The notes under the pieces: model-generated | The model's input: the letters and a program-made list of their open reading frames with translations, nothing else | What the model was told of the DNA's origin: nothing | Databases searched by the model: none | Shown here: positions 1 to 64,000 of the stretch, one piece after another | Position numbering within the stretch: the stretch's first letter is position 1 | How the letters are laid out: each line of letters begins with the position of its first letter | Assembly: GCA_029717555.1 (NCBI GenBank) | Contig: JAMDHS010000011.1 | Coordinates: 62,001-126,000, forward strand | DNA length: 64,000 nucleotides | Direction of reading: 5' to 3' | Source: Peribolospora baueri | Taxonomy: Eukaryota > Basidiomycota > Peribolosporomycetes > Peribolosporales > Peribolosporaceae | Translations under genes and position numbers: made by a program

Positions 1-589
1 TCCCCGCATCTTGACCTGCGCGAGCTGATTCACCATGGTCGGGTGGTCGCTCCCACAACCTCATTTTTCTAGTCACTACCTTCTCTGCATTTTTCTCGCT
101 CCCTTCAGCACCACATCTTTTCAGCTCGTCTGCTCTATTTTTTTCCCTTCTTGCTCTGTCGCTGCTTCATCCTCTTCTGTTTTCTCTTCTGCGAGTGCAT
201 GTCAGTAGCCTCTCTCTCGCTTGTCTCTCAGATGAAAGGAAGGAAGGAAGGAAAGAAGGAGCTATGTTCGGACTTTTTTTTTTTTTTCTTTCTGCCACTT
301 GCAAGGTCGTCATGCGAAGAGCGCGGCTCACACCTGTTGCACGTCACCACCACGTTACTCAGTGTGCGACTCATGCGAAATACGAATTACATGCGCGGAC
401 TTGAAAAAAAATAAAATAGAGAAAAGAGGGCACATTGAGAAATCTCATCCGGTTTGTACCTTCCCAGTTGTTAACTTGGACCCTCCAGTCGCGCGTCCAG
501 TTGTGTCCTCGAGTGGTATCCTCTCCATTCCAACAGATCCAGCAACTCGTCGGGAAAACGCCAACTGGTCGTTCTAAGCAGAACCGACA
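1..589. other. Intergenic, no gene seen
   Basis: Pyrimidine-rich DNA with T-runs (about 274-293) and short purine repeats (about 238-262). Short open frames here have biased, low-complexity translations and no recognisable domain. It may hold the 3' flank of the thioesterase gene and the end of a gene outside the window. Confidence 0.5.
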
Positions 590-1680
590 TCAACGGGCCG
601 CCTTGCCCTCCCTCCTTTCCAGCGCCCTCCGAAGGCCATCGGGCACGGGTGCCTTGCACAGCCGGTCGTAGTCGTAGGTGACGCAGAGTGCCTCGGAGGC
701 GCACACGACGGCTTGCTGTTTAAGCGAGTAGGCGATCGCCGTGAGCCAGAAGCGGTCTTCGGAGAGCGAGTGCGGGCGGTGACCAACCAGGAGCTGAGAG
801 GTGGCGGGGCATGATGAGGACAGGAAGGACGGAGACGAGGTCATGAGAGCTCGACCACTTCCGGGATGAGAGCCGTTGGAGCCTTAGACGACTCACGGTG
901 TCGGGGTAGGTGCAGGGACGGATAAAAGTAACGTTGATCTTGCCGAGGATGAAGCTGACCCCTTTTCCTCTTAGCATGTTCATAGCCACTTCCTCGGAGA
1001 GGTCCGCAGAGAGGGCCTCGGCCCACTTCATACGGCCCGTCTCGAAGAAGCGAATATAGTGAGTGTTGTTGACGTGCTGATTTCAACAAGAGACGAGCCG
1101 AAAGAGAGTGAAAGTAGCGGCCTGGTAAGGCTTGGTATCCAACACGTTGTCCGACATGGGAGCACCGAGGCATCTGCCCTCTTGCACTGATCTGAGCGTC
1201 ACGTCCTCACCTGGAACCTGGTTGACGTGAAAAGTTATGAGGTTGTAAGCGATTCAGTCCGTACTGGCAGCAAAACGAGAAATAACCCTCGTCCCCCCCT
1301 CGGTTGTGCACGAAGAGAGACGCGGCTCACTGGTCATGATGGCCCCAAACGATCATCTGCTCCACGAGGCTTTCCTCGTCGAAGCCCTTCTCGATCATGT
1401 ACGCCTTGGCCTTGGCGAGCGCCTCGGCATATGAAGCTTGACGGGACGCTATGCGTTCGGAGACGGACGGGGACTGGGACAGGGACGGGGACGGGGCGGA
1501 CGAGGCGCCATCCTTGCGCGCAGGAATGGATGCGGTCAGAAAGCCCAAACGCCCCCTGCCATCGCAGCGGCCGAGAGAAATCCGAGGGGCCCCCAACGCC
1601 GCGCGAGGGCCAGCAGCGGAATGGAGTCGGAGAAGGCCCGCGCAGTGTCGTCGACCGGCGGCGATGGGAGATGGTAGCAT
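590..1680 (-). CDS. Hotdog-fold (4HBT-type) thioesterase-like protein
   Basis: Predicted exons on the minus strand are 1680-1331, 1217-1211, 1076-897 and 793-590, giving 246 aa. The core motif WGHHDQ-FQ-HVNNTHYIRFFETGRMKW (residues about 112-137) is the signature of fungal 4-hydroxybenzoyl-CoA-thioesterase-like proteins, which hydrolyse acyl-CoA thioesters. The motif becomes continuous only if the 7-nt exon 1217-1211 (encoding the end of Q plus F-Q) is used; joining the large exons directly shifts the frame. The N-terminus is Arg/Ala-rich and could be a mitochondrial presequence. The start at 1680 is the first ATG of the open frame. An alternative frame upstream (about 1536-1640) encodes a hydrophobic stretch, so the true N-terminus is uncertain. 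Substrate unknown. Confidence 0.8.
1211..1217 (-). other. 7-nt microexon of the thioesterase gene
   Basis: On the minus strand the reading is CAACCAG|GTTCCAG|GTGAGG: an acceptor, seven bases, then a strong donor. The previous exon ends at codon phase 2 (CA) and the next begins at phase 0, so exactly 1 mod 3 bases are needed, and GTTCCAG supplies Q-F-Q of the conserved motif. Larger exons ending at the same donor give the wrong phase or a stop. Confidence 0.75.
1469..1496 (+). repeat. G-run tract (possible G-quadruplex) inside thioesterase exon 1
   Basis: Five runs of three or four G separated by 2-4 bases lie on the plus strand. On the coding (minus) strand this is a Pro/Ser-rich dipeptide repeat in the weakly conserved N-terminal region. 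Folding is inferred from the pattern only. Confidence 0.45.
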
Positions 1681-4382
1681 CGTTTCGGCTTTGATGTCCG
1701 GCGTCGGCCAAGGATCGTGCGCTGTTGATCTCGCTCACGCGTGCTTGGCCGTTCGTGCCCTAAGCTGATCTCGGCCACCTCGATAAGCGCGGGATCGATG
1801 TCCGCTCTTGAGCGCCCATCTCCGCTCACCGGCGTCCCCGCGTTGGGCGCTTCAGGTTCACCTCCGCTCGTGGAAGAGCGCCATGGGGCCCAACAGGATC
1901 TGTGTCCTAGTGAATCTCATCCGATGGCAGCTGAGGACCAAGCCAGGCTTCTCGCGTCGTGTGTTCACATGAAAATGCAGTCTCCAAATGCGTCTGCTTG
2001 CCTCCGGCTGCGGCGGCTGGCCCGAGCGTGGCAAGGTGGGGGAAGCGGAACAAAAAGCGAGTCGATCAAAGTGACCGATTCGTTCGCACGACTCGTCGGA
2101 GAGTGCTTTCACTCGCTGTCCTCGTCACCCGGTCTCAATGCTTGTGTCCAAGACAAAGGATGCCATCGTTGGCTCGTCGCCTTACTTCTTGATGGATGGC
2201 ACATGGGCCGACACCGCGTTGGAGGCAGCGCAGCGATGTCCCAGTTTCCGTTTGCGATCGAGAGGCCATGCTGACTGATGTTTGGCCAGGTGCCACAGCA
2301 AATCGAACGCTCGCACGGCGCGAGAAAGGAGTGACCTGTCGCAATTCTCCTTTGTACATCTGCGGTTGCAGCTCAAAACTCTCATCACAATACCCCTACT
2401 TCATCACCACCACGACCAAGCCATCATCCTCATCCTTACCCTCGTCATCATCCTCATCAACCGCAGCAACAGCTGCAGCAGCAGCGTGGACAACCTCAAG
2501 ATACCAGCGGACGGAGTGGGACCTCGGTCTGACCTTTTCGACCGTCCCTATCGTCCTACTCGCGCAGCTGACATGCCCAACTCGCACGACCGTCCATGCC
2601 CTCATGTGCACGCCACTCGCTCCGCTCCCCAGCAACTGCCAATGGACCATGCACGCAAATCCGTAATCGGGAGTCGCCTGAGGCAAGGAGGAGCCCCTAT
2701 CTACGGACAAGGAGGCGGAAGAGAAGAGAGCCCGGCGAGAGCGGTCGATGGCATCCTCCCAATCTTCCTTCTCTTCGCCTTCCTCTATCTTGTCCGCGGC
2801 GGCATGCGCAATTTCTTTGTCTCCAGGGAAAACGGGAGGGAAAGCGCTGAACTAGAATGGGAGCAAGGACGGGGCAAGGGGAAGGACCGGCGAGGGGTGA
2901 GGCGACGGGCCCGGATAGGTGGTTGGGAGCGAGAGGAAGAGCTGAACGCCGAGGACGAGCAACTCAAATGGGACGACTTACCCCTCCCGTCGAGACTGCA
3001 CCTCAATCATCTGCACAGTCTAGCCGACGGCGCCTCTCAGGAACGAAGGCGTGCCGACCTCATCTCCCCCTTTCGCTCCACCGCCTTCCCATTCCAGAGT
3101 CTCACGAAGCCCAACACCGGCCCTTCCGCGAGAGACGTCCACTCGGCGCACATTTCAGCATGGCGGCTCGACACCTTGAATGCATCGAGGACGACGGAGG
3201 GCGGCGCTCGAGACCGTGGAGCTGACGACCGGGATGGGACCGGAAGAGGTTTTCCCTCCTACGTCGTCGAGCGACGAACCCGTGTGCCCGGCGTGGATGG
3301 CGTCGGCGACGGCGGCGGTGGACGGCAGAATGGCCCATCCAAGAAGGATGTCGAGCATTCCCAGGAGAGGGATCCCGCTAGCTGTCCTCTTTTCCTGTCC
3401 GGCCATGCTAGGCAACCTTCGAAGACCGTCGGAGCCGGGCCTTTTGAAGCAGACTCGACCAGCGATGGCGAGGAAGGACGGAGCAGCGACGAGGAGACCG
3501 TCAGGTGGGTTCACCCCTTCCCGCAGCCATCTTCGTCCACAGTTGACCATGGGGTCCACGCGCTTGTTGGCCTTGCTCTTCGAAACAAGCCAGAGAGACT
3601 TGTTCCTGTGGCGCTGACGTTAACCTGCTCCCCCTACTTCTTCTATTTTATGCGCTCCTACCTGCTCCCCGACAACAGAGATTTCTGTAGGACACAATGA
3701 CCCGTGCCCTTCGTAATTCTTTTCTTGTCTCAGCCATTTCCCGAGGGAGAGGCCGAATCACCCCTTGTGCGGCTCCTCTCCGGCCTTCTGTGCGCCGACG
3801 AGCCGGCACTCGGGGTGGGACTTGGTTGGTTGGTTGAAGGAGGCGTTGCAGGCCTGCGACGCCGTGCGCGGGGTTGCCTTTTCACCCGCCTCTCCCTCGT
3901 CACCCTCGTTCGTGCTCACTTCCTCTTCACTGGCGACTCTCCCATTCATACTCACCCCGCACGCGTCAGTGCGACTGTAGCACTATACCCGTCATCCTCC
4001 ACCATTCTGTCCCTTTGATCACATTACCCGTTTTTCGATCTTTCGCCTCTGGTTTCTGTGGGGTCGAAGATCGCTCGCCGCCTCTTGTTCTTATGAAAGG
4101 CCTCGAGATGCCGGGTGAGAGGAGAAGCTGAGGTGAGCAACATGACTGAACCAATCTCAGTCAGCGTGTATCGCTCGAGGACCACTCGTCCCTATCTTCC
4201 ATATCCCTCTTTATCGTCTGTATAAGGCCTTGTTGTCTCCGTCCGACGAAGGAATCCGACAAGCTTTCGGCGGCTTTCGACAGTGGTCTCCCCTATCCTG
4301 ATCCTCTATTCTAGCTTTCTCGTCTCAAAAAACACCCAGCCGGACGAGCAAAGCAAAACGGGCGGAGAAAGAACGACGAGCG
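1681..4382. other. Long gap with no certain gene; holds a 1.4-kb open frame
   Basis: This 2.7-kb stretch lies between the thioesterase and F-box starts, so it contains their divergent upstream regions. A plus-strand frame stays open from 2282 to 3700 (472 codons). Its translation is Ser/Arg/Gly-rich, has one hydrophobic stretch (about residues 158-172) and matches no family I know. The other frames over the same DNA are also open for long distances, as expected in GC-rich DNA, so it may be chance. A His/Gln/Pro-codon-rich tract lies at about 2396-2490. Confidence 0.35.
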
Positions 4383-6781
4383 ATGCCGTCCACGTTTGAG
4401 ATCATCTGCAACCTCCCAGAGTAAGGCGAACCTTACACCATTCCTTTACAGTCAAGTTGGCCCCGCTCTTGGTCTGATCGTTTGCGCCCTCCCGCTTACC
4501 CCGTCCGTCCGCCTTGCTTGGCCTTCCGAGCTCAGAGAGATATGGTACAAGATCGTGGAAGATGTCTGGGAGAACGGCTATAAGGATGCGGCAAACCTGA
4601 TTCAGGTGGGTTGCATGACAGCGCTTACTCTCTTTCGTCCGACGCGGCATCTCTCTCCGCTCCAGTCCGAATCGCCGTCTCGGAATTCTCCTTCTCATCT
4701 GTCCGGCGGGTTGCGTGCCCTCGTCGAGACGCCGACACCAGAACCTCTCAGGCAGCAGCAGACTGGGCTTGGCAAGTCTTGCGGACGTTCTTGATGCCAT
4801 GCGCTCCAGAACGGGGGAAGGTGACCTTGATGGACCCATCCAGCCCGATAACGTGGTGAAAATTCTCTTTTCTCATCGTTCCTCCCGCTCTGTCTGCCCA
4901 GGTCTGCAAACTTTTCCTCTCCACGCGAACAGGACAGCTGATCCGCTACCGTCTAGGCCGCCGGAAGCTTGGCCTTCCAGCTATGCCCGCTCCATCATCA
5001 CTTCCTCCAGGCGGAATCGATATGAACGCCGAGGCGGACCTTTATCAACGTACTTCGATGTCTCAATTCGGGACGTCTTGGAGTGCGGAGAACGTCCTTC
5101 TGGCGCAAGAGGTGGAAACGGCGCGGGACAGTATTTGGCACAGGGGTGACACAACATGGGCCTGGAAGGAGGGCACTGCCCGGCCCTGCATCAAAGTGGC
5201 GATGGTGGGGTCGTTGATGGTCTGTGTGGGGAACGAGGGAATGTCCATCGACGTTATCGACACGAGCGGCGAAGACGGGGAGGGGGATTTCATATGGGAC
5301 GAGAAAGGAAAGCCGCGGGTCGCGCGCATACCGACCGACGGCAAAATTGTGGAGCTCGACGTTTGTCCCAGAACCCGTATGGCGTTCATCGGGGTTGAGA
5401 CCGCGGACGGCGTCGTGGACGAAGTTGGAGACCCGCCGTGCGTATATCTGGCAACGGTATGACGACCGTTGCGCCGCGTCGCGAGAAGGGTCGGCGCTGA
5501 TACCGGGACCGTCTTTCGTCCCCTTGCCCCTTTCCCTTTTCTGCCTCCACCGGTTAAGGTGTGGGGCCATGGTGCATGTCCACGACATCGACACCGGACA
5601 GGCGCATACCACACCGCTCCGTCTGTCCTGTATTCGTCAAAATGTGAGCCTCAGGGCGTTCGAAGACGTTCTGCTCGTCCAGGTGAATCAAATGGTCGTA
5701 CTGTACGATTGGAGGACCTGGACCAGGATATGGCAGCGAGTGTGTAGTCTCGCATCGCTCTTATTAAACGAGACGTCGTTCTCCAATGCTCACGATCGGA
5801 CGTGGACACCACCTCGTTCCTCCCTCCGTCCTCCCAGCCGGACCGGCCTGGTCGCACGCCCCTTGCCGGCACCGCTGCGCCACTGACCCGAGACGGCGTC
5901 CTCGTGCTGACCCAGGATTGGGAGCGGAATCATGTTCTGGAGCTGTATCGGACGACGCAGATGGAACCGCTCGTCGCTGAAATGGACATCGATATCCCCC
6001 ATTGGTACGGAGAGGCTGCGTGCCATCTGGAATTTGATCGCGAGGCTGACGAGTCGTTCGTCGCCATTTGCCTTGGGAATGCATCGTGAGCACCTACCTC
6101 TCCCCTTTCTGTGCGGCGAGGCGGGGCAGGGGCTGGACGCTTCTGGTCTGACTTGACTCGATGATGCCTGGGCGCTGCAGATACTTAGCACGCAAATCCG
6201 ACTTGCTTTCCGTCCTCTACCCGACGGTCGCCCTCTCGCTATCCTCCCCGAGAAGAGGCCCCACCGTGCTTCCGAACGCATGGGCGGAAAAGCATTTCCT
6301 GACGATGACGTGGGGTGATGAATCTGAGCAGACCAAAATACACTCTTGTTCCATCAGCGGATTCCGCGTGATACGGGCCATCGAAGAGGGTCGGAACGAT
6401 AGTCCGTGGATAGTGAGCGATCCGTACGGGCGGGCCTTCTTTTCTCTCTGGGAGGCGGAAAGGGACTTCTTCTCGGGGGCGAAAGAGGGTGTGGAAGGGA
6501 TGAGGTTCCGGGAGGAGTTGATTCTCTGGTCTAGCCTTAGGTCCGCCTTTTCGAGCGTGTTCATTGGGCTGGATGGGGGGTGGCGTTTGAGTGAACCGAT
6601 GACCGGGTGGAGTTCGCCGCTAGTGTCACCACCTGAGTCGCCGGTCCGTGAGGGCTGTGATTGTCCGCCCGGCGAGGCCGACTATGGGATGAGCCTGCAA
6701 GGTCCTCGCCTGGGGCTCGTGAGTCGACCTTGGGGCGAAGGTGGGTTCGGCGAGGTCGAAAGATTCCTAATCTTCGTGTGA
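4383..6781 (+). CDS. F-box-like protein with probable beta-propeller-type C-terminus
   Basis: Predicted exons are 4383-4420, 4536-4605, 4902-5437, 5559-5739, 5838-6085 and 6181-6781; phases close to give 557 aa. The N-terminus (residues about 4-45) reads I-C-N-L-P-E-E-I-W-Y-K-I, then an acidic helix, then an L-I-Q-V-C-K-L-F segment, which resembles an F-box-like helix bundle. F-box proteins bind SKP1 and recruit substrates to SCF ubiquitin ligases. The rest alternates hydrophobic beta-strand-like segments with loops (for example V-V-L-Y-D-W-R-T-W near the fourth exon), as in WD-type substrate receptors, but no clear WD repeat can be counted by eye. The second intron contains an in-frame 69-nt segment with its own splice signals. 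Converges on the alpha-tubulin gene. Substrate unknown. Confidence 0.7.
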
Positions 6782-7440
6782 GGCACCTGCACGAGTGGTC
6801 TGCCCGTGACCCATGTATGTCTGCCGAGTGGGAAGGAAGGGGGCGCGCCGCGCCGTCGTCGAAACTCTCGACGACCACAGGTTCAAGCGAGTCAAATCAG
6901 ATAGAGAGATCAATAGATGAGCACGGCCCTCGTCGAGCGCTGGACGGACAGCTTGAGTACGGCAAGAATGAGCTCGCGCCTTGAGCGCTTTGCATGCGTC
7001 ATCGTACGCAATGGATTCAGACGTGAAATGTTATGTCAAAAGGGGAAAAAAACAACGCTTCTTCCATCCGAAAGGCTAAAGGTTCGGATCGGGGGAGACG
7101 ACTTCGAGCTGAGCTAGACAAGAAGACCGGAAGGGGAGGGAGGGGGATGTTATGTGGAGAGAGCCGGGGAGGAAGCGAAGCGAATGTATGGTGCGTGGAC
7201 GAACGAAGAGGAAGTGGTATTATGGATACGACGAGACGCGACGACGGAGGGGTGTTTACTACGACCGACGAGGAGGGAGAAAGAGGAAGAGAGGAACGAC
7301 TTGCTAGCTGGAGCTGGAGCGAACGCGTGCCACCGCACCGATTCCCGTTTCCACCGACTTGGAGAACACTACACTAAGGGGAGGGAGAACTAAGGGGCAC
7401 CGTACCGAACGCGAGAAGACGCGGCGATCCTCCAGGGAGC
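6782..7440. other. Intergenic between two convergent 3' ends
   Basis: Separates the stop codons of the F-box gene (+) and alpha-tubulin (-). It should hold both 3' UTRs. No domain-bearing frame seen. Confidence 0.5.
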
Positions 7441-9233
7441 TCAGTACTCGGCGACCTCCTCGCCCTCGTCACCGACAGAGTCGAGGCCAACCTCCTCGTA
7501 GTCCTTCTCGAGCGCGGCCAAGTCCTCGCGAGCCTCAGAGAACTCGCCCTCCTCCATACCCTCACCGACGTACCAGTGGACGAAGGCACGCTTGGAGTAG
7601 AGCAGGTCGAACTTGTGGTCGAGCCTGCCCCAGGCGACAGCGATCGAGGTGGTGTTGGAGAGCATGCACAGACTCCGCGACACCTTGGCAAGGTCGCCGC
7701 CGGGGACGAGCGCGGGGGGCTCGTTGCAAACGCCGAGCTTGAAGCCGGTGGGGCACCAGTCGACGAACTGGATCGTGCGCTTCGTCTTGATCGCCGACAC
7801 GGCGGCGTTGACGTCCTTGTGCACGACGTCGCCGCGGTAGAGCAAGCAGCAGGCCATGAACTGGGAGAGTAAAGTGGAGATGCAGACGTTGTAAGGTTAG
7901 AGGACGAGGCTGAAAGGCGTTCCGCTCGCCCGCCCGGCCGGCAGACTCACCTTGCCGTCACGAGGGTCGCACTTGACCATCTGGTTGCTGGCCTCGAAGC
8001 AGGAGAAGGTCATCTCGCTGACCGAGTTCTGCTCGTGGAAGGCCTTGTCGGCCGAGATGATGGGCGCGTAGGTGGCCAGAGGGAAGTGGATACGAGGGAA
8101 GCTGGAGAAAGGAAGCGTTGATAGGAGATATGGATTTAATCTCGCCGCGGTGCGACTGGATTAACCCGCGCGCGGATGCAAGGCAAACACGACTCACGGC
8201 ACTAGGTTGGTCTGGAACTCGTTGAGGTCGACGTTGAGGGAGCCGTCGAAGCGGAGCGAGGCGGTGATAGTGGAGACGACCTGGGCGATGAGCCTGTTGA
8301 GGTTAGTGTAGCTCGGGCTCTGGATGCCGAGGTTGCGACGGCAGATGTCGTAAATAGCCTCGTTGTCGACCATGAAGGAGCAGTCGGAGTGCTCGAGGGT
8401 GGTGTGGGTGGTGAGGACAGAGTTGTAAGGCTCAACGACCGAGGTGCTCATCTTGGGCGCCGGGTAGACGGAGAACTCGAGCTTGGACTTCTTGCCGTAG
8501 TCGGTGGAGAGGCGCTCCATGAGGAGAGCACCGAAGCCGGAGCCGGTGCCACCGCCGAAGGAGTGGAAGACGAAGAAGCCCTGGAGGCCGGAGCAGTTGT
8601 CGGCAAGCTTGCGGATCCGGTCGAGGACCGTGTCGACGAGCTCCTTGCCGATGGTGTAGTGGCCGCGGGCGTAGTTGTTCGCCGCGTCCTCCTTGCCGCT
8701 CACCATGGACTCGGGGTGGAAGAGGGAACGGTAGGTGCCGGTGCGGACCTCGTCGATGACGTTGGGCTCGAGGTCGACATAGACGGAGCGGGGGACGTGC
8801 TTGCCGGAGCCGGTCTCGGAGAAGAAGGTGGAGAAGCCATCATCGTTCTCCGAGGGGGAGCCCTCCTGGATGCGGCCATCCGGCTGAGAGAGGTTGGAGG
8901 TAGTGTATACGCGTATGCGAAGAGTCAGCGGGGCAGGAAGGAGAGGGGACGGAAGGGGGGGCGAAAAGGGGCCGGGGGGCCCGGAAGACTCACAGAGAGG
9001 CCGTGCTCGAGGCAGTAGAGCTCCCAGCAGGCGTTACCGATCTGGACACCGGCCTGACCGACGTGGACGGAGATGACCTCACGCACTGAGGGGTGCGAGA
9101 AGATAGGGAGGGGGAAGGAAGAGGGGAGGGAGAAGCGGGTGAGCAGAGACGCGGCGCATGTGACGACGCGGCCGTGCGGAAGCGAAAGGACGGGTAGAGG
9201 AAGACAAAGGGGATGGCACGAGGGCGACTCACT
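7441..9233 (-). CDS. TUB1: Alpha-tubulin
   Basis: Exons 9233 (one base), 9085-8994, 8883-8198, 8101-7951 and 7860-7441 give 449 aa, the normal length of an alpha-tubulin. The protein begins [20 protein letters not shown], carries the GTP-binding loop GGGTGSG near residue 141-147 and ends in an acidic tail with terminal Glu-Tyr, the substrate of tubulin tyrosination systems. It forms the GTP-bound alpha subunit of the tubulin dimer. The region around position 40 has no lysine matching the acetylated Lys40 of animals. The first intron (9232-9086) interrupts the start codon: A lies in exon 1 and TG opens exon 2. Family membership is certain; whether a second alpha-tubulin gene exists cannot be seen here. 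Confidence 0.97.
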
Positions 9234-9453
9234 GGTTGAAGAGAGATGAAGAGCGAGGGATGGAAGGGTGGATGGGGGAAGATGAAGGGATGGGTGGTGG
9301 GAGTGGTGGAGGATGGAGAGCAGGCGTCGGCTGGATGGCCACCGCAGAGATGCGTTTCTTCACTGGGCCCGCCTCGAGCGTCAGCCGCGAGCCGGCCCAG
9401 GCAGGCCAGGCGCAGGCCACCGCCAGCCTAGTCGGCCAGCGCGCCCCCGCAAG

Positions 9454-9460
9454 CCAATCA
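9454..9460 (+). promoter_or_regulatory. CCAAT box (CCAATCA) in divergent TUB1/NHP2 promoter
   Basis: A perfect CCAATCA core lies roughly midway in the 382-bp gap between the divergent starts of alpha-tubulin (9233) and NHP2 (9616). CCAAT boxes bind the heterotrimeric HAP/NF-Y factor. Function is inferred from the motif and position. Confidence 0.45.
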
Positions 9461-9615
9461 GAACCGCCCTCTCGCTCCCCCGCCTGTCTCCGCTCACGTG
9501 ACCCACTGCGGCACCACCGAGGAATTTCCATGCCGTGCACAGAGAGGACCGCAGATCCCAGGTCGGCCCCTCCTGCCAAGACGACAGACAGACGCCAGCC
9601 AGCCCGAGCTCAGCC

Positions 9616-10664
9616 ATGGCCAAAGACATCGACAAGAAGGAGAAGAAGCGGCGCAAGTCCGAGGCGGCGGCCGCGGAAGCCATGGACGTGGACGTGGACG
9701 TGGCCGTGACGCCGGCAAAGTCCGAGGCGGCGTCGGTGCATGTGGACGTCAAGGAGAGCGCCAAGAAGGAGAAGAAGGAGAAGAAGGAGAAGGAAAAGAA
9801 GAAGGAAAAGGAAAAGGAGAAGGAGAAGGAGAAGGAGAAGAAGGAGAAGAAGGGCAAGGGAGAGGCGGAGGAGGACGATGAAGAGGACGACGTCAAGGAG
9901 AAGCACATCCCTCCAGAGGCCATCAGCCCGATCGCCCACCCGCTCGCGCAGAAGAAGCTGGCGAAGAAGGTGTTCAAAACGATCAAGAAGGGTGGGTGTG
10001 GCGCGAGCGGGCACCTTTTTCCCCTTTCCTTCTTTTTTCGATGAGAAAGAAGCTTCTAAGTTGTTGACGTCCTTCTCGTGCTCTGTCCGCCCCAGCTTCC
10101 AAAGCGCGAGGACATGTCAAACGAGGTGTCAAAGAGGTGGTCAAGGGGATCCGAAAGGGCGAGAAGGGGTGAGCTTTTGCTTGAAGTTGGACGCTGCCAG
10201 ACCGTAGATGCCCGTGTCCCTTTCTCTGATGTCTTTTCTGCTCGCTCCGCCCGCCAGTCTGGTCATCATGGCCGGCGACATCTCCCCCGTCGACGTCCTC
10301 TCGCATATCCCCCTCCTCTGCGAAGAGTCCTCCAACCCATACATCTTTGTCACCTCCAAAGATGCCCTCGGCGCTGCCAGTGCCACCAAGCGTCCCACCT
10401 CGTGCGTCATGATCTGTCCCGCTGGCCAGAAGAAGAAGAACAGGAAAGAGGGGGAGGAGGAGAAGATCCGGCAAAAGGCCGACGAGTACAAGGAGGGATA
10501 CGAGGACATTGTCAAGGAGGTCAAGGCGCTGGTGAGTTGCCGGGTTTCGTCTCGTCCGGGACCGGTGAGCAGGACATGTTTGACGTCCCGTTTTCTTGAC
10601 ATCCGACGCACCCCATCTGCCGTATTAAATCATGTCATATCAGGACGACCGAATCTCTTACTAG
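9616..10664 (+). CDS. NHP2: H/ACA snoRNP protein Nhp2 with a long Lys/Glu N-terminal extension
   Basis: Exons 9616-9991, 10096-10168, 10258-10531 and 10644-10664 give 247 aa. The C-terminal half (from about residue 103) is an L7Ae/Nhp2-type RNA-binding domain. It holds the helix R-G-V-K-E-V-V-K-G-I-R-K-G and then L-V-I-M-A-G-D-I-S-P-V-D, the hallmark of Nhp2. The protein binds H/ACA guide RNAs with Cbf5, Gar1 and Nop10 for rRNA pseudouridylation in the nucleolus. Yeast Nhp2 is about 155 aa, so about 95 residues are extra: a charged N-terminus dominated by KEK repeats (residues 49-80) followed by an acidic run. Such tracts are common in nucleolar proteins, but this one is unusually long. The last exon adds only six residues. 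Confidence 0.9.
9763..9855 (+). repeat. Purine-only AAG/GAG codon repeat in NHP2
   Basis: An almost pure purine tract of AAG, GAG, AAA and GAA codons encodes Lys/Glu. Such tracts are prone to length change and make a long artificial open frame (Phe/Ser-rich) on the other strand. Confidence 0.8.
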
Positions 10665-11310
10665 TCCCTCGCAGCCCCACCGCCTCGACACCCTCTTCTC
10701 CAGTTCCTTTCCTCTGCTCTCATGTATTAATCCCTTCTCGACGATGATCACGCTCCCACTCTCCCTCTGACAGAGCGAAGACGCGAAGGAAAAGAGAAAA
10801 AAAATGGCACCGAAAGCAGATCCTTTCGCACTGATTCCCGCGTTTCAAGCTGTCCCGGTGGGTAGGGCCGAGTTCCCTCCGGCGGACGGGCGGGCAGACG
10901 TCTGAGACGGAGCGGGGGGCAGCAGCAGAAACCGATGTGACGTCGCTCGCCAGTCCTTCGATCGTGTGTCGGGGGATAAAAAAAAGAAAAAAAAAGAAAG
11001 AGCGGAAGCCTATTTAACAAGAAGGGGGGTTGGCAAGCGAAACGGAACGAGAAAGGGAGGCGAAACGAGGCGAGAGGAAAAGAAAGGAAACGAGTCATGT
11101 CCGCAACTTCCCATCGCTGACGCGAGGCCCATGCGTGGTACGGTTCTGCGTCGCACAGACGATCACTGATCTGTCTTTGACCGGAGTCATCTCAATGTAC
11201 GATATACCATGCACTCTACACCATTACGCATGCGTCGTGCACCATGCGCATGTCGCTCCTCCTCTCCCTGCCCTTCTTGCAAACCCACTCCCCGTTGTCC
11301 TTCCGTCCCC
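10665..11310. other. Intergenic between convergent NHP2 and GET4
   Basis: Holds the two 3' flanks. A-rich run at about 10978-11000. No supported gene. Confidence 0.5.
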
Positions 11311-12956
11311 TCAGTCCAGCCCACCACCGGGAGGGGTCACGCCAGCCCCCCCACCCTCCCTGGCAGCCCTCGCCTCCTTCAGCCTCCTCAATCCCCTCCC
11401 AGCTACTGGCTCCCTTTCCGCCCCACCTCCCGCCCCGGCCCCGGCCCCGCCGGGTGCGCCGCCGAAGAGGCCGGCCATAAGGTCCTGGAGAATGTTGCCG
11501 CCCTGAGGCTGTAGAGGACGGATGTTGAAATAGATCTGGCCCAGAGAGGCTAGGGCCTTAAAGAAAGGAGTAAGGACGGAAGAGGGGTCGATGTGAGCGG
11601 CAAACGAAAACGGAAGGAGGGAAATTGAAATTTGAGAGGCGAAACGCTCGGCCGTCCCGACACTCACCTCTGTCACCGCCTCCTCCCTCATGACGCCGCC
11701 CGTACCCTCGTACCTCCTCACGAGCACTCGCCAAGCCTCCCTAACCTCTCTCTCCCTCTTCCTCGCCTCCTCTGCCGTGCCCACCGCATCCACGTCTAGA
11801 TCGGCCCCGACGCTCGCGGAACGTTGGCAGGTCTCCAGCGCCAGCTGGGCAAAGTTGAGTGCAGGGTTGGTCGTCATCCAGAGCGCGTGCTCGCCCGTCC
11901 CTGACGCGGGCGTAGGGGACGCGGACAGGACGGCTGGGTTTGGATGGGCGGGATCGGAGGGAATGAGGAGGGATGAATGGGAGGGGATTAATTGAGAGAG
12001 GTAAGAAGTTAGGAAGACCCGAGCCAGGTGGATGTTCTTGTTCAAGAGGTACCTGGGTCGTTGACAGGGTCCGGGAGATGGCTCGAGTCGGTCAGTCTGC
12101 CACGAGGGATCGGAACAAACCGACTGCGATCTGACTTACGGCAACATTCCTCGAAGAGCATATCTCCCCGCCTCTTCTACCTCCCTCCCCCTGTGCTCTC
12201 CCAGCCACTCGACCATCATCTGAGCCAAGATACGCGCCCCGTCCCTACTTCCGGAGGAGAGAAGGTGCGGCTCTGCCAAGTCGAACGCTTTTTCTGGAGG
12301 TACATGGATGTAGAGCACGCATATACAATGACCGATTGGGAGTTCGGATAAGTATATCATCTCCATTCTTCGCAGTGACAGGTAAATGCAAACGTCAAAG
12401 TGTGCGCCGACCGACCTTTGTAGAGTAGCTCGCCGATGTACAGTTGCAGTGCGGGATCGCCGGCCGGAGAGGTGCCGAACTCGATAGACCAGGAGATCGC
12501 GGCGTGGATGAGCTTCTTGCGCCAAGAGCCTTCTGGGGAGGTGAGCGCTATAAGTTGGGTTACGCGGGCTGAAGAGAGGAGGGACGGGTAGAAGTCGGTG
12601 GACGGTGGGGAGCAGGCCGGTCAGTCATGGCGCCGCGTTCACGTTTCCCAACGCTCTCTCGCGTCCGGCCCGCTCATTTCCTCACATCTCGAAACCTGGT
12701 CCACCTCCACTCCGGCCTGCTCATACACCTCAATCAGGTACAGCGCCAGGTCGCTCCCGCTCCCCTGCTGATCGTTCTTGAGCAGCACGACGGCTCCGTC
12801 GAAGAGCGTCTCGATCGCCTGCCGGTAGCTTTTACGCCTCAGCTGCCGCACCGCTTTCGTGCGCAGCCGCTGGTGCAGTTCGTAGCCTTCGCTCACGCTC
12901 ATCGATGGGGCCGGAGAGACATCCTGCGTGGCCGACGGCGCCGTTGTCGCAGCCAT
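11311..12956 (-). CDS. GET4: Get4, guided-entry factor for tail-anchored proteins
   Basis: Exons 12956-12686, 12568-12416, 12293-12140, 12052-11668 and 11556-11311 give 402 aa. The N-terminal half shows the alpha-helical repeat pattern of the Get4/TRC40-complex family: S-E-G-Y-E-L-H-Q-R-L-R-T, then A-I-E-T-L-F-D-G-A, then L-A-L-Y-L-I-E-V-Y. Later come the conserved Y-L-L-N-K-N-I and P-A-L-N-F-A-Q-L segments. Get4 with Get5 hands tail-anchored membrane proteins from Sgt2 to the ATPase Get3 in the cytosol. It is longer than the yeast protein (312 aa) because of a charged insertion near residues 260-290 and a Gly/Ala-rich C-terminus (G-A-P-G-G-A-G-A-G-A). The fourth-exon donor (12415, GTCGGT) is less typical. 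Shares a divergent promoter region with the lipase gene. Confidence 0.9.
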
Positions 12957-13363
12957 GGTGGTGGGAGTTCTGGTCGAGGTGGAAGAGCAGCTGGCGAACG
13001 TGACCGCAACGCGACGTCTTGGCTGCTGTGCTGGTTCATTTCGAACGAGACTGACACGTGGAGAGCACGTGCGGCGACCGATTCCTAAATGCGCTGTAAT
13101 GGCGAGTTGTAATGGACGTCATCCCCGCACGTGCCCCACTGGGAATGATCGGGCCCTACGTCGAGCATTCCGATGTCGGAATAGCCTTCCCTTGTCGTCA
13201 TTCCGGGGCGACCACCGCCGAACGCTCAGCGCACCTTGCTCACCGTCCACGACACTTGCTGGTTCAGCTTGCTCGCCTTTTGCGGCACCGTGCTGCTGTG
13301 CACCGCTTGCCGTGCGCTCACCATCCGCCCATCCAGCTGCATATCCAACCCATCACCCAATCC

Positions 13364-16300
13364 ATGATGCCGGCTTCGGCCGCCGACGACTCGTCCAACT
13401 CCAGCTCCACCGCTACCACGAGCTCTAGGACCAAGCCTTCCTTCTTTTTTGGCCTCCCCAGACCTCGCCTCCCAAGCTTCTTTTTTGGCCTCCCCAGACT
13501 TCGGCTCCCAAGCTTCTCTTGGCTCTTTCCTCGTCCCTTCGCCTCCGCTTCGAACTCTTCTCCGCCTTCCCCATCCTCACCACGCTCACAACGTTCCCCA
13601 CCATCTCTCCGCTCTCCCCGCTCCCTAACTCGCTCAGCCAGCACCGCGTCCCTCGCTTCTTCTTTATCGGCTACACGCTCACGATCACGCGCTCCATCTC
13701 GTCACCCTCCTCGGCCCCGTCCGCCGGATTTTGATGCCGATTATGCGGACCCCCGACACATCGAGGCGTTCGCTAAGGCGCTCTCTGAGGACCCAAGCGA
13801 TCCGCAGGAGAAGGTCCATCACATTGTCGCCGTATCGGACTTCGCGCCCATAAATGAGAAGACGAGAAGGTGAGCTTCCGGGACTTTGATCGTCGCATTT
13901 CGTTTGCTTAGGAAAGAAAGCAAAGCGACCGGAGAGAGGCTCATTCCAACGCTTTCACTGCGTGCCAAGCTAGGCTCCGCTCGCTCACCCTCCCGGCTCC
14001 ATTCTCGTTGTTGTCCCTTCGTTTATTTGCAGGAATCGAAAGCGCCCTGCAGAGGATGAGCGAGCTGGTTTTGCGCACAAGCTTCTCCGCTTTCCCCTCC
14101 TCTCAGTCATCTTCCTGGTCATCTCCATTCAGTTCTTCTTCTACGTCTTCGTCCGACAAATCGTCAACGTTGTCGAGTGGACCATTGCCTGGAGGGGCCA
14201 GAAGGGAAAGTTGAGGAAGCGCCTGAGGAGGGCTGAGAGCTATGACGAGTGGAGGAAGGCAGCATCGAAGCTGGATTGGTATCAGGGGTACGATGAGTGG
14301 AAGCGCGAGGAGCAGAGCGGGTTGTACGATTGGATTTTGGTCAAGAAGGTGAGCGAGCCGGAATGGATGGTTCCATGTCGATGCTGACGTTCACATCGTC
14401 TTATTTATCGCTAACATGCCGTCCTCCACTTTGTCATAGGTCCTCGGCTCCCTCAGAACCTACCGAGAACAAGACGACGCTGAGAACCTCCTCGGTGTAC
14501 TGGATCTCTGCGTGCGCTCCAACTTTGCAGGCATAGAGGGCTTTCAACTGTACAGTCAAACGTATTGGGGCACGAAGGATATGATAGAGCAGTACATTGA
14601 CGAGGGTGAGTGCTGTGGATCGTGAACAACCCTTTGGTCGTTCCGCTCACGAACTTCACATCCAATCCCACGCCCTTATAGTCGAACGCTCCCTGGCCTA
14701 CATCACCGCGACGCCCAAACTGCCTTTAGAGGCGAAGCGACAGTTCTTCCGAGCTATATCAAAGACCTATGGCCGCTCCGCGCTGTGCCTCTCCGGCGGC
14801 GCCACGTTCGCTTATTACTCCTTCGGTGTTGTCAGGGCTCTATTGGACCTTGACCTTCTCCCGCGAGTCATTACTGGTACGAGGTAAGCTCGAGAAGATT
14901 ATAGATAGCTGGTCCGAGGGCAGGCTTGCATTCCTCGAGCTGAGGCAACCCGAATTGTTGCTCGCTGTTTTCGCCCTCTCCCTCACCAGCGCTGGAAGCC
15001 TCGTCGCGGCACTTGCGTGTACTCGCACGAATGACGAGCTCAAGCAGATCCTCATCCCCGAACTGGCTGAGAAGATCACTGCGTGCGAGGACCCCTTTAC
15101 CGTCTGGTGGCCCGTGAGATTGCCTTCTTCGATCAATCCGCTAAGGCAAGCCTGGCCGACGTGTTTGTTCCTGCGCTCACTTCTCTGAACCGTTGCCACC
15201 CCTAACACCTCGATTGTAGCGTTTCCTCAAAACGGGCGCGCGCTTCGACACCGTGTCTTGGGTGGCCAAGTCCGCGTACTTCACCCATGGCTCGCTCACC
15301 TTCAAAGAGGCTTTTCAGCGCACAGGACGGGTCCTGAACGTCAGCGTAATTCCCAATGATAGACATAGGTGAGTTGGCTGCTCGTCCCTTCGTTGTAGGC
15401 ATGGCTCTGTCTGACGTGCATCTTTGTCCCCGTCTTCCCGGGCCTCAGCCCAGCAAAGCTCCTAAATTATCTCACCGCCCCCGACTGCGTCATCTGGTCC
15501 GCTTTGCTTGCTTCGGCCGCCGTGCCGGGCATTTTGAACCCTGTACCGCTCATTCAGAAGAGGTTGGACGGGAGCGTGGTACCTTGGAACATGGCTCATC
15601 GGTTCAAGGACGGGTCGCTTCGGTGAGTCGCCCTTGCTTTCACGACTCCCAGCTCAGAGGACGTTATTACACTGTTCAACTCCACCATCTCTATCAGCTT
15701 GCTGAAATGCCAATTGATTCGGTCGTCCACCCCGCGTCACAGATCCGACATACCTCTTCAAGCCCTCCAAAGTCTCTTCAATGTCAACTTTGCCTTCGTC
15801 TCCCAGACGAACCCACACGTCCACCTCTTTTTCTTTGCACCCACTGGCACGCCCGGTCGACCTGTGGCCCATCGCCAGGGCAAAGGGTGGAGGGGAGGGT
15901 TCGTGCTCAGTGCGGCGGAACAGATATTGAAGTTGTCTTTGAGCACGCATTTCAAGGTGGGTTTAATATGTCGGTTCTGCACCTTCCTGTCCGGGGGCCT
16001 ATCTTTGGTTCGAGTCTGTGGAAAAGGTGACGAAACGATGTCTGCTGACGCCCCCCTCTCTGTCCATCTCCTGGCCATCGATAAGATCATCCGCGACCTG
16101 CAACTCCTACCCCAGCTACTCGGCCAAGATTGGTCATCCGTCTTTCTCCAGCCCTTCGGCGGCGCTGTCACCATCTGGCCCAAGACGCGGTTTTGGGATT
16201 GGATACGGATCCTCAGCGATCCCGACGTGTAAGTTTCACTCGTCCTTCCGCACATTTGCCAAGCGCTCCCTCTCGGCGCTCCCCCGAGGGTGAAGGAGCT

Positions 16301-16977
16301 TACAGCTTACAGGTGATGTGATTTTCCTGTTTGTCTTCGCAGCAAAGAGCTGGACAGGATGATCAGTGTAGGACAAAAGGTCACTTGGCCCAAGGCGCAC
16401 ATGATCGAGAACCGAATGCGGTGAGTCAGCGTCGTCCCTTGCACTCCTTCTTTTGACTCCCACTGCGCTTCAGATCGAACGGCCTTTGTTTCCGCTCTTT
16501 ACACGTGTGCGGAAAGGGAATTGACGAGACTCAATCCATTTACCCATTTCCCACATTGCAAACTCGCCGATTCACAGAATCGAGGTCGCCATCGCTCAAG
16601 GACGCACCGTCGTCCGCCGCGCTATCCGCGGGCGTCATCTGTCCAGCAGATCGGGCAGCAAGCTTGCGCGCGACTCCTCGGAGGAGACGCTGGCGGCGGC
16701 CGCTACCAGAGCTGAGGGCGCCAACGCTAACTTGACAGATACAGATTTCGGCTCTGAGGTCGAAGGCTCACCTACGGGCGGGAGGTCTGGGGCGGCGGGC
16801 TTGATCCTGGAAAAGGGTGGGAAGAAGAAGTGGTCGGCGGACGACCTGCGCGAGAGGCTCCTGCACAAGCGTGTCGCCGGGAGCAATAGCGGCGGCTCTT
16901 CGCCCCAGATGGGCCATATGAGGGAGGACGCTGGCGATCTCGAATCTCCGCCGAGCTCGAAGGAGTGGAGCAGCTAA
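13364..16977 (+). CDS. Patatin-like triacylglycerol lipase (Tgl3/4/5-type)
   Basis: Eleven exons (13364-13869, 14033-14348, 14440-14605, 14682-14883, 14990-15113, 15220-15368, 15449-15622, 15743-15956, 16086-16228, 16343-16420, 16578-16977) give 823 aa with all phases closing. A hydrophobic segment at residues about 189-209 may anchor it to the lipid-droplet or ER surface. It is followed by the basic, Trp-rich region typical of fungal and plant Tgl/SDP1 lipases. The patatin core has a glycine-rich oxyanion loop (S-G-G-A), the nucleophile elbow G-T-S-A-G with Ser397 (its codon is split by an intron) and the catalytic D-G-S with Asp542. The family mobilises storage triacylglycerol and can carry lysophospholipid acyltransferase activity. 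The N-terminal 165 residues are Ser/Pro/Arg-rich with a tandem duplication. The start could equally be the second ATG at 13367. Confidence 0.92.
13436..13513 (+). repeat. Two tandem 36-nt units in the lipase N-terminus
   Basis: The translation repeats P-S-F-F-F-G-L-P-R-(P/L)-R-L twice and begins a third, divergent copy. The units are nearly identical at DNA level, so the duplication is probably recent. It lies in a disordered, poorly conserved region. Confidence 0.8.
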
Positions 16978-18145
16978 TGCCATGCCCGTGATACGGGGTC
17001 GTATTTGATGGCATGGTGTTTTCTTGATTATGTACTTCTACGGATGCGCAGCCAGTTTTATGCTTCCTTCTTTCTCTGTCTTTCGAGTCTCTTAGCATAT
17101 ACTATAACCATCTTCTCATTGGAAACGTTTCGTATGCATTGGAACGAGAAAGAGAAGTCAGAACGCGTATTGGGAAGAAAGCAAAACCTTCTCTCCTCCC
17201 TGCCTCACTCCCTCATAGACAGAAACAATGCCCCGACTTGCACAAGACGCATGTCTCGAGTAAACACCGCCATCCCTGTACGTGTCTTGCAGCGCTTGTC
17301 GGATCGTTCATACCGCTCGCATCGTCTGTCAAGGTCGTCAAATGGGTCGTTCATCATCGTCGGTGTCGTCTGGTATACGTCGCAACACGTTAGACGCACC
17401 ATATGAGCGAAGTCGCGAACAAGCTGACTAAGCGACATCGCCCGTGATAGGAGATAACCGGGCAACGCCTCACTCTTTCCTTACCATGTCGCTCGCTTCG
17501 CCTCCTTTGTCTTCTCATCTGCCCTCCTCGACGGTGAGGAGCACCAATCCAGTCCAGTCCGTTTCCAGCGCCGTCAGAGCTGATGCGGCCCAAGTGTGGT
17601 CGTCGGCACCGCCTACATTCGCGTTGTCTATTCACTGCTCTTTTGTTTGGCTTCCTCGCAACGCTGTTTACAAATCCCCACTGACTGCACTACAAACAAG
17701 TCTGCTTGCAGCCTCTGTTTGCAACACGCAATTCCCTTTGTCCCTTCTGCACTGCACAGACCTTCTACCCTTGTTTAGGAACACGGCATCATGCCGAACC
17801 GAGCGTCAGAGACGGCAAGGTTGGCCGTTTAGTTAACGAAACTCCTCGGACAGAGCCTATTGTAACGTTCAGACGCCGGCATCCCCGTCCCGTTTCCTCT
17901 GTATCTGATCTTCTCCCGGTCGGTAGCTCTTTGTCTTTTGTTCGTCTCGTCCAGTTCCCCAGGTCTGGTACCGTCTTCATAAGGACGGAGCTGCCACGAT
18001 AATTTTTTCTCCAAAAAATTGCCACACTGGAACTCCTTTCCTCCTCACCACCACCTCATTCAGCCAGTCGAGCAGTTGTCGTCCTCCTCGCGTTTACCTC
18101 GATAATCTCTGTCTTTGCCTCCACTGCAACGAAGACAACTCGGTC
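16978..18145. other. Long 5' flank of the BTB-like gene; no other gene seen
   Basis: About 1.2 kb between two same-strand genes. Pyrimidine-rich with no convincing frame. It may contain the promoter and a long 5' UTR of the next gene. Confidence 0.45.
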
Positions 18146-21100
18146 ATGTCCCCGCCATCGACGCCATCCAGCTCCCGCACCCAGCCCGCGTCCAAGTTCA
18201 CCTTGTCTCCGGGCCAGAGGTCCGAACGAACGTCCTTATCTTCTGCTTCCGTCGACTCTTTCCATTCCTCTCCCGCGCAATTCTTATCGCAACAACAAAC
18301 CAGATCCCGATCTCCGTCGAGAGCGACGGTGCCTTTGGCACCTTTTGGATCACCCACGAAAGGAGGCTACCGACCTGAGAGGGGCATCACAAAGGGCCGG
18401 CTATGGATGCCGAACGGTGGGGTTGGAGAATCTCCGTCTAGGGCATTGAGAGAGTGAGTACTTTAGATTATCGTGGCTGAAGGATGTGTGGAGGGAGTGA
18501 TACGTTGAAGGTGGATGATGGAGATGGGGACGGGCTATCTGACCGCGCTGCTTCTGGACTATCATTGCCTCAGGTCGCTTAACCCCGCGGTCTATCAAGG
18601 CGACTCGTCCATCTCACTTCCGCTTAGCTCTGCTCTTGAGTCGGACTCGGACGACAACGACACGCGCTCGTCGCCGCGCTCCTGGCCTTTCTTCCACAAG
18701 GTCGCCCGCACGAGCGCCAGCTCGCACTCGAACGTGTCCGAAAAGCTTCACCACTCCGCCGCCCGTCTCCTCAGTTTCGCTTCGTCGCACTCTCGTAAAG
18801 CCTCCTCTTCGTCTCCTCGCAGCTCTCCCCCTCTGACGCCCCCTTGGCAGATTGATTCTCCTATGGCCTTGGACCATCCGGTGAAGCTGTCTGGCGGAGT
18901 GAGAGTGGTGGGCAAGGCTACGGGGATGGGATTAGGGATCGGCGAGGAAATGGACCGAAACCGCGACTTTAGTGGGGCCATCGTTGTGCGAACACCTCAG
19001 GATGCTTTCAACGTGGTAAACAAGTACGGGAACCCAACGTTCGTCGAAGACGGCGTTTTCTCTTCCACCGCTACTAACAGGTCCGAGAACACGACCACAG
19101 GAAGCTACGAGCCGGTCTCTTCTGCAAAACAAGGACGGTCTCTGCCCTCTCCACCTCACCGAGACCCGCCGTCCAAGTCGCCTGGGGAAAGAGTGCCCGC
19201 AAAAAATACTCAGCTGCGATACGATCCTAACCGTCGTCCGGAACTGCCGCTACGTGCGCCACCGCCTCTGCCATTCACCCCCAGTCGGGGCCTGACAGAG
19301 GTGGTGTCGGTGCCCAAGTCGGTCTCGCCAGACAATGTGGATGTTTTTTTCCCTCGACGAACCCCTCCCGCTCTTCACTCACGCATGGGTTCGCAAGCGT
19401 CTTCACAACACCCAGCGGAACGAATCGTTCCATCTTGTTCAGAGCCTCCCAAAACGCCCCCTCCGTTGATGCCGGCAGCGACGCCAAAGTCCAAGAGGAG
19501 CTTTTCGGGGTTGAGAGAATCGCTGTTGGCTGTTAAGGCGGCAGAGATGTGTCCGCTGGCTTCTTGGTCTACTTCCACGCATTCCTCCCCTATCGAATAC
19601 CTCCTTCCGAGTTTATCTTCCCCTCCTTCTCCCATCGACACCTCGGTCTCGTTCCGAACAGAGGCGGTAGCGGGAGAAGACGCAGAAATGGAGATGGCGG
19701 CCTTCCCCGCGCCCTCGCCCTCAACCTCCATCACAGCGCCATCGGCGCGCAAGCATTCCAGCAGGCAGGGTCCATTCAGCGCCACCCTATTAGGCGTTCA
19801 GACTTCCTTCCTGCCCTCGCCTACATCGCCCGCATCAACCTCAGGATCCATAGCGACCATCCAAGAATCCAATACGCTCGTCAAGCTCAACATCGGAGGC
19901 ACCGTCTTCGTCACGTATTTGCACACCCTTCTCGCTCCCGCTTGCGATCCGCACAGTCGGCTCGCTCGGTTTGCGCAAGCTTGTGCGGAGGCGGGTGAGG
20001 TGTCAGGGAAAGGGGAGAAGGATCAGGGTGATGAAGAATGGAAGAGTGCGAGACGCGGGACATCGAGGAAGGTGGAGAAGGGACTGTTTCCTGAAGACGT
20101 TGGACAGGAAGCTCAGGAGGACGGCGACGGAGAGAAGGACAGGGAGCCAAATCGTTCTCCTACCTCGTTGTTCGGTATTCCTCGCCACAAGCACCGCACT
20201 CGTCTGTACGACACGCCCACCTCAACCGTTAGCCCCATCCCTACCTCCAGCACATCTAGCAGCGCCTACAGTGTCGACTCAAACCGCGAGTTCACAATGT
20301 CCTCAGCGGCGAAAGAGGAAGAGGGGGAGACCGAGTCGGAATTCACTGCCGATAGCTGGGCCTCGGCGACCTCTTCCTTCGTCTTTCACTCCATTAACCC
20401 TTTTCTTCATCCACTTTCGCCTCTCCGCTCCCCTTCGGCCGATTGCAACACCAGAGCCACCAGCACCATGATAGCTGCGAAAGGGGAGCGGACAAGGATG
20501 CCGTCGAGGCCGACGACAAACTTCGAGTTTATCTCCGGTCCCGCGGCGGACTTCGGCGTTCGACGTCCTTCGCTGGGCGACGTGCTCGTGGTCGCACCTG
20601 CTTCGACGCCAGATGGGGATGCTGAGGATGAAGGGATTTCGAGACACACCGTCACCGCTACAGCCAGTGTCGTATCTGTTGCCAAGTTCGTTACCATTCC
20701 TCCAGAGGAAGAAGAGGACGGGCCCGAGGCAGAAGCCTTCCTAGGCCCGCTCATGAGAGCTCAAAGAGAGGCCGCCAGACGGTTACCGAAATTGTCAGCC
20801 GGTGTGATGACGGCTGGGCACGAGTACGACGAAGCGGAAAGGCGAGCGGCAGCTCTTGTTTCCGCTTCTGGGTGCACTTCCTCAACGTCCTCCACCCCCT
20901 CGTCTCCTTCCGCTTTGTCGTCCTTACTCAATGAGCTAGAGATCTCCTCTCAGCCTCCGTCCCGGTTCGCCGAGCCTATGGTCTTTCCAGCGTCCCCCCT
21001 GCCACAGCGCAAATGTTATTGTACGACGACAGGAATAACCGCGTCTTGCCGCCGAGACGCTTCTAAGGCGGCCACTGCGTTCGTGTCACCACACTCGCCT

Positions 21101-21646
21101 TTGTCCGTGGACTTCGATTCGTCTCACGACGGCAACGGCCTCTCGTCATCTACTTCCCTTGGTGGCACGACCAGCTGCAAATCGATCCAGTTACCGCACG
21201 GGGTCCAAGGAAGTGCAGAGGGAAACTATGGAGGTTGCAGAAGCGCGCACGCAGACAGAATGAAGGCTACTTTCCTGGACATATTCCTCGACCGCAACCC
21301 GAAGCCGTACTCCGCGATCCTCGACTACCTCCGCCAAGGCGATGGCCGTTTACCGGATCACCTCATTCCTCCTTCTGTTCTTCCGCTCTCCCCAAAAGAT
21401 GATGGAGCTCGTCTGCGGCAGCACCACGGCTCTATTGCTCACGGTCAACGCTCACAACGAAGCTTGACTGCAGGCAACACTTACAGTGCTCTCGGCGCGC
21501 CTTCTGAGGTCCCCTCCGCCTTGAGCGAACAGCACGCGCGAAGAGCGGAGAAGGCGCTGCGGAAGCTCGAACTCATCTGCGATGAGGCCGAGTGGCTCGG
21601 TATGGACACCTTGAAGGCCAATTGCGAGGGCGCAATGCGGTCGTGA
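18146..21646 (+). CDS. Large low-complexity protein with a split BTB/POZ (T1-type) domain
   Basis: Exons 18146-18453 and 18574-21646 give 1126 aa. Residues 1-535 are Ser/Pro/Thr-rich and probably disordered. At about residue 538 comes V-K-L-N-I-G-G-T-V-F-V-T, the first strand of a K+-channel-tetramerisation (T1/KCTD-like) BTB domain, with the following L-L-A-P-A-C-D-P-H-S-R-L-A-R. The second half of the same fold, F-L-D-R-N-P-K-P-Y-S-A-I-L-D-Y-L-R, appears only at about residue 1004. The closing helix L-E-L-I-C-D-E-A-E-W-L-G-M-D is at the C-terminus. The roughly 450 residues between are again low complexity and acidic/Ser-rich with no stop. BTB domains of this class oligomerise and often serve as Cul3 adaptors. 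Function unknown. Confidence 0.75.
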
Positions 21647-22030
21647 CCGTCGTTGTGCTGATTCGTTCTCATCTTGCACGGCGACGGTCTTCCTGAGTGA
21701 TTTCCGCAGTCGACCCGGTTCTGTCTGGCCCGTCTGTGCTTAAGAGTTTTCCGTACATAATAGACTTTTACTTGTTACATGGTGATACTTCCTGCTTCTA
21801 GTTTAACAGTCATCTTGACTGCAACTATGTATCATACCTTCTAGCCAGAAGACAGATGTTATCTGAGGTTGAACAGGTGAAGAGAGAGAGTGAATGCAAC
21901 GCAAGCTGCTGACTAAGCCGAGGCCAGAAAAAAGCGGCCGCCTACCGCAGTCTTCTGGCAGAGCTCACTCGTCGAATGTCTTCGACACGACGGACACTTC
22001 CTCGTCAAGGGCGACAAGCACCTCCCAATC
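21647..22030. other. Intergenic, probable RCL1 promoter
   Basis: 384 bp between two plus-strand genes. Relatively AT-rich around 21740-21850. No motif identified with confidence. Confidence 0.4.
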
Positions 22031-24007
22031 ATGCCCACAGCGACACCGTCTTCAAAAACGGGCGAAGGGTCCAAGGGAGGCCTGCTCCGATACCAGGGCC
22101 ATGCGTTTTTTCGACTTCGATTAGTCCTTTCTGTTCTTAGCGGCCGGCCTGTGCGGATTGATGCCATCCGGCCGAACGATGATAATCCTGGACTGAGAGG
22201 TGAGCGGTGACGGGGTCATAAAGGAAGGAGGAGGTAGGAAGGAGGGAGCTTTGAGGTGGAGTGGGAAAGGAAATGGCTTAATGCTAATGTGTATCTGTCC
22301 AATCGGCTTCCCTCTAAGATTTTGAGGCAGGCTTTCTGCGGTTGCTAGAGAAGATTACCAACGGCTCGCACGTCGAGATCTCCTACACCGGTGAGCGTTT
22401 CTTCCTCTTTTCTCCTATCTTCTCCTCTTTATGTCATCCCTTATCTTCTTGTTGATTGGCTTCAAGTCCGATCGGAGTACTGAAGAATTTTCCATCTCGT
22501 CCACTTTTCGTCCTTCCGGTAACCAGGTACCTCCGTGCTCTTCAAGCCAGGCGTCATCTCCGGAGGCACCGTCCAGCACGACTGTGGGACATCAAGATCA
22601 GTTGGATACTATCTTGAGGCAGTTATTTCCATTGCACCTTTTGCCAAGCAGGCCATCAATTTAACGCTGAAGGGGATCACAACTGACGGAAATGATCTGT
22701 CTGTGAGTATCTTTTGCAAGTTCTCATATTGAACGATCTAGCTAGGAGGAGGTAAAGTCTTACCTGATGGTAGGCAGTGTGAGTTTGACCTTGACCTTTA
22801 CTCACCGTATCGTTGCTCTTTCGTTTGACCGTGTCTCCCATCGCGTCGTGGCTGCGCCTCATTCAAGGCGGATCTCATTCGAACGGTTACATTGCCACAT
22901 CTGCAACCTTTTGGAATCGAGGATGGACTAGAACTGCGGGTACGTGTCCAAGGAGTATTTCGTATTTGTCTCATGTTTACCTGGAGGATGTACTAGCCGG
23001 AGACGTCCTTTCAATTTAACTGACCGTGCCCGCGTCCCGAACCCATCACAGATCAACAAGCGAGGTGCACCACCATTAGGCGGGGGAGAAGTCAGCTTCC
23101 GATGTCCGGTCATCAAACAGGTCAAAACTCTCAACTTCGTCGAGCCAGGCCGGGTTAAGCGGATACGTGGAATTGCGTAAGTCTGGCGGTTCTGTCTATT
23201 GAGTCGCCCCAAACGCTGCCCGGACGGAGGACGGACAAGAGAAACTCATTGCTGGGGGCGTCCTTTATCATTTCAGACACGCCGTGCGCGTTAGCCCACA
23301 GATGTCGAACCGAATGGTCGAAGCAGCTCGGTCAGTGCTCAACCGGTACATTCCCGACATCTACCTCTACGCCGACGTCTATCGAGGAGAGGACAGTGGA
23401 CGGTGAGTGCTCAATCACTGCGTCGCAGGTTTCTGTAGAAAGCAGTTGCTTTGATCTGACATATATTTTGCGATCTGATCGCTTCCGCAGCTCTCCTGGT
23501 TTTGCTCTCACCCTCGTCTCATCCTCCACGACGACGGCTCTCCACGCCTCCGAAGCGGTTTCCTCTCCGGGTATAACCCCAGAAGAAGTGGCGCTGGAAG
23601 CCGCTCGTGGTCTCCTTGACGAGATTGCCAGCCGAGGATGCGTCGATAGCCGGCACCAGTGGCTGGTGTTGTTGTACATGGTTTTGGGAAGCGAGGACGT
23701 GGGGAGATGTCGGATGGGCGAGTTGACAGCGCATAGGTGAGCGCGAGCGACCGTGTGGTTGACGTAACTGCTGTCTTCTGTTCGCCTCGCTGCTGGACCG
23801 ATCGCAAGCACGGTTTCCAATTTGCGAAGCGGTGCTCTGACTCTTGTTGCATTCGTATCGGTTGTAAACAGCATCGAATTCCTTCGCTTACTTCGAGACG
23901 CCTTTGGCACGACATTCAAGATCAGACCGATCGCTGATTCAGAGGCTGGCGAGGTGATGGTCAGCTGTCTTGGTACGGCGTACCGCGGTCATGCACGGGT
24001 GCACTGA
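22031..24007 (+). CDS. RCL1: RNA 3'-terminal phosphate cyclase-like protein Rcl1
   Basis: Eight exons (22031-22199, 22319-22390, 22527-22702, 22868-22939, 23052-23176, 23277-23402, 23491-23736, 23872-24007) give 373 aa, close to yeast Rcl1 (367 aa). Clear family segments are Y-Q-G-H-A-F-F-R-L-R near the start, L-F-K-P-G-V-I-S-G-G-T, H-D-C-G-T-S-R-S-V-G-Y-Y-L-E and R-G-A-P-P-L-G-G-G-E-V. Rcl1 lacks cyclase activity; with the GTPase Bms1 it acts in the small-subunit processome during early pre-18S rRNA cleavage in the nucleolus. The segment R-G-I-A-H-A-V-R-V-S-P-Q-M-S is typical of the Rcl1 rather than the RtcA branch. Converges on TRA1, with only about 140 bp between stops. Confidence 0.93.
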
Positions 24008-24148
24008 AGATTGTTCGACCGTATTCAGTATTGGTGTACGACTAGCGGTAGAATGGATCAAATTCCTAGGAGTACTTGTACAATTGGGCAAGGATCTTAC
24101 ACAAACGAAGCAAGGCATAGACAGGCGTGCTACCAAAGACTATCCTCT

Positions 24149-27100
24149 TCAGAACCACGGCGCCCATAGGGTATCCTGCATGGCCAAGTTTTGAGGGTTA
24201 GTGGCACGAGACATGAGATCAATGATTGATTGACAGGCCGGTGTAGTGCCATTTGGCTGTTGAAAGGCAATATAAGCGCAGCAAGTCAGAATCAACACTC
24301 TTATTTCTACGTACAGACCAATTCGAAAAGGAACGCACCTTTTCTCGTTCAAGCTTGCATGACATGAGCTGTGCCTTTTGAATGATCTGCTGGATCGCCT
24401 GCAGCGTGCAGTCACGCAAAGCACCTTCCGGAGGCTGCTTATGATTGACGTTGAACCAGACCATTACTTCGTCGCGGATGAAAATGCTAAGCCGATGCTC
24501 CAGGTCGTAGAGCTGCGGCGCACAGAAGGCCTGGTGTCAGCGCGAGATAAATCGCAGATCGTGTCGGAAAGCAGCAGCAACTCACCTCTGGCTCAGTCAA
24601 GGAGCGACCTAGCGCCATCAGAGAGCTTGTAAGCAAACCTTCTATTCCCACTGGCGTGATGAAGTTTTGGACATTCGGCGTCAGTCGGAATGGCACGCTG
24701 TCGCTGCTCGCGAAGTTAGGGCCTGCAGGCGAGAAGGCTGCGTGCGATGCGATGGGACGAACAAACGTCAATACGTGATCGGTATCCCGCTTTCAACTAT
24801 AGCAGGCCGACCCACATGGCAAGATGTCCGACATGAAGACCTGGCCGTTCGCCCGAGATACGTGCAACCGAACGGGCAAACGGTTGCTGATGGTGAAGAT
24901 GTAGGTCAAGAATATGATCGACGCCATTTGCAGAGTGAACTGCTTGCGCATGAGCCAGAGATCCGTCGGCGACGCCATTGACCGCCACATGAACTGATGG
25001 TTTGCATGATGGTCACGGAAATGTTTAGCATATGGGAAGAGACAGTGATTAATGGAGAGCATGGGGAAGGCTCACCTTGCTGAGGACATTGTCTGGTACC
25101 ATCTTCGTACTAATCTCGTCCATCAACTCCATACGCAAGTTGATGAGGCCAGCGCGCTGTTCATGGGGAGCAAGAAGGCATTAGATAGAGCCACGTTAGA
25201 AGTGTCGTCCTGGCGCTGGACTCACCCCCTTTGACTGATCGAAGGAGGCTTTGAGCTTCTCAGTGAAAGCGATGACAGGGTCGTCCTTGCTCATGCCGAG
25301 CTCCTCGCAGTGCTTCTCGTAGATGTCTTGAAGACTGACGAACGAGCTCTGACTTTCCATCAGGCGAATGTTAGGCGCTAGAGGAATAGCCGCCGGCACA
25401 TGGAAAGATAAGCTCCGCTTGCGAGTCTCCTTGCGACTTTCAAGGACACTGAAGAAAAAGGATGGGTTAGTTTAGTTGAAATAGCTTGGGACTACTAATT
25501 CACTCACCCATTCAGAATACGCAGCATTTGCATGTTCTTCTCTTCTCGACGCGAATATCTGGGCGCCGGAAGCTGAACAGAGAACGAGTGCGTGCTACCC
25601 TTGTGGCCGAGAATGGTGAGGCGGCGAGTACACGTGCCGCCGGAACGCACGACTTCGTACTTCGGCAGGATTCGACTGATTTTGACGAAGTCAGCGTTGC
25701 TATCGTCCATTTTGAGGTATTGGCCAGGCACCTCAACCTCGTCAAACTTTTGGTGCTGGAACTCAACCAAGTAGTGACTGGAGTGCTCCAGAGGCTGCCA
25801 GCGCGGCCGTCGATCGAGGATTGCCTCGTAGCGGTCACGCCAGCGCTGGAGGCGCTGTACGTAATCGCGCAATGTAGGTTTGCTTTTTACGAAGTCTTCC
25901 TCGAACGCAGCCTGTGATAAGGAATTGAGTGATGTGAGCCTTTGTGCGAATCCACATGCCCACAGGCAGAACAAGAAGCAGAACTCGCCTTCAAACCAGC
26001 AGGATGTAAATTTTCCGCGAACCGAGCCACATTTGCGGCTGATGCGGGCGCCAGCATGCCATTGTCGTTTTGGCTCAAAGCGCGGCCCACATATTGCTGC
26101 CGGCCAATAACGAGACTTCTGTCAGGTTTACCACGTAGAAGTTTGTGCAACAAAAATGACGACTCACTTGCAGGCCATCGTTCAGAAGGGCATTTGTCAG
26201 GCGATACATGTCCTCGTCCCCCTGCGCTTTGAAACGCTGTTGGATCTGGTCGACCATGCTCTCCATTGTAAGGGCGAGAAGCGGAAAGGCGGTCTTAAGG
26301 ATGTTAAGGATCTCGTCCACCAGCTCCCACGGCTGTCTCGGTACAGCGGTTGGCGTCCCAGTGGAAGAGCTAGTTGGCGGAGAGCTCCCAGCGGGCTGAC
26401 CTGCAGTTGGAGCCGACGTCGGGGTGGGAGTAGCAGCAGCAGACGACGTAGCCGGAGAGCTACCTGCAGCCTGGCCAGCGTTCGCAGTGGCGCCATTGCG
26501 TGCCGCCATTTGCTGAGCCATGATCAGCTGATTGCGGCGCACGTTGGCGAAATCTTCCTTCGTCGTCCGCAACTGGAAATACAGAGCCTGGGAAGGAAAG
26601 AGCATGCAGACGTGTAAGTAATCTCTTCCTAACGTCCAAGGCTCGCGATACTCACCTGAGGATACGTCTTGGCAATCCTCATCAGAATCACGCGAGCGTA
26701 CTTTGCCTCTCGCTGCGAGAGACTCTGCAACAGTTGCGGAATGAAGGCGATCCAGTTCCATACTGGCATGTCCCCCTTGTACCCTTCAAACGCCTTGGAC
26801 ACGGTCCCAGCCTGGTCATCGAAGCCCAGGAACCAGAGGATGCGGATAAGGAGCTTGTAGACCTTGGAATTCTTGTAGAGGCCGGCCGCTTGCAAGTAGC
26901 AGCTGACGGCGTTCCCGGCGTAAGCCATTTCGGTCGGCTTCTCCCGAAAGATGCGGTCATTGTACCGACCCCATTCCATCCAAGCCTTGGCCAAGTTCAA
27001 GTCCATCTGAATTGCAGTCGCAAAGGCCTGGTTTGCGTCGTCGTTCAATCCGAGTTTGGCCATGAACATGCCCTTGAGCGTGAAAAACTCGGCTTTTTGA

Positions 27101-30100
27101 GGAGCCGCAAAGAACATCAGGTTGGTGTTGTTGATGACATCGAGACCGGCGGACAGCTCGTTCGGGTTTTGGTAGTGGCATTTAGCTTGCTCTCGCAGCT
27201 TGAGGAACGCCTCTTGGATCTCGATGTTGGGAAGTGTGTAGATTTTGGTCAACGAGCTTATGCAAACGTCGTTCAGATGGTGCTTGCGAGCAACGTAGGC
27301 GAAGCGATTGATGATCCAGGCCGTTTCGTGATACCCGCGGTAAGCGTACGAGTTGGTGCTGGAGCCCGTCGCGCCGTTTTGTATCATGGGGATCAAAGGC
27401 AAATACGCCTTGTTGACAGCGCCAAACACGTGTTGTCGCCATGCTACGAGATCGCTCCAAGCATCGATGTCGTCCCATGAGTTCGGTAGACGCTCGCGCC
27501 AAGTTTGCATGACGTTCTTGAGCTCCTGCGAGCGCTGGTCAAGGTTGGTGGCGTTGGTCTGCGCAAGGCTCGCGAAGATCTGGCCAGCTTCTTGAAGCTC
27601 AACGAACTGTTGAAAAATCTGAAGCAGAGGTACGTGGGCCTGTGTGACGATTGTTGGCAGCCCGTGCCATTTCCGTAGCGACAGTTGTACGGCTTCGTCG
27701 CAGATCCGCGAAAACTCGCTGGCCTTCTCTGCCCCGCCTTGCGACTTGACGAGTGCCATGTACGCCTCGAACACCCTGCGCCGAGGAGTGGGAGTCGCCG
27801 CTAAACTTTCGAGGGACTGCTCGAACAGCTCGCGCTCGGCCGTCCAGTCGGAGAGGCGCCAAGCACACTCGAGAAAGAGGTCGGTGTTGACTTCGAGCTT
27901 GGCGAGGTCATTGAGGATGTCCCACTGCTGCAACTTCTGAGCGCACATGACCCAGTGATCGCCCCAGACGTTGTACTCGGACTCGGTGAAATGCAACACG
28001 CCGGACCGGGACTTTGTCTGCGCTGCCTCATACACTGCCTGAGCTTGCGCCCACATGCCGTTCTGCTCGTAAGATATGGCAACGTTGGTTTCCGTGTAGA
28101 CGCACCGACGTCGCCAGAGGCCATAGAACATGTCCTCTTCAGAAAGCTCGGCAAACAGTTCTGCGAGCGCATCCAGAGCCGTTTCCCGGATAGTCTCCTC
28201 GTCACGAGAGAGGTTTTCGAGAAGGCCTTGAAGCAGTTCGATGGAAGTGTACCACGCGTTGAAAGTCCTGCCGAGGAACTTGACCACGTGCGGGGGCAGT
28301 TCCATCTGCGGCGAGCACGCCAGGGCGCCTTCGAGCAAGGTCTGAATGACGTTGGGGCGTCGATCGACCTGCTTGAGGTGGTACTCCTTCGTCAGGGTGC
28401 CGATAAAGTAGTTGGTCAAATCACGTGGCTCACGGCGGGAGAGACAGCGCCAGGCGGCCCTGAAGAAGGTAACCCAGAATCGATGTGTAATCTCGGGAGA
28501 CGTGTACAGCAAGGCGCGGGCGGGTTGCAGGATGTCCTTGGCGCAATACCCTTGCAACTGACGTCCAAACTCTGTGTCTGGCCACGCAGGGCTCGGATCC
28601 TCTTGCAAGAGCAGGTCGTCTTCGTCTGCCGAGCCGAGGAGGAGGTCAAGGGCTTGCTGCAACCAGTCCGAGTCCGCCAAGAACTCCCAGCTTTGGTGGC
28701 CAAAGACATAGTGCAGTCGAGTTGCGAGCGAGCGTGCGCACGTCTTATCGAAAACCTCAAGGAACCGAGAGCGCAGCTTCGGGTCCGGGTTCCGGCATCC
28801 GAGCAGGAAAGCGTTCTCGAGTCGAACCGTCAGCTCCGTGCGGGCGAAATCCGGAGTCGTGTAGATACTGAGAATGAGCTCAAGGAAATCGTTCAGCAGA
28901 CTTTGGTCGCCGCGCGCCTCGAAAGACATCATCTTGACGAGAATGCCAGCCTTCTCCTTCACGGTGGGGAAAGTCTCCTTCTGCTCCAGGATGAGCTTCC
29001 TCATCATGTCGAGGATGAAACGACAGAGGTAAACGCTCGAAGACTTCTCGACTAGTTGAACCAGTGCGCTCAAGAACCAGCGACGCTGTTCCTGCAGCAA
29101 TGAGATGCGGTCCCTCAAAAGCTGGAGCACCATAATGAGGAGCTTGAGCTGAGGATCCGAGGGCAGTACTGGGCTGTCGGCGTTCAGATGGTCCTTCGTG
29201 AGCTTGGTCAGTGCCTTGATGATGGACGGCGTGAAGGGTTCAACCTGAATGAGAATGACGCGGAGAAAGATTAGCTCAGAATGAACCAGAAAAGGTGGAA
29301 ACGATGACGCATCTCACCTTGTCCGGTTTGGAAACAGCCCAGCTCCGGAGCAAAACAATGGCGCCATGCAAATTGGTCAAGCTGCGCAGACCCTCTGAGA
29401 TGGTCGTGTCGGCAAAATTCAAGAATGCTCGCATGTCATCCTGGTCTTCCTCGCCTTCATCCGAAATTGACGACGGAGCCACTTTGAGGAGGCGTTCTAG
29501 AACACCCTGGAAAGCGTCGTGAAGAGCGGGCTCTGTGCTCAGCATGCTCTTCTCGAGAAGCTTGTGTAGCTGGGGCAGGTGGGCTTGGAACCAGTCGTCG
29601 GATTTGTTTGCGACGACCAGGTTCAGTACCTCTGCCGAATTGAGCAGCATGTGGATCGTGTTCTCGTTGACTTCTGACTGCACCAGAGTCCTCTGGAAGA
29701 AGGCAAGCTTAACGGTGACGTCGCTCCAGGCCGGCAGCGAGAGCAGCTCTGTCAGCGCGGAAAGGGCCCGCCGAACATGGCGAGACTTGTCGAGCGGCTC
29801 GGCGGACATGGCGACAAAGCGAAGAAGGTAGCTGACGATAATCTCACGATGCGCCATGGCCGGGACGTAGGTGTCGGCCGCGCTCAATGAGACCGACGGT
29901 GCAGAGGAGCCAGCCGTATCGAGGCGCACACGCTTGCGAGAAGGCGAGCCGGATTCGTCCTGGCTGCTTGACTTGGGCGACCTCCTGACGGTCGTCTCCT
30001 CGTCGCTGTCTCCCGCAATGCTAGCAAGTCGGCGTTTCTCCCACTTGAGAACAAGCTCGATCAGACTGATCGTGAGGCTTCGACTCTCCGAGGTCGCTGC

Positions 30101-33100
30101 CGGGTTCAGACCGAGACGGTTGAGCGAGTTGACGAAATGAGGGACAAACAGCTCACGACACGGGTAAAATTGATCGGGGTGGCGGACGATGAGATGGAAG
30201 ATGTTCGTGAGCTGAGGCAGGTTGTGACTGTCCTCGAGCATGATGCGCCGAGTATACTTGCTCCAAACCAAAGCACCACCCTCTTGAGACGCGAGTCTCT
30301 GTGGCAGAGCCGGAGTAAGGATGTCCAGCGCTTGTCGAGCGAGAGCCTTGCCTTCTGACTGGTGTGAACGTAAGAGGCCCGAGTACACTTGCAAGATGAT
30401 CTTGCTTGGCGAGTCAAAGACTCCGAGGAACCGCGCGATGAAAACGTAGGCCGCGTTCTTGGCCGTGACGTCCTCCGCGGTGATGTTCATCCAGCCGAAT
30501 TTGATGACGTCCTTGCGCACCGGAACGATCATGTCTGAGCAATGCTCCACGATCATAGTCGACATGTGCAGGAGCTCGATGCGGTACGCGTCATCGGAGC
30601 ACACGGCTTGTGCGCTTTGCTTGGTCAAGAACGGCCGCCAGACGCGAGTCACGAGCGCTTGCGTGAGTTCGTTGTTGATCAAAGCCTCCTTCTTAGCGTC
30701 CAGCTTGGCGGTTCGGAAAGTGGCCAGTAGCATAGGATTGATGATTATGCGCAAAATTTGCGCTTTGTGGGACTGGGAGATGTCCTTGTCCTCGAAAAAG
30801 TCAATGAACTTCTTCATCGCTGCGCGCTTGAGAGAAATGTCGTCGCTTCGTGCTACGCGCTCAAAGATAAACCGACTGACGTGGGTGTAATCGATCGAGT
30901 TCCGATATGTGAAGACGTCAACGACCTGGAAGATGAGATCGAGCTCGGGTGTTTTCCGAAGGTGGGTCAAGAAGATGTCGACGAGGTGCACAGACTCGCG
31001 CATCTGCCTCGTGGGAAGCGAGCGCTCTGCACGGCGACGACGTCGGCCTTCCGGTGACTTCCAAATGGCCAGCAGGGCTTCAAGGACATCAACGTGCTCG
31101 ATCGTCCATTCGGGCGTCTGCTCGAGGAGCGCTCTGATGATCAGGAGACCTTGAACGACACGATCCCCGTCGGGTTTGAGCAGAGGCAGAAGCAAGCGTT
31201 CCTTGGCGGAGGTGATCTCGGCGCGGATGCTGGCGGCGTGCTCAGAAGCGATGACTCTGCAGAAAGTCTGCAGATATCGTCGGTCCCCAATACGTTCGAA
31301 GAAGTAGTTGACGCCTTCAGCCGCGTAGCGGTTCAGGTACTTGGCGAGCGGCGTCGTGAAAGGGGTGCTTAACGTCCTCCTGAGCTGCGTCTCAATCTCA
31401 ACCACCCCAACGACGAGGTCATTCAGGAAGCAGTTGGCTGCAGGCGGGAGAAGATGGAAGATGTTGACGATGCCTGCCATGACCTTCACATCGACATTTT
31501 CCTCCACAGACATCACCGTTGCGTTCTGCAGCGTCGCCGGCTCCGACAAGGCACGCAGATGATCCAGAAGCTTGTTGCCGATCTCGACCTTGAAATAATT
31601 GGTCAAGAGCTCGAGCAGACGCGCCAGTCCTTCCAGGCCTGAGACGGACAGACGCTTATGATCGGCGAGATTCATCAAGATCGGCCGAAGGCCCGTTTGA
31701 AGGAGGTCCTTAGGAAGCTTGCTCTGGCGGCTCAGGACGTCGCGCAGGCTGTCGTAAGCGGTTTGAACGACCTCTGGTGACCTCGAGTACAATGACTTGA
31801 AGTAGACACCGATGATTTGCATGCGCGGAGCGCTCTGCTTTGGGCCGAAGAAGTCGGTGCACGCCATGGCCGCGGAGAGCAGTTTGATACAGACGACGCG
31901 GAGGTTGTTGACGGCTACCGTGTTCTTGTACTGAGACGTCCGGCCAAGTAGGGCCTGATCGTCCGCGTCCGCGAGCGCCAGAGCTTCGTGGAGGACGCGT
32001 AGCAGCTCGTCGCTAAACTCTGGCAACGGTGGTCGCAGAGTCAGACAGTAGGTGATGGCGTCGATGTGGCCGATCTGCATTCCAAACGGCAGGGCCCGGA
32101 GCGGTTTGGCGAAAATGGGACCCAACAGACGGTCGCGCACCGGTGCCAGCATTTCGTGAACGGGGCGGCCTTGCAGTTCGCCGAGAAGCTCAAACGCTTT
32201 CCGTGTCGTTTCTCGCACGGTCGCGTTGGAGCTGGACAGCTCGGTTACGAGGAGAGAGATGAGGTGTGAACGCTTGAGCTGGCGGTCCGGCGTTTCGGTA
32301 TCTTCTCCGACCTGCACGGCCTTGCGGATGACGTCAAGCAGCGTCTGACTGACTTCCTCCACGTTGCCCGGCGGATCGGTTGGCATGTCCTTAAGCATGA
32401 AGAGAAGGGCGCGCACGAATTCGATCACCCGCTCTAACATCCACTGGCTGCCGAGATCGACCTCGTTGGTCAACAACCTGATGCCCGTCCAGCCGCCCGT
32501 CTTGCGCGTCCAAGACTGCTCGTAGCAGAGCGAGGCGAACTTTTGCCCGAGGTGATGCAGGACAATGCTCGGAATGTCCTGTTTGCCCTCGTCCTCAATC
32601 TCCACGTCACGCAGGTTGGTGACAATGACCTTGACGAGCGCGGCGGTCACCTTGAGCTCGCGTGAGACGGACAGGCTCCCGAGCGTCTGTGCAATGGACT
32701 CCAGGAATGCCATGGTCAACGCAGTCAATGGTCGAACGATAGGCGTCGTAGATACCTCCCGCTTGAGCTCAAGGCCGAAGATGTGTTTAGCGAGATCCAC
32801 TATGTAACTGGACGCCTCGTCGGTGAGCTCCTCCGCATGCGTCGTCTCGAAAAGACCGCGTATGACCTTTTGGAAGAGAGACTCGCGCTCGGCATCATTG
32901 AGCGTGCCTTCCAAGAACAGGGCGACCGCATGACGTAACAATTCGTACGCTTTTCGCCGGTAGAACTCGTTCGTGTTCCTGACGTTTGTTAGCGCCAGGT
33001 CCGTGATCGGCGCGAGCGCCAGCGATTGCGGTCGGCCGTCAAAAGCAAGCGTGAACGTGGCTTCCTTCGCGTCCTTATAAGTGAGTCGCGCAGGCTGCTG

Positions 33101-36100
33101 GAGGAGTCGACGATTTCGTCCACCCATCTTGCCTAGAATCCGCATGGTCGTATGGGAGTGCTGATGGTTATGTGGAAGAGGCTGGAGGTGCTTCCACAGC
33201 GCCGACATGATCTCGTAGCTGTAAGGTGCCATGATTGGGTCGAGGAACTCCTGGGTGAGGTTGTCGATGCAAAGTTCGAGAGTGCGAAGGCCTTGGCTAA
33301 CGAGCTCCGGCGACGACTGCAGAGCCAGCACGAGCGGCTTCATGAGGTAGCCGAGGTACGGGAGGAGAACGCTAAGTCGGACAGGGACGGTGAGGCACAA
33401 ATCGACAAAAATTTCGCGTTGCGATGGCTCGGCGTTGTTCAGCAGCGTGTTGAGGTTCTCCAGTAGGACTTGCAGGAGCGGCAAGACGTCTTTGTAGAGC
33501 AACTCAAAGCGACCACCGCCGATGCTCCTGAACAGGGCCCGGAGGAGAAGGTAGTAGTTCGTCGGCTCCTCCGCCTTGCTTGCCAGCTTCATCGACGTCA
33601 TGATGAGACGGCTGAGATGAGGTTGCAGCACCGCCTCGTTGGCCTCCGGAAAGATGGTGACCGCCATGAAAGCCATCTTGAACAAACGAAGGGTGATCGA
33701 CGCGTGCTTCTTGTCCGACTTGCCCAACTGCTCCAAGCGGTTGACGAGGAAGCGAAGAAGAATGCCGACGAATCTGTGGGAGGAGGATTCGTTGGAGAGG
33801 AGGAACTGCGGTATGGCGAGCAGATTAGGATTCTTGAGCATCTCCTCGAAGAGGAAAGACACCTTGGCGCTCAAAACCTCCTGGAAGACTTGGGGCTCGA
33901 GGAGCAAGAAGACGTTGCAGAAGAGGTCCATGGTCTCCTTCTCGTCGCGCCCATCGCGGTGGTCGAAAACAGCCCAACAACGTACGCCGTTTTCCACCAT
34001 CCGGCCGACAACTTCGGCATCCGGGCCAGGCACGCCACAGTGCTTGAGTCCGACCAGGATCGTTTTCAGGCCGAAGACGAGACTTCGGAATAAGTATCGC
34101 AGGTCTGAGACGAGGTAGAGGCAGCGTTAGCGAGGAGTGGAACGGGGGAACAAACCATATCTGTGGGACACCCACCTTTGAAAGGATCCGGAATGACGCT
34201 CGCGTCCGCCACGATGGCTGCAGCCGCCTGGATGGGCTTACTGCGTTCGACCGCGATGATGTCCACTTCCAAGTCCTCTTCCTCTTTCTTTCCGCCCTGC
34301 TCGTCTACCTCCATCTTGTCGCTATCCTCCCCGCCCTTTGCTCTCTCGTCCTTCCCTTCCTCCTTGGCTTTACCCTTGTCGCTGTCCTTCGACGCAGTAC
34401 TGACCGACTTGAACTCTGGCGAGTGCATTTTGGCGAGGTCGCGATAGAGACGCCCCACGCTCGCAATCTTGTCCACAAACGTCTCGAGAATGCTGTGCAG
34501 CACCGGAATGGCCTCTTGAGTGCCGGTGTTGATGATGCTATCCAAGAGGTTGAGGAGGAGCTTGGCGCACATGGTCTGAATGCTCGGGGCCAGAGAGGGG
34601 TCGTGGAGGATACAAGCGTAGGTGTGGGCGATCCGGATCAGTTGAGGCTGTGGAAGCTCGTTCCTGGTATGATGCGCCAGGTCGGCGAGCATGCTACAAG
34701 CCAACGGCCGTAGAGTCTCGTGCGCCGTAAGGCCCGTCCCGATGAGCACTCTTTCATCCAATAGCGTGTCAATTTGAGGAATAAAATGCGTGCGGAACTC
34801 GGTGGACAGGATGTGCCGAGTTGCGACGAGGAGCTCCTTGCGCGTGGCCGACGCCTCAGGCGGACAGTCCTTCAGAAGCCTGATACTAACTTCTGGAATC
34901 GTCGTCAGGTAGTTGCGGAGTCCAGATGCAGAACCTCTGAGGACGTATGCGAGGAAGGACATGGTCTAAAAGCGGCACACAGACAGGTGGAACACAGACA
35001 GAAAAAGGGTGAGCGCAAGTGGACCTAATACAAGGTGAATTCAAGGAAACGCGCACCTTAACCTGCGCAACGATCAGCTCTGTAAATAAAGATCGCTTCT
35101 TGATGCCAGGAGCGACCCCGACAAACACCACTCCCTTCTCTGCCGCCTCACGATGGGCCTCAGCCTGAGGAGGCGCTTGAAGCCTCAAGAACTGTTCGAC
35201 ATTGGTCCAGAGCGTTAGACCTCTGGGCACGTTGTCCGGCAAGCACGCCGTCCTAGCTCACCTCGACGATCAGGGGGACGAAAACCTGGATGGCCTGCGG
35301 TACGACGGTGCGGTATGTCTGGAAGATGAGGACGATGGCGATGGGACATTCGGTGAGGACTTTGAAGCTGTATTGGCTTCGAGCCAGCTTGCGAGGTGCA
35401 TCAGCTGCCCCAGCACCAACGGTGTCGACCGCTGGAGACATAGGATTCGCCGGCTGCTGTTCCTGGTGGCTCGAAAAGGGGCAAGCCTCAGAGTCGTACG
35501 AGAAGAGCAAACCATCCTTCCAAAACAGGTACTCACCGAAGTCGCCGAAGCTTCGTCCTCGGCCTTGAAGCCCTCGTCCACTGTAGTCTCCATGTTCTTA
35601 TACAACATCTGCACGAGCTCAAGGAAAGGCTGCACCTGATCTTCCAACACTTGTTTGTAGCTACGATGGAGATCGATCACCACTTTGAGTGCCACTACCG
35701 CATTCTCCTCGTTGTCCGTCTGCAGGATGGTTAGCATCAGCTTCATCAGTGCCGGGGCGTGTGGTCGAAGGGCGTCGTTGTGTGGAAGGCGATGCAAGAT
35801 GTCGAGGATCGTGTGACGGAGCCTCTGTGGGAACGAAGGGGGGGCGGGATGAATAGCCAACAAGAGGTGAATCCTTGCTTTCGAAAGCTCCGGAGGATCC
35901 AAGGGTTAGTGCCGGTGCCCAGCGAAGATTTACTCACATGCTCCGCCTTGTCGCTGTAAAAAGCACACGGTACGGAGCTCAAGAGCTCCATGCAGACGGG
36001 CAAGAGCGCCTCGAGGAAGCGAGCATAGATGCGTTCGCTCGTCAGCACCTCGATCAAATCCTTGAGCTCGTTCGCCGCCGTCAGTTTGGCCTTGAAATCT

Positions 36101-36391
36101 GCGTGGTGTGGGGAAGGAAGGGGAAGGAGTCAGCGCACAACTCGCGCACGACCGATGCACGAAATTCTCCCATCCATCCAGCTCACCAGCGGACCCATCC
36201 TTCAACCTGGCCGCATAACTCTCCACATCGGGGCTGGATGAGCCGTGTCCGCTCGTCCCTCCTCCGTTCGCCAAGCTCCCGGGACCCACCGCACCGGTCC
36301 CAGTGCTTCCCACGGAAGGCGCATGCTCCGTGGTAGACGGAACTGAAGACGACGTCCCCGCCGAGGTGGCGTCCGAAGAGGAGACGGCCAT
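24149..36391 (-). CDS. TRA1: Tra1/TRRAP, SAGA and NuA4 activator-binding pseudokinase
   Basis: Seventeen exons on the minus strand: 36391-36187, 36098-35938, 35824-35537, 35462-35262, 35191-35057, 34965-34176, 34104-29318, 29244-26656, 26587-26168, 26096-25989, 25911-25508, 25448-25226, 25156-25076, 24993-24816, 24737-24586, 24512-24339 and 24256-24149. All phases close to give 3667 aa, near yeast Tra1 (3744 aa). After a disordered Ser/Gly N-terminus come HEAT-type helical repeats, then the FAT region (including A-W-M-E-W-G-R-Y-N-D), a PI3K-like domain (M-R-K-Q-F-T-L-Q-M-A) and a C-terminal FATC ending L-W-A-P-W-F. Tra1 is a catalytically dead PIKK that recruits SAGA and NuA4 acetyltransferase complexes to activators in the nucleus. 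The interior is nearly intron-free (4787 and 2589-nt exons), while both ends are intron-rich. Confidence 0.95.
25912..25988 (-). other. TRA1: GC-AG intron in TRA1
   Basis: The exon ending G-L-K at 25989 is followed by GCGAGT rather than GTGAGT, and the next exon opens after CAG at 25911 with A-A-F-E-E-D-F in phase. No GT donor in the neighbourhood gives the same frame. GC donors are a known minor class of the major spliceosome. Confidence 0.65.
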
Positions 36392-36993
36392 GCCTTGCTC
36401 CTCCTCTCTACCCGATGCCCGATCGAGGGGAGCTAGCTCGGCCGCGTCCTCCTCGTCTTTCCCGGCGGCGCCGCAAAAAGGTTGATTAAGTGGGGGAAGG
36501 ACGAAAGGAGCGCAAAGGGAGGTGGATGCGCAAAGAAAAGCGCGAGAATTGGAGTGGGGGTGGGGGGTGTGGATGGATGATGGGATGGAGGGTCAGGATT
36601 GGAGATGCGATCGAGTCGTTCGCTCAAGACCGACTGACCGCGCGCTGCGGCCGCGACGCTCGCGAACATTTCGAGAGCGCGCTCACGAATCGACGACCAC
36701 CATCTGCTCAGACCCCATCATAAGCTTGGCGGCGTCTTACCCCGTGGCATGTTAGCAGTTCCGACGATAGATGGCACCCAAAGTGTCCTCTCAACTGTGC
36801 TCAACGGCACGTCCGACCGGTGGTGCCCGCGACCCGCGGCGAGTCGAGGGCAGCCTGTGGCCCGACCGGTCACACCACCACGCGACTGGACGTCTTTTCC
36901 CTAGCAGAGGCACGGACGATAGAATGCCCCTTCCTAACCTTATGTCGTTTCAATATCGCGCACCAAAGGCCTATACATGCATTTTTCCATCCC
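36392..36993. other. Intergenic upstream of TRA1
   Basis: About 600 bp between the TRA1 start and the 3' end of the decayed methyltransferase. G/A-rich around 36490-36600. No supported gene. Confidence 0.4.
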
Positions 36994-38554
36994 TCAGCCG
37001 GTCTCGAGAGTGCGCGTCACCTCGAGAACGGTATCGACGGCAGCCAAGCGATGTACCCTGTCTACGCGCAGATCAGCCTTTTTCAGCAACGCGGTGTACT
37101 CCTGCAGGGAGCGTTCCCGCTCCGCTAAGGGCCATGACCTGAAAACTGGTCGTGTACCAGAACCGGGGCGAGCCCTTGGGGTTGAGGATGACGTCCATCA
37201 CGAACAGCTTCGAGCCTGAACCCGAGAAGGAGGAGCCCGGGCCAAGCTTGAAAGGCTCAGGGGTCATGAGCGAGCGCAGACCAGCGAGGATCTTGACGCA
37301 CGTCTCGTCGTCCCACTCGTGGAGGACGTAAGAAGGGGGCGCCTTCGAAGGCTCTGGCCGAGGACGCGAGGGACATGAGATCGGCTGGGACGAAACTGAC
37401 TCGGTCTAGCTGCGCCCGTTTCTTCTCGGACCAGACCTGGACCGGAAATTCCGGGCGACGAGGTGTGGCAGAGAGAATAGGCGGAAGGGAGCTTCGTGTC
37501 AGTTCAGTGGCGGGGTGGTAAGCCGGCGTTGCCGACACGACGGAAAACGGGAAGCGGGGGAACACTCTCTCTTGGCGTGCCCCACCACTTCGGGCGCATC
37601 ACAGAGGGTGAAGCGAAGATGGGGAAACTCGTCCACGAGCACCATTTCCAGCGCCCCGATGCCGGCGCCCATGTCGGATGATCGGATTCGCGAACGCGGC
37701 CCAGTCAAAGCCTGAAAAAGTCGAGCGCGGACTCGAGAGAACACCGTCACCACCGTTCTGTTCTACCGGGACCGCCAGGCACTTTGGACGTCGGCACAGG
37801 GACACACTGGAAACCCACCGGCAAGGACGCCGGGAACGAAGAGCTGGTGCATCTTCTTAATGCTCACGCTCATGCGCTTGTTGAGCACAGCATGGGTGGG
37901 CTCGTTGATGAAGGCGAAGTAGTCCAGCTGGGTGTGATACACGAGCTGGAAGGCCGTCCTACCATGCGCGTCCTCATCCGAGGCAGCCTCGGCGAAGTGA
38001 GACCCGGCCTTGTAGCCATCTTCGGTGCTGGAGGGAAACGAGCCCGGGGAACGAGCCACCTGTCAATGTGACAAGTCAGTCAGCTCCTCGCCCACATCTC
38101 TTGGCCATATCCATCCCCTTTCGAGGCGATTAATTTCAGATTGCGCGAAGCCATAGAGGACAGCCCGGGTCGAGTCCGACCTCGGTCTTACATAAACTGC
38201 ACGCTGTCGGAGATGGTCTGAGGCACGCGTCGGACCTGAGCACATGGGAAAAGTCGTTGTTGGTGTATACAAGCGTTTGGTCACCTTTGTCGTCTGTGGA
38301 CCCGCCTGCAGAGCTGACAAGGTCCGACACTCGGCTTGGTTGCACGTCCTTGACGCAGGCAGACTCGCACCATGGTTACATCATTACGGCGACCGCATAT
38401 GGATGGATGGGCCTGCGCACGCCCGCCGATGTGATATCGTGCTGTCCTCGCTACCGCTCGCCCAGTCGTCGGTCGTCGTGGTCGAAGTGCTCGAAAAGCT
38501 TTCCCTCCGTGCCCCGTCGCACCCGGTGCTGATCTGCATCCGTGCCTGCCACAT
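36994..38554 (-). pseudogene. SAM-dependent O-methyltransferase, frameshifted
   Basis: Conserved blocks of a fungal O-methyltransferase (PF00891 type) follow each other in order on the minus strand. They are a winged-helix part (V-Y-T-N-N-D-F-S-H-V-L), Q-L-D-Y-F-A-F-I-N-E, G-F-D-W-A-A-F-A-N-P, the SAM-binding loop D-M-G-A-G-I-G-A-L-E, Y-V-L-H-E-W-D-D-E-T-C-V-K-I-L, and a C-terminal Y-T-A-L-L-K-K-A-D-L. Neighbouring blocks fall in different frames. The intron with donor near 37832 and acceptor near 37714 closes in phase, but the shifts near 37680, between 37570 and 37420, near 37325 and near 37130 cannot be explained by splice sites. At least four disruptions in about 1 kb, beside an error-free 12-kb TRA1, argue for a real pseudogene rather than poor sequence. 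The N-terminal boundary is uncertain. Confidence 0.7.
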
Positions 38555-38777
38555 GCTTCTCTCCTAATCATGATCCTGATCCGGACTTGTGCGTCAGAAG
38601 CGGCAGCGCTTTGCATATCCATGCTTCTAGCCGTCTCCGACCGGGACGGCTGTCTGCTGGGTGCTTACGTTGGTGGATGCGCCAGGCCGTCGTAGAGTGA
38701 CTCGGGTGTTAGCGCGAGATAGAGAAGGCGACGCCGACGCCGACGCCGTCTGACCCGGCCACCCGGCTAAGTGCCAG

Positions 38778-38782
38778 CCAAT
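38778..38782 (+). promoter_or_regulatory. CCAAT box upstream of the hemerythrin-like gene
   Basis: AGCCAATGAG lies about 200 bp upstream of the ATG at 38982, a usual position for a HAP/NF-Y site in fungi. Inferred from motif and position only. Confidence 0.35.
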
Positions 38783-38981
38783 GAGACGGATTCATCGTTT
38801 TCCATCTTGTAGCCCACCCACCTCAGCACTTCAGCAGACGACGAGAGAAAAGGCGGACGAGGCGGAGGGCGGCCGTAGAAGATGTAGTGGATGCCCACTC
38901 TCTTTCTACGCAACTCCATTCCCTGTCTTCCACCACCACCACCCTCGGCTGTCCCTGTTCACACCCCCAGACCTTCCCAGA

Positions 38982-40467
38982 ATGGCGCAAGTGCAGGACC
39001 CCCACACTGAGGTTGATGAAGCCGTGAGGCAAGGCTTCTCCTCCGACCAGAGCGTCAAGCGCGACCTGTTGGACGACATCAAGTTGTGAGTAATGCGTGC
39101 GACAAAGAGGGCCGGACAGGATGGATGGTTGTCCATGCACTGCACTCGGACCGAGACACCTTTGCAGACCCGGTCTCATCCATCACGGCCCTGTGCCGCC
39201 GTCTTCGGATGGCTTCGACAGCAACATGATCCGCGCCCACGATGGCCTCCAACGCGGTTACCACAGCATCATGAAGGTGCGCCCGGTCGCTTGAAGCGCA
39301 ACAGCCTCGCCCGACGCCCCCCCTTCACCCTGCCCCTTTCTTTCCTCTCTCTCTCCGCCCCTTCTCGCAGCAAATTGACGATGATCACTCCGGAGACATC
39401 TATAACTGGCGTGAGCGCTTGCGCTGACAGTCGTTCAGCATCAGGCTACTTCTCTCTCGCTCACCTGCCATCCTTTTTTTTTCGGCTCCTGCATCATAGT
39501 CGGCTACGTCGGGGCGTGGACTCACGTGCTGGAGCACCACCACACCTCGGAAGAACAAATCTTCTTCCCCTTTCTCAACACCATGCTCGACTTTTCGGAA
39601 GAAGAGGCACAGCACAAGGTCATCCACGACGGTATATATGATATCAACGCTTACATCACGGAGATTGTCAATAACAAGGGTCAGGGATACGATCCTGCCG
39701 TGCTCAAGTGAGTTTTTGAACCGTCTATGACGCCCTCTTCCAATGTTCTCATCCATCCTCGTCCATTTTCACCTTCTTCCACCTAGGAGCAAGCTCGAAT
39801 CTATCCATACCTTCCTCTTCGAGCATCTCCGAAAGGAGGTAAACCATCTGAGGTATGTGCTGTCTGGAACGTCAACTAGCCGGGACGATGTGCTGACCGT
39901 TTCCCTTTTCTTCTCATCTCCCCGACTCGATCCCACTCGGCCCTTCTTCAGCCGGGACAACCTGAGCATCTTTGACCAGGAGAAGCTTGGGGCCATGTGG
40001 CGAGAGCTGGAGGAGTACGCCAAGGGACACGGGGTCCCTTTCCTCACCTTGCCTTTCATGCGAGCGTGAGATTTTTTTTCTCGCCTTTCACGCCACCCGA
40101 TCGTCGGACGGTGAACGGCAGCCGCTCATCTGTCCTCCTCCGTTCTGGACAGTCATACCCCGCCCGAGTTCAAATGGTGGCCTGAGGTACGTTGTCGAAC
40201 GGAGAGTTTCGGGTAATCTGGTGCAGCTCTGCCCGGCCCAGCCCTGCCCTGCTCTTATCCCGCGATCGTGCCTCTTGACATCTTTACTTGCAGCTTCCCT
40301 GGATTGTCTCTCAAGTCTTGGTGAGGTATCTGAGCACTTCGCCCGTGCTCGCTTACAGAAGGCTCAGAACTGACAAAAGGATCCCCTCGCCACTTGTACA
40401 GGTGCCTTATGTCTTTGCGATGAGGCACTACGGCTACTGGAAGTATGCTCCCTTCTCGGTGTCCTGA
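38982..40467 (+). CDS. Hemerythrin-like HHE-domain protein
   Basis: Nine exons (38982-39085, 39168-39276, 39371-39410, 39500-39707, 39787-39852, 39952-40065, 40153-40186, 40294-40320, 40402-40467) give 255 aa. The core has the hemerythrin metal ligands: M-I-R-A-H-D-G-L, then Y-H-S-I-M-K, then H-V-L-E-H-H-H-T-S-E-E-Q-I-F-F-P, and later S-I-H-T-F-L-F-E-H-L. These four-helix bundles bind a di-iron centre and are linked to oxygen, iron or nitrosative-stress sensing. The C-terminal P-E-F-K-W-W-P-E and F-A-M-R-H-Y-G-Y-W-K-Y-A-P segment is a typical fungal extension. The last intron (81 nt) is a multiple of three and has no stop, so its retention would only add 27 residues. Substrate and role in this organism unknown. 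Confidence 0.85.
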
Positions 40468-40966
40468 GCGTTCTCCGAAGAGAAACGAGGACGTGCGCCG
40501 CTCCGCCCCGTGCTTTCTCTTCTATCTGGATCCTATTTTCGTCTTCGTTCGTTCGTCTGCTATTCGTTTCTCTCGCTGCTGGGACTGTAGGAGACTAGTT
40601 CCAACATACCTTAGATGGGAACGCCCACACTTACCGACCGTATCCCTCGGCCCGATTCCGTGTAACGGTGTGAGTGACCCGATCACCTTGGCCACGTGGC
40701 CGACCCTGTGGGAATCGCCTGTACGGTAGTCATCTCCCGCCGCCGGGGCGCTCGTCTTGGAGGAAACACCTTTTGCACATACCTTATTCTGTTATATGGC
40801 GACGCCTGGATTCGTTACATCCTCATCGACATAGCGGTCCCCAAGCCGCCGCTTCCACAACAGTTTTAAGGTCTTTGCAGGGGTCGGCACCCAGCCTCAC
40901 GGGTCCTGTTCTTCTGTTTTTTCTAACAATTCTCGCCCACCTCCTTCCGGTCGCTACGCCCCTCAA
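40468..40966. other. Gap between the HHE gene and retroelement remnants
   Basis: About 500 bp with no supported frame. It may be 3' UTR plus flank of the inserted element. I could not identify a terminal repeat. Confidence 0.3.
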
Positions 40967-41554
40967 CATGGCTTCCGCCCCTCCCCATAAACGCTCTCCC
41001 CCCCTTTCACCTTCCCCCTCTCGACGCTCGCCTTCTCCCTCCACCCCCTCATCCGCCCCCCCCCTTCACGGAAGGACCGCGTGAACCAACTCATCTCCTC
41101 CGCTTTGGCCACCGCCTTCGCGCAGGACCGCGAGCAGCGCCGCCTCGAGCGCGAACGTCGTCGTGCTAGCAGGGACGACACGGATCGGGCCGGCCACGAC
41201 GCCGTTCTTGGGACGCCGCGTCGCGCCTTCGCCGACGACGACCACTCTTCCGACTCGAATTCCGATGGTCTTTCCCCCGCCTTTCGCTCGCTTCGCCTCA
41301 GTGACCGCTCCACCCCCGTCTCTCGTTTCGTGAGCGCCGCCGACATCGGCCATTACTACCCTGCCTCCGTCAACTTCCGCTCCTGGCTGCGACGCGTCGA
41401 GGTCCTCTGCGAGCTCGACGAGGACGATCCCACTTACGTGCACGCCATCCTCCGCGAACTTCCGTTTTGCATGGCGGGCGCCGCGGGCGTCTGGTACTTG
41501 AATCTCTGGGCGCCGATGGCGGAGAGCAAGGCAGGCCCCCAACTAATTTTTTGA
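40967..41554 (+). mobile_element. Fossil LTR-retroelement gag N-terminal region
   Basis: The translation begins with a Pro/Ser-rich stretch, then a highly charged Arg/Glu helix, then a W-L-R-R-V-E-V-L-C-E-L block like the start of Ty3/gypsy-type gag capsid regions. No protease, reverse transcriptase or integrase is present, so this is a fragment. It is interrupted by the next, oppositely oriented piece. Broken; no intact element here. Confidence 0.55.
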
Positions 41555-42004
41555 CCCGGAGCGATCCCAGTCAAGGAAGTAGATGGAAGCCGTGGACGGA
41601 TAGGCCGATGTGTCCACGTAGTCGCCGTCGGTGTCGGCGGACAAGGCGGGTCGACGAGCAGCGCGATAGATCGGCTCCAGCAGCTTGAGCTCTCGAAGAA
41701 GGGCGGAGAGACGCGGCTTGAACTCCAGAGAGGCCCGAATGTGAAGCTGGAAGTCCGCCGGGAGGCCCAGGTGGATTTGGCGGACCAAGTAACCGTCGGA
41801 GGCGTCGGGAACGACGTTGCGAAGGAGCTGCAACTTGTCGTAAGAGTACGTGATGACGTCCTCCGAATGTACCTGCCACGTACGCTGTTCAACGGCGTCC
41901 CGCGCCTTTGCCGCGGGCCGCTCGCGAGCCGCACCCGGAGGCGACTCCCCCTCCCCAAGCCAGGCCCCTTCCATCACCGTCTCTCCCCTCTGATCCATCC
42001 CCAA
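41543..42004 (-). mobile_element. Fossil gag-like fragment in opposite orientation
   Basis: The minus-strand frame encodes a capsid-like helical stretch (Y-D-K-L-Q-L-L-R-N-V-V-P, then F-K-P-R-L-S-A-L-L-R-E-L), like the gag of fungal LTR elements. Its orientation opposes both flanking gag pieces, suggesting insertion of one element into another or an inversion. No pol genes. Confidence 0.5.
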
Positions 42005-42189
42005 TCCACATTCCTATCCCCGCCCCTCTTTCCTTTCTCGCTACTTCTCATCCGACCGCTTCGGCCCTCAACGTTACGCCGCCTCTTTTCACGTCTCCTT
42101 CCCGTCCCCAGAAACTCCGCACCTGACTCCTCTCGCCCAGCCAACCCGACGCCGCGCTGACCATGAAATCCTCGCTCTTCTCTGTGACC

Positions 42190-42993
42190 TAGCTGTGCAG
42201 ACGTACGCTTGAGGCAGACCGGCTTTGCTTCTTCCTACGCCACCGAGTTTTTCCGCTTGGCGGCACACCTCCGGTGGAACGACGCCTCCCTCGCCGCCCG
42301 GTTCTACGAGGGCCTAAAACCGAAGTCAAGGATGCCCTAGCCATCAGCAACCAGGACCACGGGGACGAGGTGCGCGTCCTCGCCGACCTTGCGACGTGCT
42401 TCGACAACCGACTCTTCGAGCGTCGTCTGGAGGAGCGCAGGGCACCCGCCCGCGCAGCTTTCGCCCGGCCCGTTCCATTCCGGGCCACCCCAGCCCCGAC
42501 TTGGCAGCCCGCCGCGGCCGCCCCCAGAACCCCGACAGTTCAGCCTTCGCCTGGCCCCGTCCCCATGGACGTCGACGGCAACCGCCCGCGCTTCCAGCCC
42601 CTGTCTCCAGCGGAGCGCCAGCGCTGGCTCGCACACAATCTGTGCCTCTGCTGCGGCCGGCCCGGCCCTCGAATCCCGTCGTGCCCCGACAAGGCGGCAC
42701 GCCCACTCCAAGGCGCTGAGGCCGCCACCTCGGAAACACTCTTCCAGCAGGGAAAAGAGGAGGCCCATCAGCAGGAGGGAAAAGAGGAGGCATCTACGCC
42801 TGGAAGCGCCCCTGTCTCCAGCGGAGCGCCAGCGTCGGCTCGCACACCGCCTGTGCCTTTACTGCGGCCGGCCCGGCCATCAAATTCAGTCGTGCCCCGA
42901 CAAGGCGCTGAGGTCGACTTCTCGGAGATACTCTTCCAACAGGGAAAAGAGGAGGCCCATCAGCAGGAGGGAAAAGAGGAGGCCCAGGCGTAG
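42190..42993 (+). mobile_element. Fossil gag C-terminal region with zinc-knuckle copies
   Basis: A capsid-like block (L-R-W-N-D-A-S-L-A-A-R-F-Y-E-G-L) leads into a Pro/Ala-rich linker and two nucleocapsid-type segments. One keeps the C-x2-C-x4-H-x4-C spacing (C-L-Y-C-G-R-P-G-H-Q-I-Q-S-C); the other is degenerate. Ty3/gypsy-like family is an inference from these features. It is broken, with several (about three to five) disruptions over the whole 41-43 kb locus. Age cannot be dated without terminal repeats. Confidence 0.6.
42601..42983 (+). repeat. Two tandem copies of a roughly 190-nt zinc-knuckle module
   Basis: The segment starting CTGTCTCCAGCGGAGCGCCA at about 42601 recurs at about 42813. 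Both copies run through the zinc-knuckle region to the purine-rich GGGAAAAGAGGAGGC end. The copies differ by point changes and a short length difference. Confidence 0.75.
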
Positions 42994-43038
42994 ATGCCTC
43001 CTCTTTTCCCTCCTGGAGGAGTATCTCCGAGAAGTCGG
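42913..43038. repeat. Inverted repeat (foldback) at the end of the gag remnant
   Basis: The segment at about 42915-42953 (CTTCTCGGAGATACTCTTCC and following) is repeated in reverse complement at about 43000-43036. The adjacent GCATCTACGCC near 42790 is also mirrored at about 42986-42996. The DNA could form a hairpin. Confidence 0.7.
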
Positions 43039-43039
43039 C

Positions 43040-44110
43040 CTATCCCTCTTCGTTTGCTAGTGTCTGCGCTTGCTCTGACGCGCCTGGCACCCTTTTCCTT
43101 TTCTTTTTTACCCACGTTTTATCTTGGCCTCTTTCTTTCTTTCCCTTTTCCAGTCTACCTCCTTATGTTTGATGCGCTGCCTCTGCTCTTCGGCATCAGC
43201 ATTTGGGCTTTTGTCTTGCCTCATCTACTTGACGAGACGGAAGGGATCTGCTTCCCGGGCGCTGGATACGCGCTCCCAGCGCACCGCTTCGACTCTAGCT
43301 GTTTGATCAAGTCGGAAGAAGTCCGGTAGAAAGTGAAGGGTACGGTGAAACGATTGACGACTATCGAAACTCATGAAAACAGCAGAGGTGCTGCTGGTCA
43401 CCGCTTCTTTATGGTAGGCTTGCGTTTCAGGACATTACATACATGCTTTCAGGTTCGGACCTTTTGTTGTATTCAGCTCCCGCTCCCCGTTCCGTCCCTA
43501 GCATGATCGCATGACAGCCCGGGATGTAATGCATAGAAGAAACAGCGTGTACCTAGAAGTCGATATATTTTTCCTATCTGCTGAATGGACAGGCAGTCGG
43601 TTCTATAAGGAAGCGATAAGGGGATCACTATAGTGGATTAATAGTGCAGAGGCGCGAGAGACAACCGCCGATGTTGGCGGCCTACCCTCCCACCTCCGCA
43701 AAACGACTACTGCTAGCACCCGTCGACCTCCCACTCTCGACGGACTTCATGCTCGTCTTTACCATGTAACGTGCTTGTTTTCATCGTCCAACAGTGGGCG
43801 AGCATACAGAAATGGTTACAATCTTGGTTCACACGCATTTCCGGTCGGTTTGGAGCAATCCAGCGCCGATAGAAAGGCGAAGCAGTGCAAGAGCAAAATG
43901 ACGACGGAGATGGTCGCCTTTTCATGGTACTACAGCGGCTCAGTATATCCCGCTTACGAAACCTTCCGCGGTTATGTCTCCTGCCCTTGCCTGCCTGATG
44001 TCAAAAAAGCAAACTCATTCTCAGTGTTACAAAGAACTCCGCATTAGGCGAAAGTGGGGTTCCTAGACTCCAATCCCTAAACGTCCATACTACACGCGAA
44101 ACAAAAATGA
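43040..44110. other. Gap with no supported gene
   Basis: About 1.1 kb of more AT-rich DNA. One short frame (about 42994-43329, +) contains hydrophobic stretches but no family match. It may be further decayed element sequence or 3' flank of the transcription factor. Confidence 0.35.
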
Positions 44111-46574
44111 TCACGACCCATTGCCCACGAACGGATTCTGAAGGCAGTCGCCCCAAGTATCCGGCGTGTCGAGCATGGTGGTCCACTCCTGCGATCCAAA
44201 AATGTCGTCGAGCATCTGGTCGAGCGGCATGCCGCGGTAAACTCTCACGTCCTGTTACAGCGCCTGAGTTCGTGTTTGATGACTCCAGTCAGTTGGAGAC
44301 GATTGCGACGCTGAGAAGACCTCTCCCGGTGCCCGATCGATGCCTTCGACGCAGCTTCCTTTCCAGGCGCTGGAAACCGGAATGGACGTGGAGTCGCCGT
44401 CGGATGCGGAGGCTCGGCCCATAGAACGGCTCACACTATGATCCATCTGTGGGGGCGTTTCTCGAACAAGCTGAGAGCCGTCCAATGTGGCTTCCGCAGG
44501 GAGAGAAGGGGCCACCCGGCGGATCCCCCTCCCCGCCACGGTATTCCGCCACCCTATGATCGTGTCAAGCATGGACTTTACAATCGTCGCGCTCGTGGTC
44601 GGTATGCTACCTGTCCGACGGTACAGTTGGGATCCATCGCTTGCAAGCAGTCGGATGCATTGCGCAGGATAAGCAGGAACGAGTCCGAGCGCCGGGGGGG
44701 TGCTGCCCAGTGCCTCAGGACGGTTGTGTGCATCTCTGTGATGGTCATCGCCGCCTCCACCACGTACGCGCATGTGACGAAGGTGGGAAACGCTTACGCA
44801 TGCATAGACGTCGTCAGTCAACGACCCTGGTGGAGTCGTTCTGACCGTGTCTCGTGAGGCCAGTCAACGCGCCACCTTGTTGGGATCGAGGTTTACCAGC
44901 TTCGTCAAGATATTCTCGCTCGTCTCCATGCGCTTCTCGCCGTACTTGGGGACGAAAGAATATGCTCGTCAGTCTTGGGGTTCGGCCCGACTCCGACACA
45001 AAGAAAAATTTCCGTTACGCACTAAAAGACTTCTGCCGCTTTTCTTGTAGGACCTCCATCTCACGCTCCCATGCGTCCAGCATCTCCGACGCCATCGCTA
45101 ACCTTTCCGGCTCCGCCTTGACGTCACCCACATTGCGCACCCTGTGCCACCATTTGAGGTGATTTTGGAGCGAGCATATGAGGTTCGCAAGCCCGAGACG
45201 GCCGATAGCACGTACGGAAAGATCTTCACTGGGCGGCACGCCATCCGCTGGGAGGCTAAGCGGACCGATCCCTGGTGACGCAGGCGGCACGTCTTCCACA
45301 AAGTCGTCCGAAAATGCAGAGCAGCACTGCCATGCGCAAAGGCTGTACCAGAGACTCGCATCGTTCAACGCTTCGTCAATCATGTCGCTGCTCTTCCGTG
45401 GAGGATGGCGTTCCCCCAAGGCGAAGCTGTGCTAACCGAGCAGGTGCTAGGTGGAGGGAGAGGGATCGTGCAATACGATTTGCAGCACCGAGAAGGCTGA
45501 TACCGCAAGGAACATCTGCATTAGACGGACATCCGTTTGGAGAGGGTATTGGTTTGAGAAGCGGGTATATCGCGAGCAGTTCCAGTGCTTGCACACCGTG
45601 TACGCTCCGCGACGATGTGAGTAGCACCCCTACTAGATCCCGACGGATCTGCGCCGTAAGAGATTTCAGCAGCGCTGAGCACGTCGTTGCACATTGGAGG
45701 TGTTTCAACGCCACAAAGTATATGCTGGAGAGCAGAAGCGACCTATGTATTGTCGGGTGTAAATGGTACTGAGCTCGCAGGACGGCCGGACGAGGAAGAT
45801 GCGGAAGCCAAAGGACGATGGTCCTCACACCTGGTGGATAGGTGAGCAATTATATGTTTTATCTGAAATAAAAATTGTCTTGACATGCAAAGGGAATGGG
45901 AATACGACTCCTCACCGCTGACCAAGCCGTACGCTCATTTCCTCGTCGACCAAGGCACAGACATCCCTTGCAGGAATCGCTTGCACGGTGTCCCCCAGTT
46001 CATCGTGTGAGCTGAATCCAGGTTGCCGTACGGCCAGCTCTGAAAGAAGGGTAAAAACCCGCCTTCCGGTCTGAAATTTGTGCAACAGACTCTGGATGCT
46101 TCTCAGATTGCGAGGCGCCGCAACGGTCACCCGTGCTGTTTCATCGTTAGGCTGGATAATGGTCCTGTCCAAAAGGCGTGCCTCGTTACCGTAAAGCGTC
46201 AAGTTGTGAGACAGCTTCTCATTTTCCTCTCCATCGTCGAGCAGTTGTGTTGTGCGTTCGCGAGAAGAAACAGGTCGCAACGTCGAACTCGTTGGATCGC
46301 TCGGTAATCCTCGGCTCATGCTGGTTGCTTGACTACCGACAAATGACGTGAACTGTGCATGTCTGGAGAGCCTGTCTTGCCTTTTACGCTTTTTGTTGTC
46401 ATCAGAGATTACACATGGTAGTCGAAGCGTCCTGCAGCGATGGCAACTTTTCTCCGTCGGGAGTGCCTCCTCGTTTGATGGGACAGTGAGATCAGGAAGC
46501 TCGCATCTTGTCTTTCGCTGTTGGCACATGCGGCAAGATCGCCTAGCATGGGTCCGATGCGGACGATTTGACAT
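44111..46574 (-). CDS. Fungal Zn2Cys6 transcription factor, frame partly disturbed
   Basis: Exon 1 (46574-45916) encodes R-R-S-C-R-M-C-Q-Q-R-K-T-R-C-E and later S-C-H-R-C-R-T-L-R-L-P-C, the six cysteines of a Zn(II)2Cys6 DNA-binding domain (C-x2-C-x6-C twice) with a long linker of about 21 residues. Exon 2 opens at 45823 and encodes the helical middle homology region (V-Q-A-L-E-L-L-A-I-Y-P-L, then W-Y-S-L-C-A-W). The C-terminus F-V-T-C-A-Y-V-V-E-A-A and D-D-I-F-G-S-Q-E-W ends at 44111. Between L-R-L-G and E-R-H-P-P the frame jumps by one base in a five-base homopolymer (45413-45417), and later junctions (about 45020-44780 and 44630) could not all be closed in phase. It may be a recent pseudogene, a sequencing error or a missed intron. 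Target genes unknown. Confidence 0.6.
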
Positions 46575-46906
46575 CGTTGCCGCCGATGCTGAAGATGTGC
46601 AAGCGCCGTGGAGGACGGGAAGACGGAGAGTCGCGAGCTCACTCATGTCATCGTGCAACGCATCACGTGCACAATGGTCCGGTGCGTTCATTATCTGGGG
46701 GCTCACAAGAAAGGGCCAGATGGAAAAGGAATGACAAGCTCGATGCTCCATACCCGTTCACTCGATCGTCGCCCTTTACTTCTTGCTTGCTCGAGCACGA
46801 AGTATCAAAGTCGAGGTGAGGATTGATGGAGAAACGAAATCGATACAGGCTAAAATAGACAAGAGACGACACCAGCTTCATCAAGGTTCCCCGCCTAGGA
46901 CATCCA

Positions 46907-49900
46907 TCAGAAAGCCTGCGCAAACCGTGGCACAGCGCTGATTGAAGGCTCAGGCAAAGTTTCATTGAGCGTTTGGTTGGACCGAGATGCAGCGACCCCA
47001 ACGGCAGCAAGAGCAGCCGCGCCAGGAGGCCGCTTCACGGGCCATGAGCCATCTTGGAATTTGACTGATGCGTTACCCGTCTTGGGAGGAGCAGGAGAAG
47101 GAAGGACGTCGGTGCCGTTGTCGTCCTCCCTTCCAGAGTCCCCGTCTGCTGCCACGCGGACACCTGCTCCCATTGGACTTTCCGCATCCGCACCTAACCC
47201 GGCACCCACGCGGATTCCAGCAGATTGCTCCCCACTGTTCCTGTTCCAAGGAGGCTTGATCAGACCTCTGCTGTTCGCGCCCCCAGCCGCAATTTCACCG
47301 CCGACCTGGATGACCCTTGTAACGCTAAAGGTACCCCCACCGCTGCTCTCATCGGAAGAAGAGGGAGGAGAAGCTCCATCGGATGCTGCCCTAAGAGTGC
47401 CAGCTGCGCGCTCCCAACTGCTCTCCTTCCGATCCGCTCCTCCATCCTTCCAAAGATCGCTTTTGCTGCTCAATCTCTCGATGGGCATGCGCATGGCTTC
47501 CGTAAAGTTGTTTGTCTCCGGCATTCTCGTCGTGACTGCGGCCACGGTTATCTCCTCCACTTCGCCTCGCTGCCGCCGCCGAAGACGGGGGTTTTGAATG
47601 TGGAGGGTGCCCTCGAAGGGAAAAGGATGGACTTGGGCGGAGCGGTGGGTAAGATGATGGCGATCCTTGTAGCCGCCTGAGAGGTGGATGCCGACGTCGG
47701 CGTCCCGTCTCCCCATCGATCGTCCCCTATCTCGTTCCCACTACTGCTCTCGCTCCGATCGCCTTTCGACGTCCCGCTGGCTTTAGCATTTCGTCCGTCG
47801 CCGGCCATGTCGAATGCTGTCCCGCTCCCTTCCGTTCGAACCGGCGATGCAGGCGGCGATGCTGGATGCTCTCGCCCCGCGCCGAGCCCGACGCCGATCC
47901 GACTCCTGGCAGCGTTCGTGACCGCCTCCACTTTGTCCGCAATGGAAGATCGCGTGGTCGGCCCGAGTTCCTCCACGTCGCCATCGCCGGGATCACTCGG
48001 TGTTTGACTAATAATCACGTCCGAACGCAACTTGTCTCGCGCGGGCATCGACACAACCACGATTGGCGCAGGCGCCAGCACCGTCCTTCCTGAAAGGCTG
48101 ACCATCATTCGTCGCGGCTCGGTCGATGCGTTTCGCGCGGTGGACGGGACGACCGTCTGAGACTGGCGTGAGACAGCTGATGGCCTGCTCGGGGCAGAAT
48201 CGGAGGTAGGTGGAAAATTCTCCGAGGTCGCGAAGCGGTGAAGAGAGGAGCGGGGAAGGAAATGCATTGGAACGATAGGCGTGACGGTGTGGTTGAAGTA
48301 GACTTTCAGCGCGCATATGTGGGACCAACAGGGGCTCATGTCAGACGGGCCTCCAACGCCGTTGTCAGACAGGATGGATTGAAGCGCAGGAAGAAGACTC
48401 ACTAAGGACAATCACGACGGCCAGTCCCTGAGGAACGAACCAGGTAAAAAGCGAGCCCTTGCCAATGTCCGCAGGAAAGCTGACACCGAGCAAGGCCAGC
48501 AGGCTCGAAGCGCGCAACACGGAGAGGTTGTGCTCCGCTCGGATGGTCCTCGCTGACCGCGACGTCCACGTCCACGCAGAGGCGGCGCGAGCCGATGCTC
48601 CTCCTTTCACCTCCGTCTCCATCGCCGTGGAGGTACCGCGAAGGCAGTCCATGAGAGGAACCGACGCCGTTGGCCAGAGCACGCCCCACGCGCAGGCGGA
48701 CCAGCTCCGAGCGTCCTTCCTTGCCCTCGCCGTGCCCTTCTCATCAGAAACTCCATTCGGCATCTGCATCCTCTTAGCCTTGTTGCTCGCCCTCCACCTG
48801 ATGATCAACCTGCCGAGAAGGTACAGCGCGAGCGCCACATCCAGTGCGGAGGTGATGGCGTTGGAAAGTACAGGCCGTCTCTGCAAGCACAGCGAAGGCG
48901 TATCGGAAGGAAAAGCCACATTGGGAGAGCTTGAGCAAGAAGGGGAGGAAGAAGAGGAAGTGGCAGCGGAAGAGGCGGAAAAGGAGGACAGAGCGGCGGA
49001 GATGTTGAAAGAGGAGGGCTGGTAGATGGTCGCCGAGAGAAGACTTCCGAGGGGAACTATAACCCCTACCGACGTTGCTGCTACAACAACTGTCAGGGCT
49101 GTGCAGTGCCATTCATCATGGTGCGGAACAAAGCTGCGAGTGAGCAGATAGCGCAAACACTATCCAAATCATATCCCCTTTCTTGGAGTGCAAAACTAGA
49201 TTGGGAATAGCAGGAAAGGACAACGATCACAACGTACAACCTCTCACCTAGTCGAACTGCAACGGCGGTCAAAGTGAGCCAGAGCTCCCATCGTTTCCCT
49301 CCGAGCTGCTGAAGCTCGAAAACAAGCTTGAGCGCCGCGGATATGCGAAGTAGCGAGTTTGCAATCGTCATCCAGGCCGTCAGAAAGGCTGTAAATCAGC
49401 GAAAGCAGACAGGGAACGACATCATCAGCCTCGGTCCTCTGGGCTTGAGTTATCGTCGCCTAGAAGTGCTCCATCGATCTGCCGACCTGCCACACCCCGG
49501 CAATTCTGGAGAACATTCCCCAAACCGGACTCACCACACCCCGCAAACCCAGTAGGATTGTAAGCGAGCAACGTGCCAAAGCTGGCCACAGCAAACGCGA
49601 ACGCGGCGAGATCGAGCACGGTCACGACGTGGAAGGGATCGCGCGTTGTCTTGGCGCGCACAAGTGGGATCGACACCATCCCGTACATGACTGAGGAGCC
49701 GATGCTGGAGAGATAGATGGAGCAAAGAGTCGCTTTCTCTGAGCTTCCTACAAGGCCCGCATCCCTTTGAAGCGGCCGTGCAAAGGATGGCCCATCGACA
49801 TCGTCATCGTCCGTAGGCGATCGCTGAAACAAAGAAGTCGATTTGCGGTGGGCATTGCGCTCTAGATTGGCCAAGGCGAGCTGAAGCTCTCTTGTGCGCG

Positions 49901-50660
49901 CGCCAGGCGTGCGCTGGTCGTCTTCGTCGTCATCGTCCTCCACGCTCTCGTCGTGGCCTTGTCCCTCTCTGCCGCTCTTTCGCATCCCTCGGCCGAGGAG
50001 GGCATGCGAGGTGCGCTCGGAGAGTTGCTTTTGTTCCTCCTCTATGCCCGCGTCAGCGCCGGTGGGCGGAGCGTTGACGCGCCTCCAGCTCTTGAGCATG
50101 TCCGTATCCACGCTCGACCGCTGGACCGTCTCACCACTCCTACCGTCGCCACTTGCGGCGGATGTCTTGAACCGTAAACGCGACGCACTGGCGAGGTTCT
50201 TCATGCTCCGCCCCAGGCTCCGCAACGTCTGTCCCGTAGGCGCACGCTCAAGATCCATATCCACGTATCCGCCGTCGACGAGATCGAACCGCCGGCCACT
50301 ATCATGCACGACACCTTGGCCGTCCGGGAACAGCTCGCTGACAGTCCTCTGACTGGACCGGATCCAAGTCGGCTTCAAACCCCTTCCCCCGCTCCCCCCG
50401 TAGCCGTCATCGACGGCACGAGTGCTGCTATTTGAAAGCGCAGAGCGAAAGGACGAGGAGGAATGGACCGATCCAAGAAGAAGAGTATACACCGTACGGT
50501 CGAGGGCGCAAAAGGCGACAAGTCCGAGGACAAAAGCGGAGAAAACGGCGAAATCGGGGTGACGGAAGAAGGAGTCGCCAAAGTTGTGAGGGTCTTCGAT
50601 TATCTGGGAGGCGCAAGCGGAGGCTGCAGCAAGAGTGGCCGAGGTTGCGGACATGCGCAT
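46907..50660 (-). CDS. Multi-pass membrane protein of unknown function
   Basis: Predicted exons 50660-49535, 49388-49248, 49098-48403, 48302-47745 and 47676-46907 give 1096 aa. About eight hydrophobic segments are visible. The first is at residues 37-64, followed by a loop of about 245 charged, disordered residues. Two more lie at about 313-334 and 343-367, then others at about 376-400 and 424-447, with further ones in exon 3 before L-F-T-W-F-V-P-Q-G-L-A-V-V-I-V-L. The C-terminal 420 residues are Ser/Gly-rich and probably cytoplasmic. The last intron (47744-47677) was chosen because it joins the frames in phase, and it is the weakest call. I do not recognise the family; a fungal-specific receptor-like or transporter-like protein is possible. 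Confidence 0.6.
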
Positions 50661-52533
50661 AGTTGCCTTTCCAGGTATTACCTTGCCGAGAGAGTGTGTG
50701 GGACGTGCGCACCGGGACGCCGCCCAAAAAACAGTGACCAAGCTGGCGGAGCAAGGAGCTTGGTCGAGAGCGTACGATGCTGACAGTTTGCGGCGGGGTT
50801 CGTGGTCGATGTTCGACACGACACCGCGGGCGAATGCGAGCCTGCTCGCTGTCACGAAGTGTCAAACAGAAGAGAACTTGCGTCTGCAGACTTGTAAATC
50901 CAAGAGAGCGTGGTGAACAAAGCCAAGCGAGGGCAGAAAGGAAAGAAGGAGAGGTAAACAAAAAAGGAGAAGGGAAAGAAGGAGGGAGGTCTGGACAGTG
51001 GAAGAGGCGGAACAACGGACGGCTCGCAACGGGATGGTGATGGAAGGAAAAGGAAGGGACTGGAGGGGTACCCGTTGAAAATGTCAGCGTGTAGATAAAT
51101 GTACGGCGTTCACGACAAGGAAGTGTCTCGAAAGACGCTCAACTCTGCGGCGACGAGGTCGACGTCTTGTTCAAAAATCGCGTACCCAAGTTGACGTGGG
51201 ATCAGCCCAACGGGGCAGGCCCATGAGTTCCTGAGGCAGGTACATCTCGGTGCAGGAGGTGAGGCTGAGCGAACGATAAGTAGTGTAACTGAGTTAGTTC
51301 AAGTACGTGGGCGGAATCTCATCTCTGCCATTTGGAGCGAGAGTAATGATGAGCAAGAGAATGGGAACACGACGTGAGTGAATAATTGAAAGTGGTCGAA
51401 TGGAGACGGCGACCGACGCACTTCGATCGCCTTGACGACGCGCGCAGTCGCGTAGATCGATCAGGTTGGCCAAGGTGGCTCTTATTCTTGTCAGAGCGCA
51501 CGTCGGACATCAGTTGGCCCACACACATGAATGGGACAACGATGATTGATTCCTCTCTGTCCTGACGACAAACGGGCGTCTGCTGACTCTTAAGCGCACC
51601 TCCGCTCGGCCGCCAAGGCTTCTCCAGTGTGGACATCATATGATTCTGCTCTTTATGCTAGCCCCTTCGCGTGATGGCTGCAATCGACCGAGAGCAAAGA
51701 CAAGGGCACATGGATGTCGATCAGAAATTTCGGCCTGGGTTCAGGGCAACGACGAAGAGGTACAACGTGAAGGTGGATATCAGCGATGTCCTCGACACTC
51801 GACGAAATGGTCTTCAGCTTCAAGGCCCGTGTCCCTCGATGTGCTCCTCCCTCCGCTGGCATCCGACGGCCGCCCCATTTGCTCCCAAGCCGTATTCCAT
51901 GTCAACCAATCTACGTGCTGGATGGCTACGCAATCAGGAGCCCGGCCGTGGAGACGCCTGCGAGGTCAGAAAATGAGGTGCTGCAAACTGACGTCGACGT
52001 CGTTCGTCGACCGGCTGACGGCACGAGGGAGGGATGAGCAAGCGCGTGCACGTGACTTTTTCGTGCTCGACGCGTCCGCGCGCCCGACAACGGACTGCCA
52101 GGGGACATGGCTGGATATGGATGATATGGACGCCCCGTCCCGGCCGGAGGCTTATGACCCTGGACGAGAACAATCAACGTACGTGCTTGAACATGGTTCC
52201 ATGCGGTGAGTGGTCGTATGTGTTTGTGACAGCGGCTCGACAGGCTTGACAGTGGGCGGCCGGAAGAAATAGCGGTGGGCGTCGCTGAAGGGAGGTGCAG
52301 ACATGATCTACGTGTAAAACTTGACACACCATGGCGCCGGTCCCGTCACCTTGCCCACTCGACTTAGGCACCACCAGCCGGCTTGTCTATACTCCACATA
52401 ATATCTAGACGTCCGTGCGGTTGCTGATACGCATGGACTCTTGTCCTTCCTCTCTGCCCGGCTGTCATCCAGTTTCGTGTAGCGCGGCATCACCGGCACC
52501 TTTCTCTTCTCTTTGATCGGCTCTCACATCACG
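50661..52533. other. 1.9-kb divergent intergenic region
   Basis: Lies between the divergent starts of the membrane protein and the kinesin. Several short frames occur around 51640-52210 (+) and 51930-52330 (-), but none shows a domain or splice structure I can support. It is long for this window and may hide a small lineage-specific gene or non-coding RNA. Confidence 0.35.
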
Positions 52534-55500
52534 ATGGCCTCCCTTTTCGATCCCGCCCCGCCACCCAAAACTCGCGCCCGGGCCGATCCGGACTCTAGGA
52601 CGCTCATGTCCCCCACCTTCTCTTCCCCACCTCCCCGTTCGCCTTCTTCGAGCCGACTTCCCAACACCCGCACCACCAGCTCCCCGTCGTCCCCAAAGAG
52701 GCAAGCTGGCGGCACGCCAATTGCCGCTAGGACCAGGTCTCGCACCATCACCAGCTCAAGTAGCCGCACAAACGGCATGGACGAGGACACCGCAACCCCC
52801 TTCGACACGTCGCAGCAACACCATGCGTTGAGGTTGCTCTCCGGCAAGGAGAGAATTCCTTTCACACCCACGCGAGGGAACAGTCTCCGGCGACAGCGGA
52901 GTCCCACGTACCCTGGGCCTGGCGGCAGTCGGAAGAAGGTGTTGCTGGACCAAACTGGCCACACAGACGGCGGCGCTGATGACGATGATGGTGCGCTCAC
53001 GGTAGGGACAAAAGACGGCATTCTTCGGGAGAGCAGAAAGGAGAACACCAGCCCACCCCAGCGCACCGCCGTGCCTTCTTCCAAACCCAAGTCCACCCTT
53101 TACAAACCTGGTCAACAGTCCAGCGTGCAGGCGCAGCCGCACCGGCCGATGAAGACGGCAGCAACGCGTTTTTTGGCCGAGAACATGGGCCCGTCTAACT
53201 CGCGTGGCATTTCCGGGTCCAGTGCGACGCCGAGTGGGGCGGGAATCACGACTCAAGGAGCTGCGGGCGGCCGTTTCTCGCCTTCTCCATCATTCTACGC
53301 CTTCTCCCGTCCTGGCTCCCCGAATCCTAACGGCGGCTCTTCTTCCACCCCCACCACACCCGTGATCCGCGCTCGCGTCACCCAAGACGTGCGCTCGAGG
53401 CTCGCCAACTCCTCCGCATCTTCCACGCCTCGTGGAACAGGTGCCGGAGCAGCACGCTGGGCGTCCGACGTGACAGGACTTCAAAACGCCGAAGAGGTCA
53501 TAGTCAATGCCGATTCGCAGGCTTGTGGGTGGGAAGGAGTAGGAGACGAGAGTATGGAGAGTTCCGCGAGCGCGGTTGGTACGGTTCCCGAGGCGGGTAC
53601 GACTATGGGGAAGGGCAAGGAAAGCGTCTTTGTTTGTGTGCGGTGAGTGGGGCATCCCCTCTTCCCTTTGCTTATTTTTCCCTTTCGTGCGTCTATGAGC
53701 GTGCAGCGGCCGAAGGTTTGCTCACCTTGGCTCTATACATTGCCTTCATCTCTTCAGCATTCGACCACCACGGCAGGACGAGAGAGACGCATGGAAGGTC
53801 GCATCCTCTGGCGCGCTAAAGCTGAAGGACGAGTACCGAGCCATGGCCAGTGAGAGCTTAAACAGAGAGATCCAATTCGGTAAGTTCTCTCTTCCCTTTG
53901 ATTTCACATAGTGTCCGAGGTCCAGTTGTTTTTTTGTGGCTGATGTTTCTTTGTCTTTCGAACTTTACCAACTTCAAGACTCGATTTTGAAAGAAGTGAC
54001 GAACAAGGACGTTTACAAGGCCGCTGCGAGGGATCTGGTGCGCAGCTGCATGGAAGGATATGACGCTGTCGTCTTTGCATACGGGTAAGCTCCCAGCGTG
54101 TTTCCTTCTCGCTCATCATGTTCTGCCCAGCGTATACTTTTGCATCATCTCGGGCAACCTGCCCATTCCCACCGTTTTCTTTACCGCCAGCCAAACCGCT
54201 TCGGGCAAGACCTTCACTCTCTCAGGCCACCCGTCCGACAAAGGAATCATCTCACGCTCTGTCGCCGACATCTTCTTCTATATTCGCCGCCATCCTGACC
54301 GAGAATTCCTTCTGCGGGCTAGCTATTTGGAAATCTATAACGAGGTGCTCAGGGATTTGCTCGATCCGGCCGGTCAGCCCAGACTTGGGGAGGACCGAGG
54401 CGTGAGTAGCTCGCTGAGAGTGGAAACGACCACATGTGGTTCTCTCCCTTCCTATATTTTGCTCGTTTCGCCGTCGCGCTCACACGACGCTCAACTTCTT
54501 GTCTCCCACCCTCCCAGCAGTCATCCAATGGCGTCTTCGTCCATCCCCTTCGCGAGGAACTCGTAACCTCACCCCAGCAGATTGAGGAGCTTTTGGCCCG
54601 TGGACAGCAGAATCGAGCCGTCGGACAGACGGACTGGAACGAGAGATCTAGCAGGAGCCACGCTTGTTTACAGATTGTGAGTTCCTCGCGATCCTTTATG
54701 CTCTTACTGATGCATAAGCATTGCATTTTGACGTTTAGACGTGCCTGACCTTACGCATTCGTCTGACTGCCCCCACTGCACCGAGCAGGTTATCGAATCT
54801 CGTGCCCGAGTCTCCACTATGGAATCTGAATCAGAGGCGTTCCTACAGCCTCGGACGCCGGGCAAAGCCCGTCTGACAAGCAAGGGCGGGCCGGTGAGGG
54901 TCAGCCAGCTGAGTCTGATTGACCTTGCGGGGAGCGAAAAGTACACGGGTCAGGCAGATCGGAGGGCAGAGGGTGCTCATATCAACAAAAGGTGCGTGTT
55001 TGCGAACTCCTGAGTGACAGTAACTGCGAGACCATAGTGTAGGAACGGGGCGAGGAGATGCCGAGTCCATCGACACTGACTTGTGTTTCCTGTTCTGGCT
55101 CTTGGGGCTTCAGCTTGCTAACTCTTGGCACGGTCATCGCGAGCTTGTCTGATGACAAAAGGAAAGAGTGGGTACACCTCGCCTCAAGAGCTGTAGGGAG
55201 GACTAGCGAGACTATCGACTGATTGGCTGACGACCTCTCCTCCGAACCTTATAACTGAATTCCAAATTACAGCGGCGCGCACATCCCCTTCAGAGACTCG
55301 AAGCTCACTAGACTCCTTCAGAACTCGCTTTCGGGCAACGCGCGGATTAGCGTGATCTGCACGCTTTCCCCCTCGCCCGCTATGTTGGCCGAATCCGCAT
55401 CCACGCTGCTTTTTGCGCAACGCGCAAAGAAGGTATCCGTTGAGGCTAGTAGGAACGAGGTGGAAGACGAGAAAGCGGTGATATGGCGATATCAGAAGGA

Positions 55501-56759
55501 GATCGAGGAGCTCAAGAGACAGGTCGGCGTGCTGAAGTCGGAGGGTGACAGGACGCCGGTGGCGAGCCCTACGAAAAGGTCATCGGAGAGCGAGGTCGCC
55601 AAACAGGAGATCCAACAAAGGCTGCAGTTGCTCGAAAAAGTTATTCTCAGTAGCGCCACGGTGGACGAGGAGGAGAGCGGCGAGGTGCGTCTCTTTCGTC
55701 TCCTTCTGGGATTCACGACGAGAGCGAAACTGACCCGTGCTTTGTATGTTGTCCGTTTCTCAGACGCTCCCGCCCCGACCGGTCAGCCCGGCCAAAGATG
55801 AAGGGTTCAGCTTCAACGACCCTCCTCTTGTGGTGAGTTAACTCGCTACGTTGGCCTGCATTGCTTATTGCTCATGGCCTTGTCATTGACGGTATGCGAA
55901 ACGGTATTTCTGTAGCTTCAACAAAAGCTTTACCTGGCGGAACAGCGAATATCGGCTCTTAGGGCCGAGCTCTCTCTCCGTCCCTCCGTGCCAGCTGATG
56001 CCTCTCCCTCTTCCAAAGACGCGCACATCCTCCAACTTGAGCGGGAGATGCGAGAGCTGCAAGTTGTGGTGGAAGGGCAGGAGGCGGGCTTGGCAGAGGC
56101 GCCAAGGAAAATTAGGGAGGACGTGGAGGTGGAGTGGAAAGGAAAATTGGAGGAGGAGATCAAAAGGAGGGAGGAGGCTGAAGCTTTCGCCAAGGAGCAG
56201 ACCAGGGAGCTTGTCAGGCTGAAGGAAATGCTTTTGAGGTTGGAAAAGGTGAGTGACCTGCTCATGTGAATAGGCTCGCTAACAGCAAGCCCTTTGCTGA
56301 CAAGACTTCTGTGCTCGCCATCCGTAGGACAATCAACAACTGAAATTGCTTGCTTGCCAGCAGACCTCTGCAATGGTCGCATCTCTATTCGGCGACGGCC
56401 GCAATCCGTCCGGCTCGGAATCCGCGAACCTCCCTGTCGTCCATCATCAGCCCCATCCCGCCACCTGCTCCCCCAGCCTCCAATCTTCAGCTTTCCCCGC
56501 CTCGCGTTCCCCGCTACTGGGGACTGGTTCAAGCAAACTTCCTGTCACAGTCGGAGGAAGTGGTAAAGCTCTTAGGACCATGATCCCTGGCCCAGGCCAC
56601 AGAAAGCCTCGCCGATCGGTCTCGACGGACCAGATTGCGCTTCTGAGAGCCAAGCACGAGAAGCAGAGACGTGGTGGGGAGGAGCTTTGGCGGACTGAGG
56701 TGAACGAGGAGGGCAGAAGGGAGGGACCAGAGGGGGAAGGAGAGCAGGAGATGTGGTGA
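52534..56759 (+). CDS. Kinesin motor, kinesin-7 (CENP-E/Kip2-like) type
   Basis: Eleven exons (52534-53642, 53758-53879, 53979-54084, 54191-54401, 54521-54676, 54789-54991, 55114-55167, 55273-55684, 55764-55832, 55916-56248, 56328-56759) give 1068 aa. A Ser/Pro/Thr-rich, basic N-terminus of about 360 residues precedes the motor, which opens at V-F-V-C-V-R-I-R-P-P. The P-loop G-Q-T-A-S-G-K-T is at 446-453, switch I N-E-R-S-S-R-S-H at 556-563 and switch II D-L-A-G-S-E at 613-618. The H-I-P-F-R-D-S-K-L-T-R-L-L segment follows and the motor ends near F-A-Q-R-A-K-K-V. Coiled-coil-like Glu/Lys/Leu segments (about 700-900) suggest dimerisation. An N-terminal extension before a central motor fits fungal Kip2/Tea2 kinesins, which carry cargo to microtubule plus ends. 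The subfamily assignment is inferred. Confidence 0.9.
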
Positions 56760-57267
56760 TGCTGGCAGAGGCGAAGCAGGTGAATGAAGGAACGGAACCG
56801 CCCGTCCAATCTTGGCTTGCATCCCGGACATAATTCGATTCGAGAGACTCTATCCCTTCTCTTCTTTTCTCTTTTCCCATACCCAATCCATTTTGTAACG
56901 CCTATCCTTCCATACTTCATATGGTTCCTCGTCTCCTGTCGCAGCTACCTTTCATAAAGCCGCACTGATGCTTAACTTTGACTCCATTCCATCCAACTTC
57001 CATGCCGAAGGGCCACCTATCGCACACGAGGTACACGGAGAAATCTCGCCTCTATTTTTTTCGGATGCCGTGCTGCACCTTGGGGCCCCACCTGAACAAC
57101 AGAGACAGACGAGGCAAGACCGAAGCGAGAATGAAAGGTGTGGTACGATGGTTAGTGAACGAGAAAACCTCTTCGAGCATAGATGGCTTCAAGCTGGAGT
57201 GAACTAAAGGAGCAGACAAGCTGGCCAACTAGCACGGCAGGAGTCGCTCTAGAATCCGCTAGAGTAC
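56760..57267. other. Intergenic between convergent kinesin and mS41
   Basis: Holds both 3' flanks. A short plus-strand frame (about 56968-57207) has no recognisable content. Confidence 0.4.
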
Positions 57268-57864
57268 TCACCCTCTGACCTTCTTCTTCGGCTTGAGTTG
57301 CACGGCAAAGTCCTTTGGGTCGAGGCCTTGGCGGTACTTCTCCAAAGACCACAGCAGATACCTCACATTGCCGATCGAGAAGAAATGAATCGAAGGTAAG
57401 CACCAGTGGACAACAGATGGAAAACAAGCCAGACTAATTATCGCAAGCTGATTCTCGCATATCATCCAGCCGAGGGCGACTCACCTCCTATCCTGAATTG
57501 GCAAACCAGCAGCCTTGAGGTCGTCACCCCGAACGGTGAAGAGCGACTCCCAAGACTCAGCCCACGGGGCGGACTCATGCGCCTTCATGTCCCGCCCCCG
57601 GCCAGATATAGCGGAGAGGAAGTCGGAGGGGGTGCTCATGGATCCTGCAGTTATCCAAACGCAGAATTGGTGAGCCGAAAGGGTCGTGAAAAGGTGGAGA
57701 CAAGCAACAGCGGTTCGCTTACCTCGTGGCGGCGGAGGAGCCGGCTGGGCCTTGCCGCCATGCATGCATCGGGCACCCCTGGGATGAACGATCGCCTCAG
57801 CGGCCACCCTTTCCACCCCTTGGACGAAGAGAGAAGAGGACAACGCTCTCCGGGCAGCGAACAT
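57268..57864 (-). CDS. FYV4: Mitochondrial small ribosomal subunit protein mS41 (IGR motif)
   Basis: Exons 57864-57723, 57644-57485 and 57361-57268 give 131 aa, like yeast Fyv4/mS41 (130 aa). The N-terminus M-F-A-A-R-R-A-L-S-S-S-L is a typical mitochondrial presequence. The IGR-type domain follows: D-F-L-S-A-I-S-G-R-G, then W-E-S-L-F, then L-K-A-A-G-L-P, then R-R-Y-L-L-W-S-L-E-K-Y-R-Q-G. The protein belongs to the fungal mitoribosome small subunit in the matrix. Phases close at both introns. Here the motif is I-S-G-R-G rather than the more usual I-G-R. Confidence 0.85.
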
Positions 57865-58782
57865 CTTGCTCGTATTAGATACTCGATGTTTGGAGAGTAA
57901 GAGGAAGGCCTTCGAGGACGATCACAGGTCTTCTTGCTGCGGCAACATGACAGTGGCCTCAGCAATTGACCATCATCATCTTTCCAATCAATGTATCAGG
58001 CTGAAATACGGGCCCTTGTTTGCACCCGACGAGCTTTAAAAGCCATCTTCCGGTACGCCTCTCATTCGGTGCTCGCCCATCAAGAACAGCTCGGGTCTGT
58101 TTTGCGGCACACCGACGGAAGGATATGAGTCAAGTCGGTCGAAGTCTTGGTCATTTGCCCTAACTTCACAACGTAAATATTTTTTCTGTAGGTATTGAAA
58201 CTTTGCAGGTTCGCTCTGAAAGCGAACCTCGTCAACACCTTAACGAATCTCCGCTCTTAAAGATACACTGTAAATTTCCACATCTACGGATTCTTGTTGT
58301 CCTCGCCAACAGCGTCCTCCACGGACAATCGCTGATCGCGTGTGGAAGGACGGGCGTGGGCACTGGATTGATTGGCCCCAAGGCATCTTTGGGTTTGGAA
58401 ATTTCAAGGAGTGGGCTCAACTTCGTTGTCTGGAACGCTCGTCCCACCTTGCACGACGTCCGCCTCTCAGATAGTGACATGCCGACAAAGGACAGGCTTT
58501 ACAGTCCTGGACAATGAGGCCCCAGCCGGATTATTTTGGGTCCCTCCCGTGCCTTGGGCTTCCTGGCTCGCTGGAGCAAGCTCGAGGTGGTCTGCCAGCG
58601 TTTGACCGCTTGCCCATTTGGCGGACGGTGGAAAATTGGCGTGGAGACTGGGGACGAGTGCTACGTCAAAACTGGACCGGGAGGAATAAGGACGGGACAG
58701 AAAAGAAGAAATGAAAAGAGGGACGCGGACATTGACATCGGCGAAGGGCGCCGCGTTCGCATGTCACATGCCCACGGGACCG
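57865..58782. other. Gap upstream of mS41 and downstream of the TatD gene
   Basis: About 900 bp. A plus-strand frame at 58203-58517 (104 codons) gives a hydrophobic/polar alternation but no domain. Nothing else supported. Confidence 0.35.
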
Positions 58783-60698
58783 TCACTCCACAGCAGCGTC
58801 GCCAGTACCACTGCTCTCGCTCTCTATCAGCTCGCTCTTTCCGTTCGCATCCCTACCACGCCTCCTAAGCCTCCTCTTCTCCTCCTTCGCTTTCTTCCTC
58901 GTCTCCTCCTCAACGCCCACGCTTTCGTCCTGAAACTTCCTCCAGTTCTCTTCCAACCTGTCCACACACTCCTCAACTGCCCATCCCCGAACTTTGGCGA
59001 TAACGCCCATGATCGACCACACCCGCTCTGCGAGATTGGACGCGGAGTGCCAATCGCTTTCGGCTAGCAGTCGGGTGGGAGAACAGGCGAGGATGGCGGA
59101 GGGAAGGGAGGCGGAACGGGAGTTGATGGTGCTGGAATAATACAGAAATGACGAAGGAATGAGCGTCGCCGTCCTTCTTTAACCCTGGAAGCATCGTGCT
59201 CGCTCTCTGCCAACTCAGGAAGCGCACGTGGAGAACGAGCAGAAAACGTTAGAATGAGCGGCCTACGTGCAGGGAACGGGGGGCGTCGGAACGAAGCAGA
59301 AGTCAGGACGAGGCGTCGCAGTAGCACCAGAATCGCCGACCTATTTCCAATCTCATCCGAACGTCCTTCACGCCACTCACCTGCAAGCGCTGGATAGCCT
59401 GAGCGCTCATGGTGCAGCTATGCAAGTCCACATTGCACCTTCGTTCCCACTCCGCTCCCCATCGTTTCTTACATCGCGCGAAAAGGTCGATGGTGGCCCC
59501 AGGCGCGCGGACGCTGTGTAGAGACACATTCCTCCCCAGTCGGAAGGCCACCTCCAGTTGGGCTTCTAGGATTACCAGTTGGTGCGAGAGCGGAGTTTGG
59601 AGGGAGGTAAGAGTGCGGCGGGATGGGTTTACGGAGGAGGAAGAAGAAGAGGCGGCCGGCGGAGCAGGAGGCGTGTAGGTGGAAGCGCCCGAGTCCAGCT
59701 CCGCATGCGTAGCCGGAGCCACACCCGCGGCTAGTCCGGCTTTCCCCAAAGCAGAAGAAAGCGGCGGTGGCTTGCGAGTGTAAGGGACCTCTGGCAGTCG
59801 GAATACTCTATCCAGCCCCACCTCTCCGAGTAAAGCCTCCGGGTGACTCTCGAGATTTCGTTCCAACGTCTGCAGGACGTCGAAAAGAGCTACCGGCGGA
59901 GGCAACTTCGAAAGGAGGCGATCTAGCTCTCCGGTGTCCAAAGAGGAATCTCCAGAAGACTGGAAGAGCGATAGGTAGTGCTCCTCTGCCGTAGGCGGTG
60001 GTGACTGAAGGCAAATAGTGTGAGCAAACCAGGGATGGTAGCCTGGACACGAAGGCGGAGACGCAGGAACCATTCGTTCGACAAAAATAAATCAGAAAAC
60101 TCAATACACAGAATCTGTGCACCGTTGACATGGCCCGTTAGGGTACCCGTCAGCTTACCAAAAGCCGGCACCACCTTTTCACCGTTCCTCTCGGCCAACG
60201 CCTTCACGAGCTCCTGATCGCCCACGGAGGTGGCCATCGCGCACACCTTGCCGAGTTTGACGTCCCTCATCTTCTCCGAAAGCGCTTCTACACACGCCCA
60301 TGGATCTGGGTCATCTGTGGGGTGGCAATGGGCTATAGATTTCACGGAGAGTCAAGTGGGAAGAAGAGTTGCCCACGTTACCCGACTGCTCGTTCACTCA
60401 ATGTAATATTGGTCATTTGCAGTTAACACCAATCGCTCACCCTGAACGACGATGGGATTGTCACAGGCCAAGGACAACAGAGAGGAAGGGGCATCAGGGA
60501 AGGCGAAGGGAGGAAAACCCTGTGAGTCCGACGGCTGCACTCTTCTCCTTTTCCACCACAGACCGTCTCGCGCGGTCGGATTGGAGCTTCGAAACCTCCG
60601 CCGCCACTCACGTCCACAAGCCTCTCCCACAAGTGATCCGGTGGGATGCTCAAAGGCGGTTCCTCCGCCTGGGTCCCGTCGCCATCTCGTGCACACAT
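58783..60698 (-). CDS. TatD-family metal-dependent hydrolase (Scn1-like)
   Basis: Predicted exons are 60698-60612, 60441 (one base), 60332-60159, 60042-59381, 59262-59228 and 59131-58783, giving 435 aa. The metal-binding motif D-A-H-C-H-P-T-D-D (residues 29-37) is rebuilt only if the single base at 60441 is inserted between exons 1 and 3. Further TatD-family blocks are G-Y-H-P-W-F-A-H, the L-H-S-V-R-A strand, N-V-F-C-S-F-S-T-T-I-N and L-L-A-E-S-D-W-H near the C-terminus. The C-terminus is a Lys/Glu-rich tail. TatD proteins are TIM-barrel DNases or hydrolases, and fungal Scn1-like members are named after a Cut9-interacting protein of fission yeast. An alternative 79-nt exon ending at the same donor would add 26 residues but separates the Asp from the His motif. 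Divergent from TBCA with a 240-bp gap. Confidence 0.85.
60441..60441 (-). other. Candidate 1-nt exon of the TatD gene
   Basis: On the minus strand the sequence reads CGTTCAG|G|GTGAGCG: a pyrimidine-rich acceptor, one G, then a canonical donor. Exon 1 ends at phase 0 after Asp (GAC) and the following exon starts CC-CAT-TGC-CAC, so one extra base gives Asp-Ala-His-Cys-His, the family's metal-binding motif. Confidence 0.55.
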
Positions 60699-60938
60699 AT
60701 TAGTGGTCCTTGATCGGAGGACGGGACATGTGAACGGAGTGGGCAATCTTAGTTGGAGAAGCATAACCACGCTTGATTCTACCGGAGATCGATCGCGCCG
60801 CAGCACGCTGTTGATTGCCGCCGGGTCAAGACGGTGCTCGACTTCAGAACGGACGCTCATCACGAAGGAAGGTCAGCGCGCTTCAACGAACACACACGCA
60901 CACTAGCATTGTCCTCGCTAACCCACAAACACTCCAGC

Positions 60939-61783
60939 ATGAGCGATCCCACCGCCATCAAGCGCCAGCTTACCATCAAGGCCAACGTCGTAAAGAGGTC
61001 AGTGGAAATGGACGAACCGCGCGCGCGTTCGCATCGAGTCGTCATCCATTGACCGTCTGTCGTCGTCGCCTTCCTATTCTCCGTCTCTCCCGCCTCGGCC
61101 TTGTATTCGCTCTCTCTGGTGAACATGGGTTCCATTTGCTGAACTTACGCGGAGACAGGTTGGCCAAGGAGGAGGTCGCGTACGAAAAGGAGGCGGAAGA
61201 TCAGCGGAAGAAGGTGGACAAGATGGTGGAGGAAGGCAAAGACGAATATGACGTTAAGAAGCAGGTGAGTCGGATTGGGACAAGACCAGATTGTGTTATC
61301 AGGTCATTCGTCCGGTGCCGCCTCCATTCGCTTTGAAACTGATTCGTCTTGCCGACTCTTTCCTCGCTCTTCCCGCTTTCCTTTCTCCCGTCCTCTCCCC
61401 ACTTATCCGCTTCCCCCTTAAGCGCGAGGTTCTTCAAGACTGTCTGCAGATGATTCCTGATTGCCAGAAGCGCCTCGCTTCCGCGGTCGGCGACCTCAAG
61501 TCGCTGGTGGTAAGTCGGCGTTGGCTTGTTGAGTCCCCGTGGCGGTTGCTCTAGGTGGTCGATCGGGACTCGCCACCGACGGCGCACACGTTGTGTTCTC
61601 TTGATTGTCTGACTTTCCCACGCCGGTTTTCTTGCCTTTTTATTATTCACGGCATCCGTCCCGTCCCATATCCCTTCTTCCGGTGCGCAGGAATCTCTCG
61701 ACACGTCGCTCGCCGAGACGGAGGAGTACAAGAAGGCCTTCGAGACTATCTCCGAGCTCGCCTCTCCTTCTGCTTCTTCCTGA
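60939..61783 (+). CDS. TBCA: Tubulin-folding cofactor A
   Basis: Exons 60939-60997, 61159-61264, 61423-61509 and 61691-61783 give 114 aa, the usual size of cofactor A (yeast Rbl2, 106 aa). It starts M-S-D-P-T-A-I-K-R-Q-L-T-I-K and continues as a charged three-helix bundle (R-L-A-K-E-E-V-A-Y-E-K-E, then V-L-Q-D-C-L-Q-M-I-P, then E-S-L-D-T-S-L-A-E-T-E-E). Cofactor A binds beta-tubulin and shields free subunits before dimer formation with alpha-tubulin in the cytosol. It lies about 50 kb from the alpha-tubulin gene of this window. The promoter is probably shared with the TatD gene. Confidence 0.9.
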
Positions 61784-62251
61784 AGCTCTGATCTAATCGC
61801 GGGCGAATAGGGGCGCATAAAATTCGGAGTGACGCATGAGCGATCGTCCGCACCGCCTTCCCGGCTTCAACACGCTCTCGGCCTCTCTATTTCGAAACTG
61901 ATTGACGCTCCCTGCTCCCTTCCCCTTCGTTGTTCTTGACCTTGAACCTTCTTACCTCCATTGAATGCCACTCTCTTACGACCCTTGAGTCGTACTTGGC
62001 GGCGACTTTGGTGTGTCCAGCGATATACCTCGTTTATTCCTTCTGTCGTCGTTAGCGTCGTTCATCGTCTCCGTGCCCGTGTTCACAACACAATATGATC
62101 GGGGGCAATCCCAGCTCGTGAGATCCGATTCGAGAATAGGCGTGTCCTATTGTTGTGAATGCAAGTTGTGGCGTGCGGGAATGATGCAAGAAGTGGTACT
62201 TTGTCATGGGGAAGGAAGGGGTTGAAAGGGGCTAGACGTGTGGAGACAGCG
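61784..62251. other. Intergenic downstream of TBCA
   Basis: 3' flank of TBCA. No supported gene. Confidence 0.4.
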
Positions 62252-63120
62252 TCAAATCATCCAATCGCCAAATCGATCATTGGCTTGCCGGAAAGCTAGT
62301 TTTAAGGAAGGAAGGATGGCTAGAGGTAAGCGAGAGTGAAGATGCGCGCGGAGGGCGCAAGCACGAGGAGAACGGGAGAAGAGGGCGCCTTGCGCGAGTG
62401 GCCCAACGGCATCTACCTCGACGACGCTATCAGGAGTGAGAGCGCTGTCGGTCTCGAGGAACCGCTTGTTGTCCAAAACGAACGAGCTGGTGCTGCTCGG
62501 CGAACTTGGACCAGCCTCACTTTGTCCAGCACCACGAGACGTGCCACCGCCCATATCTCCTTGGCAGGGTAGACCATCACCGGGTCCTGCGAGGATTTCG
62601 TCCAGCTCGAGAATGTGAGAGTCGCGAGCCAGAAGGCCCAGTGCCTAAAGTCGGAGTAGCTGGTGTCATTATTAACAGAGAAGAGGGTAGAGAGGCGCAG
62701 TGGCCCTGCTCGAGGAGCGCCGCGATGGTTTGGTAGGAAGCCATCCACGGCACTGAACCGTGGGACAGGGGAAAGGGTGAGGATCATGAGGCGTCTCTGC
62801 TCAGGGAGAAAGGAGTGAAGCCAGGTGACATGCTCGTCCGTGGACAGGAAGATGTGTTCGAGATAAGACATGCACCCAAGGGCCGGACGATGAAGACGGA
62901 AGGAAGAGGGATGAGAGGCGGAAAGACCGTAGGAAGGAAGAAAGTCGTCAGCGGGTATCCAAATTAACTCGACGCCGACGACGTCAGTCAGGGGAGCACG
63001 ACGAAAAAAACATGGCCGGCGAATTCCACACCTCCAACAGCGCCTGGAAGCCAAACAAACTCGAGCACCTGCACGAACGGTTCGGATCATGTAATGGGCC
63101 ATGTCGTCGCTCACGGCCAC
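62252..63120 (-). CDS. Unresolved open frames, possible small gene
   Basis: Two overlapping minus-strand frames stay open, 62413-63120 (235 codons) and 62252-62554 (100 codons). A donor-like GTGAGG at about 62520 could join parts of them. The longer frame contains W-A-F-W-L-A-T-L-T-F and the shorter one is acidic/Ser-rich, but I recognise no family and cannot fix exon boundaries. A gene is plausible because the gap is otherwise over 1.5 kb. Low confidence. Confidence 0.25.
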
Positions 63121-63381
63121 GTCTCAGCGACTTGGGATGATCGACCGATCGCTCGCAGCGGATCGACTGCGGCCACCGTCAAGAGCGACGTTCATATCCT
63201 CAAAAAAGCTTCTCCAGTCGACTGTAGTCACCCACAAACCGGTCCGCCCGCTGAAGGATTGCCCACTGTCTCTAAAACCGTCTCGACTGAATCACGCTTG
63301 CACTAAGAAGAGCTCTTATGGAATGAGCTTTTGCAAGCAGGACAATCGACGCTCTGGAGTGCTCCACCAACAGCGGCGAAG

Positions 63382-64000
63382 ATGACGGCGAAGCCGAGGA
63401 CGACCGCGGCTATCACGCATCTCTACCGTCACCTCCTCCGCGAGGCCAGCTACTTTCCAGACCCTTTCGTCGCCTCTTACATCCGCTCCAAGGCCCGCCG
63501 TCTCTTCCGCTCCTTCCCTCGCCCTCCCGAGCCCGTGTCGTCTAAACCGCCGAGGAGGATCGACCCGGAGGACGTGCTGGAAGATGCGAGAAGAAGGGCC
63601 GAGTGGGAAGAGCGCATGGACGTCAAGCTTTCAAGGGCGTCGACGATGCTGAGGAAACTTCGTGCGGCCAATCGAGGCGAGCAGCTCGCGGTGAAGAGGG
63701 AGCTCGAGGAGGCGTACGCAAGGCGGGGAAGGAGGAGGTGGGAAATTCTCGCTGTCAGTGTTTTGCAAGCTCGTCACCGTCCGCATCTAGGACACGGACG
63801 GCCACCTTAGAGAATGTGGGCTTGAACTCGTATTTCGACCATCTGTCGCTAACGCTCCCTTCCTCCGCCTTCCACATGACGCAGCCAATCCTAGCTCCCA
63901 TGGGCTCGCCCGCTCCTCTTGATCCGACCAACCCGCGCACGCGGCCGCCGTCGCTCTCCCCTCTCTTCTCGTCCCTCGTCACCTCTTCCGCCTCGCACAA
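63382..64000 (+). CDS. LYR-motif, probably mitochondrial, small protein (3' end outside window)
   Basis: Exon 1 is 63382-63753 (124 codons, phase 0) and exon 2 begins at 63885 after a CAG acceptor and is still open at the window end. The N-terminus reads I-T-H-L-Y-R-H-L-L-R-E-A with the Leu-Tyr-Arg motif at residues 14-16, then Y-I-R-S-K-A-R-R-L-F-R, as in the LYR/complex-1 fold that binds mitochondrial acyl carrier protein. A basic helical stretch with E-D-A-R-R-R-A-E-W-E follows. The visible part of exon 2 is Pro/Ser-rich (P-I-L-A-P-M-G-S-P-A-P-L). LYR proteins act in Fe-S cluster delivery, respiratory-complex assembly or mitoribosome assembly; which one cannot be told here. Confidence 0.65.

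Follow-up and report, generated by a model that had tools for sequence, protein, structure and literature searches.

Exons of a single nucleotide are represented in nuclear genes, among the matches listed in the open-licence literature, by plant APC11 and VPS55 and by Fusarium CYP621A; mitochondrial cases, including one from a fungal mitogenome, are also among those matches. In the available portions of the plant reports the exon is demonstrated in Arabidopsis APC11 (PMC4674806) and in plant APC11 and VPS55 (PMC8831610), being constitutive in APC11 and alternative in some plants in VPS55 (PMC4674806, PMC8831610). For plants it is also reported that read aligners may overlook exons of one base (PMC8831610), and in the Arabidopsis APC11 test reporter fluorescence was lost when the base was removed or doubled. 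The CYP621A exon is presented in the available part of its report as the first in a fungal gene, according to its authors (Nelson and Syed 2026, PMC12940212). Two kinds of closely spaced splice sites are also pertinent. Stwintrons, the spliceosomal twin introns of fungi, are described in the accounts available as abutting U2 introns removed in turn, and in the [D1,2] type the outer donor is interrupted by the inner intron after its first base. The usual recursive splice site is a zero-length AG/GT.

Here we describe a TatD-family gene in the window, a 64,000-nucleotide stretch of the genome of the basidiomycete Peribolospora baueri, in which the base G at position 60441 would form an exon by itself. 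The predicted exon belongs to the type already known from plant APC11 and VPS55 and Fusarium CYP621A; among the matches listed in the open-licence literature, none reported a TatD gene, or any nuclear gene of the Basidiomycota, with a one-base exon, and on Cryptococcus microexons the available text of PMC3990503 yields just a mapping setting. As the plant reports present them, APC11 and VPS55 likewise carry one base between two introns, the omission of which breaks the frame or alters the N-terminus (PMC4674806, PMC8831610), although in Arabidopsis APC11 that base is A rather than G (PMC4674806). According to the CYP621A report, that exon too lies in a fungal gene, consists of a G in AG/G/GT inside a conserved motif and closes a frame that would not close otherwise, and the whole intron, at 139 nt where the F. 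graminearum median is 56, is again unusually long; it differs in belonging to a P450 gene and in that its G is the central base of a Gly codon (PMC12940212). The plant exons are backed by reporter constructs, RT-PCR and RNA-seq (PMC4674806, PMC8831610) and the Fusarium exon, which occurs in 20 orthologues, by 18 RNA reads of two species (PMC12940212), whereas the TatD exon is predicted from the sequence.

The TatD introns would, as in stwintrons, abut and be removed in turn, but all four of their splice sites are whole at the outset, and one base would stay in the mRNA. We therefore rejected a stwintron reading: neither donor (GTGAGT, GTGAGC) and neither AG acceptor is split, no element is interrupted, and the C before the first donor and the G after the first acceptor leave no [D1,2] reading. 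From a usual recursive splice site the TatD site differs by the one intervening base.

Gene model and protein family

The proposed model comprises the following features, listed with the divergent neighbour of the gene.

60698 to 58783, minus strand: TatD-family gene, six coding exons in the proposed model
60612..60698, minus strand: exon 1, 87 nt, MCARDGDGTQAEEPPLSIPPDHLWERLVD, ending in phase 0; from open reading frame and donor
60442..60611, minus strand: intron 1, 170 nt, GTGAGT...TTCAG
60441..60441, minus strand: exon 2, predicted single-nucleotide exon G, first base of an Ala codon, in CAG/G/GTGAGC
60333..60440, minus strand: intron 2, 108 nt, GTGAGC...CTATAG
60159..60332, minus strand: exon 3, 174 nt, beginning (G)CC CAT TGC CAC, A-H-C-H-P-T-D
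60043..60158, minus strand: intron 3, 116 nt, GTAAGC...GTCCAG
59381..60042, minus strand: exon 4, 662 nt, with the GEVGLD, LHSV and DLHSC segments; from open frame and Pfam
59263..59380, minus strand: intron 4, 118 nt; donor CAG/GTGAGT at the 97th percentile, acceptor ACGTAG at the 30th
59228..59262, minus strand: exon 5, 35 nt, AAHSNVFCSFST, AAHSNVFCSFS(T), then TINSR
59132..59227, minus strand: intron 5, 96 nt, GTGCGC...TTCCAG; donor at the 19th percentile, acceptor at the 85th
58783..59131, minus strand: exon 6 with stop codon, AESD segment in the TINSR...AESD frame
60939..61783, plus strand: tubulin-binding cofactor A, gene model, Pfam PF02970 (2.6e-32)

Splice sites were scored with a small gene finder that was self-trained without transcripts on 262 kb of the organism's own genome (the window and 20 stretches) and models only GT-AG introns. 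Its last training pass used 288 introns (median 93 nt; commonest donor GTGAGT, 105 of 288), and the site models were built from those shorter than 150 nt. The 69 genes predicted in the final run comprise 371 exons; their 302 introns, short and about four to a gene, are the reference for all percentiles, a test set that overlaps the training set. The TatD gene was not called by the finder. Weak codon bias, a neutral coding score of exon 1 (-2.6) and negative intron-content scores (see below) mark this gene, which therefore rests on homology. No one-base exon occurs among the finder's 239 internal exons, though tiny exons carried no special penalty, and its sole internal exon below 7 nt has 2 nt and lies in Tra1. 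That exon, at 24587, is very probably false, as the preceding 51 nt read through in frame; these 51 nt also look conserved in Tra1/TRRAP.

Exon 1 runs from the ATG at 60698, which has an A at -3, to GAC ending at 60612, followed by GTGAGT at 60611. At the other end of the gene, exon 6 has a coding score of 8.9 in its own frame, the other two giving -31.5 and -31.9 (scored over 59133-58786). The 35-nt exon 5, with its GT-AG introns, restores the frame to TINSR...AESD, which the C-terminal end of the protein would otherwise lose. An exon of this kind is easily missed by annotation. A C-terminal frameshift in the gene was rejected, since this exon (59262-59228) closes the frame.

With the one-base exon the predicted protein has 435 amino acids and matches Pfam PF01026 (TatD_DNase) from residue 28 on with 83.3 bits (E 2.3e-23; gathering cut-off 27 bits). 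Exons 5 and 6 lift the score to this value from 57.4 bits for the protein cut after exon 4, and the piece from STINSR on, taken alone, has no TatD match in Pfam. By eye, the segments DAHCH, GEVGLD, LHSV, DLHSC and AESD follow one another in this order and presumably hold the metal ligands typical of the family, namely HxH, a Glu, two His and an Asp. The LVD at the end of exon 1 aligns with LVDCHCH of human TATDN3. In the five PDB TatD chains displayed among six matches to the human TATDN3 N-terminus, an Asp occupies the second position ahead of the first HxH His, one of these chains being the source of the query and two being alike over the segment.

The HxH motif marks group II TatD proteins, according to the available text of PMC10085689. 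As in the group II proteins TATDN3, YjjV and YcfH, D-x-H-x-H stands at the N-terminus and the domain is PF01026; unlike them, the 435-aa protein is interrupted midway by a long low-complexity insert and ends in a charged tail. We assign the predicted gene product to the HxH type (group II) of TatD-family metal-dependent hydrolases/DNases. It is probably closest to the Scn1-type fungal proteins. The DNA of the gene occurs once in the organism's 22-Mb genome, and no relatives were found in viral contigs. In a family search of the genome, the single TatD place among the matches listed was on contig C90, and the gene at 60698-58783 was not included; the listed place is a second TatD-like gene (L022, 1456-2397) that matches profile positions 101-203 and has LFLHSR and LMLETGGC segments.

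The divergent TatD and tubulin-binding cofactor A genes have start codons only 240 bp apart, the interval (60699-60938) probably being a shared promoter region. Downstream of the TatD gene, on the minus strand at 57864-57052, lies a gene that begins MFAARRALSSSLFVQ and seemingly consists of several short exons; by eye, its product may resemble a mitochondrial small-ribosomal-subunit protein. The Tra1 gene (36391-24149, minus strand) has about 3,640 codons in the model. Its long open reading frames match Pfam Tra1_ring, Tra1_central and FAT, and a frame of 1,585 aa matches Tra1_ring positions 1-1341.

Joining exon 1 to exon 3

A preliminary description of this DNA had proposed that exon 1 ends in Asp and that one extra base is needed to join it to the next clear exon, and coordinates and frames agree with this. 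On the minus strand, TATAG ends at 60333 and CC CAT TGC CAC begins at 60332. For the His-Cys-His frame of exon 3, 60333 is the only canonical entry, because an in-frame TGA lies shortly upstream with no AG between; exactly one base must therefore be carried over. The 279-nt gap between exons 1 and 3 contains CAG/G/GTGAGC, in which TTCAG ends at 60442, the G stands at 60441 and GTGAGC follows from 60440, just as the acceptor, single G and canonical donor had been read earlier. AG and GT thus flank a single base between two exons, which join in frame with that base and out of frame without it. Splicing through the G gives LVDAHCHPTD and so the Asp-Ala-His-Cys-His that had been foreseen, and skipping it gives 43 amino acids followed by a stop. 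The idea that the G rebuilds the TatD metal motif holds for the frame, the Ala codon and the adjoining Asp, but both His of HxH lie wholly in the exon that begins at 60332.

We enumerated 5,420 connections from an ATG to exon 3, 55 of them with a single intron, and ranked them by ab-initio path score. The one-base exon at 60441 came second (-14.8), behind a connection starting at 60416 (-6.7), and is the best of all 5,420 that keep the Asp before xHCH. Third, at -14.9, was the one-base exon reached from a later first donor, at the cost of the Asp; the 60441 junction with other start codons scored -21.4 and -22.0, and the next junction that keeps the Asp is another one-base exon, at 60519 (-24.7). 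Two further arrangements ranked lower overall and were rejected: an extended exon 1 (donor 60563), and a single long intron from exon 1 to exon 3, the join of which is out of frame. Pfam gave 83.3 bits for the one-base model, 78.7 for the start in intron 2, 78.1 for the 79-nt exon described below, 77.9 for the extended exon 1 and 70.0 for a protein with no HxH end, the differences between 83.3 and 78.7, 78.1 or 77.9 bits being modest.

The top-ranked connection supposes a different first exon, beginning at the ATG at 60416 inside intron 2 and joined by one 65-nt intron (donor TGA/GTGAAC) to give MTNITLTHCH. Its score, helped by having one intron fewer, is set against a donor at the 8th percentile, a C at -3 of the ATG, the replacement of the family Asp by Leu and the lower Pfam score, and it would turn both the LVD end of exon 1 and the strong CAG/G/GTGAGC into coincidences. 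We regard such a start as highly improbable.

The frame can be closed not by one base alone but also by a 79-nt exon (60519-60441) in place of the G, with the same donor and an acceptor CACAG at 60520, which would put 26 residues before AHCH. This exon is open and in frame, its first intron would have 92 nt, close to the median of 93, and the position weight matrix places its acceptor at the 39th percentile. However, the 40 nt before that acceptor are 30% pyrimidine, and positions -40..-14 alone 22%, values as low as which occur in 0 of 274 predicted introns (at least 60 nt) in either case. The only branch-like motif stands 3 nt from the intron end, the content of the exon is intron-like (+4.8) and not coding (-1.6), the conserved Asp becomes Gln with a lower Pfam score, and the connection ranks eighth of 5,420 (-20.8 against -14.8). 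The preliminary description had named this exon as the rival of its own reading; pre-acceptor composition and the lost Asp disfavour it, and we think it very unlikely.

A non-canonical intron, displaced by one base so that its ends are TG-AG or GT-TA, would be a further route to an identical mRNA, joining exon 1 directly to exon 3 by means of the G shared at both ends. It needs an odd intron end although canonical sites in the right frame exist; on this argument, as opposed to a score, we hold it to be extremely unlikely. The G at 60441 is instead probably spliced as an exon of this TatD gene, judging from sites, frame and family motif.

Splice-site strength and chance

Ranked against the 302 predicted introns, donor 60611 (GAC/GTGAGT) is strong, at the 75th percentile, with donor 60440 at the 66th and acceptor 60442 of intron 1 at the 44th; acceptor 60333 of intron 2 is weak (11th). 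Pyrimidine content over the last 40 nt of intron 1 is 0.65, near the median. The last 55 nt of intron 1 have no YTNAY branch motif; CTNAC in -55..-8 is missing in 175 of the 302 predicted introns too. Intron 2 has TTGAC 19 nt from its end. The intron-content scores of both, -6.6 for intron 1 and -5.9 for intron 2, are negative and count against the model.

The pattern AG-N-GT is common, with 1,597 occurrences in 524,818 strand-bases or about 0.85 per 279 nt. Both site scores are at least as high as observed at 1 of these 1,597 places, namely 60441 itself. This joint threshold was set at the observed scores, and lower ones are therefore given as well: at (acceptor, donor) scores of 4.0/6.0, 3.54/4.69 and 2.4/4.6 the number of places, counting 60441, rises to 2, 3 and 8. 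Five of the other seven at the lowest threshold lie outside predicted genes of the same strand and two in predicted exons. Predicted introns of at least 130 nt (10,608 nt in all) hold 18 AG-N-GT, none as strong as the 60441 site.

We also shuffled the 700 nt upstream 1,000 times, preserving dinucleotides, and looked for a motif modelled on the PROSITE TatD signature; the Pro-Thr of this protein departs from the final two positions of that signature. A one-base-exon route as good as the real one arose in 0 of 1,000 shuffles, and any route with the motif as good as the real one in 6; a one-base-exon route to [LIVMFY]2-D-[STA]-HCH, of any score, was present in 4. When site scores must exceed 0, the real sequence reaches [LIVMFY]2-D-[STA]-H-x-H by the one-base-exon class alone. 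The single-nucleotide exon put forward in the preliminary description is in this respect the best explanation found.

A base missing from the assembly at the exon 1 boundary would make a single 279-nt intron suffice, and the donor with an extra G in front would score 7.87, slightly above its present score. Such an error would reduce the uniquely strong AG-G-GT to a coincidence and leave an intron in the top 2% of lengths (2% of the 302 predicted introns have at least 279 nt). The boundary has no long homopolymer, and the frame of the nearby Tra1 gene is unbroken over 1,585 aa, so the assembly is not full of indels. An assembly error thus appears to us very improbable.

An origin of intron 1 as an introner or by duplication was rejected, a 501-nt query having matched itself alone in the organism's own genome. 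In blastn of introns 1 and 2 against the 262-kb sample, only self-matches fell below E 0.1; intron 1 gave five short matches with E 0.12 to 0.41. The two introns are not alike, their local alignment score being reached by 408 of 500 shuffles.

Discussion

We infer that the cell splices the TatD gene through the G, each intron being recognised on its own. Two ordinary U2-type introns, of 170 and 108 nt, would most likely be removed in turn by the spliceosome, simultaneous processing being hardly possible because the first acceptor and the next donor are one base apart. Removal of intron 1 first would leave GACG/GTGAGC, still a strong donor (ACG/GTGAGC scores 6.54 against 6.64 before); removal of intron 2 first would leave CAG/GCC, with the acceptor the same (4.80). 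Either order would yield GAC-G-CC, that is, Asp-Ala before His-Cys-His. As a strong donor remains after removal of intron 1, the site could act in recursive splicing, with which its predicted arrangement is compatible. A more far-reaching reading takes the G as both a real one-base exon and a mandatory recursive step, with intron 1 leaving first; failure of that step would produce a frameshifted transcript one base shorter, and the junction would serve as an on/off point for the enzyme. Under this reading, one-base exons may also recur in fungi wherever introns interrupt conserved motifs. This is conceivable, but we consider it rather doubtful.

As to how such an exon could arise, the Fusarium authors propose, in the part of their report available, that a cryptic AGGGT can make up for the loss of a base next to an intron (PMC12940212). 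The same history, base loss followed by such a rescue, would fit the TatD gene by analogy.

For the family, the predicted exon has a practical consequence, in that a gene model without the G forfeits either the catalytic N-terminal end or the conserved Asp of the TatD protein. Single-nucleotide exons show how small a unit exon definition by the spliceosome can reach. Finding one in a TatD gene, in a fungus other than Fusarium and once more as AG/G/GT in a conserved motif, would suggest independent origins.
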